A stretch of 52,102 nt of DNA. It comes from Cytophagales bacterium (GTDB lineage: Bacteria; Bacteroidota; Bacteroidia; Cytophagales; Bernardetiaceae). The notes under the pieces are model-generated. The model worked only from the letters and a program-made list of their open reading frames with translations, was not told the DNA's origin and did not search any database. The position numbers were made by a program, and so were the translations under genes. This document shows positions 1 to 52,102 of this stretch, piece after piece (positions within the stretch are counted from its first letter, which is position 1; every line of letters begins with the position of its first letter). The stretch is taken from the NCBI GenBank assembly GCA_013299045.1, contig JAAFJX010000028.1:1-52102 (forward strand), written 5' to 3'.

Positions 1-90
1 GTTAAGCAATATAATTTTGCAAAACTTGGCGTGGCCAGAGCGAAAGACGGCACCTACTATTTTACCTACATAGTCATGCTGTATCGCTAA
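1..90 (+). CDS. C-terminal end of a CAP/SCP-domain-like protein (5' partial)
   Basis: An open frame enters from the left edge in frame 1 and ends with TAA at 88-90. It encodes 29 residues ending in ARAKDGTYYFTYIVMLYR. The pattern Gly-Val-Ala-x-x-x-Asp-Gly-Thr-Tyr-Tyr followed by an aromatic/hydrophobic strand is the usual last beta strand of bacterial CAP (cysteine-rich secretory protein) domains, which are normally exported. A hairpin with a U-rich tail follows 27 bp after the stop, supporting a real gene end. Only the tail is visible, so the family call is tentative. Confidence 0.45.
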   Translation, partial: VKQYNFAKLGVARAKDGTYYFTYIVMLYR

Positions 91-117
91 ATCATTCTGT
101 TTCAAAGACAAAATAAG

Positions 118-165
118 AACAACCTCATCAGGCTTTTAGGGCTTTGTGGGGTTGTTTTGTTTTTT
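118..165 (+). terminator. Rho-independent terminator after the CAP-like gene
   Basis: AACAACCTCA (118-127) pairs with TGGGGTTGTT (147-156), one G-T pair in ten, around a 19-nt loop. It is followed by a T-rich run through 165. It lies just downstream of the stop at 88-90 on the same strand. Confidence 0.6.
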
Positions 166-226
166 GGGGCTTGATACACACGCTGTGAGATGGACAGGCC
201 AGTGGTTTTAAACCTGAAAGTTAGAT

Positions 227-691
227 AGTCGTCCCTTAAAAAGTGCATTCAATAGATGTAAGCTAAATTTAAGGAGGACAGCTTGCCTATTTTGGGAACA
301 CCTTGACGGCCTTTGATAGACTTCTCTTCTCTACTTTTTGTCTTGATGCAGAACTGAAGCGCGAGCTGAAAGTTCCGACCGCAGGGCATAGCAAAAAAAT
401 CAAGCCTCGCAAAAGGCCAATTTAGATGAAAAACAGGCTTTTTTTATCTAAACCAGCGAATGGCTTTTTCTTTGATTCATTCTCTTACAAAACATGGTAA
501 CACAGAAAATCTTACCCTCTAACATTTGAGCCATTCGCTTTTGTCTGATGCGAGGCATGGCAGGCCGCAAGAAGTGTTGAGGTTTTGCCAGTTTTTTGAC
601 AAAATAGGCTAAAAAGTAAGACATTTTGAAGATGAAATGCTTGTTTAATTTACTGATAGTAAATATCTTAGATACATTTTAAGGGAAGACT
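227..691 (+). mobile_element. MITE-like element, copy 1 (465 bp)
   Basis: The left end AGTCGTCCCTTAAAA and the right end TTTTAAGGGAAGACT are near-perfect inverted repeats (14/15). AGAT occurs directly outside both ends (223-226 and 692-695), which looks like a 4-bp target duplication. There is no credible coding frame. The core is built of nested inverted repeats: GCCTCGC (404-410) with GCGAGGC (550-556), enclosing an AT-rich hairpin at 421-452 and AGCGAATGGCT (455-465) with AGCCATTCGCT (529-539). The same architecture recurs at 16048-16510 and, inverted, at 36250-36793. It is most simply a non-autonomous element; a transcribed structured RNA is an alternative or additional role. Confidence 0.85.
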
Positions 692-907
692 AGATAGTCA
701 TTTCTATAAAAAAAGTACGAGCCTATACAATTTTTCAAGAAAGTTTGGACAATACTGTCTCAATATGCAGTGATGGAGAGCTGGTATTAACCGCGGCAAG
801 GTCATTATAAACCAAAACATTTTATGGTTAAAAGCAACAAGAAAACTGTAAGAAAGTTCTTTCTTATGTTTTAGTATCATTATACATTCGCTCAATGTTT
901 TTGATTT

Positions 908-2389
908 CTACTGCCTCTCAAAAAAGATATCGGTAGCTACTTTTGCTGAAAGCAAACAAAGCGGTATGCCGCCTCCAGGGTGCACGCTTCCGCCACAAAA
1001 ATACAAATTTTTGATGTTTTTGGAAAAATTAGCATGGCGCAAAAAGGCAGCATAGCGGTTGTTGGAACTGTTGCCATATAGAGCGCCTTGTGCGCTTTGT
1101 GTGCGGCTTTCTATGGTGCGCGGGTCAAGAACAGCCTCAGTTTCAATCAAACTTCCAATATCTCTATCTAAAACTTTGCTGAGGCGCGCCAACACGAAAG
1201 TACGCGCTTGCTGAATGAGCGCGTCCCAGTCCTGGCCGCTGTTTGGCGGTGTATTGATCATCACAAACCAGTTTTCGGAGTTTGGCGGCGCGTCCATAGG
1301 GCATTCTTTGGAACTGATATTGAGGTAAATAGTAGGGCTTGCTGGCAAATCCTGATGCTCAAAGATAGCCTCAAACTCAGCCGGATAGTTATCCGAGAAG
1401 AATAGATTATGTAAATGCAGTTCGGGGAAGGAATTTTTAACGCCCCAGTAGAAGATAATACCAGAGCTAGACTTGGGTTGTTCCAAAATTTTGGTGGGGG
1501 CTTTCTGCCCTGGTAGCAAATGCTTATAAGTGGCCGATACGTCCATATTTGAGAATACATGGTCAGCAGCAAGCTCCTTCGTTTCGTTGCTTTTTAGGTT
1601 AAGCACTTTGATACCTTGAACTTGCTTGCCCTGTATTACAATTTCTGTAACGCGGTGCTCAAAGCGAAAGACTACGCCCATATCCTGCGCCAAACGGAAT
1701 AAACTATTGGTAATTTGGAACATACCGCCCTGCGGGAAATAAGTGCCGAAGCCAAATTCAAAGTGCGGAATCATACTCATAATACCAGATGTTTGGTAAG
1801 GGTCAGAGCCGTTGTAGGTGGCGTATCGGTTAAAAAACTGCACCATGCGTGGGTCTTTAAAGTGGGCTTTATTAACGGCATCTAGGCTCTGAAAAATATC
1901 CAAAGAATAGGTTTGTGCTATGCTTTTGAGAGTTTGCAGCGTCAAGAAGTTCTTGGGTTGGTGTAAGGACTGTTCCAAAAAAACACGGTGTGTGAGCGCG
2001 TATTTTCTTTGGCTTTTTTGTAGATAATTTATAAGGCTTTGGGCGGAGTCTTGTGTGTTTTGTTCTACTTCCTGAGCAAATTTATGCAAATCCGTATAGG
2101 CTTTGAGGCGTGTGCCATCAGCAAAAAAGTAGTGGGCACAAACGTCTAGTTGGCTGTAAGTGAAATAGTTTTGAATGTTGCGCTGGGCAAGCTCAAAAAG
2201 CTCTTCTATGTATTGTGGCATTGTAAAAAGGGAGGGGCCAGCATCAAAGCGGTAGCCATGGCTGCTAAATTCTGATAACTTGCCGCCGGGATAGGCATTA
2301 CCTTCCCAAACCTGTACATTTTGCCCTTTTGCGGCAAGTCTGATAGCCGCAGCTATGCCCGCTATGCCTGCACCTACAATGTGTATCAT
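908..2389 (-). CDS. crtD: CrtI-family carotenoid desaturase, CrtD-like
   Basis: 493-residue FAD-dependent amine-oxidase-fold protein of the CrtI/CrtN/CrtD family. The Rossmann motif GAGIAG is at residues 6-11, with the ribose-binding Glu at 29 and the PGGKL segment after it. The C-terminal FAD signature starts near residue 466 as GGSVHPGGGIPLCLLSAK. The GGSVHP form, together with the GALYG segment before it, is typical of 1-hydroxycarotenoid 3,4-desaturases (CrtD) rather than phytoene desaturase CrtI, whose motif usually reads GAGTHPGAG. The family acts on membrane-associated carotenoids. Other crt genes are absent nearby, so the step (3,4-desaturation versus phytoene desaturation) is inferred from motif style. 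A GT-like gene lies 79 bp upstream on the same strand. Start ATG at 2387-2389. Confidence 0.82.
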   Translation of the reverse strand: MIHIVGAGIAGIAAAIRLAAKGQNVQVWEGNAYPGGKLSEFSSHGYRFDAGPSLFTMPQYIEELFELAQRNIQNYFTYSQLDVCAHYFFADGTRLKAYTDLHKFAQEVEQNTQDSAQSLINYLQKSQRKYALTHRVFLEQSLHQPKNFLTLQTLKSIAQTYSLDIFQSLDAVNKAHFKDPRMVQFFNRYATYNGSDPYQTSGIMSMIPHFEFGFGTYFPQGGMFQITNSLFRLAQDMGVVFRFEHRVTEIVIQGKQVQGIKVLNLKSNETKELAADHVFSNMDVSATYKHLLPGQKAPTKILEQPKSSSGIIFYWGVKNSFPELHLHNLFFSDNYPAEFEAIFEHQDLPASPTIYLNISSKECPMDAPPNSENWFVMINTPPNSGQDWDALIQQARTFVLARLSKVLDRDIGSLIETEAVLDPRTIESRTQSAQGALYGNSSNNRYAAFLRHANFSKNIKNLYFCGGSVHPGGGIPLCLLSAKVATDIFFERQ

Positions 2390-2468
2390 ACATATTTATT
2401 TTTTCGCGAAAGATATAAATTTACACACGATTTTCAGCCGTATTCGCTCGTGTATGAGTTTGGAAACT

Positions 2469-4064
2469 TTAGACTTCCATAAAAGCAGTATAAAGCGCAT
2501 TGTAATTGTCCATAGCTTGTTGCTGCAAGTGCAAAAAAATATCGGGGCGGCTAACGATTTGGGCGCTTAGCCCCAGGCATTCGTCAATGCTGTGTGCATA
2601 AAGAAAGCCTAGTTGCTCATAATCAGTCATAAAGGAACGCCTTCTGGTCAAATTGACAGCCATACCAATCTTCTGACGCTGCCAGGCATCTATCAAGGTG
2701 AGTGAATACTCCGAAATAAAATAGTCGCCACGCTCCAAATCTTCTTCTAAAGAAAGTTTTGAAACTTTTACATTTTGCAGGCCAGAGCTTTCCAGAAGTT
2801 CTAATACCCTAAAAATTGCCTCTGCGCCTTCATGTAACTCGTGCTGCATGGTAGGGTGCAAGCGTATGATGAACTGCTTGGTAGGAAAAAAAGCAGCTAG
2901 CTTCATAAAGCAAAGCAGCAGCAAGTCCGTATCTGAGCGATTTATCATGGCCGACCAGTCGCCAGCGTGTTGCAAGAGCAAAACGACTGTATCGACGACG
3001 GACTTTGCTGCTCTATTTTTTTCGGTGTGCATGGTGGCTTTCTGAATGAATTGAGGCGCTTTGATGGTAGGAATTTGGTGTTTTTGAAAAAAGTTGGCAT
3101 CAAACATATCGCGAACTACCACCGTTCCATACGGCACATAGTGCGCCATTTGCACAAAATAATTTGAGGAACGAAAGGCATCGCTAAAAATGTATAAATG
3201 CTCTTTGAGCGCTTCATAGAGTATGGGACTAAAGCCGTGCATATTTACACCTACACGAATAGGCTTGGTGGTTTTTGCGGTAAAATCAGCCTTCAAGGCT
3301 TCAAAAGTTTTCTGATAAATGGCTGCTTTTTTAGGTTTTTTGAGCAGAATAGCCCAATGTTTGGCCAAAGGGAGGGAGGCTGTCCGGGTTGCAGTTCCGC
3401 TTGCCCACTTTAAGCGCTTGGGCGGGGCCAGAAACAAATAAATAGCTTCGTCCGACTCAAAAACTAAAACTTTTAGCGGTTTTAGAAGATTCAGTGTGTC
3501 TGAACTAAATGGTATTTTTCTACTGCCTGGTTTGGTATGCTTTTCATAGTCCATTTTGAGATTTTTGAGCGGAATAGCCATTTGTTTTTGCCAAAATTCT
3601 ACCGAAATGCCCAAATTAAGCGGCGTAGGGGCATCTGCCTGAAAATAAATTTTGCGGAAGCGAAAGCCTTTAGCGCTTATCTTTTCAAACACAGATTTGT
3701 TTCGCTCAAAAAGCATTTTTTCTGCCAACAGTGTTGTAAAATTCGTATGGACGGTTTTGCCTTGTACAACCTCAATAGCCAGCGCGACTGAGGCTTCATC
3801 TATCATAGCTGCTTCGGAGTCCTGAAACCACTCTGCCATAAAAGAAAAAATCAGATTGGCCCTGGAGCGACTGAGCAAAAAGTCTGTTTCGTGTTCGTGC
3901 AAAAAATGGGTGGTAAGAATTAAATAACTGGCTTTTGGTTCAGCTTCAATTAGGTCAAGAATTTGCCACAAATCTGTGTTTGCGTTCAATAAAAGCAGTA
4001 TTTCTGCATTTTGCTCAGGCGAATGAGGCATTGCAGGTTCAAGTATTGGGCTTTTTTCAGGCAT
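2469..4064 (-). CDS. Putative GT-B-fold glycosyl/glycerophosphotransferase-like protein
   Basis: 531 residues, no signal peptide or membrane segment, so probably cytoplasmic. The C-terminal third resembles the UDP/CDP-binding half of capsule-type GT-B enzymes: a strand-loop with FIIRLHPTMQHE, then DYFISEYSLTLIDAWQRQKI, where a Ser in a turn is followed by a helix that would contact the donor, then a late SFMTDYEQLGF segment. This layout recalls polysialyltransferase and CDP-glycerol glycerophosphotransferase families, but the N-terminal half is unrecognised. Its start overlaps the stop of the upstream gene by 8 bp (4057-4064), so the two are translationally coupled. The partner looks like a GH57-type barrel, suggesting a shared glycan substrate. 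The enzymatic call is inference. Confidence 0.45.
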   Translation of the reverse strand: MPEKSPILEPAMPHSPEQNAEILLLLNANTDLWQILDLIEAEPKASYLILTTHFLHEHETDFLLSRSRANLIFSFMAEWFQDSEAAMIDEASVALAIEVVQGKTVHTNFTTLLAEKMLFERNKSVFEKISAKGFRFRKIYFQADAPTPLNLGISVEFWQKQMAIPLKNLKMDYEKHTKPGSRKIPFSSDTLNLLKPLKVLVFESDEAIYLFLAPPKRLKWASGTATRTASLPLAKHWAILLKKPKKAAIYQKTFEALKADFTAKTTKPIRVGVNMHGFSPILYEALKEHLYIFSDAFRSSNYFVQMAHYVPYGTVVVRDMFDANFFQKHQIPTIKAPQFIQKATMHTEKNRAAKSVVDTVVLLLQHAGDWSAMINRSDTDLLLLCFMKLAAFFPTKQFIIRLHPTMQHELHEGAEAIFRVLELLESSGLQNVKVSKLSLEEDLERGDYFISEYSLTLIDAWQRQKIGMAVNLTRRRSFMTDYEQLGFLYAHSIDECLGLSAQIVSRPDIFLHLQQQAMDNYNALYTAFMEV

Positions 4065-5238
4065 TTTCCCAGAGTTTGAGTCGCTTATAAATTTTGATGA
4101 GGTAGGGCTGTGAGCCGTCTTGAAGCCATTTTTGAATAGACTTTCCCTGCCTTGCTTGCTGTAAAAGCCACAAAAAGGCCTCTCCTTCAGTGCCTCGGTC
4201 GGTACGCCATATTGTAAACTCCTGATTTTCTATATCTTCTGGTTTTATTTTTATGCTAATTTTAGGCGAATCTTTTTCAATGGCTGATAGAATATCTGAA
4301 TTGATACATTGTAACCACATGAATTGCGCTTCCGAATTAAAGCTCTCTAAATCAAGTTCTTGTGTATATAAGTTTTGCACAAAACCTAGCATACGCATTT
4401 CGCGAAGCCACGGCATGAGGGTATGTGCCGGATATTGTGTGTAAGTGCCCTCATTGCTTGCTGGTTGTTCAAAGGTAAGTTTAGGGAGCGCTTCCGAGAG
4501 CAAAAGTCTTTCGCGTTGCGGCGCTTCGGTCTTGAGCCAGTTAAGTTCGCGGTTAAGGCTATCTGGAATAAAGAAAGGACTTTCGGCATCGCGCCAGCTA
4601 AACAAAACAGCTTCCTTACTGCTTTTATTGGCCTCATTCCACAGCTCCGGTCTATAATGATGCAAGGCAGAGAGATAACCCAATGTGAGTTCATGTGTAA
4701 AAGGAATGCAAGGCATTTCTTCGTTGTCAAAAGTCTGTATGCGGTAGGGTTGCTTAGGTAGGCGTTCCTGCCTCTGGCCTTTAAAACGACCCAGATTGAT
4801 AAAAAGCCCCCGTACGCCCATTTCGCGCAGCGTAATGACTTGGCTGGCTGAGAGTGTAAATTCGGGTGGTAAAAACCAAGGGCAAATGTTTTTGAAGGTT
4901 TTTTGTATCAAATCAAAACCAACTTTGCAGTTGGTATAAAAGCCCAAATCTGTACGCAAAACGGCTAAGTCGTGTGCATATGGGCGTAAAAGTACCTCAA
5001 AATGTGCTGGATTCTCATTAACAAATTGAATGCCCTCTGGGCAAAAACTTTGTATGTCTGCCACCGTAGCGCCCGGTAAGCCCAGCACCGCCTTGCGATT
5101 GTGGCGAACGTAAGCCGATAGCCAACGGTAAAATTCGGACTCGTAGCCACCCGAAAGTACCTCTAGCCAACGCTGTGCGCTGAGGCAGGAAGCGTCGGCA
5201 TTGAAGTTTATGACATCAACTAAAAACAAAGCCTTCAT
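4057..5238 (-). CDS. Putative GH57/polysaccharide-deacetylase-like barrel protein
   Basis: 393 residues, no export signal. The N-terminus MKALFLVDVINFNAD, the middle PWFLPPEFTLSASQV and the following GVRGLFINLGRF resemble the strands of the (beta/alpha)7 barrel of glycoside hydrolase family 57 and NodB-like proteins, where an acidic residue near a Pro-Glu turn takes part in catalysis. I cannot identify the nucleophile with confidence. The gene overlaps the next one by 8 bp, so both are expected to be expressed together. Their combined presence 1.7 kb upstream of a carotenoid desaturase could mean glycolipid or pigment-glycoside metabolism, but nothing in the sequence proves it. Confidence 0.4.
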   Translation of the reverse strand: MKALFLVDVINFNADASCLSAQRWLEVLSGGYESEFYRWLSAYVRHNRKAVLGLPGATVADIQSFCPEGIQFVNENPAHFEVLLRPYAHDLAVLRTDLGFYTNCKVGFDLIQKTFKNICPWFLPPEFTLSASQVITLREMGVRGLFINLGRFKGQRQERLPKQPYRIQTFDNEEMPCIPFTHELTLGYLSALHHYRPELWNEANKSSKEAVLFSWRDAESPFFIPDSLNRELNWLKTEAPQRERLLLSEALPKLTFEQPASNEGTYTQYPAHTLMPWLREMRMLGFVQNLYTQELDLESFNSEAQFMWLQCINSDILSAIEKDSPKISIKIKPEDIENQEFTIWRTDRGTEGEAFLWLLQQARQGKSIQKWLQDGSQPYLIKIYKRLKLWENA

Positions 5239-5335
5239 TTTTTGGGCAAAAGAATTTTCAGCAAAGTTAGATATAAAATTCTATTAGAGAACCTTTGGTT
5301 GAATCTTTTTGCACTTGAACGAGGCAAGACTTATT

Positions 5336-6025
5336 CTAGTTTGCTCCCTCTTGGTATTGAGAAGCTACTTCTACAAAGCGCCCTACTTTTTTATCATAAT
5401 CATATTCGGCAAAAATGGTTTTAGTGCCTGGTTCGGCACTGTTAGCCTCCTCCTCAGGGTTTACCAAGCAGAACTCTAAGCGTGTGCCTTTTTGAGGAAT
5501 GGTAACAAAAAAGCCTTTATAGCCTTTAAAGCCCATTTTTTCTTTCTCTGGAATAGCGTCTTGATATTGCTTGGTGAGTGTTGGAAGGTCAATGTGGTCG
5601 GCTGTCAGTAAGTTAAAGTTCACATCATAAATGGCAAAATCATCAAGTTTAAAATCGCAACCGCCACCACTACACTCTGTTTTGAATACAGCCAATACAT
5701 CATTGATGTTATCGCCTTTCCAAACCGCCATACGATAGACTGTGCCTCCGTCCGCATCTTTCCAGTCATGCCTGAACTCAATGTAGCCATTGGTCTCATC
5801 TTTTTTGATAATGACAACATCACCAGGCGTTTTGCTGAGTACGTTCTTTTTGAAAGTTTCGAAGTGCGCACTGATGTTTTTTGAAATCAAGCCCATCTCT
5901 ACATCATCAGCAGCGGACTCTGTACTTGTTTGTAAAGAATCGGTGGTTGTGGTAGATACGGCCGCGCCTCCACAAGAAGTTAAAAGGGCGGCCATTAGAA
6001 CAATAAAAATTGATAAACGAATCAT
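5336..6025 (-). CDS. Secreted lipoprotein of unknown function
   Basis: The start at 6025 gives 229 residues beginning MIRLSIFIVLMAALLTSCGG, a classical lipoprotein signal with lipobox LTSC. The frame is open further upstream, but that extension (to 6190) has no lipoprotein logic and is rejected. After the acylated Cys comes a Ser/Thr-rich linker, then a globular region of about 180 residues without a family I recognise. Two Cys in ECSGGGCDF could form a small loop disulfide in the periplasm. It stands alone, with 97 bp to the upstream end of the GH57-like gene and about 220 bp to the DUF4199 gene. Confidence 0.75.
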   Translation of the reverse strand: MIRLSIFIVLMAALLTSCGGAAVSTTTTDSLQTSTESAADDVEMGLISKNISAHFETFKKNVLSKTPGDVVIIKKDETNGYIEFRHDWKDADGGTVYRMAVWKGDNINDVLAVFKTECSGGGCDFKLDDFAIYDVNFNLLTADHIDLPTLTKQYQDAIPEKEKMGFKGYKGFFVTIPQKGTRLEFCLVNPEEEANSAEPGTKTIFAEYDYDKKVGRFVEVASQYQEGAN

Positions 6026-6247
6026 AGCATCATGCTTTTTAGATACAAAATAGTTTGCTCCGCAAAGGTAACAAGCTGCTATTGATACTGTATAAAATAG
6101 TTTACGAAGCAGAGCTTTTTGTTTGTGAAAACAATTAGTAGCGCGTTCAATATTCATTTCTATCAGCCCCTGTGCATTTTCTATCCTCATGCACTCGTCT
6201 GGTTCTCTGCCTGCACCATGCCATAGATTCGCTGGTTTAGTGCCTAC

Positions 6248-6739
6248 TTAAGAGTTATCTGCACCCAGTTCACCTCTTGCTCCGCCTGCCCAAAAAAGAG
6301 TCATAACAAGGCCAATGACAAAATTTTTGAGTGCTTCGCGCCCCATAAAATTAGTGCGCTCAAAGTAACGAGCTGCATCTTCAACACTCATGCCTTCGGC
6401 TATATAATGCTTCGGCATTAGTTTGAAGAACTCGGGATTGATGTAACTATAAAATAGACTTTGAGTAGCCATACAGCCCAGGGACAATATCAATACAGCT
6501 ATCATAGGCGCTTGAAAAGCCAACCAGAATGTAAAATTTGTTCCTGCACTGGCGCGTCGCATCTTGTTCATACAAAGCACAACCAGTAAAAAAATTATCA
6601 TGTTATTGATTACACTTACAAATTGGTACCAACCAATTCTATGGCTATGAAACCCTAGCCAATATTCTGCACAAAGCCATAAAAAGGAAAACAAAAGCCC
6701 TGCAAAACCATAAATAAGACCAACTCTGAGTCCTTTCAT
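6248..6739 (-). CDS. DUF4199-family membrane protein
   Basis: The ATG at 6737-6739 gives 163 residues with four predicted membrane helices (about residues 8-25, 36-58, 71-94 and 138-153). Between helices three and four is a polar segment with the FYSYINPEFF motif and an amphipathic helix. This arrangement matches DUF4199, a Bacteroidota-restricted inner-membrane family of unknown function. The frame continues upstream to 6838 without a second signal. The neighbouring gene at 6851 encodes an outer-membrane barrel on the same strand, but the gap and the independent start do not prove co-transcription. No catalytic residues are apparent. Confidence 0.65.
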   Translation of the reverse strand: MKGLRVGLIYGFAGLLFSFLWLCAEYWLGFHSHRIGWYQFVSVINNMIIFLLVVLCMNKMRRASAGTNFTFWLAFQAPMIAVLILSLGCMATQSLFYSYINPEFFKLMPKHYIAEGMSVEDAARYFERTNFMGREALKNFVIGLVMTLFWAGGARGELGADNS

Positions 6740-6850
6740 TTGAATTGAATTTATCAAGTACGTCCAGATACAAAAGATGCACAACCCATCAAGAGATTGT
6801 GCATCATGAGAATTTTTATTTGCATTAGTAATATCCAAGCAGCAAAAGCC

Positions 6851-7495
6851 TTAATAAGCATATTGCTTAAATTTGAAGGCGTATGCAATGCCAACACTCA
6901 CGTAAAGCGACATAGCGTGCTGTGTATCATCAGGATAGCGCTTGATATTATTCAAGAGATAAACATAGCGGGCATCGGCGGTGAGCCAAGTAGTCCCGTT
7001 CATTTTGCCCATATAACTGAACCCACCATTAATTCCATAATTTAGAGAGCGGTATTTAGGAGTGAGGTCAAGAGAGGTTTTAAGCTCTTTTTCTTGTGCA
7101 AAAAGCATCATGTTCAAAGACGGGCCTATGTTAAAGTAAAACTTACCGTCAATGGCCATAGGGCCAGGTGCCAAGTTGAAGATAAGCTGAGGCGAGAATT
7201 GAGCATAGAGGGTTTCCAAAGAGTAAGGACGCACTATATTGGCTGTATAGCGGGTGCCCATCTGGATAAAATCAATATCGGCACGGTAGCCCAGCACGCG
7301 GCTTTTATGAAACTCTTTGATGACATAAATGCCGCCGCCCAAACCAGCGCGTGGAGTAGCAGTAGGATAATTTTTACCAGTAATGATGCTGCCCGTACCA
7401 CCAACTCTGAAGCCCGCAAAACCCTTAACATTTTGTGCAGAAAGTGCGCCAGACATACAAAGAAGCGCTATTATCAGAAAGAAAGTCTTTTTCAT
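6851..7495 (-). CDS. Outer-membrane beta-barrel protein (PorT/OMP_b-brl type)
   Basis: 214 residues. It begins with a clean Sec signal MKKTFFLIIALLCMSGALSAQ ending in the AxA-like Ser-Ala-Gln common in Bacteroidota. The mature part alternates hydrophobic/aromatic and polar residues (GFAGFRVGG, FYFNIGPSLNM, YVSVGIAYAFKF) with Gly-rich turns, as in small 8-stranded barrels. The C-terminus ends near an aromatic residue (Tyr), as expected for recognition by the BAM complex. Its function is unknown: members range from structural porins to PorT-like secretion components. It has about 150 bp of upstream AT-rich sequence of its own. Confidence 0.75.
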   Translation of the reverse strand: MKKTFFLIIALLCMSGALSAQNVKGFAGFRVGGTGSIITGKNYPTATPRAGLGGGIYVIKEFHKSRVLGYRADIDFIQMGTRYTANIVRPYSLETLYAQFSPQLIFNLAPGPMAIDGKFYFNIGPSLNMMLFAQEKELKTSLDLTPKYRSLNYGINGGFSYMGKMNGTTWLTADARYVYLLNNIKRYPDDTQHAMSLYVSVGIAYAFKFKQYAY

Positions 7496-7643
7496 GGGGA
7501 CTTGTTTTGAATGGTCTACTGTGAAAGTTGTTGTTTCAGTAAAGAAAGAACGTAAAGAATGACAAAAATAGTGTTTTATGCCAATAAAAATAGTCTAATT
7601 TTAGAATATTTTGTTTTTGAAGATTTACCTAAAGCCCTGTTAG

Positions 7644-8201
7644 TCAAAAGTCTGACTCTAATGCTGGCAGTAAATCCAATAGACTGTCAAAGGTACTTTG
7701 CGCACTAGTCAGGCTAATCCCATACAGCCCTGAACCTTCCAGCCAAGTAGGCAAATCGGCAGGGAGTACATCTGTAAACTCCGCCCAGAATAGGCTTTTC
7801 TTGCCCATAAGCTGCTCTCTATCAAAGGCCAACCACTCTGCCTGTTTTGCTTTCAATATGAAATTCAAAGTGTTTGGGCTGGGTGTATAGGCTGCTTTCC
7901 AATTTGCTAATGAAACCTCTACAAACAAAGAGCGGTTAGGCGCTGCATACTTCAACAAAGCGACATCAGATAGTTGTTGTATATTTTCGGCAAAATAGCT
8001 GTCTGTGATTGGCTCATCAGTGCCTATTACTACCTCTGGCCCTGAAAGCCAATCCGTTATCTCCTGAAAAACCTTAACATTGGCCTCGTCGGCAATAGCA
8101 AGCGGCATGAGCAAATAAGCAACGCCCATGCCAGCACAATAGCGCCATGCTTGTAAGTCGTGGGTTGGTGGACTCGCCTTAAGATTAATTTTCAAAGCCA
8201 T
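7644..8201 (-). CDS. TrpF-like (phosphoribosylanthranilate isomerase-like) barrel protein
   Basis: 185 residues, cytoplasmic. The start MALKINLKASPPTHDLQAWRYCAGMGVAYL resembles a divergent Bacteroidota group related to phosphoribosylanthranilate isomerase, in which the first strand (Lys-x-Lys-Ala/Ile) is followed by a helix reading Asp-Ala-Arg-Tyr-Cys-Ala-Gly-Met-Gly-Val. The strictly required TrpF residues (Cys in the first KxCG strand, later Asp) are not visible, and no trp genes are nearby. A true tryptophan-biosynthesis role is therefore unlikely; the group is usually of unknown function. Family assignment is from pattern memory only. Confidence 0.45.
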   Translation of the reverse strand: MALKINLKASPPTHDLQAWRYCAGMGVAYLLMPLAIADEANVKVFQEITDWLSGPEVVIGTDEPITDSYFAENIQQLSDVALLKYAAPNRSLFVEVSLANWKAAYTPSPNTLNFILKAKQAEWLAFDREQLMGKKSLFWAEFTDVLPADLPTWLEGSGLYGISLTSAQSTFDSLLDLLPALESDF

Positions 8202-8297
8202 TTTATTGATGCGATTGATAGTAAGCTACAAAGGTAAATTATTTTAGCAAGGTATGCGCTGCTCCGGCCTAATCCGAACTAGCTTAAATTCTGTTTA

Positions 8298-8771
8298 TCA
8301 TCTGAGTTCTAAGTAATTGATTATTGGTTTGTAGTAGGAGGGTTCTGAAAGTTCATTCTCGCTCAAATCAAAATACCCATCTTTGCTCACTTTCAAAATC
8401 TGCAAAGGTGCATAATGCCGCTTGGCGTGCTCAGGGAGCTTTGCTTGCGCTGTTGCCTTGTCTTTAAAAACTTTAGAAACATAGATACTTAGCTCATTTT
8501 TATTCCCTCGTAAACTGCTTTCTACTTCTGCTATTGCATACCAAATAATACTTTCATGGATAGGCTTAGGCGATGAATTGATAAAAAGCAAGCTACCAGA
8601 CTCAATACTTGTGCGAACGCGCATTACAAAACTGTTAGAGCAGTGTGGACAGGTGTGTGTGTTTTCACCCTCTTGCCATTCATAATCGCCACCAGTTGGG
8701 GGTAGAGAGCCAATGGCACGTGCTTCGGCTGGGATTTCGGTATTACAACAAGGACAAATAAATGTAAGCAT
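8298..8771 (-). CDS. Small protein with an N-terminal zinc ribbon
   Basis: 157 residues. Two CxxC knuckles, CPCC (about residues 6-9) and CPHC (about 41-44), are separated by roughly 30 residues, which is the spacing of a four-Cys zinc ribbon. The rest is a short alpha/beta domain without recognised motifs. Zinc ribbons of this type often mediate nucleic-acid or protein contacts, but the partner is unknown. The stop of this gene and the following gene on the same strand are not overlapped. It lies 39 bp downstream of the AddB-like nuclease gene, so it may be co-transcribed with it. Confidence 0.6.
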   Translation of the reverse strand: MLTFICPCCNTEIPAEARAIGSLPPTGGDYEWQEGENTHTCPHCSNSFVMRVRTSIESGSLLFINSSPKPIHESIIWYAIAEVESSLRGNKNELSIYVSKVFKDKATAQAKLPEHAKRHYAPLQILKVSKDGYFDLSENELSEPSYYKPIINYLELR

Positions 8772-8810
8772 AAGACTTAAATTTTAGAGGAGAAGATAAT
8801 ACATTTCGAA

Positions 8811-11800
8811 CTAGAGTTTTTCAATAAGCGTTGTATCAAAGGTTTCGGCGATAGGCACATCTGCTCCCAATAAGTGCTGCCCTACCAAGACCTCCAGAAC
8901 AGCCAAAAACGCCTCTTGATTATTGGCAAAAGAAGCTGAAAGATTTGGGTCGTAACGCACAAAGCCAGAATCTAGGCTATTCAAAAACCAAAAACCGCTT
9001 TCTATATGCGTATAAGTCAATTTTTCATAGCCCAGCTCATCTCTATACTGCTCCACCATGTACTCATAAAAAAGCATCTGTAAGAGTTTTTCGCGCTGCT
9101 TTTCTTTTGTTAAGAGCATTTTTATAAGTGTTCCTACTGGCTCACAAATAGCTGCACTTTTCTGTTTTGTTTCTTTATCAGGTTCTGTGCTTTTTTGATG
9201 TTTCACTTCTGCACGCTTAAAATCGTCAGGAACTGCTCCTGACTTATAATCCACAATGCGCAGGTAATGTTGCCCTGCTTCGTTTCGGACACAGTCCAGA
9301 CGGTCTAATGCGCCTTCCAAGCGGATTTTTTGTGGCAAACCGTCCACTTCTATTTCGCAAGTAGTATGGAAGCGCCTTTCTGTACCCAAAACCATAAAGG
9401 GTTTAAAGTTGTCTTGGCCATCTTCATTGAGCTTGACTTCGGCCTCCAGATAGCGCACAATACGCTGTTTGATGCCTTCGCGAATCAGAAAATTGCTCCC
9501 CTTATCAAAATCCACCTTGATTTTTTTCTCTTGTGCAGCCTCGCGAATCGTTGCTTCAAGCCATTCTTCCGTAGTATGCTTACTAATCTCTTTGAAATCA
9601 GATTTTTCTAACCATTTGCCTCTGTACGGTTCATATACTTTTTCCAACACATAGTGCATAATTACGCCAAAGGCAATATCCGACAAGTCGCTTTCTACTT
9701 CCAAAGGAGGCTTTATGTCTAGAACTCTTTGTCGGTAAAAGTCTAATGGCGAAGTTAAATATTGCGCTAAAGTACTGGCACTTAGTCCTTTTTTTTCTAA
9801 GTAATTGACGATGCCTTGTATCACTTCAGGACTTTTGGCCATGCTCTTTTGTTCCCAAAGGCTTTGCGGCAACTCCAAGTTCAGCCTGCTATGTCGTAAC
9901 CTAATATGATGAAAGTTAGCCCATTCATGTTCTATCTGCAACAGAAACCGGCTTTTTTCAGGCACGTCTTCATTGAAACGGCCACGTCTGTAAATCAATT
10001 TGATGTTTTTGGCGCGATGTAGCAAGCGATAAAACAAATAAGCCAGCGCAGCATCGCTCTGCTCGTGTGTTGGTATTTGTCTTTCTAGGCGTATTTCGTA
10101 AGGAATAACCGAGTTGAGAGAGCGTGCTCTTGGAAAAACGCGCTCGTTGCAAGAAAGCACAATGACATTTTCAAAATCCAGGTTACGGCTTTCCAAGAAC
10201 CCCATAATCTGTATAGGTTTAAGAGGCTCACCCGCAAAAGAGAGGCGTGTTTCGCGCATAAAATCTTGTATGAGGCGCTTTAAACCAGCTATTTTGATAT
10301 TGATTTGCCCTGCTTGAATCACTTGGCTCACGCGCCTTAGCAGCGTATGAAAATGAAAAATATACTCAAGTTGCACTTCATGGTGGCTGTCGGTCTTGGC
10401 CTGCTCTTTAAAGCGTTTGTAAAGATGCTCTGTAAGTTTTTCAAAGAAACTAAAGGCTTTTTCAGTGCTCTTTTGCCAAGGCTCAAAAAGCATTTGATAG
10501 AGACTGCCTGCCCTAAAAAGCTGCTCTAAAGTCATATAAATCAAGCCTTCTTCTTGTAGTTTTTTGAGAGGCGAGTCTTCACTTTGATTTTCTTGAGGGT
10601 CAAAAATATAGGGGTGCTGCATAAGCCTCTGAATATCTTTGAAGAAAACTGTTTTATCACCCGCCACACTCTCCATCAGGCGGCCTTGCATTGTAAAAAT
10701 ACTCTCTACTAAATCTGCTAATGGGCTTTGAGAAAGAGGCACACCCATTGTGATATTAATGAAATCTGCAGCGGTATAGCCTTCTGGTAGGTCTGGTAGG
10801 GCAGCCAAAACAGGCGCAAGTAACTGCTCTTCAGGGAGAATGATAACAGTGTGGTTCAGTTGTTTTTTGAAACTTTCCAGTTGCCCATTTTGGCTTAGTG
10901 AATCAAAAAGTTCTTTTAGATAATTGCCTACATATTTGGCCTGCAAAACATTGTTGGTACTGGCAAGTATCTCTATATCTTTTTCTTTCGTTTGAAAATG
11001 CTTTTCTATAAAATGCAGTTTGGCGCTCCCTAAGCTCTGCCTCAAATGCCGCAAAAACAAACCCGCTTCATGTATGGGCACTTGATTCATGTAAAAATCG
11101 TCTGCATCTACAAAAACATCAGCAAGCTGGTTTTCTGCTAGCTTTCTTATCATCAAAAGTTCGTTGTCGTAGAGTTGCGAAAGCCCAATAAAAATTATCT
11201 TTTGGTAATGCCAATGGTCGGCTATATTTAGAATATCACGGCTTATTTGCCTGTAAAGCATACCTTTATAGGCTTTGTTTTGGGATTTTAGTTTGCTGCG
11301 AAAATCCAAATAAGTCCTTTGCAAGTGTTGCCAAGAGTCTAAGTATGCACTCACACGCTTGTTGCGCCGCACTCGGTCATGTTGCTCGGGCGCAATGTCC
11401 TTGCTCCAACGCGAAAGCTCATCGGCGTGCCCCAAGTATTCAAAGAGTTCTAGCGTGGCTTTTTCGTTAGGCAAGGTAAGGTCAATGAGGTCAAAATCAT
11501 TTAGAACAGCCAAGCCAAAGGCCGTGAAATCCTCAAAGTTTTTATATGGATTGTTGGAGTTGCTGACCGCCGTGGCATGATAGCTATTGAAAAGTTCAAG
11601 CAAGAGTCGTGCTTCGTGCCCAATATCAACGTTGGAAAGACTGCGAATGAAATCATCGCTAGAGAGTATTTCTGGCAGCTTTACTTCTGTTTTCAAGGCC
11701 TCTGCTATGTATTTTTTGATGTACAAACAAGAACGACGCGAAGGTAAAACCAAAGCCAATGCGCTCAAATCTGAGCCATACGTTTGTAGTAATTTTTCTA

Positions 11801-11861
11801 CAACCCTGAACAGAAAACTATCTTGCGCGTAGGTGTGTTTGTAGGCATTAAATAGGCTCAT
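8811..11861 (-). CDS. PD-(D/E)XK nuclease / inactive helicase, Bacteroidota AddB type
   Basis: 1016 residues. The N-terminal segment LALVLPSRRSCLYIKKY and the long helical middle match the UvrD-like, ATPase-degenerate domains of AddB. The C-terminal nuclease has a conserved His in VIMHYVLEKVYEPY, then GALDRLD (Asp853) and VDYKSG (Asp871, Lys873), the GxxD...DYK triad of RecB-type nucleases. Such proteins work with an AddA/RecB-like helicase to resect double-strand breaks for recombination; the helicase partner is not in this window. The start overlaps the end of kdsC by 4 bp (11858-11861), so kdsC and this gene form one transcription unit. Confidence 0.85.
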   Translation of the reverse strand: MSLFNAYKHTYAQDSFLFRVVEKLLQTYGSDLSALALVLPSRRSCLYIKKYIAEALKTEVKLPEILSSDDFIRSLSNVDIGHEARLLLELFNSYHATAVSNSNNPYKNFEDFTAFGLAVLNDFDLIDLTLPNEKATLELFEYLGHADELSRWSKDIAPEQHDRVRRNKRVSAYLDSWQHLQRTYLDFRSKLKSQNKAYKGMLYRQISRDILNIADHWHYQKIIFIGLSQLYDNELLMIRKLAENQLADVFVDADDFYMNQVPIHEAGLFLRHLRQSLGSAKLHFIEKHFQTKEKDIEILASTNNVLQAKYVGNYLKELFDSLSQNGQLESFKKQLNHTVIILPEEQLLAPVLAALPDLPEGYTAADFINITMGVPLSQSPLADLVESIFTMQGRLMESVAGDKTVFFKDIQRLMQHPYIFDPQENQSEDSPLKKLQEEGLIYMTLEQLFRAGSLYQMLFEPWQKSTEKAFSFFEKLTEHLYKRFKEQAKTDSHHEVQLEYIFHFHTLLRRVSQVIQAGQINIKIAGLKRLIQDFMRETRLSFAGEPLKPIQIMGFLESRNLDFENVIVLSCNERVFPRARSLNSVIPYEIRLERQIPTHEQSDAALAYLFYRLLHRAKNIKLIYRRGRFNEDVPEKSRFLLQIEHEWANFHHIRLRHSRLNLELPQSLWEQKSMAKSPEVIQGIVNYLEKKGLSASTLAQYLTSPLDFYRQRVLDIKPPLEVESDLSDIAFGVIMHYVLEKVYEPYRGKWLEKSDFKEISKHTTEEWLEATIREAAQEKKIKVDFDKGSNFLIREGIKQRIVRYLEAEVKLNEDGQDNFKPFMVLGTERRFHTTCEIEVDGLPQKIRLEGALDRLDCVRNEAGQHYLRIVDYKSGAVPDDFKRAEVKHQKSTEPDKETKQKSAAICEPVGTLIKMLLTKEKQREKLLQMLFYEYMVEQYRDELGYEKLTYTHIESGFWFLNSLDSGFVRYDPNLSASFANNQEAFLAVLEVLVGQHLLGADVPIAETFDTTLIEKL

Positions 11862-12406
11862 GCTTTGCTAGATAAAGGCCAAAAAAGAGCAATTAGTGCA
11901 TCAGTAAGTTGTTTCTCATAAAGGATAGCCTCCGCAAATTCACGGAAAGCTCCTTCTCCACCACGCTTTTTGCAAGCATAGTGTGCGTGCATCAGTACGT
12001 GCGGACTTGCATCAGCGGGGCAGGCAGCCAAACCGCATTGGGTGAGAATAGGTAGGTCGTTCAAGTCATCGCCAATGTAAGCTATCTCACTGTCTATAAG
12101 GCTAAAATCTTTCTTTATCTGCTCATAAACGATTCCTTTTTGAGAAATGCCATGATACTGAAAAGAGACCTTTAGCTCATCAAAACGATGCCGCACAACG
12201 GGCGAGTTACGGCCAGTGATGCCGCCCGTCAGGAAGCCCAAACGTGGCAAAGCCCTGATAATGAGACCATCTTTAGCATTAAAGCGTTTATATTCTAGGC
12301 CATTATCATCATAAATAACGCCAGCATCGGTCAGAACGCCATCTACATCAAAAATAAAAGCTTTTATGAGTTGGGCTCTTTGCGCAAAATCAGAGGTTTT
12401 ATACAT
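11858..12406 (-). CDS. kdsC: 3-deoxy-D-manno-octulosonate 8-phosphate phosphatase
   Basis: 182 residues, the normal length for KdsC of the HAD C0 subfamily. Nucleophile motif FDVDGVLTDAG places Asp20 and Asp22. Motif II is GITGRNS (about 62-68). The metal-binding motif IGDDLND is at 111-117. There is no cap domain, which is typical because tetramer neighbours cap the active site. It hydrolyses KDO-8-phosphate to KDO in the cytoplasm for lipid A inner-core assembly. No other kds gene is nearby. It is translationally coupled to the AddB-like gene through a 4-bp overlap, an association that looks positional rather than functional. Confidence 0.93.
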   Translation of the reverse strand: MYKTSDFAQRAQLIKAFIFDVDGVLTDAGVIYDDNGLEYKRFNAKDGLIIRALPRLGFLTGGITGRNSPVVRHRFDELKVSFQYHGISQKGIVYEQIKKDFSLIDSEIAYIGDDLNDLPILTQCGLAACPADASPHVLMHAHYACKKRGGEGAFREFAEAILYEKQLTDALIALFWPLSSKA

Positions 12407-12747
12407 GGTTTATACACGAATAAACACGGCTATTGGCTACAAAGATAATCAAAATTATATGAGACTACTTCTAAAAACTGCAATTTGAATTGGTCTTTTT
12501 TGGGCATATCTGACTTTCGATAGCGGTTTAGAATATCTTGTACTTTTTGTTTCTGATTCTGAACAGACTAAGAATAAAGGTATTGAACCTGGCTGTTCCT
12601 TTATAAAAGTCAGTGCTTTTAGGACTTTTCTCAAAAAAATTAACAAAAAATTTATTTCATATCAATAAAATGTAGAAATTTGCGACCGTCCTAACAGTAT
12701 ATTGCTAGGTTTTAAATTTTTCTAAAGTCTTTTAATTACCGCACTCA
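12407..12747. other. Intergenic region between kdsC and metK
   Basis: 341 bp of AT-rich DNA separating divergent genes and presumably holding both promoters. A minus-strand frame at 12455-12646 has no recognisable protein features. I looked for a SAM-type riboswitch in front of metK and found neither the SAM-I core nor a convincing SAM-II pseudoknot. TAGAAATTTG near 12672-12681 resembles, but does not match, a Bacteroidota -7 box. Confidence 0.4.
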
Positions 12748-14019
12748 ATGCCTTATTTGTTTACCTCTGAGTCTGTTTCTGAGGGCCACCCAGACAAAGT
12801 AGCAGACCAAATTTCTGATGCCGTTGTAGATGCCATGCTGGCGCAAGACCCTAACTCCAGAGTAGCCTGCGAAACCCTCGTTACAACGGGTTTAGTAGTG
12901 CTTGCGGGCGAGGTTACTACTAAGGCGAAAGTGGAAGTTTCTGAAATAGTACGCGATACCATTCGCAAGATAGGCTATAACAGCGACAAGTATTGCTTTG
13001 ATGCCAACTCCTGCGGGATAGTCGTGGCGTTGCACAGTCAGTCCCCTGATATTGCTATGGGCGTGGACGAAACGCAAAATCGCGAGCAAGGCGCGGGCGA
13101 CCAAGGCATGATGTTTGGTTACGCCAACAAGGAAACGCCCGAGTATATGCCTATGGCGCTGGCTTTTTCGCACCGTATTATGAAAGAAATGGCTAAAATT
13201 CGTAAAACCGAAAGCCATCTAATGCCTTATTTGCGCCCCGATTCTAAGTCGCAGGTTACTATTGAGTATGATGACAACCATCAGCCCAAGCGCGTTCATA
13301 CGATTGTGGTTTCTACCCAGCACGACGACTTTGATGAAGACCAAAAAATGCTGGCTAAAATTGCCCATGACGTGCGCAACATCGTTATTCCACGTGTAAT
13401 CCCAGCAGAACTCATAGACAAAGACACTATTTTCCACATCAACCCAACTGGCAAGTTCGTTATTGGTGGTCCACACGGCGACTCTGGTCTTACTGGCCGC
13501 AAAATAATTGTGGATACCTACGGTGGTAAAGGCGCACACGGCGGCGGCGCATTTTCAGGCAAAGATGCCTCTAAAGTAGATAGGAGCGCAGCGTATGCCA
13601 CACGCCATATAGCAAAAAACCTCGTGGCGGCAGGAATAGCAGATGAAGCTCTGGTGCAAGTGGCTTATGCAATAGGAGTGGCTAAGCCAGTATCCTTGAA
13701 TGTAAACACTTACGGCACAGCCAAAGTGAAGCTCACAGACGCACAGATTGCTGAAAAACTCTCTGATATTTTTGATATGCGCCCCAAAGCCATTATTGAA
13801 AGACTTGGCCTCAAAAACCCAATATTCTCACCTACAGCGGCTTATGGTCATGTTGGGCGTGAGCACTACACCGAAAGCGTAACGACCAATCTTGTTAGCG
13901 TTCGCCAAAACGGTAGCACTATTGAGGAAGTTCGTACACAGGCCAATCCCTCCGTGGAGTTCTTCACTTGGGAAAAATTAGAATACGTAGAAGCTATTAA
14001 AAAGGCCTTCGGCATATAA
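12748..14019 (+). CDS. metK: S-adenosylmethionine synthase
   Basis: 423 residues, slightly longer than the roughly 385-residue E. coli enzyme and typical for Bacteroidota. Signatures: [20 protein letters not shown] at the N-terminus (His of EGHPDK contacts ATP), [12 protein letters not shown] in the middle and [19 protein letters not shown] near residue 270, the P-loop-like segment. It makes S-adenosylmethionine from methionine and ATP in the cytosol as a tetramer. It is monocistronic: a strong terminator follows and rimP starts 180 bp downstream. The start ATG gives the canonical [11 protein letters not shown]-terminus, with no in-frame alternative needed. Confidence 0.97.
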
Positions 14020-14113
14020 CAAATTTTTGCTGCTGCAAAAAAACTAGTGCTTTTTTTTGTAAATCAAAAACCAAAGTATTAGTTTTGCAGCACGTCATTT
14101 AAGAACTAAAAAT

Positions 14114-14138
14114 GGGGACAGTTTCAGTCCCCTTTTTT
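14114..14138 (+). terminator. Terminator after metK
   Basis: GGGGAC (14114-14119) pairs with GTCCCC (14127-14132) around a 7-nt loop and is followed by six T. A second, longer-range inverted repeat precedes it: TGCTGCAAAA (14031-14040) with TTTTGCAGCA (14083-14092). Together they separate metK from rimP. Confidence 0.8.
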
Positions 14139-14198
14139 ATTGCTAATATTTGAAAAAAAGCCTGTTTTAGGCATTTTACGGTTTATTCAAGCAGTTTT

Positions 14199-14693
14199 AT
14201 GCAAGAAGTTAAGGACATTGTTCATAAACTCTACAACAGCCATCTGGCCGAACCCGATTTGTTTCTGGTGGATTTAGAGGTACTTTGGGCTAAAAAAAAG
14301 CGCATCACATTGGTTTTGGACAGCGACCAACCCCTCACCATTGAACGCTGCGTGGAAGTAAGTCGCAAACTCAATGCTTTGATTGACGAAGCCATTACTG
14401 GTGAAGAAGCCTACGACTTAGAAGTTACTTCGCCTGGTGCAGACCAGCCCATACGCTTACTCAGGCAGTTTCCTAAGCACATAGGCCGCGAATTTAAAGT
14501 ATTACTCCGCGACGAGTCTACGCTTCAGGGTAAATTAGAAACGGTTCATGGAGAAATTCTCGGCTTTATGGCTGAAGAAGAATTGCCTACCGACCCTAGC
14601 AAGAAAAAGGCTAAACCCCAAAAACATTTGGTATTGCAAGAAGTTCCTTTCACAGACATTGTATCAGCCACTATTGTGTTGGCTTTCAAATAA
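14199..14693 (+). CDS. rimP: Ribosome maturation factor RimP
   Basis: 164 residues. The N-terminal alpha/beta domain carries LFLVDLEVLWAKKKRITLVLD, then SRKLNALIDEAI and the family signature YDLEVTSPGADQPIRLLRQF. The C-terminal SH3-like domain includes HIGREFKVLL and ends in VPFTDIVSATIVLAF, where the usual Ile-Lys-x-Ala-x-x-Val is slightly altered. RimP assists 30S subunit maturation. It precedes nusA by 28 bp in the standard order, so both are expected on one transcript. The insert PSKKKAKPQKH between strands of the second domain is lysine-rich, a common Bacteroidota variation. Confidence 0.95.
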   Translation: MQEVKDIVHKLYNSHLAEPDLFLVDLEVLWAKKKRITLVLDSDQPLTIERCVEVSRKLNALIDEAITGEEAYDLEVTSPGADQPIRLLRQFPKHIGREFKVLLRDESTLQGKLETVHGEILGFMAEEELPTDPSKKKAKPQKHLVLQEVPFTDIVSATIVLAFK

Positions 14694-14721
14694 TTATCAT
14701 TCTAAACTCACTCTCAAGACC

Positions 14722-15978
14722 ATGATGGACAACGCCGCACTAGTAGAGTCTTTTGCAGAATTTGCCAGAGACAAGCGCATAGACCGTCCCACAATGATTC
14801 GCATTCTGGAGGACGTATTCAGAACCCTTATCCGCAAAAAGTACAATAGCGACGAGAACTTTGAAGTAATTATTAACTTTGAGCGTGGCCGCAGCGACTT
14901 GGAGATTTGGCGTTCTCGTGCTATTGTTGCCAACGATGCTGAAGATTTTGATGCACAGTTGCAGATAAAAATTGCTGACGCACTAAAAGTTTCAGATGAC
15001 TTTGAGGTGGGCGAAGAGTTCAATGAACAAATATCTATTGATGATTTTGGCCGTAGACTCGTGCAAACAGCTCGTCAAACCCTTATTCAGCGCGTCCGTG
15101 ACCTAGAGAAAGATTTGCTTTATCAAAAATATAAGGAGCTTGTCGGCGAAATCATTACAGGAGAAGCCTACCAAATTTTGAAGCGCGAAATAGTGGTTTT
15201 GGACAATGAGCGCAAGGAACTCTTCTTGCCCAAAAACGAACAAATTTTCAAAGACCGCTTTAAAAAAGGCGACCCCGTGCGTGCTGTTGTTAGCCGTGTA
15301 GAAATCACGAACGGTAACCCGCGCATTATTCTTTCTCGGACTTCGCCTATGTTTTTGGAAAAATTATTTGAAACCGAGATTCCCGAAATTTATGATGGCC
15401 TCATTGCCGTTAGGCGTGTGGTGCGTGAGCCAGGAGAGCGCGCCAAAGTTGCTGTCGAGTCTTTTGACGACCGCATAGACCCAGTAGGTGCGTGCGTAGG
15501 TATGAAAGGCTCACGCATACATAGCATTGTGCGAGAATTGAACAACGAAAATATTGACGTTATTAACTATACCGAAAACATGGAGTTGTTCATTACACGT
15601 GCGTTAAGTCCTGCAAAAATTAGCACCATCAAAATAAATGCAGAAAACGAACGTGCGGCGGTTTATTTGAAAGCAGACCAAATTTCATTGGCGATTGGGC
15701 GCGGCGGCCAAAACATTAGACTAGCAGGGCGCTTAGTTGGCCTTACTATTGATGTATTTCGTGAAGATGCTGGCGGCGAGGAGGACTATGAAGACATTGA
15801 CCTCACCGAATTTGACGATTCTATAGACGAATGGATTATTGAAACTTTCCGCTCGGTAGGCTTTGATACAGCCCGAAGTATCATGGACGCAAACCGAAAC
15901 GATTTGCTCAAACGCACCGACTTGGAAGAAGAGACCATTGACTTTGTGATAGATATTCTTCGTAAAGAGTTTGAGTAA
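14722..15978 (+). CDS. nusA: Transcription termination/antitermination factor NusA
   Basis: Start chosen at ATG 14722 (MMDNAALVESF), 28 bp after the rimP stop; an in-frame extension back to 14548 lies inside rimP and is rejected. 418 residues: N-terminal RNA-polymerase-binding domain with the signature FARDKRIDRPTMIRILED, an S1 domain around GDPVRAVVSRVEI, KH1 around GACVGMKGSRIHSIVREL, KH2 with LAIGRGGQNIRLAGRL, and an acidic C-terminal helical tail. NusA modulates pausing, termination and antitermination. infB, the normal next gene, is missing; a 15-bp perfect terminator and a MITE follow instead. Confidence 0.97.
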   Translation: MMDNAALVESFAEFARDKRIDRPTMIRILEDVFRTLIRKKYNSDENFEVIINFERGRSDLEIWRSRAIVANDAEDFDAQLQIKIADALKVSDDFEVGEEFNEQISIDDFGRRLVQTARQTLIQRVRDLEKDLLYQKYKELVGEIITGEAYQILKREIVVLDNERKELFLPKNEQIFKDRFKKGDPVRAVVSRVEITNGNPRIILSRTSPMFLEKLFETEIPEIYDGLIAVRRVVREPGERAKVAVESFDDRIDPVGACVGMKGSRIHSIVRELNNENIDVINYTENMELFITRALSPAKISTIKINAENERAAVYLKADQISLAIGRGGQNIRLAGRLVGLTIDVFREDAGGEEDYEDIDLTEFDDSIDEWIIETFRSVGFDTARSIMDANRNDLLKRTDLEEETIDFVIDILRKEFE

Positions 15979-15996
15979 ACTCTGCTCCTTTCTAAT

Positions 15997-16039
15997 AATA
16001 AAGAACCCAGTTACAAACATCATGACTGGGTTCTTTATT
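15997..16039. terminator. Strong bidirectional terminator after nusA
   Basis: AATAAAGAACCCAGT (15997-16011) and ACTGGGTTCTTTATT (16025-16039) are perfect 15-bp inverted repeats around a 13-nt loop, with T-rich DNA on the exit side. It begins 19 bp after the nusA stop and closes the rimP-nusA unit. Confidence 0.88.
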
Positions 16040-16047
16040 GTGCATTG

Positions 16048-16510
16048 AGTCGTCTCTTAAAAAGTCTGCACAAGAACAAGCACATCAAATGATTGATATG
16101 ATTTATCTGCTTTAGGAACACCTTGACCTCCTTTGATACACTTCTCTACTTTTTGCCTTGATGCAGAACCGAAGCGCGCGCTGAAAGTTCCGACCGTAGG
16201 GCACAGCAAAAAAAATTAAGCCTCGCAAAAGGCCAATTTAGATAAAAAAATAGCCTTTTTTCATCTAAAACAGCGAATGACTTTTTCTTTGATTGGGTGC
16301 TTTTACAAAACATGATTGCGCAGAAAATCTCACCCTCTGACCTTTGAGCCATTCGCTTTGGTCTGATGCGAGGCATGGCAGACCGTAAGAAGCCCTTGAG
16401 ATTTTGCCAGTTATTTGATAAAATAAGCTAAAAGCTAAGATATTTTAAAGATGAAATGCTTATTTAATTTACTGATAATAAACAGTTTAGATGTATTTTA
16501 AGGGGCGACT
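16048..16510 (+). mobile_element. MITE-like element, copy 2 (463 bp)
   Basis: Same orientation as copy 1. Ends are AGTCGTCTCTTAAAA and TTTTAAGGGGCGACT. ATTG flanks both sides exactly (16044-16047 and 16511-16514), the clearest target duplication in the window. The core keeps the nested hairpins (GCCTCGC with GCGAGGC; AGCGAATGACT with AGCCATTCGCT) although the sequence has drifted from copy 1, so the structure is better conserved than the loops. It sits immediately behind the nusA terminator. No coding frame. Confidence 0.88.
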
Positions 16511-16565
16511 ATTGAGTAACATCTATGCTGTTAAACGAGCGTACTTTTGACTGCTCTCAGACATG

Positions 16566-16595
16566 AAAAAGCCCGACTTATCAGAATCAGGCTTC
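16566..16595 (-). terminator. Terminator of the tandem-domain lipoprotein gene
   Basis: On the minus strand AAGCCTGA pairs with TCGGGCTT (one mismatch) and is followed by a run of T. It lies about 35 bp past the stop of the gene at 16630-17493. Confidence 0.6.
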
Positions 16596-16629
16596 TCCAT
16601 CAAATTTGAAAGTGGTGTTTCTCTTAGCT

Positions 16630-17493
16630 CTACTGGCCTCTTTTCTTGACAACAATCATATCGTTCGGAATTGGCTTAGCCATGCTTGCGTTCAGTTGCA
16701 CACCCTTTTTACGGCCATTGAGAAGGCTGGACTGAAAATTTATTTTGCCTTGAAGTTTGATTGCGCTATCTAACTTTGCTTTATAGACTTGCTCCTCCTT
16801 GTTGATGTCGTAGTTATAAGCCACAATTTTAAATTCTTTGTTATCTTTTTCTACAAACTCTACCGATTCGCGCACTTTGCCTTTAGGATACAAGACCTCA
16901 AAAACTAACAAACGCTTATTGCCATCTTTTTGGGCAGATACTACGTCAAAACCGTTAGGCACACCCATCACGTTGAGCTTGATGCGCAATTTGTTGCGGA
17001 GCTCTTCTTTTTTTGCACCTGCATAAGTGGTGCTATCAAAGGCCATTATGGCAGTATCTAGGCTATTTTTGCGGAGTGCATCGTAGAGCAAACTGCCGTA
17101 TAAATCTGAGTAGGTATAGCCTGAAATCAGATAACCGCCTTTTCCGCGCACAAGCGTAACGGACTCACGCAAGGTGGTATGCTCGTAGTCGGCCATGTAG
17201 CGAAGCGTCAGCATAGGTAAGTTCTCTTGCTCTGCCACAAGGGGGTTCTGCAAATCAAAACTTTTAAGACTTCCTAATGCTTTTTGACGTTCGTTGAGGG
17301 CTTTGAGCCACTCCTCTTGAGACTTGGTTTGGAAAAGCACGTGGTCAAAACTCTTAACAGCCTCTCCAAATTCATCTTTAGAGAGGTTCTGATAAAAAGT
17401 TTCGGCACTTGAGGCGGACTCACTGCTACTAGCGCAACTCACCAAATACATAGCGCCTAAAACTAACAAAGCCAAAAGAGCTTGGTTTTTCAT
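16630..17493 (-). CDS. Lipoprotein with two tandem cystatin-like/NTF2-like domains
   Basis: 287 residues. N-terminus MKNQALLALLVLGAMYLVSC is a lipoprotein signal with lipobox YLVSC. The mature protein appears to contain two related units of about 100 residues. Each begins with a helix rich in Phe/Ala (FYQNLSKDEFGEAVKSFD, then YDALRKNSLDTAIMAFD), continues with a predicted Leu-Gly/Met-Gly turn (ALGSLKSFD, VMGVPNGFD) and ends in beta strands where RESVTLV and RESVEFV occupy equivalent places. That repeat resembles DUF4019/DUF3887-type folds. Function unknown; exposed on the periplasmic or outer face. Confidence 0.7.
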   Translation of the reverse strand: MKNQALLALLVLGAMYLVSCASSSESASSAETFYQNLSKDEFGEAVKSFDHVLFQTKSQEEWLKALNERQKALGSLKSFDLQNPLVAEQENLPMLTLRYMADYEHTTLRESVTLVRGKGGYLISGYTYSDLYGSLLYDALRKNSLDTAIMAFDSTTYAGAKKEELRNKLRIKLNVMGVPNGFDVVSAQKDGNKRLLVFEVLYPKGKVRESVEFVEKDNKEFKIVAYNYDINKEEQVYKAKLDSAIKLQGKINFQSSLLNGRKKGVQLNASMAKPIPNDMIVVKKRGQ

Positions 17494-17650
17494 GGATTTG
17501 TTTTTGAATAAGATTTATTATTATAAAAAATAGTCGTTTTTATGTAAACAACTACTTTTAAGGCCGCAAATATAGAGCAAAAAAACTTTTATTTGCCAAA
17601 AAAACGGCTTTATAACAATAATTTAGCATTTTTTAACAGCTTTAAGCCCA

Positions 17651-18544
17651 CTAAACGTTCTGTTCCACAAAACCAATGAGGTCGCGGAGGTTATTCATAA
17701 CAATGACGTTTTCGGGTATTCGCAAATCTTGCCCAATAACCTGATTGCCACTAACAATGAACTTTGAATTAGGAAAGCGCTCGGATACTGTATCTATATA
17801 GGCCTGCACATTGTCCAAATTGGGGTGTGTTGTAAAAACCGATAGCAAAAAATCTGGTTTATGAATATTATACGTTTCTTGAACGTCTTGGAGAGGTGTA
17901 CTTTGCCCCAAATAAAACACCCTCCCATCGCGAGATTTGATGATGTAAGTAGCAAACAACAAAGAAAGTTCATGTAACTCCTCTGCGGGCAAATAGAGCA
18001 TATAGGACTTCGCATTGGGGCTTTTGGGCGCAAGACTCTGACCGTCAATGGCTACTACTACTTTTTGGCGAATTAGGTTACTTATAAAATGCTCTTGTGC
18101 CGGATTGATAGTACTCGTGGCCCAAAGCAGGCCTACACGCACCAAAAAGGGATACACTATTTGGAGCATGGTCTTTTCAAAGCCTAGCTGTAGTACGCTC
18201 GTAGAAATAATTTTGTCAAATTGTCCTTCATCGAGGTCAATCATAGCCACTGAGAGTGCATTGATTTGGGTCTGAAAATCAGAGGCTTTGTAAATACTTT
18301 CACGAACACGCCGCGTAATTTCTTCGCGCCCCATTTTGGCTATATGCGAAATTTTATAGCCTAAATTGTTCAAAAGCGCTACGTTGAGCATTGTTTTGAG
18401 TGCGTCTGTATCGTAGTACCTGATGTTGGTATCGGTACGCTGCGGCGACACAATGTTGTAGCGCTGCTCCCAAATACGTATGGTATGCGCTTTGATACCA
18501 GTCAGGTTTTCAATATCTTTAATTGAATAAGTTGTAACAATCAT
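17651..18544 (-). CDS. MerR-family regulator with cobalamin-binding domain (CarH/LitR-like)
   Basis: 297 residues. N-terminal MerR winged helix: YSIKDIENLTGIKAHTIRIWEQRY, then the wing NIRYYDTDALKTM. The middle four-helix bundle carries Trp141 and Glu151-His152 with exactly nine residues between Trp and Glu, the Wx9EH signature that caps 5'-deoxyadenosylcobalamin in CarH photoreceptors. The Rossmann B12 domain has EELHELS, where His191 would be the lower axial ligand; the usual Gly of ExHxxG is Ser here. In the family, dark AdoCbl-tetramers repress carotenoid genes and light releases them. A crtD-like gene is in the window. Light control is inferred; B12 binding is well supported. Confidence 0.85.
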   Translation of the reverse strand: MIVTTYSIKDIENLTGIKAHTIRIWEQRYNIVSPQRTDTNIRYYDTDALKTMLNVALLNNLGYKISHIAKMGREEITRRVRESIYKASDFQTQINALSVAMIDLDEGQFDKIISTSVLQLGFEKTMLQIVYPFLVRVGLLWATSTINPAQEHFISNLIRQKVVVAIDGQSLAPKSPNAKSYMLYLPAEELHELSLLFATYIIKSRDGRVFYLGQSTPLQDVQETYNIHKPDFLLSVFTTHPNLDNVQAYIDTVSERFPNSKFIVSGNQVIGQDLRIPENVIVMNNLRDLIGFVEQNV

Positions 18545-18676
18545 ACACCAATGGCCTAGCCCCTCCTTTTAGAATTTAACCCTAACCCCTACGCACCAAT
18601 TCTGTTTGATGTTTAGTTATATTATACGCAATAACAACAGAGTCTTATAAATGTTTTGGAATCAAGCCAAAAGAGG

Positions 18677-19681
18677 CTAAACATTTTCTAATGATTTTTT
18701 GAGGGTGTCAATGACTGCCACAGGATAAGGGTCTACCTTATTGGTCATGGCCAGCTCATAAGAGAGCCAGTCGCCCCAAAGTATCAAAAAGAAAATTTGT
18801 TCCATGTAAGTATTACCTCGCGCTTTGATGTCAATGATTTCAGCAGCTTTTTGAGCAATAATTGGTCTGCATATATCAAAACGACTACTCACACGCGGAT
18901 GGTCGCCGTCCTGATAGAATTGTAGTACCACCGAATTTTTAAGAACGTTCTCAGGAAAAACCCAGCCTACAAACTCATTGTGATTCATTTCGGGCACTAT
19001 GCCCACGTGGCATATCTGCTTCGCATTTTCGTTTATTTGCTGCTGTAAGCGTACTAAAACCGGTGCAGAATAATCGCTACCATACAAGAACACTAGTTTT
19101 TCGTGTAGTTTACTGGCTATTTTACTTGCTTCCGCGCGAATCCGAGTAGCTTCTTGTGTTAAAAAGGCCCATACGTCTGGTAGTTTTTTTATCAAATCGG
19201 GCTTAACAAGGCCATAATGCGTAAACAAATGCAATAAAGCTGTAACAGAAGTGGGCAAGTGGGCGCGTGGACAGGCCGCTAGTGCATCTAGCAAATACAA
19301 GTCATAGCCGCGCTGCTCTGCAATCTCTTTCAGCTTGCCGCCTGAAGCCACACAAGCGATGCGTGCTCCAGAGGTGGCGGCCTTTTCAAGCGCGGATAGG
19401 GTTTCTTCTGTATTTCCTGAAAAAGAAGAGGCAATAAACAACGTATTTGCACCTACATAAGCCGGGAGGTCGTAGTGCTTAAGTACCTCAAAGGGAACTT
19501 TTATGTTCCCAAAAAGCAAAGATTGGGCAATGTTTCCGCCAATACCAGAGCCACCTAAGCCTGCCAGAATAACGTTCTGGATAGGGTTGGGTGTGTTCAC
19601 AAGTGGTTTGCTCTTAAATTTTTCGTGCGCATTGTACATCTGTACCGCAAAACCACTAATAAGTTGCTCCATTGTATTCAT
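18677..19681 (-). CDS. Bifunctional phosphoglucose/phosphomannose isomerase (SIS domain)
   Basis: 334 residues, the length of the PGI/PMI family rather than classical PGI. First SIS domain: GLGGSGIGG at 41-49 and SSFSGNTEET at 85-94, which bind the sugar phosphate. The second half contains PEMNHNEFVGW with the catalytic Glu/His region and ends in a C-terminal helix IDTLKKSLENV. The enzyme interconverts glucose-6-P, mannose-6-P and fructose-6-P in the cytoplasm, feeding glycolysis and GDP-mannose. It is transcribed toward the MerR gene with about 130 bp between them, so co-transcription is uncertain. Confidence 0.88.
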   Translation of the reverse strand: MNTMEQLISGFAVQMYNAHEKFKSKPLVNTPNPIQNVILAGLGGSGIGGNIAQSLLFGNIKVPFEVLKHYDLPAYVGANTLFIASSFSGNTEETLSALEKAATSGARIACVASGGKLKEIAEQRGYDLYLLDALAACPRAHLPTSVTALLHLFTHYGLVKPDLIKKLPDVWAFLTQEATRIRAEASKIASKLHEKLVFLYGSDYSAPVLVRLQQQINENAKQICHVGIVPEMNHNEFVGWVFPENVLKNSVVLQFYQDGDHPRVSSRFDICRPIIAQKAAEIIDIKARGNTYMEQIFFLILWGDWLSYELAMTNKVDPYPVAVIDTLKKSLENV

Positions 19682-19827
19682 AGTATGCTTACTTTTTATA
19701 AAAGGACAAGCCAGCCTCTTTCCCTATTTTTACTAAAACAGCAAATGTAAGGATAATATTTGTTCTAAGCGTAAAAAACGCAAAACTTTTATTGCTAAAT
19801 CCTGAAATGACCAATAAATGCTTAACT

Positions 19828-19977
19828 AGTCGTCCCTTAAAAAGTCGGCATATTATCTACTTTTGGGAACACATGACGGCCTTTGATAGGCTTCTCTACT
19901 TTTTACCTTGATGCAGCACTGAAGCCAAGCTGAAAGTTCTGACCGTAGGGCATAGCAAAAAAATCAAGCCTCGCAAA
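19828..19977 (+). mobile_element. Truncated MITE-like copy 4 (left 150 bp only)
   Basis: Begins with the full left end AGTCGTCCCTTAAAA and follows copies 1 and 2 through the GCCTCGCAAA segment, then homology stops abruptly at about 19977 inside the core. The right half and right terminal repeat are absent. It lies between the start of the PGI/PMI gene and the stop of the HMG-CoA reductase gene. Confidence 0.8.
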
Positions 19978-20031
19978 GCGCACGGGGAATGGGCAAGTTT
20001 AAAGCTCGCCCATTGAACCGAATCGTCGTGC

Positions 20032-21366
20032 TCAAACAAGAGAATCGTAATCCACTCTAATTTTTTCTATGAGTTCGCGCACAGCCGTAAATGAAACCAC
20101 ATTGGTTTTAAAGTGCTCTATGGCTTGCGCAACTTCTTTTTCGGTGGCGCTAAAGTGCCTTAAAATATTGAGCAAGTGCATTTTCATGTGGCCTTTTTGT
20201 ATGCCTGTTGTTACCAAGGACTTAATAGCGCCAAAATTTTGCGCAAGGCCAGTAACAGCAATAATCTTCATCAACTGTTCTGCGCTTGGTCTGCGCAGGA
20301 GCTCCAGCGAGCGTTTGGCCAGGGGGTGTAGGCCAGTTAAACCGCCTACCGTGCCCACCGCAATAGGAATATCCAACCAAAACTTGAAATGACCGTTTTC
20401 TATAGAACAGTCCGAAAGGCTGCGGTATTGTCCGCTGCGCGCTGCGTAAGTATGTCCACACGCCTCTATGGCTCTAAAGTCGTTGCCGGTTGCAATCACA
20501 ACAGCATCTATGCCGTTAAAAATGCCTTTGTTGTGTGTTGTAGCTCTGTAAATATCTTTTTTTGCAATTTCAATAGCCGTTTTGAACTTTTGGGCAAATT
20601 GCTCTGCACTTTGGTCTTCTATTTGTCCAAGTTCTGTGATGGGGCACTCTACCCATGCACGCACCAAGCACTCTGGTGTATAATTGGACAAGATGCAAAG
20701 GACTACGTTTACGTCTTTTTCTTCACTTGTAAACATTTCTTTGCCTAGCAACCAAGCCTTAAAGGACTGTGCAAAGTTTTCTAAGCATGAATTAATAAAG
20801 TTTGCGCCCATAGAATCGCAGGTATCAAACGTAATCTTGAGTTGGTAGTAATCCTGTATCAGATGGCGTGCATCTACAAGTTCAACGTCCAACACACCAC
20901 CGCCCCTCGCCGTCATGTTTTTCGTGATGCTGGCCGCATTACCCAATAATTCTTCGCGCAGTTCATCAAAAACACAATACAGTTTATGGTAGTCGCCTTT
21001 CCAAAGAAAATGGATTTGACCTATTTTTTTTGTGCTGATGACCTCAGCCTTGAACCCACCACGCGAAAGCCAAAACTTGGCGCTTTTAGACGCTGCCGCC
21101 ACCACCGAGCTCTCTTCTATGGCCATCGGTACGGCATACAGTTCGCCGTTAATCAAAACGTTAGGCGCTATACCAAAAGGGATATAAAAATTAGTGATGG
21201 TGTTTTCACTGAACTCGTCATAGAGTTTTTGTACTTCGGGCTGTGGGTGAAAATAGCTAATGAGCTCTGCCTCATATTCCGTACTGTGCTCTGGGCTAAT
21301 GGATTGCGCTATCCAGCGAATCTTATCTTCTTTTGATAATTTTGAAAAACCTTCTATGGGTGTCAT
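20032..21366 (-). CDS. Class II hydroxymethylglutaryl-CoA reductase
   Basis: Start at 21364-21366 (MTPIEGFSKLSKEDK) gives 444 residues; the open frame to 21465 is a basic extension unlike the family. Class II features are all visible: ENTITNF with catalytic Glu54, PMAIEESSVVAAAS, DTCDSMGANF, NKGIFNGIDAVVIATGNDF with Lys280 and Asp296, and MKMH with His397. Lys-to-Asp spacing of 16 equals that in the Pseudomonas mevalonii enzyme. The reaction links HMG-CoA and mevalonate; in Bacteroidota with carotenoids the biosynthetic direction is likely, although class II enzymes are often annotated as degradative. Cofactor preference cannot be read from the sequence. Confidence 0.9.
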   Translation of the reverse strand: MTPIEGFSKLSKEDKIRWIAQSISPEHSTEYEAELISYFHPQPEVQKLYDEFSENTITNFYIPFGIAPNVLINGELYAVPMAIEESSVVAAASKSAKFWLSRGGFKAEVISTKKIGQIHFLWKGDYHKLYCVFDELREELLGNAASITKNMTARGGGVLDVELVDARHLIQDYYQLKITFDTCDSMGANFINSCLENFAQSFKAWLLGKEMFTSEEKDVNVVLCILSNYTPECLVRAWVECPITELGQIEDQSAEQFAQKFKTAIEIAKKDIYRATTHNKGIFNGIDAVVIATGNDFRAIEACGHTYAARSGQYRSLSDCSIENGHFKFWLDIPIAVGTVGGLTGLHPLAKRSLELLRRPSAEQLMKIIAVTGLAQNFGAIKSLVTTGIQKGHMKMHLLNILRHFSATEKEVAQAIEHFKTNVVSFTAVRELIEKIRVDYDSLV

Positions 21367-21850
21367 TGAACAAAGACTTTGTATTAAAACGAATTTTTTG
21401 TAAGTAATGTTTTTGTAAGTAATGGAAGCGTACTTGCGGTGCTTGCGGCTGAACGAGGGACTCAAAGACTTAAACGAACAAAGCCCTAAACAGTTTTAGG
21501 GGCTGTGCTTTTTTTGTTTAATGTTTGTATAACCTAAAAGAAATGAATATCTGTCTCTTAGTTACATTATTTATCAGAATACCAATAGATTAGCTCTGAA
21601 AACTGCAGCATGAATAGTTATTTGTTGGTGCTCATTGAATCTTGTTTTATTCTAAGAATTATGTTTACCGAAGCAGTCTCATTTCTTTTTGATTTTTTGA
21701 TACTAAAACCTTATAAAACCCCAGCCCATACTATTTCTTATCAAAGAACATTTGGTAGCGTAAAGTTAATAAGGTTTTTTGTAGTTGGTAGGATAAAGAA
21801 GAAATATTTTGGCGGATTATAGCTACCACTGCTTAAGAATTCAGTTGTGC
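21367..21850. other. Intergenic region between HMG-CoA reductase and the CHAT gene
   Basis: 484 bp. It holds one terminator-like hairpin at 21481-21516 (AGCCCTAAA with TTTAGGGGCT and a T-run on the plus side). The rest is AT-rich. A plus-strand frame at 21610-21822 (70 codons) has no signal, domain or good start context and is not called. Nothing else is recognisable. Confidence 0.4.
21481..21516. terminator. Hairpin with T-run between HMGR and CHAT genes
   Basis: AGCCCTAAA and TTTAGGGGCT form a stem with one bulge, followed by GTGC and seven T on the plus strand. The minus-strand side has only a weak T-rich tail, so it may end stray plus transcripts or sit in the leader upstream of HMG-CoA reductase. 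Its direction is unresolved. Confidence 0.4.
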
Positions 21851-24800
21851 TCATTCTCCCACCATTACAAAAGCGCCCCAGTAGTAAGGCTCAGGAAAAC
21901 GCTTTTTGAGGTTCATTTGGGCAGTTTTGAAGGCTTGGCGCTTGCTTTGACCTTTGAGTAGGGCGGTATAAAATTCGGTCATCAGTGTCTGGGTGGCATC
22001 GTCGTCCACTTTCCAGAGGCTCATCAACACGGACTTTGCGCCAGCTTGCTGGAAGGCGCGTTGCAGACCAAAAACGCCCTCACCCGCTTGTATGTCGCCC
22101 AAGCCCGTTTCGCAAGCAGACATGACGACCAGTTCCGTATTATCCAGAGTCAAATTCATGACTTCTTCTGCCGTCAAAATGCCGTCCTCTCCTTCGGGGT
22201 TTGGTTTTTGGCAGCCAGCCAGAAGCAGACCAGAGCGCATAAAAGGATTTTTCAAGAGGTTTCGGTTCATGGCAGTTTGCATATCTTGCACTTCCGAGTC
22301 CTTGATTTCGGGTATAAAAAAGCCATGCGTGGCTACGTGCAAAATAGTTGGGCTTTTGAGGTTTTTGACCGCATCTTCTGTAGCGCTTTCAGCCAGAAGT
22401 AGATTTACTTTCAGTTTTTTTTGATTGAAAAGCGCAAAAAGATTTTCCACTTCTTTTTTGGTGCCAGGCAATAAAGATACTGAACCCGCCACACCCACAG
22501 CAGACTGCACACTAGAAAAACCTATGGTACGGTCGCGGTTTTTTATGGATTCGCCATCTGCTGTTCCGTAAATAGGATAACCGAGTAAACACGCCTGGTA
22601 GTTATTGTAGCTCTGGCTCAAATCAGATTTCTTTTTATTCAACTCAATCAAATCGCGGCTGCTACCAATGAGTTGAATATTAACATCTTCTAAGAGAAAT
22701 TTTTTTGTCTTAGGATTTTTCAAAGCATTCAGGCTGAGTTGATGAAAAACACCGTCGGGTGAGAAATATATTTTCTTGAAACCTTTTTTATTCAAAGAGA
22801 CCAGTTTGTCTGCGATTGGTTTCCAAAAAATATTGTAAGAAATGGTGTCTTCTATCTTAAACTCAATGCAATTTTTGTAGAAGCTCAAATAGTTGGTTTC
22901 TAAATTTTTGGCATTTGGGAATACATAAAAAGCAGGATAACTTGCTGTTTGGGCGGTCAGAAAAAGCGCGATATAAGCCGAGTCTGTTTTGACAATTTCA
23001 ATAACTGCCTCATTTTTTGCTAACTTTGCTTTCACTTCCTGCCATTCATAGGATTTAGTTTGCACGTTCTGGCCAAAGAGATTAGATTTTTTTGAGAGGT
23101 CTTTTTCTAAGATATCGATTTGGCTTTTGATGCTATCTAAGTTCAGGTTCTGTTTTTTTTGTTCTTCCAATGACGTTTGATAAAGACGGGTGTAAATTTT
23201 TCGCTGCTCTTTCCAGTTATTGAATTGTTGGGTCAGAGCAGTATCTCTACTATTCAGAATGGCATTTTTCATTTTTTGAGTTGAAGAGAAAATGATGCCT
23301 TTTGTAAAGAGGATATAGTTGTAGAGAGGGGCCGTCATTTTGGGGTTTAATGCTGAATAACTACAGGCCAGGCTATAGTAATCTGTACTATAATAAGATA
23401 CTTCTTGCCATGCTGCATACTTATCTTGCTCTGAGTAGATGGGAAATAGTGTATTAATCATTTCCTGCTTGTTTTTGATGGTTTCTGAATAATAGCTATT
23501 CGCTTTTTCTAAGTTTTGGGTACTGTGATAGACTACGCCGAGCGCATGGCTGTATTGAGCGTAATCTGGGTGCTTCTCCCCAAGTGTGGTTGTACAGATA
23601 TCAAGTGCCTCTTGATAGAGTGCTTCTGCTTGCACATATTCTTTTTTTTCCAAATAAAGATTGCCTAGATTGAAGCAGGCTGTTGCATACTCTGGGTGTT
23701 TATCGCCGAGTATCTCTTTTTTGACCCGTTTTGATTCCATGAGCAACGGCAGGGCTTTATCGTATTGCCCAAGCGTTTTATACAGATTAGCAAGTGTTTG
23801 TGCGGGGAACTGGTAGTCCAGGCTATTTTTCCCTAAAAGCCCCTCAAGAATAGTCATGGACTCTAACAATAAAGCTTCTGCTTTTTCATACAAGCCCTGC
23901 GCTTTATAGATGATTGCAGTTACATTGCAAGACTGTGCATACGACCCATGCGATTTGCCGTAGAGAGATTCATTAATTTCCTTTACTTCTAAACTGAGAG
24001 GTAGGGCATGGCTATACAAACCTTGCTCACGATAAAAATTCGCCATGTTGTAACATAAGTTCGCATAACTGCTGTGCTGTTTGCCATTAACTCTTTCAGC
24101 AATGGCTTTTGTCTCTATATACAAGGGTTCGGCGGCAGAAAAATCGCCAGTACTGCTGTAATTGATTGCTAAAAGATTGCATAGAAAAAAATAACTGGCG
24201 TTTTCTTTTCCTAATACTTCTTTTGCAATGTTTATAATTTCTTTTAAAATTGTTTTACTTTTTTCAAAATAGCCATAATTATAATACAACAGCGCAATCT
24301 TTCCGGAGTTATCAATGTAAGATATATTTTTTTCTCCCAACACTTCCTTGATTATGTCCAAAGCTTTGAGATAATGCTGCTCAGACTTAGCATAATCTCC
24401 CTTTGCATCGTAAAGCATACCAAGATTAGTGCATGACCTTGCATACTTTTTACTACGGTTGCCAAATGTTTCTTCTCTTATAGCCAATACCTCTAAGAAA
24501 TACTGTTCTGAATCTTCATATTCGCCCTGCTCCAAGCAACAGTAGCCTAAGTTATCAGATAAATCGGTATATCTATTTGATTTTTTACCTAAAACATCTC
24601 CTATTATAGCTCTAGACTCACTCCATTCAGGCTTGGCCAATGTTTGATTACCCTGATAATAGTGATTAAGCCCTAGGTTCTGTAAAACAAACGCATAACT
24701 TGTATCCTTTCCGTGTAGCGTTTTCACTTTCTTGAGAGCTATCTGTAAGATAGAGTCTGCCGCTTTATATTTTTGCTCTCTTGTTAAGGCTTGCCCTAGG

Positions 24801-24880
24801 CTGTCCAACTGCTGCCAAGTTTGAGCATGAGCCAAAGTGCTTAAAAAGAGCAGAATAGAAGTTATGTAAATATTTTTCAT
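21851..24880 (-). CDS. Secreted TPR-CHAT protease-like protein
   Basis: 1009 residues. Signal peptide MKNIYITSILLFLSTLAHAQ. Residues about 20-490 are roughly ten tetratricopeptide repeats of the 42-residue kinesin-light-chain type (recurring GKNSLDYQ, GDKHPEYA, GEKHPDYA turns). A coiled linker follows (about 540-620). The C-terminus is a CHAT caspase-like domain with the dyad in HVATHGFF (His852) and MSACETGLGD (Cys923), then the Trp-Gly-Ala-Phe ending. CHAT proteins are clan CD peptidases; relatives include HetF and the Craspase TPR-CHAT. Being exported sets this one apart from CRISPR-linked forms. No cognate effector lies adjacent. Confidence 0.9.
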   Translation of the reverse strand: MKNIYITSILLFLSTLAHAQTWQQLDSLGQALTREQKYKAADSILQIALKKVKTLHGKDTSYAFVLQNLGLNHYYQGNQTLAKPEWSESRAIIGDVLGKKSNRYTDLSDNLGYCCLEQGEYEDSEQYFLEVLAIREETFGNRSKKYARSCTNLGMLYDAKGDYAKSEQHYLKALDIIKEVLGEKNISYIDNSGKIALLYYNYGYFEKSKTILKEIINIAKEVLGKENASYFFLCNLLAINYSSTGDFSAAEPLYIETKAIAERVNGKQHSSYANLCYNMANFYREQGLYSHALPLSLEVKEINESLYGKSHGSYAQSCNVTAIIYKAQGLYEKAEALLLESMTILEGLLGKNSLDYQFPAQTLANLYKTLGQYDKALPLLMESKRVKKEILGDKHPEYATACFNLGNLYLEKKEYVQAEALYQEALDICTTTLGEKHPDYAQYSHALGVVYHSTQNLEKANSYYSETIKNKQEMINTLFPIYSEQDKYAAWQEVSYYSTDYYSLACSYSALNPKMTAPLYNYILFTKGIIFSSTQKMKNAILNSRDTALTQQFNNWKEQRKIYTRLYQTSLEEQKKQNLNLDSIKSQIDILEKDLSKKSNLFGQNVQTKSYEWQEVKAKLAKNEAVIEIVKTDSAYIALFLTAQTASYPAFYVFPNAKNLETNYLSFYKNCIEFKIEDTISYNIFWKPIADKLVSLNKKGFKKIYFSPDGVFHQLSLNALKNPKTKKFLLEDVNIQLIGSSRDLIELNKKKSDLSQSYNNYQACLLGYPIYGTADGESIKNRDRTIGFSSVQSAVGVAGSVSLLPGTKKEVENLFALFNQKKLKVNLLLAESATEDAVKNLKSPTILHVATHGFFIPEIKDSEVQDMQTAMNRNLLKNPFMRSGLLLAGCQKPNPEGEDGILTAEEVMNLTLDNTELVVMSACETGLGDIQAGEGVFGLQRAFQQAGAKSVLMSLWKVDDDATQTLMTEFYTALLKGQSKRQAFKTAQMNLKKRFPEPYYWGAFVMVGE

Positions 24881-24955
24881 AATGTATTCTTTGTTTTGAC
24901 TGACAAATAAACATAAAATTTATGCGAAGTATGCGTAGATGCTTTGAGAAAACCG

Positions 24956-24963
24956 TATTTTTG
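24956..24963 (+). promoter_or_regulatory. Possible -7 box upstream of nuoC
   Basis: TATTTTTG matches the Bacteroidota -7 consensus TAnnTTTG and lies 20 bp before the nuoC ATG. A matching -33 TTG at the right distance is not clear. Confidence 0.35.
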
Positions 24964-24983
24964 CCAATAAAAATAACAGCGTA

Positions 24984-25487
24984 ATGGCATTGAATACCCT
25001 CTATAAAACGTTAAAGGCTACTTTTGGCGAAAACGTTTGCCGGCTATCCACCGACGGTAAGCTAGAGATTCTGCAAACAAATGTTTGGATAAACGTTGCG
25101 CGCTTTCTACAACAGAACCCCGAATGCGGTCATTATGACCATTTGGCAAACCTCACAGCTATAGATTTAGGCAGCAGCATTGAGCTTAATTACAGTTTAT
25201 ACAGTTATATACACCAACGAGCTTTGTGTGTATCTTTACAGACTACAACAGGCCAAAATATAGCATCGGTCAGTGCCATTTGGGCATCTGCAAATTGGCA
25301 TGAACGCGAGGTTTATGATTTGTTCGGAGTTGTTTTTGACCAGCACCCAGACTTACGCCGTATCCTCCTGCCAGCAGACTGGGAGGGCTTCCCCTTGCTT
25401 AAAACCTATCAACCAGCTGAAACGTATCATGGTATCCCGATTGCCTTTGAAAAACCTCAAGAGGACACGCAGCTACCCAGAAACTAG
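24984..25487 (+). CDS. nuoC: NADH-quinone oxidoreductase subunit C
   Basis: 167 residues. The family signature is complete: the mid-protein segment HYDHLANLTAIDLGSSIELNYSLYS, then SAIWASANWHEREVYDLFGVVFDQHPDLRRILLPADWEGFPL, the classical complex I 30-kDa motif with ERExxDLxG and the RR-ILxPxDW block. NuoC belongs to the peripheral arm of complex I, bound to NuoD. Its usual partners nuoB and nuoD are absent; the gene stands alone between the CHAT gene (divergent) and a SEL1 gene (convergent, 39 bp apart). The tail is short and acidic (EDTQLPRN). Confidence 0.93.
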   Translation: MALNTLYKTLKATFGENVCRLSTDGKLEILQTNVWINVARFLQQNPECGHYDHLANLTAIDLGSSIELNYSLYSYIHQRALCVSLQTTTGQNIASVSAIWASANWHEREVYDLFGVVFDQHPDLRRILLPADWEGFPLLKTYQPAETYHGIPIAFEKPQEDTQLPRN

Positions 25488-25526
25488 GTGCTGCACGTCT
25501 CTACTTTCTGTAACTACTGCACGCTT

Positions 25527-27554
25527 TTAGGGTGCTACCAAAATATTGCTATAAGCCAAAATGAAATAGCGTACAGCGCTTCTAACAGCTATTTTTTGCG
25601 AAAAATCCTTACCTGCTTCTTTTATTTTATGCGGTAAACTCTGCGTGCTTTGCGTTTTGTTTAGATAGTCTTTCATGCTGCCTACGTCTTGGGTATCAAA
25701 CTGAGGATTTTGCGCATTAATGGTTGCCTCTAAGTAGTCTGAGGGGCTATTTATCCAGCGGTAAGTAGCAAAATGCGATTTGAATACTTTGACAACCATC
25801 GTGTTTACGTCTTTATTCTGAACATCGATGCTACTGTTATAAACAAGATTAGACTGGTTGTTCTTTACGGCATATATATTCAGTTCAAAACGATTGCTTT
25901 CACCCTTTCGGTTACATTTGTAGTGGTAGAGCACTTTTCCTATCGTAACATCGCCCGAAAAGTTATTTTCGCTGTTGTGCTGCATTTCAAAATAAACCTG
26001 CTCGCCTTCGGGCAAAATCCATTTTTCGCGGTAAATCACGTCTTGAAGCTGGCTTAACTGTTTTTTAGAGGGCGAGCGGCCATAAATGTCGTAAATAATT
26101 TGCTTTTTGGTGTCGCTGGTCAGTTCATTTTTCAGGCTGGCAGTCAGGTCATTACGGAGGTAAAGTTCGCTCAAGAACAAACGCCCTTCTGCAAAGTTTG
26201 TAAATTTCTTGCGGTTAAGCCTGTCTTTTTCTTGATAATAAGCAATGCGATCCGTACTTACGCCAAGTTCTGCAAATTTTTGTGGATACCGTGCCTCATA
26301 CTCCTCACGGATTGGTGCGAGCCAATTTTCAGTATTCATCATATCACGAAAGTTCATCAGGTCATCTAAAGTATTGACTTTTTGATAAACCCTGAACACC
26401 TTGCTGAAGAAGTCCTTATCAAAATTTTTGATATTCTCAGCTCCAATCATGGCTACGTTTTCTGGCTTGTGCAGGGTTGTGTAGAGGTCTATAAGTCCTT
26501 TTAAACGGCCATGATAGTCTGCACGATAGTCCGTTAAGTTGATAGTACTTTCGCGAATTTCTTTGTGTTCAGAGGCATAGTCCACGTAGCCATTTAATGA
26601 AGCCATTTTTTTAGAAAAATTAGCCCAGGCTTTATTTGCATCTTGCGCCTGCACAGAGTTTGAAAAGTCTTGTCCTTTGGCGGCCTCTGCAAACTTGCGG
26701 AGATAAACGTATTTTTCTTTACCCGCTTTAACAGAATAAATAAGCAAAAAGGCTTTTGCCATTAACTCTGGCGAGAGTTTCTTTGAATTGGTTAGCTTAA
26801 TAACCTCCTCTGCCGTGCGCGCCTCCACACGATTCGTTTGCATTTGAGCCGCCATATATTCCATAGTAGCCATAACAGAGCCTTCAGCCATACCACGCTG
26901 CCAAGTATGAGTCAAAGCGGCAGAATACTCTTGCCAGTTGTTGGGGTCTAATAAATTAGGTCTGCTGCGCAATATCTGCCATTTATTTTTGAGAAAGGGG
27001 GCATCATTATTGCCATCTATATCGGCCCTGTCTAGCCAGAAAAATGCTTTGGGATATTCTAAGCCAAACTCTAAATAGACACGTGCCAATTCTACTTGTG
27101 CCTCGCTGTTACCCTTTTCGGCGGCGGCTTGTAGTTCAGCAACGCGCTGAAGGCTGATATTGGGTCTGTCGTCATAGCTCAGAAAGGCAGTTGTTTGCAA
27201 TTTGACCTCTTCTAACCACCGCAAAGCCTCAGCTTCGTTTCGTTCAACGCCATAGCCACCAATCCAATGAATCAAGAAAAGTCCTAACTCGCCTTTCTGC
27301 CCTTTAGTACCAACAGTAGAAAGCTGGGCTTTCTTGTACCACTTTAGGGCTTTGGCAAAATCTCGGTTGTCGTCGCTACTAAAAACATCGCCTCTGTAAG
27401 CGTCGCCGAGCGCCACCATAGCGCGTACATCACCTTGCTTGGCCTTTTTTTCTTCCTCTTTAAAAAAAGAATCTGCTTTTTTCTGAGCGAAAGCCTGCTG
27501 GCCAATGAGCAAAAAAGCAAAAAAGAGCGATAAAATAAGTTTATACTGTCTCAT
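25527..27554 (-). CDS. Secreted SEL1/TPR-repeat protein of unknown function
   Basis: 675 residues with signal peptide MRQYKLILSLFFAFLLIGQQAFAQ. The first 200 mature residues hold SEL1-like repeats: GDVRAMVALGDAYRG, AKALKWYKKAQ, NEAEALRWLEEV, GNSEAQVELARVYLE, each an Ala/Leu-rich helical pair. The middle is helical and charged; the C-terminus about 500-675 has alternating strands and no domain I recognise. SEL1 repeats are protein-interaction scaffolds, here on the periplasmic side. It converges with nuoC and is the only gene of its unit. Confidence 0.75.
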   Translation of the reverse strand: MRQYKLILSLFFAFLLIGQQAFAQKKADSFFKEEEKKAKQGDVRAMVALGDAYRGDVFSSDDNRDFAKALKWYKKAQLSTVGTKGQKGELGLFLIHWIGGYGVERNEAEALRWLEEVKLQTTAFLSYDDRPNISLQRVAELQAAAEKGNSEAQVELARVYLEFGLEYPKAFFWLDRADIDGNNDAPFLKNKWQILRSRPNLLDPNNWQEYSAALTHTWQRGMAEGSVMATMEYMAAQMQTNRVEARTAEEVIKLTNSKKLSPELMAKAFLLIYSVKAGKEKYVYLRKFAEAAKGQDFSNSVQAQDANKAWANFSKKMASLNGYVDYASEHKEIRESTINLTDYRADYHGRLKGLIDLYTTLHKPENVAMIGAENIKNFDKDFFSKVFRVYQKVNTLDDLMNFRDMMNTENWLAPIREEYEARYPQKFAELGVSTDRIAYYQEKDRLNRKKFTNFAEGRLFLSELYLRNDLTASLKNELTSDTKKQIIYDIYGRSPSKKQLSQLQDVIYREKWILPEGEQVYFEMQHNSENNFSGDVTIGKVLYHYKCNRKGESNRFELNIYAVKNNQSNLVYNSSIDVQNKDVNTMVVKVFKSHFATYRWINSPSDYLEATINAQNPQFDTQDVGSMKDYLNKTQSTQSLPHKIKEAGKDFSQKIAVRSAVRYFILAYSNILVAP

Positions 27555-27879
27555 GGTTTAATTGATTGTTGAAGCTGTTGTGTGGTAGTTTCAAACGTTG
27601 TTCTAAAGCAATACTAGCAAAAAAAATGCCGTAGCTCTTTAATATTGTAAAAAGCCCGATAAAGTGCAAGTTTTTATCGGCAAATGGAAAGAAATTTTAT
27701 CCAGTCTGCAAAGCCTCAAAGATTCAAAACAAATGGTGCATCTAGAAAGCAGGACTGATTGAAGGCAAAAGTGTGGCACTCAAACACAAATAACAAAAAC
27801 AAACGCCTTGCCAAGCTTCAAAAATAGAAACAAAGCGTTATATTTGCGCCTCAAAAATTATTCCTTCAAACTATTTCGT
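27555..27879. other. Divergent intergenic region before lysS
   Basis: 325 bp shared as upstream DNA by the SEL1 gene (minus) and lysS (plus). Apart from the TATATTTG box at 27839-27846 I see no conserved RNA motif such as a T-box, and no coding potential. An in-frame extension of lysS to 27808 lacks family similarity. Confidence 0.4.
27839..27846 (+). promoter_or_regulatory. Possible -7 box upstream of lysS
   Basis: TATATTTG is a full match to TAnnTTTG, 33 bp before the lysS ATG at 27880. It also falls inside the in-frame upstream extension, which argues for the downstream start. Confidence 0.45.
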
Positions 27880-29625
27880 ATGCAACTCAGCGAACAAGAA
27901 CTATTGCGCCGCCAAAAGTGCCAAGAACTCCGTGCTTTGGGCATTGACCCCTTCCCTGCGGAACTTTTCCCTCTGACTCACCACTCCGAAACGGCTAAAC
28001 GAACGTTTGAAAAACAGGAAGATAAACCAGAAGTCGCGCCTCTCACGGTGGCTTTAGCAGGCCGACTCATGAGTTTTCGCATACAGGGTTCGGCTTCTTT
28101 TGCCGAAATTCAAGATGAGCAAGGCCGCATACAACTCTATTTTCGGCGCGATGACCTTTGCCCTGGCGAGGATAAGACATTTTACAACACCGTGTTCAAA
28201 AAATTATTGGATATTGGCGACATCATTGGCGTAAATGGCTATTTGTTCCGTACACAGCTCGGCGAAATTACTTTGCACGTTACGAGTTTTAAACTTTTGA
28301 CAAAAGCGCTGCGCCCATTGCCTATTGTTAAGGAAGCCAAAGACGAGGCAGGAAACACCATCACTTATGATGCTTTTTCGGACGCAGAAACACGCTATCG
28401 CCAGCGCTACGTGGACTTGATTGTGAACCCACAAGTGCGTGAGGTTTTTCGTAAGCGCACCCGTTTGGTCAATGTTATGCGCCGCTATTTGGACGCACTC
28501 GGCTACTTGGAAGTAGAAACCCCTATTTTGCAGCCGCTTTATGGAGGGGCAGCAGCAAGACCTTTCAAAACGCATCATAACACCTTGGACATGACGCTTT
28601 ATTTGCGAATAGCCAATGAACTCTATCTCAAGCGCTTGATTGTTGGTGGCTATGATGGTGTGTATGAGTTTTCTAAAGACTTTCGCAACGAGGGCATGAG
28701 CCGATTCCACAACCCAGAGTTTACGCAAATTGAACTCTATGTGGCCTACAAAGACTACGACTGGATGATGAATCTTGTGGAAGAAATGGTGGAGCAGATT
28801 GCCTTAGAGCTACACGGACAGACTACTGTTCGCGTTGGCGAAAACGATATAAATTTTGCCAGACCTTGGAAGCGCCTGACTATGTTTGAAGCCATAGCGC
28901 ATTATACAGGTATTGATATTTCTGCTATGGACGAGAATGAGTTGCGCAAGACAGCCGAAAAGTTGGGTGTAGAGACTGATGCAAGTATGGGCAAGGGCAA
29001 ACTCATTGATGAAATATTTGGTCTGCATTGTGAACGCAAACTTATTCAGCCCACCTTTATTACAGACTACCCCGTGGAAATGTCGCCTTTGGCTAAAAAG
29101 CACCGCAGCAAAGCGGGGCTGGTTGAACGTTTTGAGGCTATTTGTAACGGCAAAGAAATTTGTAATGCTTTTTCTGAGCTAAACGACCCCATAGACCAAC
29201 GAGAACGCTTTGAAAGCCAAGTGGAGCTGGGTATGCGTGGAGACGAAGAGGCCATGACCTTAGATGAGGACTTCCTGCGTGCTTTGGAGTATGGTATGCC
29301 TCCAACTGCTGGGCTGGGTATTGGCATAGACCGCCTCAGTATGATAATGACCAATCAGCAATCTATTCAAGATGTATTATTCTTTCCGCAAATGCGCCCT
29401 GAAAAAAAGGCACAGATAGCCTCTGTTACAGATTTTAAGGCGCTTGGTGTGGCCGAAATGTACGTGCCCATCATTCAAAAGCTGGGTTTACTGACCATCG
29501 AAGATTTCAAAAAAGCTACGCCAAGTAAGCTACACAATGATTTGTGTGGTATGCGTAAAAAAATGAAGTTAGAAGCAGTACCTAATCCAACCAGAGAAGA
29601 GGTAGAGAATTGGCTGAGAGGTTAA
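27880..29625 (+). CDS. lysS: Lysine--tRNA ligase, class II
   Basis: Start at 27880 ([20 protein letters not shown]) gives 581 residues; the earlier ATG at 27808 adds an unconserved basic leader. OB-fold anticodon domain: [23 protein letters not shown]. Catalytic core: [27 protein letters not shown] (motif 1), [18 protein letters not shown] (motif 2) and [14 protein letters not shown] (motif 3). About 75 residues follow motif 3, including a small helical tail [17 protein letters not shown] that is absent from the 505-residue E. coli enzyme but usual in Bacteroidota. It charges tRNA-Lys in the cytoplasm. A good terminator follows. Confidence 0.97.
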
Positions 29626-29650
29626 TGCTTTTGTTTCTTTGATAAAAAAG

Positions 29651-29692
29651 AACGCCAGCGATTTGATTCTTAGACTCGATGGCGTTTTTTTT
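29651..29692 (+). terminator. Terminator after lysS
   Basis: AACGCCAGCG (29651-29660) pairs with CGATGGCGTT (29677-29686) with one mismatch and runs into eight T. It lies 25 bp past the lysS stop. Confidence 0.8.
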
Positions 29693-30384
29693 GAATCCTG
29701 AGTCTCATTATTGCATTGACAGCTTATTGGCTACCAACATCTATTGAATTTGGGTGCAGTGTCTCTCATCGTGCGAGTTTATAACGTTTAGCCATATCAA
29801 CCCATTGAAGTTACCCATCAGGGCAGGTTTAATATGTTTACAATCAATACTGTCCTAAACGTTTTTTAATTTTTTGAAATATTGCCTTTAGGATTGGTTC
29901 ACCGTGTGCTATTTTTGTTTTTTGGAAAAAGCATCTTTTATACGCTGCTTTCTAAGATATTTTTTGGTGGTTCTTTGAAGGGTTTATCGCTTTAACGCGC
30001 CTCTGCCCGTTTTGTACCTAGCCCACTCAAAAAGAGAAAGGCAAAGACTTGCTTTAGCAGAATATAGCAACAAAAAATAGCTTACTAATGTTGAACACGG
30101 ATTGGCTCTTGGCAAACTGACAAAAAAGCATAGAAAGTAAATGCGCCTAGTTATCAAAGCCTTTGCGGTATTTAATCTATTGAATCTAAGTCTGTTTATT
30201 TTGTCTCCACTAATTTAAGGTTATGTTTGGCATTTAAAGTCATGGGCTCATTATGAATGATGCAACATTTGGCCTTGATGCTAAGCCTTTAAATGATAAA
30301 CCAGCCAGTAGAACTCACCGGTTTACCTTACTGTTTCTAAGGACATCATGAAAGCGTTTGAAAACGAATAGGTACTGATGGAAA
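29693..30384. other. 692-bp gap without recognisable genes
   Basis: Between the lysS terminator and the PstS-like gene stop. Frames are short and broken on both strands; the longest near the right side (MNDATFGLDAKPLNDKP, about 33 codons from 30252) has no recognised relatives. No MITE ends, tRNA or clear hairpin terminator were found. It could be a decayed gene or element, but I cannot name one. Confidence 0.35.
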
Positions 30385-31320
30385 CTATTGTGGCATGCCG
30401 CTCTTAACTTCTACCATGCGCGTGGGCATTGTAACGGGCAGTAGGCCGCTCTTTAAAACAATGCGCTGGCCTTTTTCACTGCCAATAAAGGACATGAAAC
30501 CAGAGCCTAAACCCGAACGGGCTTCTCGGCTCAGGATATAAACCTCGCGTTTGAGTGGGTAAGTGCCGTCCATTAAATAGGCTTGGTATGGCCATACGTA
30601 ACTTTTATCTTTGGCTTTGCTATCTGCCACCCCAATAACCTTTACATTTTGGCGAAACTTCTGAACCTTTGGGCTATCTAAATCGCTTATCCAACAAACA
30701 CCAATAACCCCCACAGTATTTTCATGTTTGCTCACATAATCTAATACTTCTTCGTTGGACTTGAGTGCAAACACTTTTTTGGGGTCTAGTTCAGGAACTC
30801 CGAGTAAGCGCTGAAGGTGAGTCAAATTGCTAGAAGAATTATTGTCAAAAATGAGTTGGCAGTCCCTGAATCGGGTGGGCGAACCGCTTGGCTTCATCAT
30901 CTCTTTGAGCTCCTCGAGCGTCAGCGTAGAGTCTTTGTTGTTGGGGTGTGTAATAAGCGCCACAGCATCAATGGCAAATTTAAACACACGCGGAACAATT
31001 TTCATTTTCTCAAACTGCTGTTTTTCGGCCGGAAGTAAGTCTCTGGAAATAACCGCAAAGCGTATGCTATCGGAAGCAAACATTTGACGCATGGCTTCTG
31101 CTTCGGTCGTATAAATACTTTTGATGCTGGCATACTCGTATAAACCCATAAAAGTTTCGGATTGCGCCTTCATAATGGGTTTAAAAGATTCATCTACACA
31201 GATGCTGATGCGGCCTGATACCGCCGTTTCTGTTTGTTGAGGACTTGTGGGTGTACAAGCAAACATCCACATTGCTAGAATGTAGCCCAAGATTATTGTA
31301 AGTGGTCTATAAGAAGTCAT
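30385..31320 (-). CDS. PstS-like phosphate/solute-binding lipoprotein
   Basis: 311 residues. The signal MTSYRPLTIILGYILAMWMFAC carries lipobox MFAC. The mature fold is the type II periplasmic-binding protein of the PstS family: ISICVDESFKPIMKAQ, then IRFAVISRDLLPAEKQQF, IDAVALITHPNNKDSTLTLEEL, and the hinge strands VGVIGVCWI and PYQAYLMDGTYPLKREVYI. Pst permease genes are absent, as usual in Bacteroidota, where such proteins often accompany ExbB/ExbD/TonB genes. The gene precedes nothing of that kind here; only a small membrane protein lies 48 bp upstream on the same strand. Phosphate as ligand is presumed. Confidence 0.8.
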   Translation of the reverse strand: MTSYRPLTIILGYILAMWMFACTPTSPQQTETAVSGRISICVDESFKPIMKAQSETFMGLYEYASIKSIYTTEAEAMRQMFASDSIRFAVISRDLLPAEKQQFEKMKIVPRVFKFAIDAVALITHPNNKDSTLTLEELKEMMKPSGSPTRFRDCQLIFDNNSSSNLTHLQRLLGVPELDPKKVFALKSNEEVLDYVSKHENTVGVIGVCWISDLDSPKVQKFRQNVKVIGVADSKAKDKSYVWPYQAYLMDGTYPLKREVYILSREARSGLGSGFMSFIGSEKGQRIVLKSGLLPVTMPTRMVEVKSGMPQ

Positions 31321-31368
31321 AGTGCTGTTTTTTTTAAGGAAGACTAAAATTTAATCTAAAATAGAGTT

Positions 31369-31632
31369 TCAGTTCTTGCGGGTTTCTTTAAGGAGAACAA
31401 CCTCGCGCCAAATCCGAAAACTACCGTAAAGCAAAGAGCCTATACCGAAAATGAGGTGTCCGGGTGGTTCTAAAAAATTCTTCTCGGCAGGCGCAAATAA
31501 GCAGTAAAGTCCTACGCACAAGATGACAAGACCCATACCCAATCGCGCTACGGCAAAAGCGCGTACTCGTACTGTCTCTCTGGCTTGACGTATGGGATTT
31601 TCTGTTACTAAATCTTTTTCTTTTGTTTCCAT
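31369..31632 (-). CDS. Small two-helix membrane protein
   Basis: 87 residues. A charged N-terminal cytoplasmic stretch (METKEKDLVTENPIRQARETVRVRA) is followed by two hydrophobic segments, about residues 28-47 (VARLGMGLVILCVGLYCLFA) and 58-72 (GHLIFGIGSLLYGSFRI), and a basic tail. It probably forms a transcription unit with the PstS-like lipoprotein 48 bp downstream. No enzymatic motif. Conserved pairing of these two would suggest an energy-coupling or assembly role, but that is not visible here. Confidence 0.6.
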   Translation of the reverse strand: METKEKDLVTENPIRQARETVRVRAFAVARLGMGLVILCVGLYCLFAPAEKNFLEPPGHLIFGIGSLLYGSFRIWREVVLLKETRKN

Positions 31633-31890
31633 TGATAAAATTCTAATTGGAGTGGCTTACTATAAAGATGCAAAAAAGCAGAAAATTTCATACCAAGCCA
31701 CAAAAAAAGTGTGTTTTGCGTAAAAATTAACGAATATTGTTTCGCATTGATTCACTAAAACCGCAACTGCTACTTTTTAATATTTATCAGCACGTGGCGG
31801 CTGTTTTTTGCTTTGGCTTGATATTTTTCCTAATTTTGAGCTTCAAATGGACTTTTTGCAAGTTCTAAGTTTTATGAATAGAATAAAAGT

Positions 31891-33168
31891 ATGATGACTA
31901 TTTTGGTTTTAGGTTCTGGCGCACGCGAACACGCGCTGGCATGGAAACTTGCGCAGAGCCCACGCTGCAAAGAGCTTTTTGTAGCACCAGGCAATGCAGG
32001 CACAAGCCAAGTGGCTAAAAATGTGCCACTTAAGCTATCTGATTTTGAGGCCATAGCGGCTTTTGTCCTTAACAGTGGCGTACAAATGCTTGTGGTAGGC
32101 CCTGAAGCACCTCTCGTTGCTGGAATTACGGACTTTTTTATGAGCCGCAAAGATTTGCAGCACGTACACATTATAGGCCCAGTGGCGGCTGGTGCGCGCT
32201 TGGAAGGTAGCAAAGACTTTTCTAAGACTTTCATGCGCAAATATGGCATTCCTACTGCCCAGGCGCAAACCTTCACCAAAACCAATATAGCAGAAGGTTA
32301 TACATTTATAGATAATTTTGAAGGCCGAATTGTACTGAAAGCAGACGGCCTGGCAGCTGGCAAAGGAGTTATCATCACAGCCAATAAAGCAGAAGCAAAG
32401 GCGGTGTTGCAGGATATGCTTCTGAATGAGCGTTTTGGTGAGGCCAGCGCCAGAGTGCTTATTGAAACCTATCTGGACGGCATAGAAGTCTCTGTTTTTG
32501 TGCTTACGGACGGCAAAAATTATAAAATTCTGCCCGAAGCCAAAGATTATAAGCGCGTAGGCGAGGCAGATAAAGGCCCAAACACAGGTGGTATGGGTGC
32601 GGTTTCGCCTGTACCGTTCGCCAACGAAGCCTTTATGAAGCGCGTAGAAGAACAAATGGTATTGCCAACCTTACGAGGCTTGAAAACAGAGAATATTGAT
32701 TACAAAGGATTTATTTTTTTGGGCATCATGAAAGTAGGCGAGCAGCCTTATTTGTTGGAATACAATGTGCGTATGGGCGACCCAGAAACTGAAGTAGTTA
32801 TTCCGCGCATAAAAACAGATTTGGTTACGCTTTTTGAAAAAACAGCCATTGGCGAACTAAATAGCATTCATCTGGAAGTAGAGCCTCTTTGCGCAACAAC
32901 AGTTATGCTTGTTTCGGGTGGCTACCCCGACTCATTTGACAAAGGTTTTGCTATCAGTGGTTTAGATAGCTTAAGTTCGGCAGTTCTGCCCTTTCACGCA
33001 GGTACGAGCCTTAACGGCATTGAAATAGTTACGAATGGTGGGCGCGTTATGGCACTCACGGCTCTAGCCAGCACCCAAGAGAAGGCTCTTGCTCTTTCAA
33101 ATGAAGCCGCAGAGGCTATTTCTTTCACCCAAAAATATTATCGGCGCGATATAGGCTTTGATATCTAA
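31891..33168 (+). CDS. purD: Phosphoribosylamine--glycine ligase
   Basis: 425 residues. Start MMTILVLGSGAREHALAWKLAQS, the canonical GARS N-terminus (two adjacent ATGs at 31891 and 31894). ATP-grasp domain: VLKADGLAAGKGVIIT, VSVFVLTDGKN, then the signature GPNTGGMGAVSP and EYNVRMGDPETEVVIPR with metal-binding Glu/Asn. It makes glycinamide ribonucleotide in step two of purine synthesis. It stands alone, not in a pur operon; floA starts 104 bp later on the same strand. Length matches the monofunctional bacterial enzyme. Confidence 0.97.
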   Translation: MMTILVLGSGAREHALAWKLAQSPRCKELFVAPGNAGTSQVAKNVPLKLSDFEAIAAFVLNSGVQMLVVGPEAPLVAGITDFFMSRKDLQHVHIIGPVAAGARLEGSKDFSKTFMRKYGIPTAQAQTFTKTNIAEGYTFIDNFEGRIVLKADGLAAGKGVIITANKAEAKAVLQDMLLNERFGEASARVLIETYLDGIEVSVFVLTDGKNYKILPEAKDYKRVGEADKGPNTGGMGAVSPVPFANEAFMKRVEEQMVLPTLRGLKTENIDYKGFIFLGIMKVGEQPYLLEYNVRMGDPETEVVIPRIKTDLVTLFEKTAIGELNSIHLEVEPLCATTVMLVSGGYPDSFDKGFAISGLDSLSSAVLPFHAGTSLNGIEIVTNGGRVMALTALASTQEKALALSNEAAEAISFTQKYYRRDIGFDI

Positions 33169-33272
33169 AACACCTACAAAAGCCTGTTTAGAGAGTTTTT
33201 GTGCAAATTTTTGCCTAAAAATTTGGTTTTGTGTTTAAATATAACCTCTTTGCAGAAAAAAGCATAACATAT

Positions 33273-34331
33273 ATGTTTGATTCATACAGTACCCTGGCAG
33301 TTCTAGGCGCAGTTTTATTTGACTCTTACATTGCGCTTGCCGTAGTAGGTGTCTTGTTGATTGGTGGCTTTTTTGCCTTTTTGCACTTTGTTCCGGTCAA
33401 TCTATGGATTACGGCCGTCTTTTCGGGCGTAAAAATTAGCTTGTTTAGCCTTGTTACCATGCGCATACGTAAAGTGCCACCACGCATCATCGTAGATTCC
33501 ATGATTACTGCCACTAAAGCGGGTATAGACATTTCAACAGATGATTTAGAAACGCATTACTTGGCAGGTGGCAACGTACCTACGGTTATCAAAGCACTCA
33601 TTTCGGCTGAAAAGGCCAATATTGAGCTTAGTTTTAAGCAAGCTGCTGCTATTGATTTGGCTGGCCGCGATGTATTTGAGGCGGTGCAAATCTCTGTTAA
33701 TCCGCAAGTTATTGACACCTCTTCCGTATCAGCAGTAGCGCAGGACGGCATTCAGCTGATGGTTAGGGCTAGGGTAACGGTGCGCGCCAATATTGCGCAA
33801 CTGGTTGGAGGTGCTGGCGAAGAAACTATTTTGGCACGTGTGGGCGAAGGTATTGTAACCTCTATTGGCTCGGCCAAGTCCCATAAATCTGTGCTAGAAA
33901 ATCCTGATATGATTTCAAAAATGGTTTTGCAGAAAGGACTGGACGCAGGCACTGCCTTTGAAATTCTTTCTATTGATATAGCCGATATAGACGTAGGCAT
34001 AAACATAGGGGCAAAATTGCAAATTGACCAAGCCAATGCAGACCTCAAAGTGGCTGAAGCCAAAGCCGAGGAGCGCCGTGCTATGGCAGTGGCCGTGGAG
34101 CAAGAAATGAAAGCAAGGGCGCAGGCTTCAAAAGCAAAGGTTATTGATGCTGAAGCTGATATTCCTATGGCTATAGCGGACGCATTGCGCAATGGCAATA
34201 TTGCTCTTTTGGACTATTACAAATTGCAAAACATTCAGGCCGATACCTCCATGCGAGAGTCCATAGCCAGCGGTGGAAAAAGCAACGCCCCCTCTCTGAA
34301 AAAAAATAACCAAGAGCCAGACCAAAGCTAG
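33273..34331 (+). CDS. floA: Flotillin-like protein FloA
   Basis: Start at 33273 ([19 protein letters not shown]) gives 352 residues; the earlier ATG at 33231 is not needed. A membrane-embedded hairpin region about 19-45 ([27 protein letters not shown]) leads into the conserved [29 protein letters not shown]. The SPFH-like core includes [38 protein letters not shown] in slightly altered form, and the Ala/Glu-rich coiled coil [19 protein letters not shown]. FloA organises membrane microdomains. The tail [20 protein letters not shown] is disordered and hydrophilic. In some Bacteroidota it follows an NfeD gene; none is visible here. Confidence 0.93.
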
Positions 34332-34734
34332 GCATGGCATTTTGTTTTAAAGGCGTATATGATTAGAGCATGAGCAACTTTGGAGGTTCATGCTTTTTTA
34401 TGCCAGAAGATTTGCCTCAAAAGCAAGATACTGCCCAATCTGTTTATCGAAAAAAAATAGATGTTTATCGACGTAATCCGCTCCAGGCAGGCTTACTAAA
34501 AGGAAAAAAACTGACTAGGCATTGTTATTGTGCTGTTTTTTTTAACAGAAAGGGTAAATAACACACACAATAGAACTTGTTTGTCATTTATCAAAGCATT
34601 ATGTTTGCAGAGACTTTTAGGCTGTTGCCAACAAAAACGTTTAGACCAATTCCCGAGTGCTTTCTGCCTCGTGGGTATTATACCAAAACTTCTCACTTAG
34701 GTTATACTAAGATAGCTCACTGAGCTTTAAAGAT
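34332..34734. other. Intergenic region after floA
   Basis: 403 bp, AT-rich. A 63-codon plus frame at 34370-34561 encodes a mostly basic, unstructured peptide with no signal or family and is not called. I see no strong hairpin. It presumably carries the promoter of the following secreted-protein gene. Confidence 0.35.
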
Positions 34735-35949
34735 ATGCGCGTTTTACACGTTTTTTGTTTATGCTTACTGACCGCGCTAGCCCATGAGCTACGTGCCCAA
34801 GATTCGCTAGGGATACCACAGGTATCTAAAGATTTAGCCATTGTGGACTCCTTTGCGCGGCCTCAACAAGTCATTTTTACAATGATAAAAGGGCAAATAA
34901 AAACATTCAAGAACAAAGCACCAGTGCAAGCCAAGCTCCGTGTCATAGAAACACAGTCTTATGCCGAAATGCCTTACGTTTATAGTCCTGACACGGTAGA
35001 TGGTCGTTTTTTTATGCTTCTACCACCCCAAAAGAACTATAAAATTTATATAGAAACGGACGGCTTTGAGGCTTACACTTTTGATTTGCACGTTCCTGCC
35101 CGAACTTATTACATTGACTTACAAAAAGATATTTATTTTGATGGTATCTATCTCTTAGGAAGTCCTATTGGGCAACAAGCCTATGAAAAGAACGCTTTGC
35201 AAAAGGTCATTAAGCTCTACGACGAAACCAATGCCTTAGAAAAAGTTAAGTATGATTTTATGGTGGAGTTTATTGACCACCTGGTGAGTTATGAAAATCA
35301 GGAAAGCATGGCTACGGCTAGTGTGGCGCTAGAAAAAGAGGCAGACCCCAACGAGGCAACATCTGACGAGAACGAGCAGACCGATACCTACTACGACCCT
35401 CTGGTAAGCCTTATTGATTCTGCTATGCAGCTCGGCGACATCAAGTTTATTGAAGACTTGCTCAGTAAAGTAGAGGACGCACCGCGCCAAAAAGTTTTCT
35501 TCTTTGAAGACAAAAGTGAAGAAGTTATTTTAGCAAATAGCCAAAATAATATTATTCAGAAATCTTCAAGATGTTTGGCCAAACACGTCCTGCTTTTTGA
35601 GCCAAAGCAAACTAAGCTAAGCACTAAACAAAAGCACCAAATGAAAGAGATTATTGGGTTTCTTAACAGTGAAGAAGGCACTGCCCTCGAAGTTAGCGCG
35701 ACCATTAACCCTGATAATGAGCAGGCAGTGGCCGAACAAATTAAAAAAGCACAAGCTCGTGCATGGCAACTCAGTAAGTTTTTGAATAAAAATATTGCTA
35801 CCTCCGAAAAAATCGCGAAAGTGAGTTTTGGTGCAGACTGCTTGGCCAATACCACAAACAGAAGCCTTGATACAGACGCGAACCTACCTCAAATGCAGGA
35901 GGTACACATTTACGTTATCAAAAAATTTGGCTATGACGTACATGAGTAG
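34735..35949 (+). CDS. Secreted protein with a degenerate OmpA-like C-terminal domain
   Basis: 404 residues with signal MRVLHVFCLCLLTALAHELRAQ. Residues about 48-130 form a beta-sandwich of carboxypeptidase-regulatory type (IKGQIKTFKNKAPVQAKLRV ... FFMLLPPQKNYKIYIETDGFEAYTFDLHV), common in Bacteroidota OmpA-family envelope proteins. A helical acidic linker follows. The last 120 residues keep the OmpA_C layout (LLFEPKQTKLSTKQKHQMKEI, then AQARAWQLSKFL and EVHIYVIKKFG), but the peptidoglycan-binding GHTD motif is replaced by ATINPDN. Diaminopimelate binding is therefore doubtful and the domain may be only structural. Confidence 0.65.
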   Translation: MRVLHVFCLCLLTALAHELRAQDSLGIPQVSKDLAIVDSFARPQQVIFTMIKGQIKTFKNKAPVQAKLRVIETQSYAEMPYVYSPDTVDGRFFMLLPPQKNYKIYIETDGFEAYTFDLHVPARTYYIDLQKDIYFDGIYLLGSPIGQQAYEKNALQKVIKLYDETNALEKVKYDFMVEFIDHLVSYENQESMATASVALEKEADPNEATSDENEQTDTYYDPLVSLIDSAMQLGDIKFIEDLLSKVEDAPRQKVFFFEDKSEEVILANSQNNIIQKSSRCLAKHVLLFEPKQTKLSTKQKHQMKEIIGFLNSEEGTALEVSATINPDNEQAVAEQIKKAQARAWQLSKFLNKNIATSEKIAKVSFGADCLANTTNRSLDTDANLPQMQEVHIYVIKKFGYDVHE

Positions 35950-36249
35950 AGACGGGATAAAAAAGAATTTTTGACCCAGGTTTAGGCTTCCGCAATCAGA
36001 ACAGACTGGTGGTTTCTATGTTGCTTTTTTAAAATAAGCACTTCACTCTCATTAAAAAAAACGGTCTGCTTGCTCTTTTGTGAGCAGAGCCTAAGACCTT
36101 GTTGCGTAGCTCAGCCAGATGATAATGACACACTTTATACTTGCGCTTATCTCACCGCTAAAGCAATAATTTAAAGTACTCATTAGTTTTTGGCGACTAC
36201 TACATTTCTTTTTGCACAACTAATAGATTTTTTTTGTAGTAATTTATCT
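35950..36249. other. Gap between the OmpA-like gene and MITE copy 3
   Basis: 300 bp with no coding potential. No clear hairpin terminator is evident after the stop at 35949. Confidence 0.35.
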
Positions 36250-36793
36250 AGTCCTCTCCGAAAATACATCTAAGGTGTTTACTATCAGTAAATTAAACAA
36301 GAGTTTCATCTTTAAAATCTCTTAGATTTTAGCCTATTTTGTTAAATAACTGGCAAAATCTCAAGGGCTTTTTTAGTCCTGCACTGCCTCGCATCAGACA
36401 AAAGCGAATGGCTCAAATGTCAGAGGGTGAGATTTTCTGTGTAACTCTGTTTTGTAAGAGAATGAATCAAAGAAAAAGCCATTCGCTGTTTTAGATGAAA
36501 AAAAGCTATTTTTCCATCTAAATTGGCCTTTTGCGAGGCTTGATTTTTTTGTTATGCCCTACGGTCAAAACTTTCAGCTCGCGCTTCAGTGCTGCATCAA
36601 GGCAAAAAGTAGAGAGAAAAAGCCTAAAAAATTATATCAATCAATTGATGTGCTTGTTCTTATCCAGACTTTTTAAGGGATAACTAAATAAATTCAATCA
36701 TTCATAAAGAATAACTTATTGCCTTTTTAAGGGACAACTAAATAAATTCAATCATTCATAAAGAATAACTTATTGCCTTTTTAAGGGACGACT
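36250..36793 (-). mobile_element. MITE-like element, copy 3, inverted, with expanded end
   Basis: Reverse orientation relative to copies 1 and 2. The genomic left edge AGTCCTCTCCGAAAAT corresponds to the family's right end; the genomic right edge ends ...GGGACGACT at 36793, the family's left end. ATCT (36246-36249) and ATGT (36794-36797) may be a mutated 4-bp target duplication. The nested hairpin core is intact. The family-left end has been expanded: a 54-bp unit occurs in tandem (see the repeat entry), with progressive terminal forms GGGATAACT, GGGACAACT and GGGACGACT, the outermost matching the family consensus. Confidence 0.82.
36670..36793. repeat. 54-bp tandem duplication at the MITE end
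   Basis: The segment TTTTTAAGGG recurs at 36670, 36724 and 36778, a period of exactly 54 bp. Two full units are nearly identical (one difference seen in the GGGA-C/T-AACT part), followed by a third partial end. Each unit carries a terminal-repeat-like sequence plus AAATAAATTCAATCATTC spacer DNA. Confidence 0.9.
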
Positions 36794-36887
36794 ATGTAGT
36801 CCACCACTCGTTTTAATCAGAAAGATGCTTTTTTCTCACAGATGACCAAACACCTGTACCAAAGGCTTTTCAGTTTTGTTACCCCTA

Positions 36888-38150
36888 TTAGTTACCGCTG
36901 GCATCTACCTTAACAACAAGCATTTCTACGCTTTTGTCGTCAGCCAGCTCATCTGTATAGCCCCCTATAATGAAGCCGCCATCTTTAGTAAGCGCTATTC
37001 CTTTAGCGACTTGTGATTTATTACCGCCAATCCTTTTATCAAAAACCATATCGCCTTTTGATGATATCTTTACGATAAGGATGTTCTGACCAAGCGGGCT
37101 TTTGTTCTCTCCATACTCGTCAGCTTCATAAATATCAGTGTATCCTGCTGCCACTACGTCGCCGTTGGGGGTCATTTTAAGGTCAAATATTTCGTCTGTG
37201 CTAAGCCCGCCAATTACCTTATCCCATTTTTTGCCGCCATTTTTATCTATTTTCATAATCCAGGCATCGTGGCTGCCTTCTGCATAAGTGTAAGTATAAC
37301 CACCCAATATAAAGTCGCCTTCGGGTGTTTCGCATACCGAGTTACCCATTTCATTATCGCCACCTCCAAAGTTTTTTTCAAAGGTTTTGTTGCCGTCTTT
37401 ATCAATTTTTACGAGGAACATATCCCATTTGCCTTTGTCGCCAGAACTGATAACTTCTATGCTGCCAATGATGGCGAATCCACCGTCTTTGAGAGCAATC
37501 ACTTGATGTGCTTGTTCGGCAGTGGCATTACCAATTTTTTTATCCCATACTTTATTGCCTTTGGCATCAACTTTTACAACCATGATGTCGCTTTTAGCGC
37601 CGCTAATTGGCGAGCTAGTGCCTACAACTATGAAGCCGCCGTCTGGGGCTTCTACAACTGAAGCAGCCTCCGCAATGGTTTCTTTGCTGCCAAATGTTTT
37701 CTCCCATACTTTTGAACCAGATTTATCGGTATAAACTATATACATCTCCTTCATGTCTGGCCCGGCACCATAAGAATCAGAGTAGCCAGCAAACAGAAAG
37801 TCGCCGTTTGAAGTTTCAAGGCCGCAGAAACCCTCCTCGCTTTCGTCAGCACCATAGTTTTTGTTCCATATAACATCGCCATTTTCGCTTACCATAACCG
37901 CATTGAGGTTCATATCGCCCGAACCATAAGAGTCTGAACGCCCTATCAAGATATATGAACCAGTTTTACTTTTGACAATAGTACTGGCTGCATCAAAACC
38001 CTTAGCGCCAATCACTTTATAGACTTGTTTTGGGGCTATGTTTTGGTCATTAGGTATTGTACTTGAGTTGGGCAGCCTTATAGCGCTCATGCCCAAGAGC
38101 GATGCACTCAGGCCGAGTGTAGCGAATGCGTTGAGAGTAAACCAAGTCAT
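36888..38150 (-). CDS. Secreted beta-propeller-like repeat protein
   Basis: 420 residues. A hydrophobic start (MTWFTLNAFATLGLSASLLGM) looks like a signal or anchor. The rest is about seven repeats of roughly 50-55 residues with the pattern Asp-Gly-Gly-Phe-x-x-x-Gly-x-(Tyr/Thr)...Asp-(Ile/Met)-x-Val-Val-Lys-Val-Asp-x-x-Gly-x-x-x-Trp-(Asp/Glu)-Lys-x-(Ile/Phe)-Gly, for example GGFIVVGTSS, SDIMVVKVDAKGNKVWDKKIG and DMFLVKIDKDGNKTFEKNFG. Seven such units suggest a closed seven-bladed propeller. The Asp-x-Asp-Gly-Asn/Lys loops could bind calcium. Many Bacteroidota relatives carry a C-terminal sorting domain; this one ends after the last blade. Confidence 0.7.
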   Translation of the reverse strand: MTWFTLNAFATLGLSASLLGMSAIRLPNSSTIPNDQNIAPKQVYKVIGAKGFDAASTIVKSKTGSYILIGRSDSYGSGDMNLNAVMVSENGDVIWNKNYGADESEEGFCGLETSNGDFLFAGYSDSYGAGPDMKEMYIVYTDKSGSKVWEKTFGSKETIAEAASVVEAPDGGFIVVGTSSPISGAKSDIMVVKVDAKGNKVWDKKIGNATAEQAHQVIALKDGGFAIIGSIEVISSGDKGKWDMFLVKIDKDGNKTFEKNFGGGDNEMGNSVCETPEGDFILGGYTYTYAEGSHDAWIMKIDKNGGKKWDKVIGGLSTDEIFDLKMTPNGDVVAAGYTDIYEADEYGENKSPLGQNILIVKISSKGDMVFDKRIGGNKSQVAKGIALTKDGGFIIGGYTDELADDKSVEMLVVKVDASGN

Positions 38151-38517
38151 AAAATTTTAACTTTTGCAGATGTAAATGGAAGGACTAATCCGATATTGTG
38201 AGTAAACAAATACAAATCAAATTTGATAAAGAGTTCTCGTTGTCTGTTTTTATGCCTTTTTTAGACCAAACCAAGAAAATAACGTTGTAAAATTACAGAA
38301 AATTGAACTCAAATATCAAAAAAGGTATCCTTTTTTTATTATAGATACAATTAGTGTGCCTTTTCATATTACTAAGCGGATATTTATGTATCCTTTAAGA
38401 AGGGTTTAACATTTCATTTAACTCTGAGGTAAGGCTGCTTTAAGCCAACAACTCTGCCTTTATTGCAAAATTCTGTGAATTGTGCTTGGCTCGTTTGGTT
38501 CATCACCGAACAACAAG
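38151..38517. other. Intergenic region upstream of the repeat protein
   Basis: 367 bp, strongly AT-rich, between two minus-strand genes. No coding potential beyond a shadow frame; it should contain the promoter of the propeller gene. No structured RNA recognised. Confidence 0.35.
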
Positions 38518-39048
38518 TCAGTCTTTGTTTTCAGTGCTGGCCGAAGTATCAATGCTCAAAAGATGCACGACTATTATCAAAATACCTGTTAAAACCAACG
38601 CCGCTAGTTCAAAAACAAGTAGATGATTGTTTACCATTGTGCTTCCTACTTCTAGGAGCGGGTTCATAGGCTTGCTTAAGTGTTTGATTTTCGGAGTTTG
38701 ACTGCCGACTTGTGAATAAGCCCATAGAAAGCCCAAAGCAATAGGAAAGGCCGAAAATAACAACTTCCATGGCGCAACATTCGCAACAAATTCTGTGCCC
38801 TGCTCCGTGGATTTATTCAAACCAAGCGCTATCAAAACAACTAGACCGCTAGCAGTAACAAGAAGCAGCGTAAAAGCAGCTACATCTGCTCCTATGCTTA
38901 GCTGAACCACCACCAGCACACACACCGCAAACAAAAAATTGAATAGCAAACTTAACAGTTGCTTGCTATATGCCATACGATAAGCCTGCACGCATAGCCC
39001 CATACCGAGCAGAAGCGCTAAACTATTTTCAACTAAAAAAGCAAGCAT
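38518..39048 (-). CDS. NuoJ-like membrane protein (divergent complex I subunit J)
   Basis: 176 residues with five hydrophobic segments (about 4-22, 29-52, 54-74, 92-110, 142-165). The order and the last helix fit NADH-quinone oxidoreductase subunit J: a stretch LLSLLFNFLFAVCVLVVVQLSIGADVAAFTLLLVTASGLVVLIALG would be TM2-TM3, with the final MNPLLEVGSTMVNNHLLVFELAALVLTGILI matching the C-terminal NuoJ pattern Leu-Gly-x-x-Leu-x-x-x-Tyr/His-Leu-Leu-x-Phe-Glu-x-Ala. No other nuo gene adjoins, so the call rests on pattern only. A generic four/five-helix protein is the alternative. Confidence 0.5.
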   Translation of the reverse strand: MLAFLVENSLALLLGMGLCVQAYRMAYSKQLLSLLFNFLFAVCVLVVVQLSIGADVAAFTLLLVTASGLVVLIALGLNKSTEQGTEFVANVAPWKLLFSAFPIALGFLWAYSQVGSQTPKIKHLSKPMNPLLEVGSTMVNNHLLVFELAALVLTGILIIVVHLLSIDTSASTENKD

Positions 39049-39180
39049 AGAGATTAACTGAATAGGCTGATGATGACCACAAAATTACGATAAACCACGT
39101 ATCTTTGTGCAGTCTATAAAAAAATAATGGCCATTGGTGAAGTTCAGGAATAGGCTTTTTTACTTTACAATAAGCTATCA

Positions 39181-39188
39181 TATATTTG
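39181..39188 (+). promoter_or_regulatory. Possible -7 box of the YARHG gene
   Basis: TATATTTG is a full match to TAnnTTTG and lies 39 bp before the ATG at 39228. No clear TTG at the -33 position. Confidence 0.4.
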
Positions 39189-39227
39189 CGTAGATATTCA
39201 TCTTTAAATTTAAACAAAAACAGAAAT

Positions 39228-39593
39228 ATGAAACTCTTAGTTTTGAGCCTATTCTTACTGACTGCTAGTCATGCTACCAAAGCAATAGAAACAAACACCC
39301 CGCTTTGTTTTTGGCAGAATGCTACACAACACGACTTCCCGGGCAAGTATCCCTATACGGCCACCCGCGTTTTGAAGGCCGCTGAGTTGCAGCGCATGAG
39401 CAAAGATGAGCTTCGCATTATGCGCAACGAAATTTATGCGCGTTATGGAATGATATTTAAAACTCCTTTGATGAAAAGCTATTTTTCTAATGTAGATGGA
39501 TACAATCCTCGTTTTGAAGATGTATCTAAAAAGCTAAATAAAATAGAAAATCAGAATGTGAGCATTATAAAGGGTGTGGAAGATAAAAAATAG
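39228..39593 (+). CDS. Secreted YARHG-domain protein
   Basis: Start at 39228 gives 121 residues with signal MKLLVLSLFLLTASHATKA. After a short linker the YARHG domain runs from about residue 55: LQRMSKDELRIMRNEIYARYGMIF, then MKSYFSNVDGYNPRFED. The family name motif Tyr-Ala-Arg-His-Gly appears here as YARYG. YARHG domains are extracytoplasmic and of unknown binding function, common in Bacteroidota. The gene is isolated between divergent and convergent neighbours. Confidence 0.88.
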   Translation: MKLLVLSLFLLTASHATKAIETNTPLCFWQNATQHDFPGKYPYTATRVLKAAELQRMSKDELRIMRNEIYARYGMIFKTPLMKSYFSNVDGYNPRFEDVSKKLNKIENQNVSIIKGVEDKK

Positions 39594-39688
39594 GCTCTTC
39601 TATTCTTAAAGTATTAGCCTCAAAAGGCAAGAGATGGTATCCCAAAACCCTTTCTTGCCTTCTTTTTTTGTTGAGCAGTTAGGGTCTT

Positions 39689-40324
39689 TTATACATACTC
39701 CACGAACTGCGAAAAATCGCCTAAGCCTTGCCTAAATACTTCAAAACTACCATCTAGGCCGCTCACTACCGTAGAAGGTACATGACCGCCTATGCCGCTG
39801 TCAATCACAATATCTACCAAGCCTTCATAAACATCACAAATATCGTAGGGGTCAGTGAGATACTCCATCAAATCATCATTTTGTTTGACCGAAGTTGTCA
39901 GAATAGGATTACCCAATCTATGAACAATGGCGCGCGGTACGTTATGAGCTGGCACGCGAATTCCCACCTGTTTCTTGCGGTTATCCATTATTTTGGGTAC
40001 TTCTGGACTAGCCTCCAAAATGAAGGTATAGGGGCCTGGAAGTGCTTTTTTCATGACCTTAAAAACTGCATTGCTAACATTACGGGCATATTTACTTAGG
40101 TCGCTCAGGTCATAACAGATAAAAGATAAATGCAACTTTTTAGGGTCAATGCCTTTAATCTTACAGAGTTTTTGTATCGCTTTAGGATTGTAGAGGTCGC
40201 AGCCCAAGCCATAGACAGTATCCGTGGCATAAATGATAAGACCGCCGCGCCTGAGACAATCTACAACTTTATCCAAATTACGCTCTTGTGGATTATCAGG
40301 GTGTATGGCGAGTAGCTCTGTCAT
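39689..40324 (-). CDS. YrdC/Sua5/YciO-family protein (threonylcarbamoyl-AMP synthase-like)
   Basis: Start at 40324 (MTELLAIHPDNPQERNLDKV) gives 211 residues; an ATG 30 bp upstream is less likely. The signature GGLIIYATDTVYGLGCDL is followed by KIKGIDPKKLHLSFICYDL, then PGPYTFILEA and GIRVPAHNVP, the YrdC fold that binds ATP and threonine/bicarbonate. True TsaC/Sua5 enzymes make the precursor of t6A37 in tRNA. The form without the C-terminal Sua5 domain and with PKK-LHLSF, in place of the usual K-R-P(S/T), is the YciO-like subgroup often found in Bacteroidota, whose exact activity is less certain. I leave the symbol open. Confidence 0.85.
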   Translation of the reverse strand: MTELLAIHPDNPQERNLDKVVDCLRRGGLIIYATDTVYGLGCDLYNPKAIQKLCKIKGIDPKKLHLSFICYDLSDLSKYARNVSNAVFKVMKKALPGPYTFILEASPEVPKIMDNRKKQVGIRVPAHNVPRAIVHRLGNPILTTSVKQNDDLMEYLTDPYDICDVYEGLVDIVIDSGIGGHVPSTVVSGLDGSFEVFRQGLGDFSQFVEYV

Positions 40325-40564
40325 TTTTTTAGGATAGCTGGGTGATGTAGTCAATTAACGACAAGTATAGGGAGATTTGCATAAAAAACAAAAAGAATTG
40401 ACGATAAATATAACTATTTAGTCTTCCCTTAATTTGAGTTTTTTAAGTTCTAATTGCCCTCTTTTAAGCCTTGTAGATAACCTTTTCCCGCGTTTTTAAA
40501 TAACTTTTTGCCAAATGCCTCATGCCTGGCCTTTTCAATATTTCTTCTTTTTCTACAATTCTAT

Positions 40565-40660
40565 TGGGGCGTTCCCGCTTCGCGGTCGTTCGTCTTTGGG
40601 CTTCGCTTCGCTTCGGTGCTACGCACTAAACCCGCCGCCTCTCTAACGCAGATACAGGCC
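40565..40660. repeat. GC-rich REP-like block
   Basis: Roughly 95 bp far richer in GC than its surroundings. It contains GCTTCGCGG with its near complement and three CTTCG units in a row (GGGCTTCGCTTCGCTTCGG). The look is that of short palindromic extragenic repeats reported in Bacteroidota and cyanobacterial genomes, but only one copy is in this window. Confidence 0.45.
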
Positions 40661-40676
40661 AATAGACGTACTAAAT

Positions 40677-40696
40677 AGTCGTCCCTTAAAAAGTCC
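40677..40696 (+). repeat. Solo MITE left end
   Basis: AGTCGTCCCTTAAAAAGTCC equals the left end of copies 1 and 4. Similarity stops within about 20 bp, so this is either a remnant or the outer edge of a decayed copy. A right-end-like AGTCTTCCCTTAA lies 257 bp upstream at 40420. Confidence 0.7.
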
Positions 40697-40839
40697 AGAG
40701 TGTGCATTTTTTAGAATGCCTTATCGCGGTTGAAATTAAGTTATGCAAAATAAGACGCTAAAAGTTTGATTAATTCCATAAAAAGGTGTAAAATTGCACA
40801 ACCAAAATGCCGTTTGTTCCGTTAAAACCTTTGTGCGTG

Positions 40840-41187
40840 ATGCAAGTCGTTACAACCACCGAAGAGGATTTCTATCTCTTGACTCTGGAAGGAGATTTAG
40901 ATGCCGTTTCTGCTATTAATCTAGATGATGCCATTGAGAATGCTCTCAAAGCAAAACACAAACATTTGTTAGTGGATTGTCATCGTCTCAACTACATTTC
41001 TTCGCCCGGTGTGGGGGTGTTTACCTCTCGCTTAGAAGATTGTGAGCGCCTCAAAATCAAACTCATTACGTTTGGTTTGAGCATTAAAATACTAAAAGTA
41101 TTTCAAATTTTAGGCTTAGATAAGTTGCTGACCATAGTACCTACGCTAACAGATGCCCAAAAACTCATAACGAATGCCGAGCATTAA
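40840..41187 (+). CDS. STAS-domain anti-sigma-factor antagonist
   Basis: Start at 40840 (MQVVTTTEEDFYLLTLEGDL) gives 115 residues and fits the family better than the in-frame ATG at 40807. The fold markers are LEGDLDAVSAINLDDAIENAL and the phosphorylation loop LNYISSPGVGVF, in which Ser55 matches SpoIIAA Ser58. Such proteins bind an anti-sigma kinase and release sigma when unphosphorylated. The next gene overlaps by 14 bp and is the expected kinase. No sigma factor or PP2C phosphatase is adjacent. MITE ends lie just upstream of the promoter region. Confidence 0.85.
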   Translation: MQVVTTTEEDFYLLTLEGDLDAVSAINLDDAIENALKAKHKHLLVDCHRLNYISSPGVGVFTSRLEDCERLKIKLITFGLSIKILKVFQILGLDKLLTIVPTLTDAQKLITNAEH

Positions 41188-41626
41188 GATAACATATCTA
41201 AATACCCAACTCAAAAAAGTTCGCGATTTTATTGAGAGTACGCTTGTACCCTATCAAATTGACCCTGTACACATCAACCTTGTATCCATTGCTGTAGAAG
41301 AGATTTGTAGCAATGCTATTGAGCACTCCGACCTCCAAGACCACACCAAAGATTTTATCAATATTACCATTTATCCGCACGTTGAGGGTGAAATGGCGCG
41401 CTTAGATGTTGAAATTATAGATTGCAACCGCAACTTTTTTAGTTTAGAGAATTATGACACGCCCGATATTCATAAAATTGTTCAGGACAAACGCAGCGGC
41501 GGTATTGGGCTTATTTTAGTGAAGCATATTGCCCAAGAAATCAATTTCAAAAGAGAGGCAGAACACAACATCTGCCAATTTTCTACGCGTGTGCCAGTAG
41601 AAAGTGTACCCAAGCCTAAGAGTTAG
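41174..41626 (+). CDS. Anti-sigma-factor serine kinase (RsbW/SpoIIAB-type HATPase)
   Basis: 150 residues. GHKL ATPase with N-box VEEICSNAIEHS (Glu42-Glu43 and Asn47 positions), a D-x-G-type strand VEIIDCN where the usual Asp-x-Gly is altered to Asp-Cys-Asn, and the G2 loop SGGIGLILVKHI. It begins inside the stop of the STAS gene (14-bp overlap), so the two are co-translated as a partner-switching module. The altered strand may change nucleotide contacts but the remaining boxes suggest an active kinase. Its sigma target is not in the window. Confidence 0.85.
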   Translation: MPSIKITYLNTQLKKVRDFIESTLVPYQIDPVHINLVSIAVEEICSNAIEHSDLQDHTKDFINITIYPHVEGEMARLDVEIIDCNRNFFSLENYDTPDIHKIVQDKRSGGIGLILVKHIAQEINFKREAEHNICQFSTRVPVESVPKPKS

Positions 41627-41628
41627 CG

Positions 41629-42459
41629 CTAATTTTTGTCCTTAATTGTTCTTAAACCTCTATCCACGATTCTGATAGTATGAGGGCTGCTGCTTTCTCT
41701 GAGCCATTGCGCACAAAGCTCCCTCACAAAAGCAGGGCTGGACTTAGCCGAATCATTGAGCCAGTTGCCAACGCTCAATTGCACATATCTCGCAGGGTCT
41801 TGGCAAAGGACATTCAGAATTGGTAGGGCTAGTTCGGGTTTTTCTTTGAGTGCCGCAATATGCTGACACCACACGCCCCTTGGGCGTAAACTCTCCACTG
41901 CAAAGCGCCTGATGTTTTCATCTTTGCTCAATGCCCAAACACTTAATTTTTGAATACTCAAAGCCAACTCTGCCGCCAGATAAGGGCGCAGCGCCAACCA
42001 TGCCAGCTCCCTCACGCCAAAGTGCTTGTCTGCCGCCAATGGCTGTATAGCCTCTATCTTTTCGGCAAGCGTCCAGTCTTTGTTTTGGGCAATAAGATAA
42101 GCCGCATATCCTCTAACGGTATCGGATTGATGCTTGCTAAAGTTCTGCCTTATTTTTTGTGCCTTCGTTTTGGACACGGTAGCCAAAAATTCTACAATAA
42201 TTGGGCTTAAATGCTGATAACATTGCATGGCCGTTGGTTTTTTTAGTTGCAGTATGCACGCTTTGAGATGAGGATACAAGGCTTCTACTTCCAACTCTTT
42301 GCAAACTACCTTTAGCAAATGTTGGTGGCTAATGGCCAGCCATTCTATCAAATTGGCACTTTCTAAAACCCCTGTATCCAAGAGAGACAATACTTCTGCT
42401 GGTATATCCTTGAGCTTGGTTGCACCTTTACGATTTTTGAGGATTTCTAAGTTATCCAT
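41629..42459 (-). CDS. HEAT-repeat protein, DNA-alkylation-repair family (AlkC/AlkD-like)
   Basis: 276 residues, all-helical. The central helices carry FSKHQSDTVRGYAAYLIAQ, HFGVRELAWLALRPYL and ENIRRFAVESLRPRG, then a conserved WCQHIAALKEKPELALPIL and DPARYVQLSVGNWLNDSAKSSPAFV. That last block (Arg-Tyr-Val-x-x-Ser-Val-x-Asn-x-Leu-Asn-Asp) is the hallmark of ALK/ALP glycosylase-like HEAT proteins that remove cationic alkylpurines. It is convergent with the anti-sigma-kinase gene (2 bp between stops). The length and helix order favour AlkC-like over AlkD. Confidence 0.8.
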   Translation of the reverse strand: MDNLEILKNRKGATKLKDIPAEVLSLLDTGVLESANLIEWLAISHQHLLKVVCKELEVEALYPHLKACILQLKKPTAMQCYQHLSPIIVEFLATVSKTKAQKIRQNFSKHQSDTVRGYAAYLIAQNKDWTLAEKIEAIQPLAADKHFGVRELAWLALRPYLAAELALSIQKLSVWALSKDENIRRFAVESLRPRGVWCQHIAALKEKPELALPILNVLCQDPARYVQLSVGNWLNDSAKSSPAFVRELCAQWLRESSSPHTIRIVDRGLRTIKDKN

Positions 42460-42661
42460 AAGTTTAAAAGGAAAAGGCTTTGTATAAATCGTGTAAGCGC
42501 CTGCTTTACTGTGGCAAATATACGCATAAACGAACCATATTCAGTATTGGATTACAAGTAGTCATGGTTTTTATATGAAAGTCAGACTCGCCTGTCATTT
42601 GGCTCTCTTATCAAAAACAACTCATTTTATGCTTCTATTAAGCCATATATTTTAGGGCTAG

Positions 42662-45600
42662 CTAGAAATCATAGCCAACGCTCAAATGGTAGCGCGGCCT
42701 AAGAACTACGTCGTCCTCTAGCCCCCATGCGATGTCAAATTTAGTAAACATATTGAGTATTTTGGAGCGAAAGCCCCAGCCATAACCCACAAGAAAAGGG
42801 TCTTTGAAGTTAGAAACTTTTGCATAAAAAGGTTTTCCGCCAATTTCTACGGTGTTGAGTGCATTCTCTCGGTTAAATGGACTTGCGCCAGTCCAGGCTG
42901 AGCCTGTATCCACGAAGCCAGCTACTTGCAGGTTTTTTAAAAATCGGCTTTTAATCGTTCTGCGATAAAACTCGGGCAGCATACAAACGCGAACCTCCAT
43001 GTTGGCCTGCAAGAAACTATTGCCATTCAATTTATTCCATTCAAAACCGCGTAGAGGCATGGCATAGCGTACAAAAAGGATATCCGATTGGTCAATTTTG
43101 TAGGCTTCGGGGTCGTTTGTATTCAAAAAAAGTGGGTCTGTTCCTTGACTTTGAGGGTTTTCTTCTCCTAGAAGCCAATTATTAACTCCGCCAATGCGAT
43201 AGGATTTGGTTCGGCCACCCGCACCAAAAAAAGTACCCATTGCCAAGCGGCCTACCAGTATCAGGTCGCGCGTGAGCTGCACATAGTGGCGAGCGTCAAG
43301 ATGTAGATTCGTAAAACTCTTTTTCTGAGCGTTGAGCGCAAAGTAGTTGTCCAAAGTGGCTTTTACCTGCGTGCCTTTGCGCATATTGGGGCCAATTTCT
43401 TGGGCATTATCCAACACAAATTCAAAATTCAGGCCACTGTAAGTAACTTGTTTTGAGGCAAATGCTTGGGTAAACTGCGAAAGATTGCTGGTAGGCACAA
43501 AGCGCGTTTGAGTAGCAAAAATAGTAGCAGCTAAGCGCGAAGTAGTGCTGAAAGGATAAGAAGCGGTTGCGCTCAGTTTGTTCATAGCGTATTTTTGAAT
43601 AAAAAGCGGAGCTTCGCGTATGAGCGCCTGCCTGTCTAGCCGAAGCCTAAAGTCTGTACGTTTGGCCAAATACTGGTACTGTGCATACAGAACTCCATTT
43701 TGAAGCGTATTAAGCCCAATACTAAGTACACCAGCCTCTATTTTGTGGTTCTCACGTGAATCCGTGAGGCTACTTTCCACAAACAAACGAAAACCACGGA
43801 GGGGGTCGCTGACAAAGGAAAAAGTGGTCTGGTCAAGGTGCAATCCATTTTGATACGTTTTGTTGTTCTTTTTTGAGTGGCTGCGCTTTGATTTGTTTTT
43901 GTTATCAAAGGTATCAAATTGGTAAATTTCTTCGGCAGGTGCGCGTGTACTATCTATGCGCGGCTTGTCTTTTTCTTTTAGAACAACTTTGTCTTGTAAA
44001 AGCCTGATATAAGCCATGTTGTATTGGTCTATAATTACCTGACGCTCAGTTTTTTCGGCCATATTGCTGACCGAAAATTGATAATTTTTGAAATAAAAAA
44101 TGGTTTTTTCGGCGCGGTTGGCAGTGAGAATAGTCAAATGACCGTTTTTGTAGTCAAAAAACTCTACATCTTGCAAAAAATTGGTGAGTGGCTCTATCAG
44201 TTTCTTGTCAGATTTTAGGCTGTATATTTGAGAAATGCCGCGCTGGTCGCTCAAAAAGGCCAAACGCTTGTCGGCAATCCAAACTGGCTTTATGTTCTGC
44301 GTCATGCTATTAGAAAGTTCTTGTATGCTTGTACCCTCAAGCCTAAAAAGGTTTTGGAAGTTGAACTTGGCCTCCCCCCCTAATTTTTTGCTCAGTTCAG
44401 CTATGGATTTTACGGGGCGGTTGCTACTGAAAACAAGAGAGTTGCCATCAAAAATTGGGCTAAAATCGTCGTAAACATCATCGGTTAGCTGTTTTATTTG
44501 TTGTGTTCGGAAGCTATAGCTATACAGGTCATTCTGGCTATTTTTGGAGGCGCTCAATATGAGCGTTTGGCCGTCCGAAGAAAGCGTCATGTCGTTGATA
44601 ACTTCAAAAAAGTTAAAAGAAATTGGTTTTAGTCTTTTTCTCGCATTCAGCTTTATGTTTTGCAACTGATAACAGCCTTTTTCTAAACTAATAGCCCAAA
44701 GTTCTTGCTCATTAGCCCACGCAAAGAGAATAGGGTTAGGGATTGTTTTTTGGTTAAAAATACGATATCCGCATTTAAAAACACGCTTTTTATAACCATT
44801 AGGCATTTTTTTGATAAAAATTTCAGCCACGCCCTGTGTGCTACGAACATAAGCAAGTTGTTCGCCAGCCGGGGACAGACTAATCTGATTGATAGTTTCA
44901 TCTGCTTGTATTTTGCTCACAACAGGTATGCCATTAGGGCGCATAAGGCCTTTCTGGAAAGCAGCCACTTTGTCTGTATAAAACAATCTACAGTCGTCCA
45001 TAATGACTTCAAAGGTGTATTTGAGCGTGCCCTGAAAGGCAGAGCGCTCATTACGCACTATGCGTGTAAGGTTTAAAATGTTACTAAAGTTCATTATGCC
45101 ATGCTTCTGCACCACATAATTCCAAATGCAGATACCAATGAGTTTGGCATTGTTGTCGCGGTAGCTATCTGGTCTCATAAAACGTTTTTCGGTATAATTG
45201 GCGCGCGCAAAATTATCCATTTCACTGCTCCAGCCCTCTGCCACATAAGCCGCTGCCCCCGAAATAAACCAATCGGGTAGGTTTAGCAGATAGCTACTTC
45301 TTAAAATTTCTTTTATATTTCGGCCATACATCATCTCCATAAGTACAACATTGGCAATTTCTTGGCTTATAGCTTGTTTAAGTTTTGGCATGGAACCGCC
45401 ATAGGCTACTTCTATGAGCGACTCATTAAAATTAGAGCGCCCACTCAGCATAAAATTCTGGGTGTTGATGCCAATGTTGCTTTGAAGCATATCCTGCGGC
45501 GTGCTATACAAAAAAACCTGAATTTTTGTATACGGCGCATAACCCAAAACATCGGTAATGCGCTTTAGTTCACTCTCAGACCACCCGGTAAGTTCTTCAA

Positions 45601-45811
45601 CAACAGGCAGATTCTCTTCTAAGTAATACATATCGAAGTTATCAGAAGGGCGGTTTTTCCAGTCTATGCCTTTGAATTGCAGCCTATTTTTGCCGAAGTG
45701 CGTTTCATGTAGCGGAAACTCTTGCGCCCAAACCTGTTGTGAGCAATTCAACAGAAAAATGCAGGCACAGAGCAGCCCATGCAGGTATTTGTGATATAGA
45801 TTGAATGTCAT
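42662..45811 (-). CDS. TolB-like propeller fused to an outer-membrane barrel, with degenerate zincin domain
   Basis: 1049 residues. Signal peptide ends near VWAQ. Residues about 40-240 resemble a peptidase-MA-like zincin in Bacteroidota OM proteins, but the usual HExxH site reads SQEIANVVLME here, so it is probably non-catalytic. A DPP4/TolB-type propeller follows (repeats such as LSSDGQTLILSASKNSQNDLYSY and SPIFDGNSLVFSSNRP). The last 350 residues are a BamA/surface-antigen-type beta barrel ending in PRYHLSVGYDF, with a C-terminal Phe. The protein would sit in the outer membrane and present the propeller to the periplasm; substrate unknown. Confidence 0.75.
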   Translation of the reverse strand: MTFNLYHKYLHGLLCACIFLLNCSQQVWAQEFPLHETHFGKNRLQFKGIDWKNRPSDNFDMYYLEENLPVVEELTGWSESELKRITDVLGYAPYTKIQVFLYSTPQDMLQSNIGINTQNFMLSGRSNFNESLIEVAYGGSMPKLKQAISQEIANVVLMEMMYGRNIKEILRSSYLLNLPDWFISGAAAYVAEGWSSEMDNFARANYTEKRFMRPDSYRDNNAKLIGICIWNYVVQKHGIMNFSNILNLTRIVRNERSAFQGTLKYTFEVIMDDCRLFYTDKVAAFQKGLMRPNGIPVVSKIQADETINQISLSPAGEQLAYVRSTQGVAEIFIKKMPNGYKKRVFKCGYRIFNQKTIPNPILFAWANEQELWAISLEKGCYQLQNIKLNARKRLKPISFNFFEVINDMTLSSDGQTLILSASKNSQNDLYSYSFRTQQIKQLTDDVYDDFSPIFDGNSLVFSSNRPVKSIAELSKKLGGEAKFNFQNLFRLEGTSIQELSNSMTQNIKPVWIADKRLAFLSDQRGISQIYSLKSDKKLIEPLTNFLQDVEFFDYKNGHLTILTANRAEKTIFYFKNYQFSVSNMAEKTERQVIIDQYNMAYIRLLQDKVVLKEKDKPRIDSTRAPAEEIYQFDTFDNKNKSKRSHSKKNNKTYQNGLHLDQTTFSFVSDPLRGFRLFVESSLTDSRENHKIEAGVLSIGLNTLQNGVLYAQYQYLAKRTDFRLRLDRQALIREAPLFIQKYAMNKLSATASYPFSTTSRLAATIFATQTRFVPTSNLSQFTQAFASKQVTYSGLNFEFVLDNAQEIGPNMRKGTQVKATLDNYFALNAQKKSFTNLHLDARHYVQLTRDLILVGRLAMGTFFGAGGRTKSYRIGGVNNWLLGEENPQSQGTDPLFLNTNDPEAYKIDQSDILFVRYAMPLRGFEWNKLNGNSFLQANMEVRVCMLPEFYRRTIKSRFLKNLQVAGFVDTGSAWTGASPFNRENALNTVEIGGKPFYAKVSNFKDPFLVGYGWGFRSKILNMFTKFDIAWGLEDDVVLRPRYHLSVGYDF

Positions 45812-45929
45812 CTGAAAGCGGGCGTTTTTATATTAGAATGGCTCGTAATGGTCAGCTTACAAAAGAAAAAGCTATTTGAGTAATGAAACAACACCTGTAA
45901 AACGAAAAAGTTGCCAGGATAGTTCTAAG

Positions 45930-46262
45930 TCAATCATTCAAAGATAGAAAGTTGTTATAGGCATTATTGAGCTCGCGCAGTGCCATAATGGACTTGTTTT
46001 TTTCTGCAAGGGCAATGCCCTTGATATAAGTTTTTCGGGCTTTTTCGGGTTCGTTCTGGTCGTCAAAGAAGGCCGCTGCATGATAGTAAGTGGGCAAATA
46101 GTCGGGGAAGTCTGCCAAGAGTAACTCAAAAAGTGCTTCACATTTTGCCAAATCTGTATGCAAATATTCTAGCGCCAAGGCGTATTTAGGAAAAGGGTCT
46201 TGGGGGTTCTCTTCGGCAAATCTTTGTAACTGCACAATACGGTTTTGACGTATATCTTCCAT
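45930..46262 (-). CDS. Small TPR-repeat protein
   Basis: 110 residues, no signal. Two to three tetratricopeptide-like helical pairs: DPFPKYALALEYLHTDLAKCEALF, then YLPTYYHAAAFFDDQNEPEKARKTY and IALAEKNKSIMALRELNNAYNNF. The family is a short cytoplasmic TPR protein widespread in Bacteroidota. It lies 118 bp upstream of the start of the barrel gene on the same strand. A role as an assembly chaperone or complex adaptor is plausible but unproven. Confidence 0.75.
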   Translation of the reverse strand: MEDIRQNRIVQLQRFAEENPQDPFPKYALALEYLHTDLAKCEALFELLLADFPDYLPTYYHAAAFFDDQNEPEKARKTYIKGIALAEKNKSIMALRELNNAYNNFLSLND

Positions 46263-46386
46263 GGCTCAGTCTGTTTTTTTTGTATTGTGCAAAAATGCTA
46301 CAAATAAAGTTACTACGCAAAAATGACTGGATAGTTATCGCTTAAAAATACGATTGAGGTCTTGATAAAATAAATTAACTGTTAGG

Positions 46387-46418
46387 CAAGCGCTAAAATC
46401 TTGATGAGGGGCATATTG
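46387..46418 (-). pseudogene. Remnant 5' end of a third OmpA paralogue
   Basis: On the minus strand ATGCCCCTCATCAAGATTTT encodes MPLIKILALA and stops with TAA. This is the same start as the 46475-47647 gene (MPLIMILAIF). It sits directly beyond that gene's stop, at the position where the duplicated unit begins again. It marks a lost third copy or the end of the duplication unit. Confidence 0.7.
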
Positions 46419-48554
46419 CGGCGTATTTGGGGTTTCAAGATAAACGCGCAGGCGCTTTGAAAATTATTTCACCTCTACCTCAGCATCTTGATTTCCACGC
46501 GCCGATTGAGTTCGGGCTTGGTGGAAACAGGCTTTTCAGAGCCATAGGCGCGTAAGTAAAAGAGTTCTGTAGCCAAGCCCTTGCTTACCAGATAGTTTTG
46601 TACGGCTTTGGCGCGAGCCTGTGCGAGGCTTTTGTTATAGTCTGGGCTGCCTGCCTTGTCGGTATGGCCGTCCAGCACGAGTTTTTGGAAAGGCGGCTCT
46701 TTTTTGAGTGCGGTGGCCAGCGAGTCTAGTTTCTTTTTGCCGAGCGGACTCAAGGCGCTTTTGTTGTATTCAAAGCCCAGCGCACCAAGTTCCAAGAGTT
46801 TTAACAACTGCTTGTTGGCCTCTAGGCTGTCGTAGTGCTGGGTAGTTTCGGTGTCCGTCATGGCGCGAAGGCTTACGCTGTCGATATAGAAAAAACCGCG
46901 GCCTACTTTTTGGGGCGAGGATGTATTCTTAGGCCAACGGGCAGCCAGAGTGAGGTAGCGGGCGCTATCGCTGGCCACAAAACGGCAAGTCCAGGTTTCC
47001 CAGCCCAAGGAATCGCGCTGGCGTTGCTCAAAAAAGCGGGACTGAGAAAGGGTGTCAAAGTTACTTTTATTGCTCGTGCCGTCGCGTGTCTTCAGGTGTT
47101 TGGTACTTCCGTAGGTGAGCAAAAAGAAAAAATTTTGAAAATATGAATCTAACCTTGCTTTACTTGTAGCATTTTCATTAACAAGAGCAACACGTACAAT
47201 CATCTCATAAGATTTCCCTTTTTGAACCGTCTGCTTTAGCTGCGTGCCAATCGGTGTGTAATAAGCCTGAAGAGCCAATACACCATCATTCAAGGGAAGT
47301 TGCGGAATAGCTAAATAGCGATTACTTACGCCATGAGGTTCGTACTCTATTTCCGTCATCATTTTACTCCGTACCTCTGGTTTCTCCCTGATATAGCCAA
47401 TTGCATCACAGTATTTACTATATTCCATCTGTAATAGCGCGTGACTTGTATTCGTAAAGCAATCTCGTTCTGTTTTTGGAACTTCAGTCCAATGCATAGT
47501 AAACTGGTTGTAAACCATGCAGTGATTTCTCGCATTATAATCCACATATACCTCGGCAAACTGCGGATTGCGGACGAGGTTATCCTGTGCTTTTACCGTA
47601 AGAGGAAAGAGGCAGATGAAAATGGCTAAAATCATGATGAGGGGCATATTGCGGCGTATTTGGGTTTCAAGATAAACGCGCAGGCGCTTTGAAAATTATT
47701 TCACCTCTACCTCAGCATCTTGATTTCCACGCGCCGATTGAGTTCGGGCTTGGTGGAAACAGGCTTTTCAGAGCCGTAGGCACGTAAGTAAAAGAGTTCT
47801 GTAGCCAAGCCCTTGCTTACCAGATAGTTTTGTACGGCTTTGGCGCGAGCCTGTGCGAGGCTTTTGTTATAGTCTGGGCTGCCTGCCTTGTCGGTATGGC
47901 CGTCCAGCACGAGTTTTTGGAAAGGCGGCTCTTTTTTGAGTGCGGTGGCCAGCGAGTCTAGTTTCTTTTTGCCGAGCGGACTCAAGGCGCTTTTGTTGTA
48001 TTCAAAGCCCAGCGCACCAAGTTCCAAGAGTTTTAACAACTGCTTGTTGGCCTCTAGGCTGTCGTAGTGCTGGGTAGTTTCGGTGTCCGTCATGGCGCGA
48101 AGGCTTACGCTGTCGATATAGAAAAAACCGCGGCCTACTTTTTGGGGCGAGGATGTATTCTTAGGCCAACGGGCAGCCAGAGTGAGGTAGCGGGCGCTAT
48201 CGCTGGCCACAAAACGGCAAGTCCAGGTTTCCCAGCCCAAGGAATCGCGCTGGCGTTGCTCAAAAAAGCGGGACTGAGAAAGGGTGTCAAAGTTACTTTT
48301 ATTGCTCGTGCCGTCGCGTGTCTTCAGGTGTTTGGTACTTCCGTAGGTGAGCAAAAAGAAAAAATTTTGAAAATATGAATCTAACCTTGCTTTACTTGTA
48401 GCATTTTCATTAACAAGAGCAACACGTACAATCATCTCATAAGATTTCCCTTTTTGAACCGTCTGCTTTAGCTGCGTGCCAATCGGTGTGTAATAAGCCT
48501 GAAGAGCCAATACACCATCATTCAAGGGAAGTTGCGGAATGGCTAAATAGTGGT
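46402..48554. repeat. Direct duplication, two units of about 917 bp, offset 1232-1233 bp
   Basis: 46402-47318 and 47635-48550 match except for GAGCCATAGGCGCG versus GAGCCGTAGGCACG, one extra G in TTTGGGG versus TTTGGG, and AATAGCT versus AATGGCT. Each unit covers the 3' flank plus the C-terminal two thirds of an OmpA gene. Outside these borders the paralogues diverge sharply. Confidence 0.92.
46475..47647 (-). CDS. Secreted OmpA-family protein, tandem paralogue A
   Basis: 390 residues with signal ending in TVKAQ. The N-terminal region begins with the NPQFAEVYVDYNARN motif, followed by a variable stretch to about residue 110. The middle is a jelly-roll-like domain shared with paralogue B. The last 110 residues are an OmpA_C domain: LGFEYNKSALSPLGKKKLDSL, then the peptidoglycan loop GHTDKAGSPDYNKSLAQARA and LNRRVEIKML. 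It anchors to peptidoglycan while the N-terminus reaches outward. From about residue 115 to the stop it is almost identical to paralogue B, whereas the N-terminus differs at many positions. Confidence 0.88.
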   Translation of the reverse strand: MPLIMILAIFICLFPLTVKAQDNLVRNPQFAEVYVDYNARNHCMVYNQFTMHWTEVPKTERDCFTNTSHALLQMEYSKYCDAIGYIREKPEVRSKMMTEIEYEPHGVSNRYLAIPQLPLNDGVLALQAYYTPIGTQLKQTVQKGKSYEMIVRVALVNENATSKARLDSYFQNFFFLLTYGSTKHLKTRDGTSNKSNFDTLSQSRFFEQRQRDSLGWETWTCRFVASDSARYLTLAARWPKNTSSPQKVGRGFFYIDSVSLRAMTDTETTQHYDSLEANKQLLKLLELGALGFEYNKSALSPLGKKKLDSLATALKKEPPFQKLVLDGHTDKAGSPDYNKSLAQARAKAVQNYLVSKGLATELFYLRAYGSEKPVSTKPELNRRVEIKMLR

Positions 48555-48891
48555 ATAGACTTGAATTGCTATAATCTAGCTGTGTCATCATCTGATTCAG
48601 AATTTCTGGCTTTTTCTTAACATACCCTAAAGCATGATAATATTTATCCTTTTCTAACTGTATCACAGCATTACGATTACCAGAGAAAGAATCTGCATGC
48701 GTTATTGGAATTTCTATCCATGATTTTGTAAATTGACTAAAAAGCATAAAATAATCTCTCGCATTATAATCCACATATACCTCCGCAAACTGCGGATTGT
48801 GTATCAAATTATTTTGCGCTTTTAAAATAGGAGGATACAAAAAACTGTATATAAAAAGTAGAAATAATATCTTAGCCCTAATTTTCAACAT
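47707..48891 (-). CDS. Secreted OmpA-family protein, tandem paralogue B
   Basis: 394 residues with signal MLKIRAKILFLLFIYSFLYPPILKAQ. It shares the NPQFAEVYVDYNAR start with paralogue A, then diverges (DYFMLFSQFTKSWIEI instead of NHCMVYNQFTMHWTEV) until YLAIPQLPLNDGVLALQAY. From there the two match closely to the last residue, including the OmpA_C domain. At the DNA level I count only three substitutions and one single-base indel over about 915 bp, including 3' flanking DNA. It is the upstream member of the pair, 59 bp ahead of paralogue A. Confidence 0.88.
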   Translation of the reverse strand: MLKIRAKILFLLFIYSFLYPPILKAQNNLIHNPQFAEVYVDYNARDYFMLFSQFTKSWIEIPITHADSFSGNRNAVIQLEKDKYYHALGYVKKKPEILNQMMTQLDYSNSSLYHYLAIPQLPLNDGVLALQAYYTPIGTQLKQTVQKGKSYEMIVRVALVNENATSKARLDSYFQNFFFLLTYGSTKHLKTRDGTSNKSNFDTLSQSRFFEQRQRDSLGWETWTCRFVASDSARYLTLAARWPKNTSSPQKVGRGFFYIDSVSLRAMTDTETTQHYDSLEANKQLLKLLELGALGFEYNKSALSPLGKKKLDSLATALKKEPPFQKLVLDGHTDKAGSPDYNKSLAQARAKAVQNYLVSKGLATELFYLRAYGSEKPVSTKPELNRRVEIKMLR

Positions 48892-48994
48892 GATATTTTA
48901 GTTCATACAATTTCCTACCTCTATAAATTAATATAAAATTAAAACATTAACCTACAGAGGTAGAAAATTACTTTATTATTATTATAATATTATT

Positions 48995-49180
48995 TTATAA
49001 TGGAATTGGGTCAAGACTACCACCACCACAATTATTTACATAGGAAGTTGAATAGCAAGTTGCTATAGAACTAGGGCCACCATTCGGATTAATAAATGTT
49101 AGGCAACGACCACCAGTACCACCAGCACAGGCATCAACCGTATTGCTTACGTTAAATACCCCCAACCCCATTACCGCCAA
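48995..49180 (-). CDS. Small Cys-rich exported-peptide-like ORF, possibly 5'-damaged
   Basis: 61 residues from a TTG, 58 from the ATG at 49171. The hydrophobic start (AVLAVMGLGVFNVSNT) looks like the second half of a signal peptide, and the rest, VDACAGGTGGRCLTF ... NNCGGGSLDPIPL, has four Cys and many Gly. This resembles the NVEALA-type mini-proteins that accompany DUF4221/propeller genes in Bacteroidota, which normally start with MKK before the hydrophobic run. An in-frame TGA at 49190-49192 lies just upstream with no ATG after it before the hydrophobic core, so the charged N-region seems missing. It could be a pseudogene or use TTG. Confidence 0.45.
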   Translation of the reverse strand: MAVMGLGVFNVSNTVDACAGGTGGRCLTFINPNGGPSSIATCYSTSYVNNCGGGSLDPIPL

Positions 49181-49227
49181 AACGGCTAATCAAAAATAAA
49201 GGCAAAGGTAAAGGCCTCCAAATTTTT

Positions 49228-49281
49228 AGGCAATTATTTTTTTATAAAAAGTGTTAATTTTTTATAAAAAAATAATTGCCT
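49228..49281. terminator. Perfect 23-bp inverted repeat, bidirectional terminator-like
   Basis: Arms 49228-49250 and 49259-49281 are exact reverse complements around GTGTTAAT. Each arm begins with AGGCAATTA and continues with T/A runs, so either strand gives a hairpin with a U-rich flank. It lies 44 bp beyond the stop of the CXXC lipoprotein gene and 47 bp ahead of the mini-ORF. Confidence 0.82.
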
Positions 49282-49325
49282 TAGCAGTGCAACAGCCACC
49301 TAGAGGAATATCATCAAAAGAAACC

Positions 49326-49793
49326 CTACTTCGTCAATTTTGAGAAATCTATGATGCTATCGGGGCTTTGGATTTCGGTTTGGGTGATGTAGCCATCTTC
49401 CAGCGTTAGCAGCATAGGATAGGGCGAGTTGTAGCCCTTGAGCGCGGACTGACCGGACTGGTCTATGCGTATGCAGGCGCAATCTTTGAAATGCTCTTTA
49501 AGCCTTATTTTTAGTAGCTTAACGGACTGTGGCGTAGAATACAAAACCAGCGTTTGGGGCATTTTTTGGCAGTTTTCTTTCACGAAGGTTTCTACGTCCG
49601 AGATGCAGCCCGTGCAGCCCGCATTGGGTATGATGAGCACGTAGGCCGCTTTTTCTACTTCCGCACCCATGATTTCTTTGAGCCAGTCGGTGTCTTTGGG
49701 CTTGGGGGTGGTGCAGCCTGCACCGAGCAGCAGCATACAGAGCAAGACAAAACCACTACTGCACCAGCGGACAGAATATTCTAAAATCTTCAT
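49326..49793 (-). CDS. CXXC thioredoxin-fold-like lipoprotein
   Basis: Start at 49793 (MKILEYSVRWCSSGFVLLCM) gives 155 residues; a longer frame to 49880 lacks a signal. Lipobox LLGAGC sets the acylated Cys near residue 27. The mature part has AYVLIIPNAGCTGCISDVETFV, a Cys-x-x-Cys (CTGC) at the start of a helix after a beta strand, as in thioredoxin-like folds, then LVLYSTPQSVKLLKIRLKEHF and YPMLLTLEDGYI, which fits the cis-Pro strand. It probably handles thiol chemistry on the periplasmic side. It overlaps the DUF4221 fragment by 38 bp, so it is read from the same transcript or its remnant. Confidence 0.7.
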   Translation of the reverse strand: MKILEYSVRWCSSGFVLLCMLLLGAGCTTPKPKDTDWLKEIMGAEVEKAAYVLIIPNAGCTGCISDVETFVKENCQKMPQTLVLYSTPQSVKLLKIRLKEHFKDCACIRIDQSGQSALKGYNSPYPMLLTLEDGYITQTEIQSPDSIIDFSKLTK

Positions 49794-50509
49794 TTTCGGT
49801 GTTGTTTTTAGATAAGTAAAAACCCTTTCCTGGCCAGTTGAAACCATAACAAAAGGTATATTTCTTTGGAATATAGCCATACTCGCCCAGAATTTTAAAA
49901 TTTTCGTCCATTTCTATAACGATAGATTGTCGAACTTCTAAAGCAGATATAACATCTTTATTGGGCTGTGTTATCGGCAAATTCAAATTGCGGTAGTAAC
50001 GCTTTTTGACCACATCATAGGTAATATCTTGGTAGGAAGCTGAACGCAGAAACGCCAAAGAGTACACTTCGGGCGGGATAGTGGCCAGTTCTGCCATGGA
50101 CTTATAGGGTGCTTCTATGCTTCCTGCGGCCTTGCTACCCCCATACACAACTTTTGTGGTGCGGGTCTTGGTGTCAAAAACGTGTATGTTATGGTCTGCG
50201 GGGTGGCTTATGATGATGCACTTCGTGTCTGGGTTATAGGTTTGATAGTTATAATCAAAGTTCATAGCGCCCCAGCAGCCTTTCTTGTAGGGTTCACCGT
50301 AAGGCGTGTGTAGTTTAATATCGCCATTCACTATGTTTAGTTCTGCTATACTGTAGCTTTGCTCAGGGCCTCCCAGCGCTAACACCGAAAAATAGAAACT
50401 GCTTCCTATCAATTTAGAAAAAGCACTCGCGCCACTACTGGTATTATGTGCGCCTAAGTTCAGCGCATAACTTTTTTTTACCTCGCCATTCAAATTAGCC
50501 AAAATTACC
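49756..50509 (-). pseudogene. DUF4221-family protein, N-terminus removed by an IS insertion
   Basis: The frame covers at least 248 residues of the C-terminal two thirds: the propeller-like segments YNPDTKCIIISHPADHNIHVF, YGGSKAAGSIEAPYKSMAEL, then ITYDVVKKRYYRNLNLPI and FKILGEYGYIPKKYTFCYG. These are typical of DUF4221, normally around 380 residues with a lipoprotein signal. No ATG precedes ANLNGEVKKS; the frame stays open (VILANLNGE) right up to the IS terminal repeat at 50510. The missing N-terminus therefore lies beyond the element, outside the window. Function of DUF4221 is unknown. Confidence 0.85.
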
Positions 50510-50533
50510 TTAACCCCTAACCCCGAAACAAAT

Positions 50534-51991
50534 TTACGGAACAGATAATTTGAGTTGGTCTAGCATGGTTTGGATTCTTTTGATGATAGGTTCTGTGTAC
50601 CAAATTTCATTTATGCGTACCTTTTTGATTTCTACTAAGAGCTTGATAAAATCAGTAACAGCATATTTTTTGAGCAATTTGTTTTCTTTCAATAGCTTAT
50701 AAATGATATAATACCATTGTAAGGCAATGTGATTGATGAACATATAGCCCTCAAGAGCATCTTCGTCTTGCATATATGTTCGGTCGGCTTTGAGGATGTT
50801 TTTATAACCATCAAACATTACTTCTACCTCGTTGCGACTTTTATAGCTGGTAAAAATATCTTCGGCTTCGGGTTCTTCCATGTTGGTTATCATGGCTATG
50901 GTGCCAAACTGATTGAATTTGAGTGCAAATCCTTCTTTTGTGAAGGTTTCTGGCAAGGTTTCTATTCTATCCAAATAATCTTTTTTTTCATTCACTTTTA
51001 ATTTTTCGTCTAAAAACAAGAAAATAGTGCCTTTGTTGAACCTATATTTGACATGCCATATATATCTATCCTCGAATTTGAAATAACTCATCTCTTGTTG
51101 AACGATTTTTGTGTAGTCAATGGCTTTATTGTCTCTTCGTAGTGGAACAATCATTTTTAGGTTAGATTCAGTAATTTTTTTGAAATTTTCTTCTGAATAA
51201 AAGCCTTTATCGGCTATGATTATGGCATCTTTGATACCACTTTCTTGCAAACACAGTTGAAAACCTGACACATCTTTGATATTGCCACTGTATATTTTGT
51301 AAAACGCAGGTTGTTGAAGTGTGGCTGAATAAATGTAAAGCAAATTGAACTGTTTCTCAAATACCATGTCGCTATTATAGCCCTCTTTGGAATATCTCAT
51401 TTGATTGGAAGCACTAAATATGTTGGTCATATCTACCAAAATATGCTCATTGGGCTTGATAAAACTTTTCAAATAGGCTGTAATGGCATCTCTATTTTTT
51501 CCAATCGTTTTCAGGGCTTGGCTAAAGTCTTTGTCTGAATATTTTTTAGTATCACCTACGCTCAAATACGATTTGGCAACGTGCAAATCCATTCTACTCA
51601 GCGGACTTTGATGGGCTATTCGGCAATAAGCCATATAAATAATCAACTCAACATGGTTTGGGAAAAACTCACTTAATTTCAGCTTGATAGTCTGATTGTA
51701 TTGATTAAGAAATGTTGTAAACCCAAATTCTCTAACCGAAATAGTGTTTGGGTCTATAATTTGGGACTTGGCAACTTTGTCTTTGAGTTCTTTTTTGCCA
51801 GAAGGCACAAAACCGATGCCCTCTTTGATAGTTCCCAAAAGGCTTCCTGTTTTCTTTTTAGTCTTTTTGAGAATAGGGTCGTAAAACGAACTCACTTCAT
51901 AGAGATAGTACTTGTTGTTGATGAATCTAAGTTCGGTAGCAGGTTTACGATGCTCAATAGCCCAAGCTGGGTAGATGTGATTTGAAGACAT
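50534..51991 (-). CDS. IS1634-family DDE transposase
   Basis: Start at the first ATG, 51991 (MSSNHIYPAWAIEHRK), gives 485 residues; the open frame continues to 52027 only through a TTG. The catalytic triad is visible: first Asp in HILVDMTNIFS, second Asp in AIIIADKGFYSEEN, and the IS4-type signature Y-(2)-R-(3)-E-(6)-K in YKSRNEVEVMFDGYK, which holds the Glu. The frame is intact with no stops, so the element may still be active. The last residues run almost into the left terminal repeat, as usual for compact IS elements. Confidence 0.93.
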   Translation of the reverse strand: MSSNHIYPAWAIEHRKPATELRFINNKYYLYEVSSFYDPILKKTKKKTGSLLGTIKEGIGFVPSGKKELKDKVAKSQIIDPNTISVREFGFTTFLNQYNQTIKLKLSEFFPNHVELIIYMAYCRIAHQSPLSRMDLHVAKSYLSVGDTKKYSDKDFSQALKTIGKNRDAITAYLKSFIKPNEHILVDMTNIFSASNQMRYSKEGYNSDMVFEKQFNLLYIYSATLQQPAFYKIYSGNIKDVSGFQLCLQESGIKDAIIIADKGFYSEENFKKITESNLKMIVPLRRDNKAIDYTKIVQQEMSYFKFEDRYIWHVKYRFNKGTIFLFLDEKLKVNEKKDYLDRIETLPETFTKEGFALKFNQFGTIAMITNMEEPEAEDIFTSYKSRNEVEVMFDGYKNILKADRTYMQDEDALEGYMFINHIALQWYYIIYKLLKENKLLKKYAVTDFIKLLVEIKKVRINEIWYTEPIIKRIQTMLDQLKLSVP

Positions 51992-52027
51992 ATTTAATAC
52001 GTATTTACGGAATGCAAATAAAAACAA

Positions 52028-52062
52028 AAAAACCGACTATACAAAGCATATAATCGGTTTTT
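52028..52062 (-). terminator. Hairpin guarding the transposase promoter side
   Basis: AAAAACCGA (52028-52036) and TCGGTTTTT (52054-52062) form a stem. Read on the minus strand it ends in a run of T and lies upstream of the transposase start, so it would stop transcripts entering from outside. Such read-through blockers are known in several IS families. Confidence 0.7.
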
Positions 52063-52102
52063 AGCATAAATTCCGTAAAATTTTTTCGGGGTTAGGGATT
52101 AA

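Follow-up and report, generated by a model that had tools for sequence, protein, structure and literature searches.

The window, that is the whole stretch of 52,102 nucleotides analysed here, encodes on its minus strand a CarH-like regulator, in which a MerR domain is joined to a cobalamin-binding domain. The gene, its domains and the neighbouring genes discussed below are the following.

17651-18544, minus strand: carH-like gene, MerR plus cobalamin-binding-domain regulator of 297 aa (ORF, profiles and predicted fold)
18332-18529, minus strand: MerR DNA-binding domain, residues 6-71 (Pfam MerR_1, 8.7e-15)
18059-18265, minus strand: four-helix bundle B12-binding_2, residues 94-162 (Pfam PF02607, 1.6e-8)
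17654-18016, minus strand: Rossmann-type cobalamin-binding module, about residues 177-297 (AlphaFold model, and VIA-align with CarH and methionine synthase chains)
18677-19681, minus strand: bifunctional phosphoglucose/phosphomannose isomerase, directly upstream of the regulator
908-2389, minus strand: CrtD, 1-hydroxycarotenoid 3,4-desaturase, context only (NCBIfam NF042421, 633.8 bits, cut-off 500)
20032-21465, minus strand: HMG-CoA reductase nearest to the NAD/degradative type, context only (TIGR00532, 259.7 bits)

Among the features of CarH, the MerR helix-turn-helix and the B12-binding_2 bundle are recognized by profiles, the Rossmann module by predicted fold. PF02310 (B12-binding) has no match in the window protein at 0.01; of the 58 sequences in alignment A2 it matches 21, the window protein not being among them. 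The AlphaFold model, obtained with A2 as input, has a pLDDT of 93.9, and its best PDB match in Foldseek is full-length Thermus thermophilus CarH (TtCarH) with AdoCbl and DNA (5c8e, E 1.7e-15). The top VIA-align row for the cobalamin domain is CtMerR of Chloracidobacterium (Z 19.5, 3.1 A, 219 residues), and TtCarH (5c8e_H) aligns over 200 residues with Z 18.8 and rmsd 2.7 A. Matches with Z 14-16 are obtained also for methionine synthase and for AppA and AerR domains, and hence the fold alone is no proof of AdoCbl binding or of light sensing.

The protein scores 84.2 bits with the NCBIfam CarH equivalog NF052513, the cut-off of which is 400. In place of the strict cobalamin motif D/ExHx2G/P-x41-SxT/V-x22-27-GG, taken from PMC9304148, it has ExHx2S, S235xF and S265-G266; the GG pair is mostly S/T-G in the homologues aligned on the motif. 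These departures, and the lack of an equivalent of CarH His132 described below, favour an alternative in which the protein resembles CarA and class II LitR: a carotenoid regulator with a cobalamin fold that has given up AdoCbl for light sensing, and is under the control of a partner or of some other signal. CarA and class II LitR show that such losses happen (PMC9304148, PMC9758184). We regard this alternative as unlikely, in view of the pocket residues and of the coenzyme supply of the family.

The regulator is not found beside crt genes in the window genome. The CrtD and HMG-CoA reductase genes, from which an earlier, sequence-only reading of the window had drawn a carotenoid context, are both there, the latter with a score just under the cut-off (259.95). 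CrtD lies 15 kb from the regulator, with other-strand genes between, and the pairing of HMG-CoA reductase and carH was discarded, as in the same-genus genome the reductase is not a neighbour of the orthologous regulator. The carotenoid context is loose locally, and strong at the level of the family. The isomerase is found beside the regulator also in the same-genus genome, the sole such locus among those compared by BLAST. The crtB gene of the window genome and its best crtI-family gene sit on contigs other than that of the regulator (C50 and C20, respectively). The C20 gene shares 27-31% identity with crtI genes of linked loci, and its role is unsure for this reason.

Additional genes of the window are worth mentioning. 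Immediately 5' of crtD, and in its orientation, lies a pair of ORFs (2469-5238; 531 and 393 aa) that overlap slightly and have no Pfam or NCBIfam match at 0.001. The region 21851-24880 encodes a 1009-aa TPR and CHAT-domain protein, relatives of which adjoin the crtI-family gene of the same genome (L070 5446, 59%) and crtB in the same-genus genome (L072 10376, 34%). Two tandem OmpA-domain genes (46475-48891) have near-identical profile scores, and perhaps result from a recent duplication. An IS1634-family transposase gene (50534-52027) is found at the end of the window.

Putative cobalamin pocket and coenzyme supply

Pocket residues were compared in a set of homologues including 131 rows, 126 of which are distinct, the window protein being part of both counts. 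The set is made up of 51 same-order loci, window included, and 80 named records, which partly overlap. CarH residues are numbered as in PMC10442372 and PMC11796333. The codons of interest are the following.

18122-18124, minus strand: Trp141, equivalent to CarH W131 (alignment with TtCarH and homologue set)
18089-18094, minus strand: Glu151-His152, equivalent to CarH E141-H142 (alignment and homologue set)
17972-17974, minus strand: His191, candidate lower axial cobalt ligand, equivalent to CarH H177 (alignment)

All these residues, singled out in the sequence-only reading, are in place and align with W131, E141-H142 and H177 of TtCarH; W141 and E151-H152 form the CarH Wx9EH motif. Trp141 and Glu151 are invariant in the distinct homologues (126/126 each), and His152 and His191 are kept in about 95% of them (120/126 and 119/126, respectively). 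This conservation argues against a regulator that has abandoned AdoCbl: CarA lacks the Trp (PMC9304148), yet no homologue has lost it. The Ser replacing Gly in ExHxxG had been noted as unusual. Ser194 is indeed present, but Ser is the commonest residue at this position (S 75/126, G 34/126, A 11/126).

Two further replacements had escaped the sequence-only reading. The position of CarH His132 is occupied by Ala142 in the window protein, and most often by Gln (66/126) or Leu (29/126), never by His (0/126), in the distinct homologues. Glu188 replaces the Gly of the GxxH signature, the main chain of which contacts the corrin (PMC11796333); Gly is found at this position in 95/126 distinct homologues. 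The AdoCbl photoreceptor signature of SignatureFinder consists of GxxW, EH, GxxH and GxxxP (PMC11796333). The window protein has three of these parts (G138-W141, E151-H152, G213-P217), and E188-H191 in place of GxxH. The signature is complete in 91/131 rows, and the window protein is one of the 27/131 that miss only the Gly of GxxH.

In TtCarH, His132 affects light-driven disassembly of the tetramer; the H132A mutant was largely tetrameric in the light in one study, while disassembly had been reported earlier (PMC10442372). The position is occupied by Arg in CtMerR, which still monomerises in the light, and by Gln in SasPcob (PMC11796333). Because of these precedents, the missing His shifts the expected light state and does not exclude a light response; the light state here cannot be the bis-His form of TtCarH, since there is no His132 equivalent. 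Alternatively, the missing His could mean that light-driven disassembly is slow or absent. This would favour an alternative in which the protein is an AdoCbl sensor of coenzyme B12 status and not of light, or in which its targets in this organism are other than carotenoid genes. We consider this quite improbable, on the grounds of the gene linkage and of the dyad found before crtB, described below.

Seven Saprospiraceae-type relatives carry Gln at position 191, and six of them have also lost His152 and Pro217. The six loci in which His152, His191 and Pro217 are lost together (L142, L146, L155, L157, L160 and L164) are natural pocket-loss controls. The joint loss suggests that the three residues serve one function. 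Linkage to crt genes is found in 0/7 of the Gln191 relatives versus 66/122 of the others, and the adenosyltransferase is kept in 5/7 of the pocket-loss genomes versus 12/12 selected genomes with intact pocket. The seven relatives probably form one lineage, and the loss of the pocket may therefore be a single event. Their existence favours, in turn, a regulator that has ceased to use AdoCbl for light.

The sequence-only reading would have been abandoned if genes for B12 uptake or adenosylation were missing, and those for adenosylation are present. The window genome hosts a PduO-type adenosyltransferase (PF01923, C4:105888-106379), a cobalamin riboswitch (C28:6264-6462) and mutase-family matches. 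In a group of 59 relatives, window genome included, no CobA/BtuR-type adenosyltransferase was found, and PF01923 is present in 46 of the 49 carriers of the homologue. The three exceptions (G001, G020, G026) all have a mutase, and for this reason the gap may be one of assembly.

Co-occurrence was monitored in 145 genomes of the order, having a completeness of at least 95%. The homologue, counted as present at E 2.1e-86 or better, is found in 127 of them; G011, G055, G138, G145 and G169, featuring a match to the MerR part only or a weak match, were counted as lacking it. PF01923 is found in 126 of the 127 genomes with a full-length homologue, G097 being the sole exception, versus 7 of the 18 without; this association speaks against loss of AdoCbl use, and is confounded, because all 11 genomes lacking both homologue and PF01923 belong to one small-genome family. 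Among the 13 genomes without mutase, PF01923 is present in 6/6 with the homologue versus 2/7 without (Fisher p 0.02). G041 and G055, which have neither homologue nor mutase, keep PF01923 nonetheless. In the mutase-less carriers G024, G040 and G058 the sole PF02310 match sits in an ORF of 893-1230 aa, a length that points to methionine synthase, and class II reductase models are under cut-off. TIGR02504 matches, found in 14/14 genomes, were considered as AdoCbl enzymes and not counted, because all are below cut-off and are found also in genomes without adenosyltransferase.

Carotenoid genes and an operator-like dyad

A carotenoid gene is found within five ORFs of the homologue at 66 of the 131 loci. 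The examined stretches of the 80 named loci feature at least one carotenoid gene in 45 cases and an ECF sigma gene in 38; the gene order crtZ-carH-ECF-crtI-crtB is found in 17, photolyase in 4 and folE in 3. In the 51 order-level loci, crtI is located within four ORFs downstream in 11, and an upstream gene from the cluster with the PF04240 tested member is found in 13, directly upstream in 9. Genes were labelled cruF, crtZ and idi from matches to Pfam Caroten_synth, FA_hydroxylase and NUDIX. A crt cluster including merR along with rpoE, crtI, crtB and crtY has been described in Echinicola marina (PMC8683446). One locus (L064, G025:C3:1-19000) combines in a single cluster the homologue, crtI, crtB, a CrtD-like gene and a corrinoid adenosyltransferase; along with a cobalamin riboswitch just past it (C3:20071), this cluster fits into about 17 kb of a single G025 contig.

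ECF sigma genes beside many homologues make other inputs possible, as expected if a partner or another signal were in control. The linkage to crt genes throughout the family, and to photolyase and folE in a few loci, speaks against a sensor of B12 status; the window gene, not being crt-linked, speaks for it. In a FastTree tree, some long-branch joins of which are doubtful, the window protein falls in a supported group of 19 rows, with crt linkage in 0/19.

A candidate operator is located upstream of the regulator.

18610-18639, no strand assigned: operator-like dyad TGTTK-N20-MAACA, with centre about 80 bp from the carH-like ATG (core search)

The core of the dyad spans 30 bp; the long form TTGTTKAA-N16-TTMAACAA is scored over 16 positions. 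The word TGTTTAA is found upstream of 51/122 homologue operons versus 15/104 control promoters. The core is found upstream of 20/122 homologue operons (shuffle mean 0.44, maximum 3), the spacing having been chosen on the same 122 regions in which it is counted, and in 0/104 control promoters. With the half-sites in the same orientation, each of the other spacings in the range 10-30 is found in 0-4 of the 122 regions. Six of the 20 dyad loci belong to one genus (g2); when one locus per 70% identity cluster is taken, the dyad is found in 10-12 of 77-79 (shuffle mean 0.2-0.3, maximum 2-4). A second arrangement, MAACA-N15-TGTTK, is found in 12/122 upstream regions (shuffle mean 0.39, maximum 2). 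A weight-matrix search identified an AT-rich motif, above the 99% shuffle level in 27/122 regions; the dyad came from spacing counts instead. TGTACA, the LitR word, is not enriched upstream of homologues (3/122 versus 5/104 controls).

A search for the operator near crt promoters had been proposed as a check of the sequence-only reading. In the window genome a core is found in intergenic DNA upstream of crtB (centre at about 100 bp); none is found upstream of the crtI-family gene or of the crtD gene of the window. In 51 crt upstream regions of 500 bp each the core is found in four (G039 crtI, G044 crtB, G058 crtI and the crtB of the window genome; shuffle mean 0.36, maximum 3), and 47 regions are without it. 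If the latter crtB, known beforehand, is set aside, the core is found in 3/50 (shuffle mean 0.41, three reached in 2/300 shuffles). In four genomes without homologue it is found in 0/5 crt upstream regions, too few for a contrast.

In 720 kb of the window genome there are 15 core matches, four of which fall in the 123 kb of intergenic DNA, and the carH and crtB dyads are two of these four. The crtB dyad scores 14/16, the highest value in the 720 kb, tied with six sites, one of them intergenic. The carH dyad is degenerate outside the core, and fits the full consensus at 11/16 positions. Core matches are found in 47/100 whole-window shuffles, one match somewhere in 52 kb being expected by chance. 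In the same-genus genome no core is found upstream of carH or crtB, and no good dyad upstream of crtB or the crtI-family gene (best 12/16). That the dyad evidence in the window genome comes down to two sites, and is not kept in the sister species, favours regulation by B12 status or of other targets; a joint-highest intergenic dyad so close to crtB argues for carotenoid targets.

Proposed regulation and known systems

The window protein most likely works like CarH, and belongs to the LitR/CarH kind as a variant branch. We do not count it among the members of CarH itself, because it departs from the strict cobalamin motif, scores under the NCBIfam cut-off and has no His132; the LitR classes named in the accessible text of PMC9758184 include no Bacteroidota class. 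The regulator is probably an AdoCbl-dependent, light-released repressor of the Bacteroidota branch of this kind, acting on itself and on carotenoid genes. Fold, pocket conservation, AdoCbl supply genes and the neighbourhoods of relatives are all in line with the CarH-type carotenoid light sensor of the sequence-only reading. For the window protein we infer cobalamin binding, oligomer change, repression, light response and operator binding. In the dark, AdoCbl would be sandwiched by Trp141, Glu151 and His152 of the four-helix bundle on one side and the Rossmann module on the other, its cobalt ligated by His191, and would keep the protein as a DNA-binding oligomer on dyads resembling TTGTTKAA-N16-TTMAACAA. 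Such dyads would be bound before the gene of the regulator itself and before carotenoid genes (crtB here). In the light, the Co-C bond would break and the adenosyl group depart; the oligomer would loosen, in a light state other than bis-His, and carotenoid genes would be expressed.

A broader proposal is put forward tentatively. The homologues could form a Bacteroidota-wide branch of His132-less AdoCbl photoreceptors, having an operator of their own (TGTTK-N20-MAACA, half-sites 25 bp apart) and controlling carotenoid and photoprotection genes; in some genomes the photoreceptor might be alone among detected proteins in using AdoCbl, and might account for the retention of the adenosyltransferase. 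If true, B12-based green-light control of pigment would be the default in this Bacteroidota order, from which a crt cluster that includes a so far unexplained merR has already been reported (PMC8683446). A light switch without bis-His ligation would also bear on a mechanistic question of this field. The dyad offers a testable regulon.

CarH photochemistry has been described for Thermus, Bacillus and Myxococcus, as well as for CtMerR and photocobilins (PMC9304148, PMC9758184, PMC10442372, PMC11796333). No CarH-type photoreceptor of Bacteroidota is found among the matches listed in open-licence PMC full text. In a Chryseobacterium with light-induced carotenoid, genes of the car or lit operons were not detected, according to the text available of PMC7064467. 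MliR of Bizionia was considered as a possible homologue and rejected, being without effector domain according to its abstract.

The window protein shares the MerR domain, the four-helix bundle and the Rossmann module with the class I CarH/LitR of Thermus thermophilus, its best Foldseek match, and the Trp, the Glu-His pair and the lower His all align. It differs from TtCarH in the low identity (about 20% over the chain), in the lack of a His132 equivalent, in having Pro for Val138 and Ser-Gly for Gly-Gly, and in that the gene is not crt-linked. Photocobilins, to our knowledge, have no MerR domain. Both these proteins and CtMerR (8JBS/8JBT) have the AdoCbl light signature without His132, as here; photocobilins differ in carrying a bilin domain (PMC11796333), and CtMerR is 14-15% identical to the window protein. 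The merR of the Echinicola marina crt cluster, compared by cluster description, has a setting like that of the Algoriphagus and Pontibacter loci found here; the accessible text of PMC8683446 does not ascribe to it any role involving cobalamin or light. Relatives that combine MerR and cobalamin fold in the control of light responses or carotenoids are Myxococcus CarA and Pseudomonas class II LitR (PMC9304148, PMC9758184). Class II LitR has kept the four-helix bundle alone, and PmlR2 uses a LOV partner (PMC9304148, PMC9758184). CarA is without the Trp of Wx9EH (PMC9304148), whereas the window protein keeps it as Trp141.
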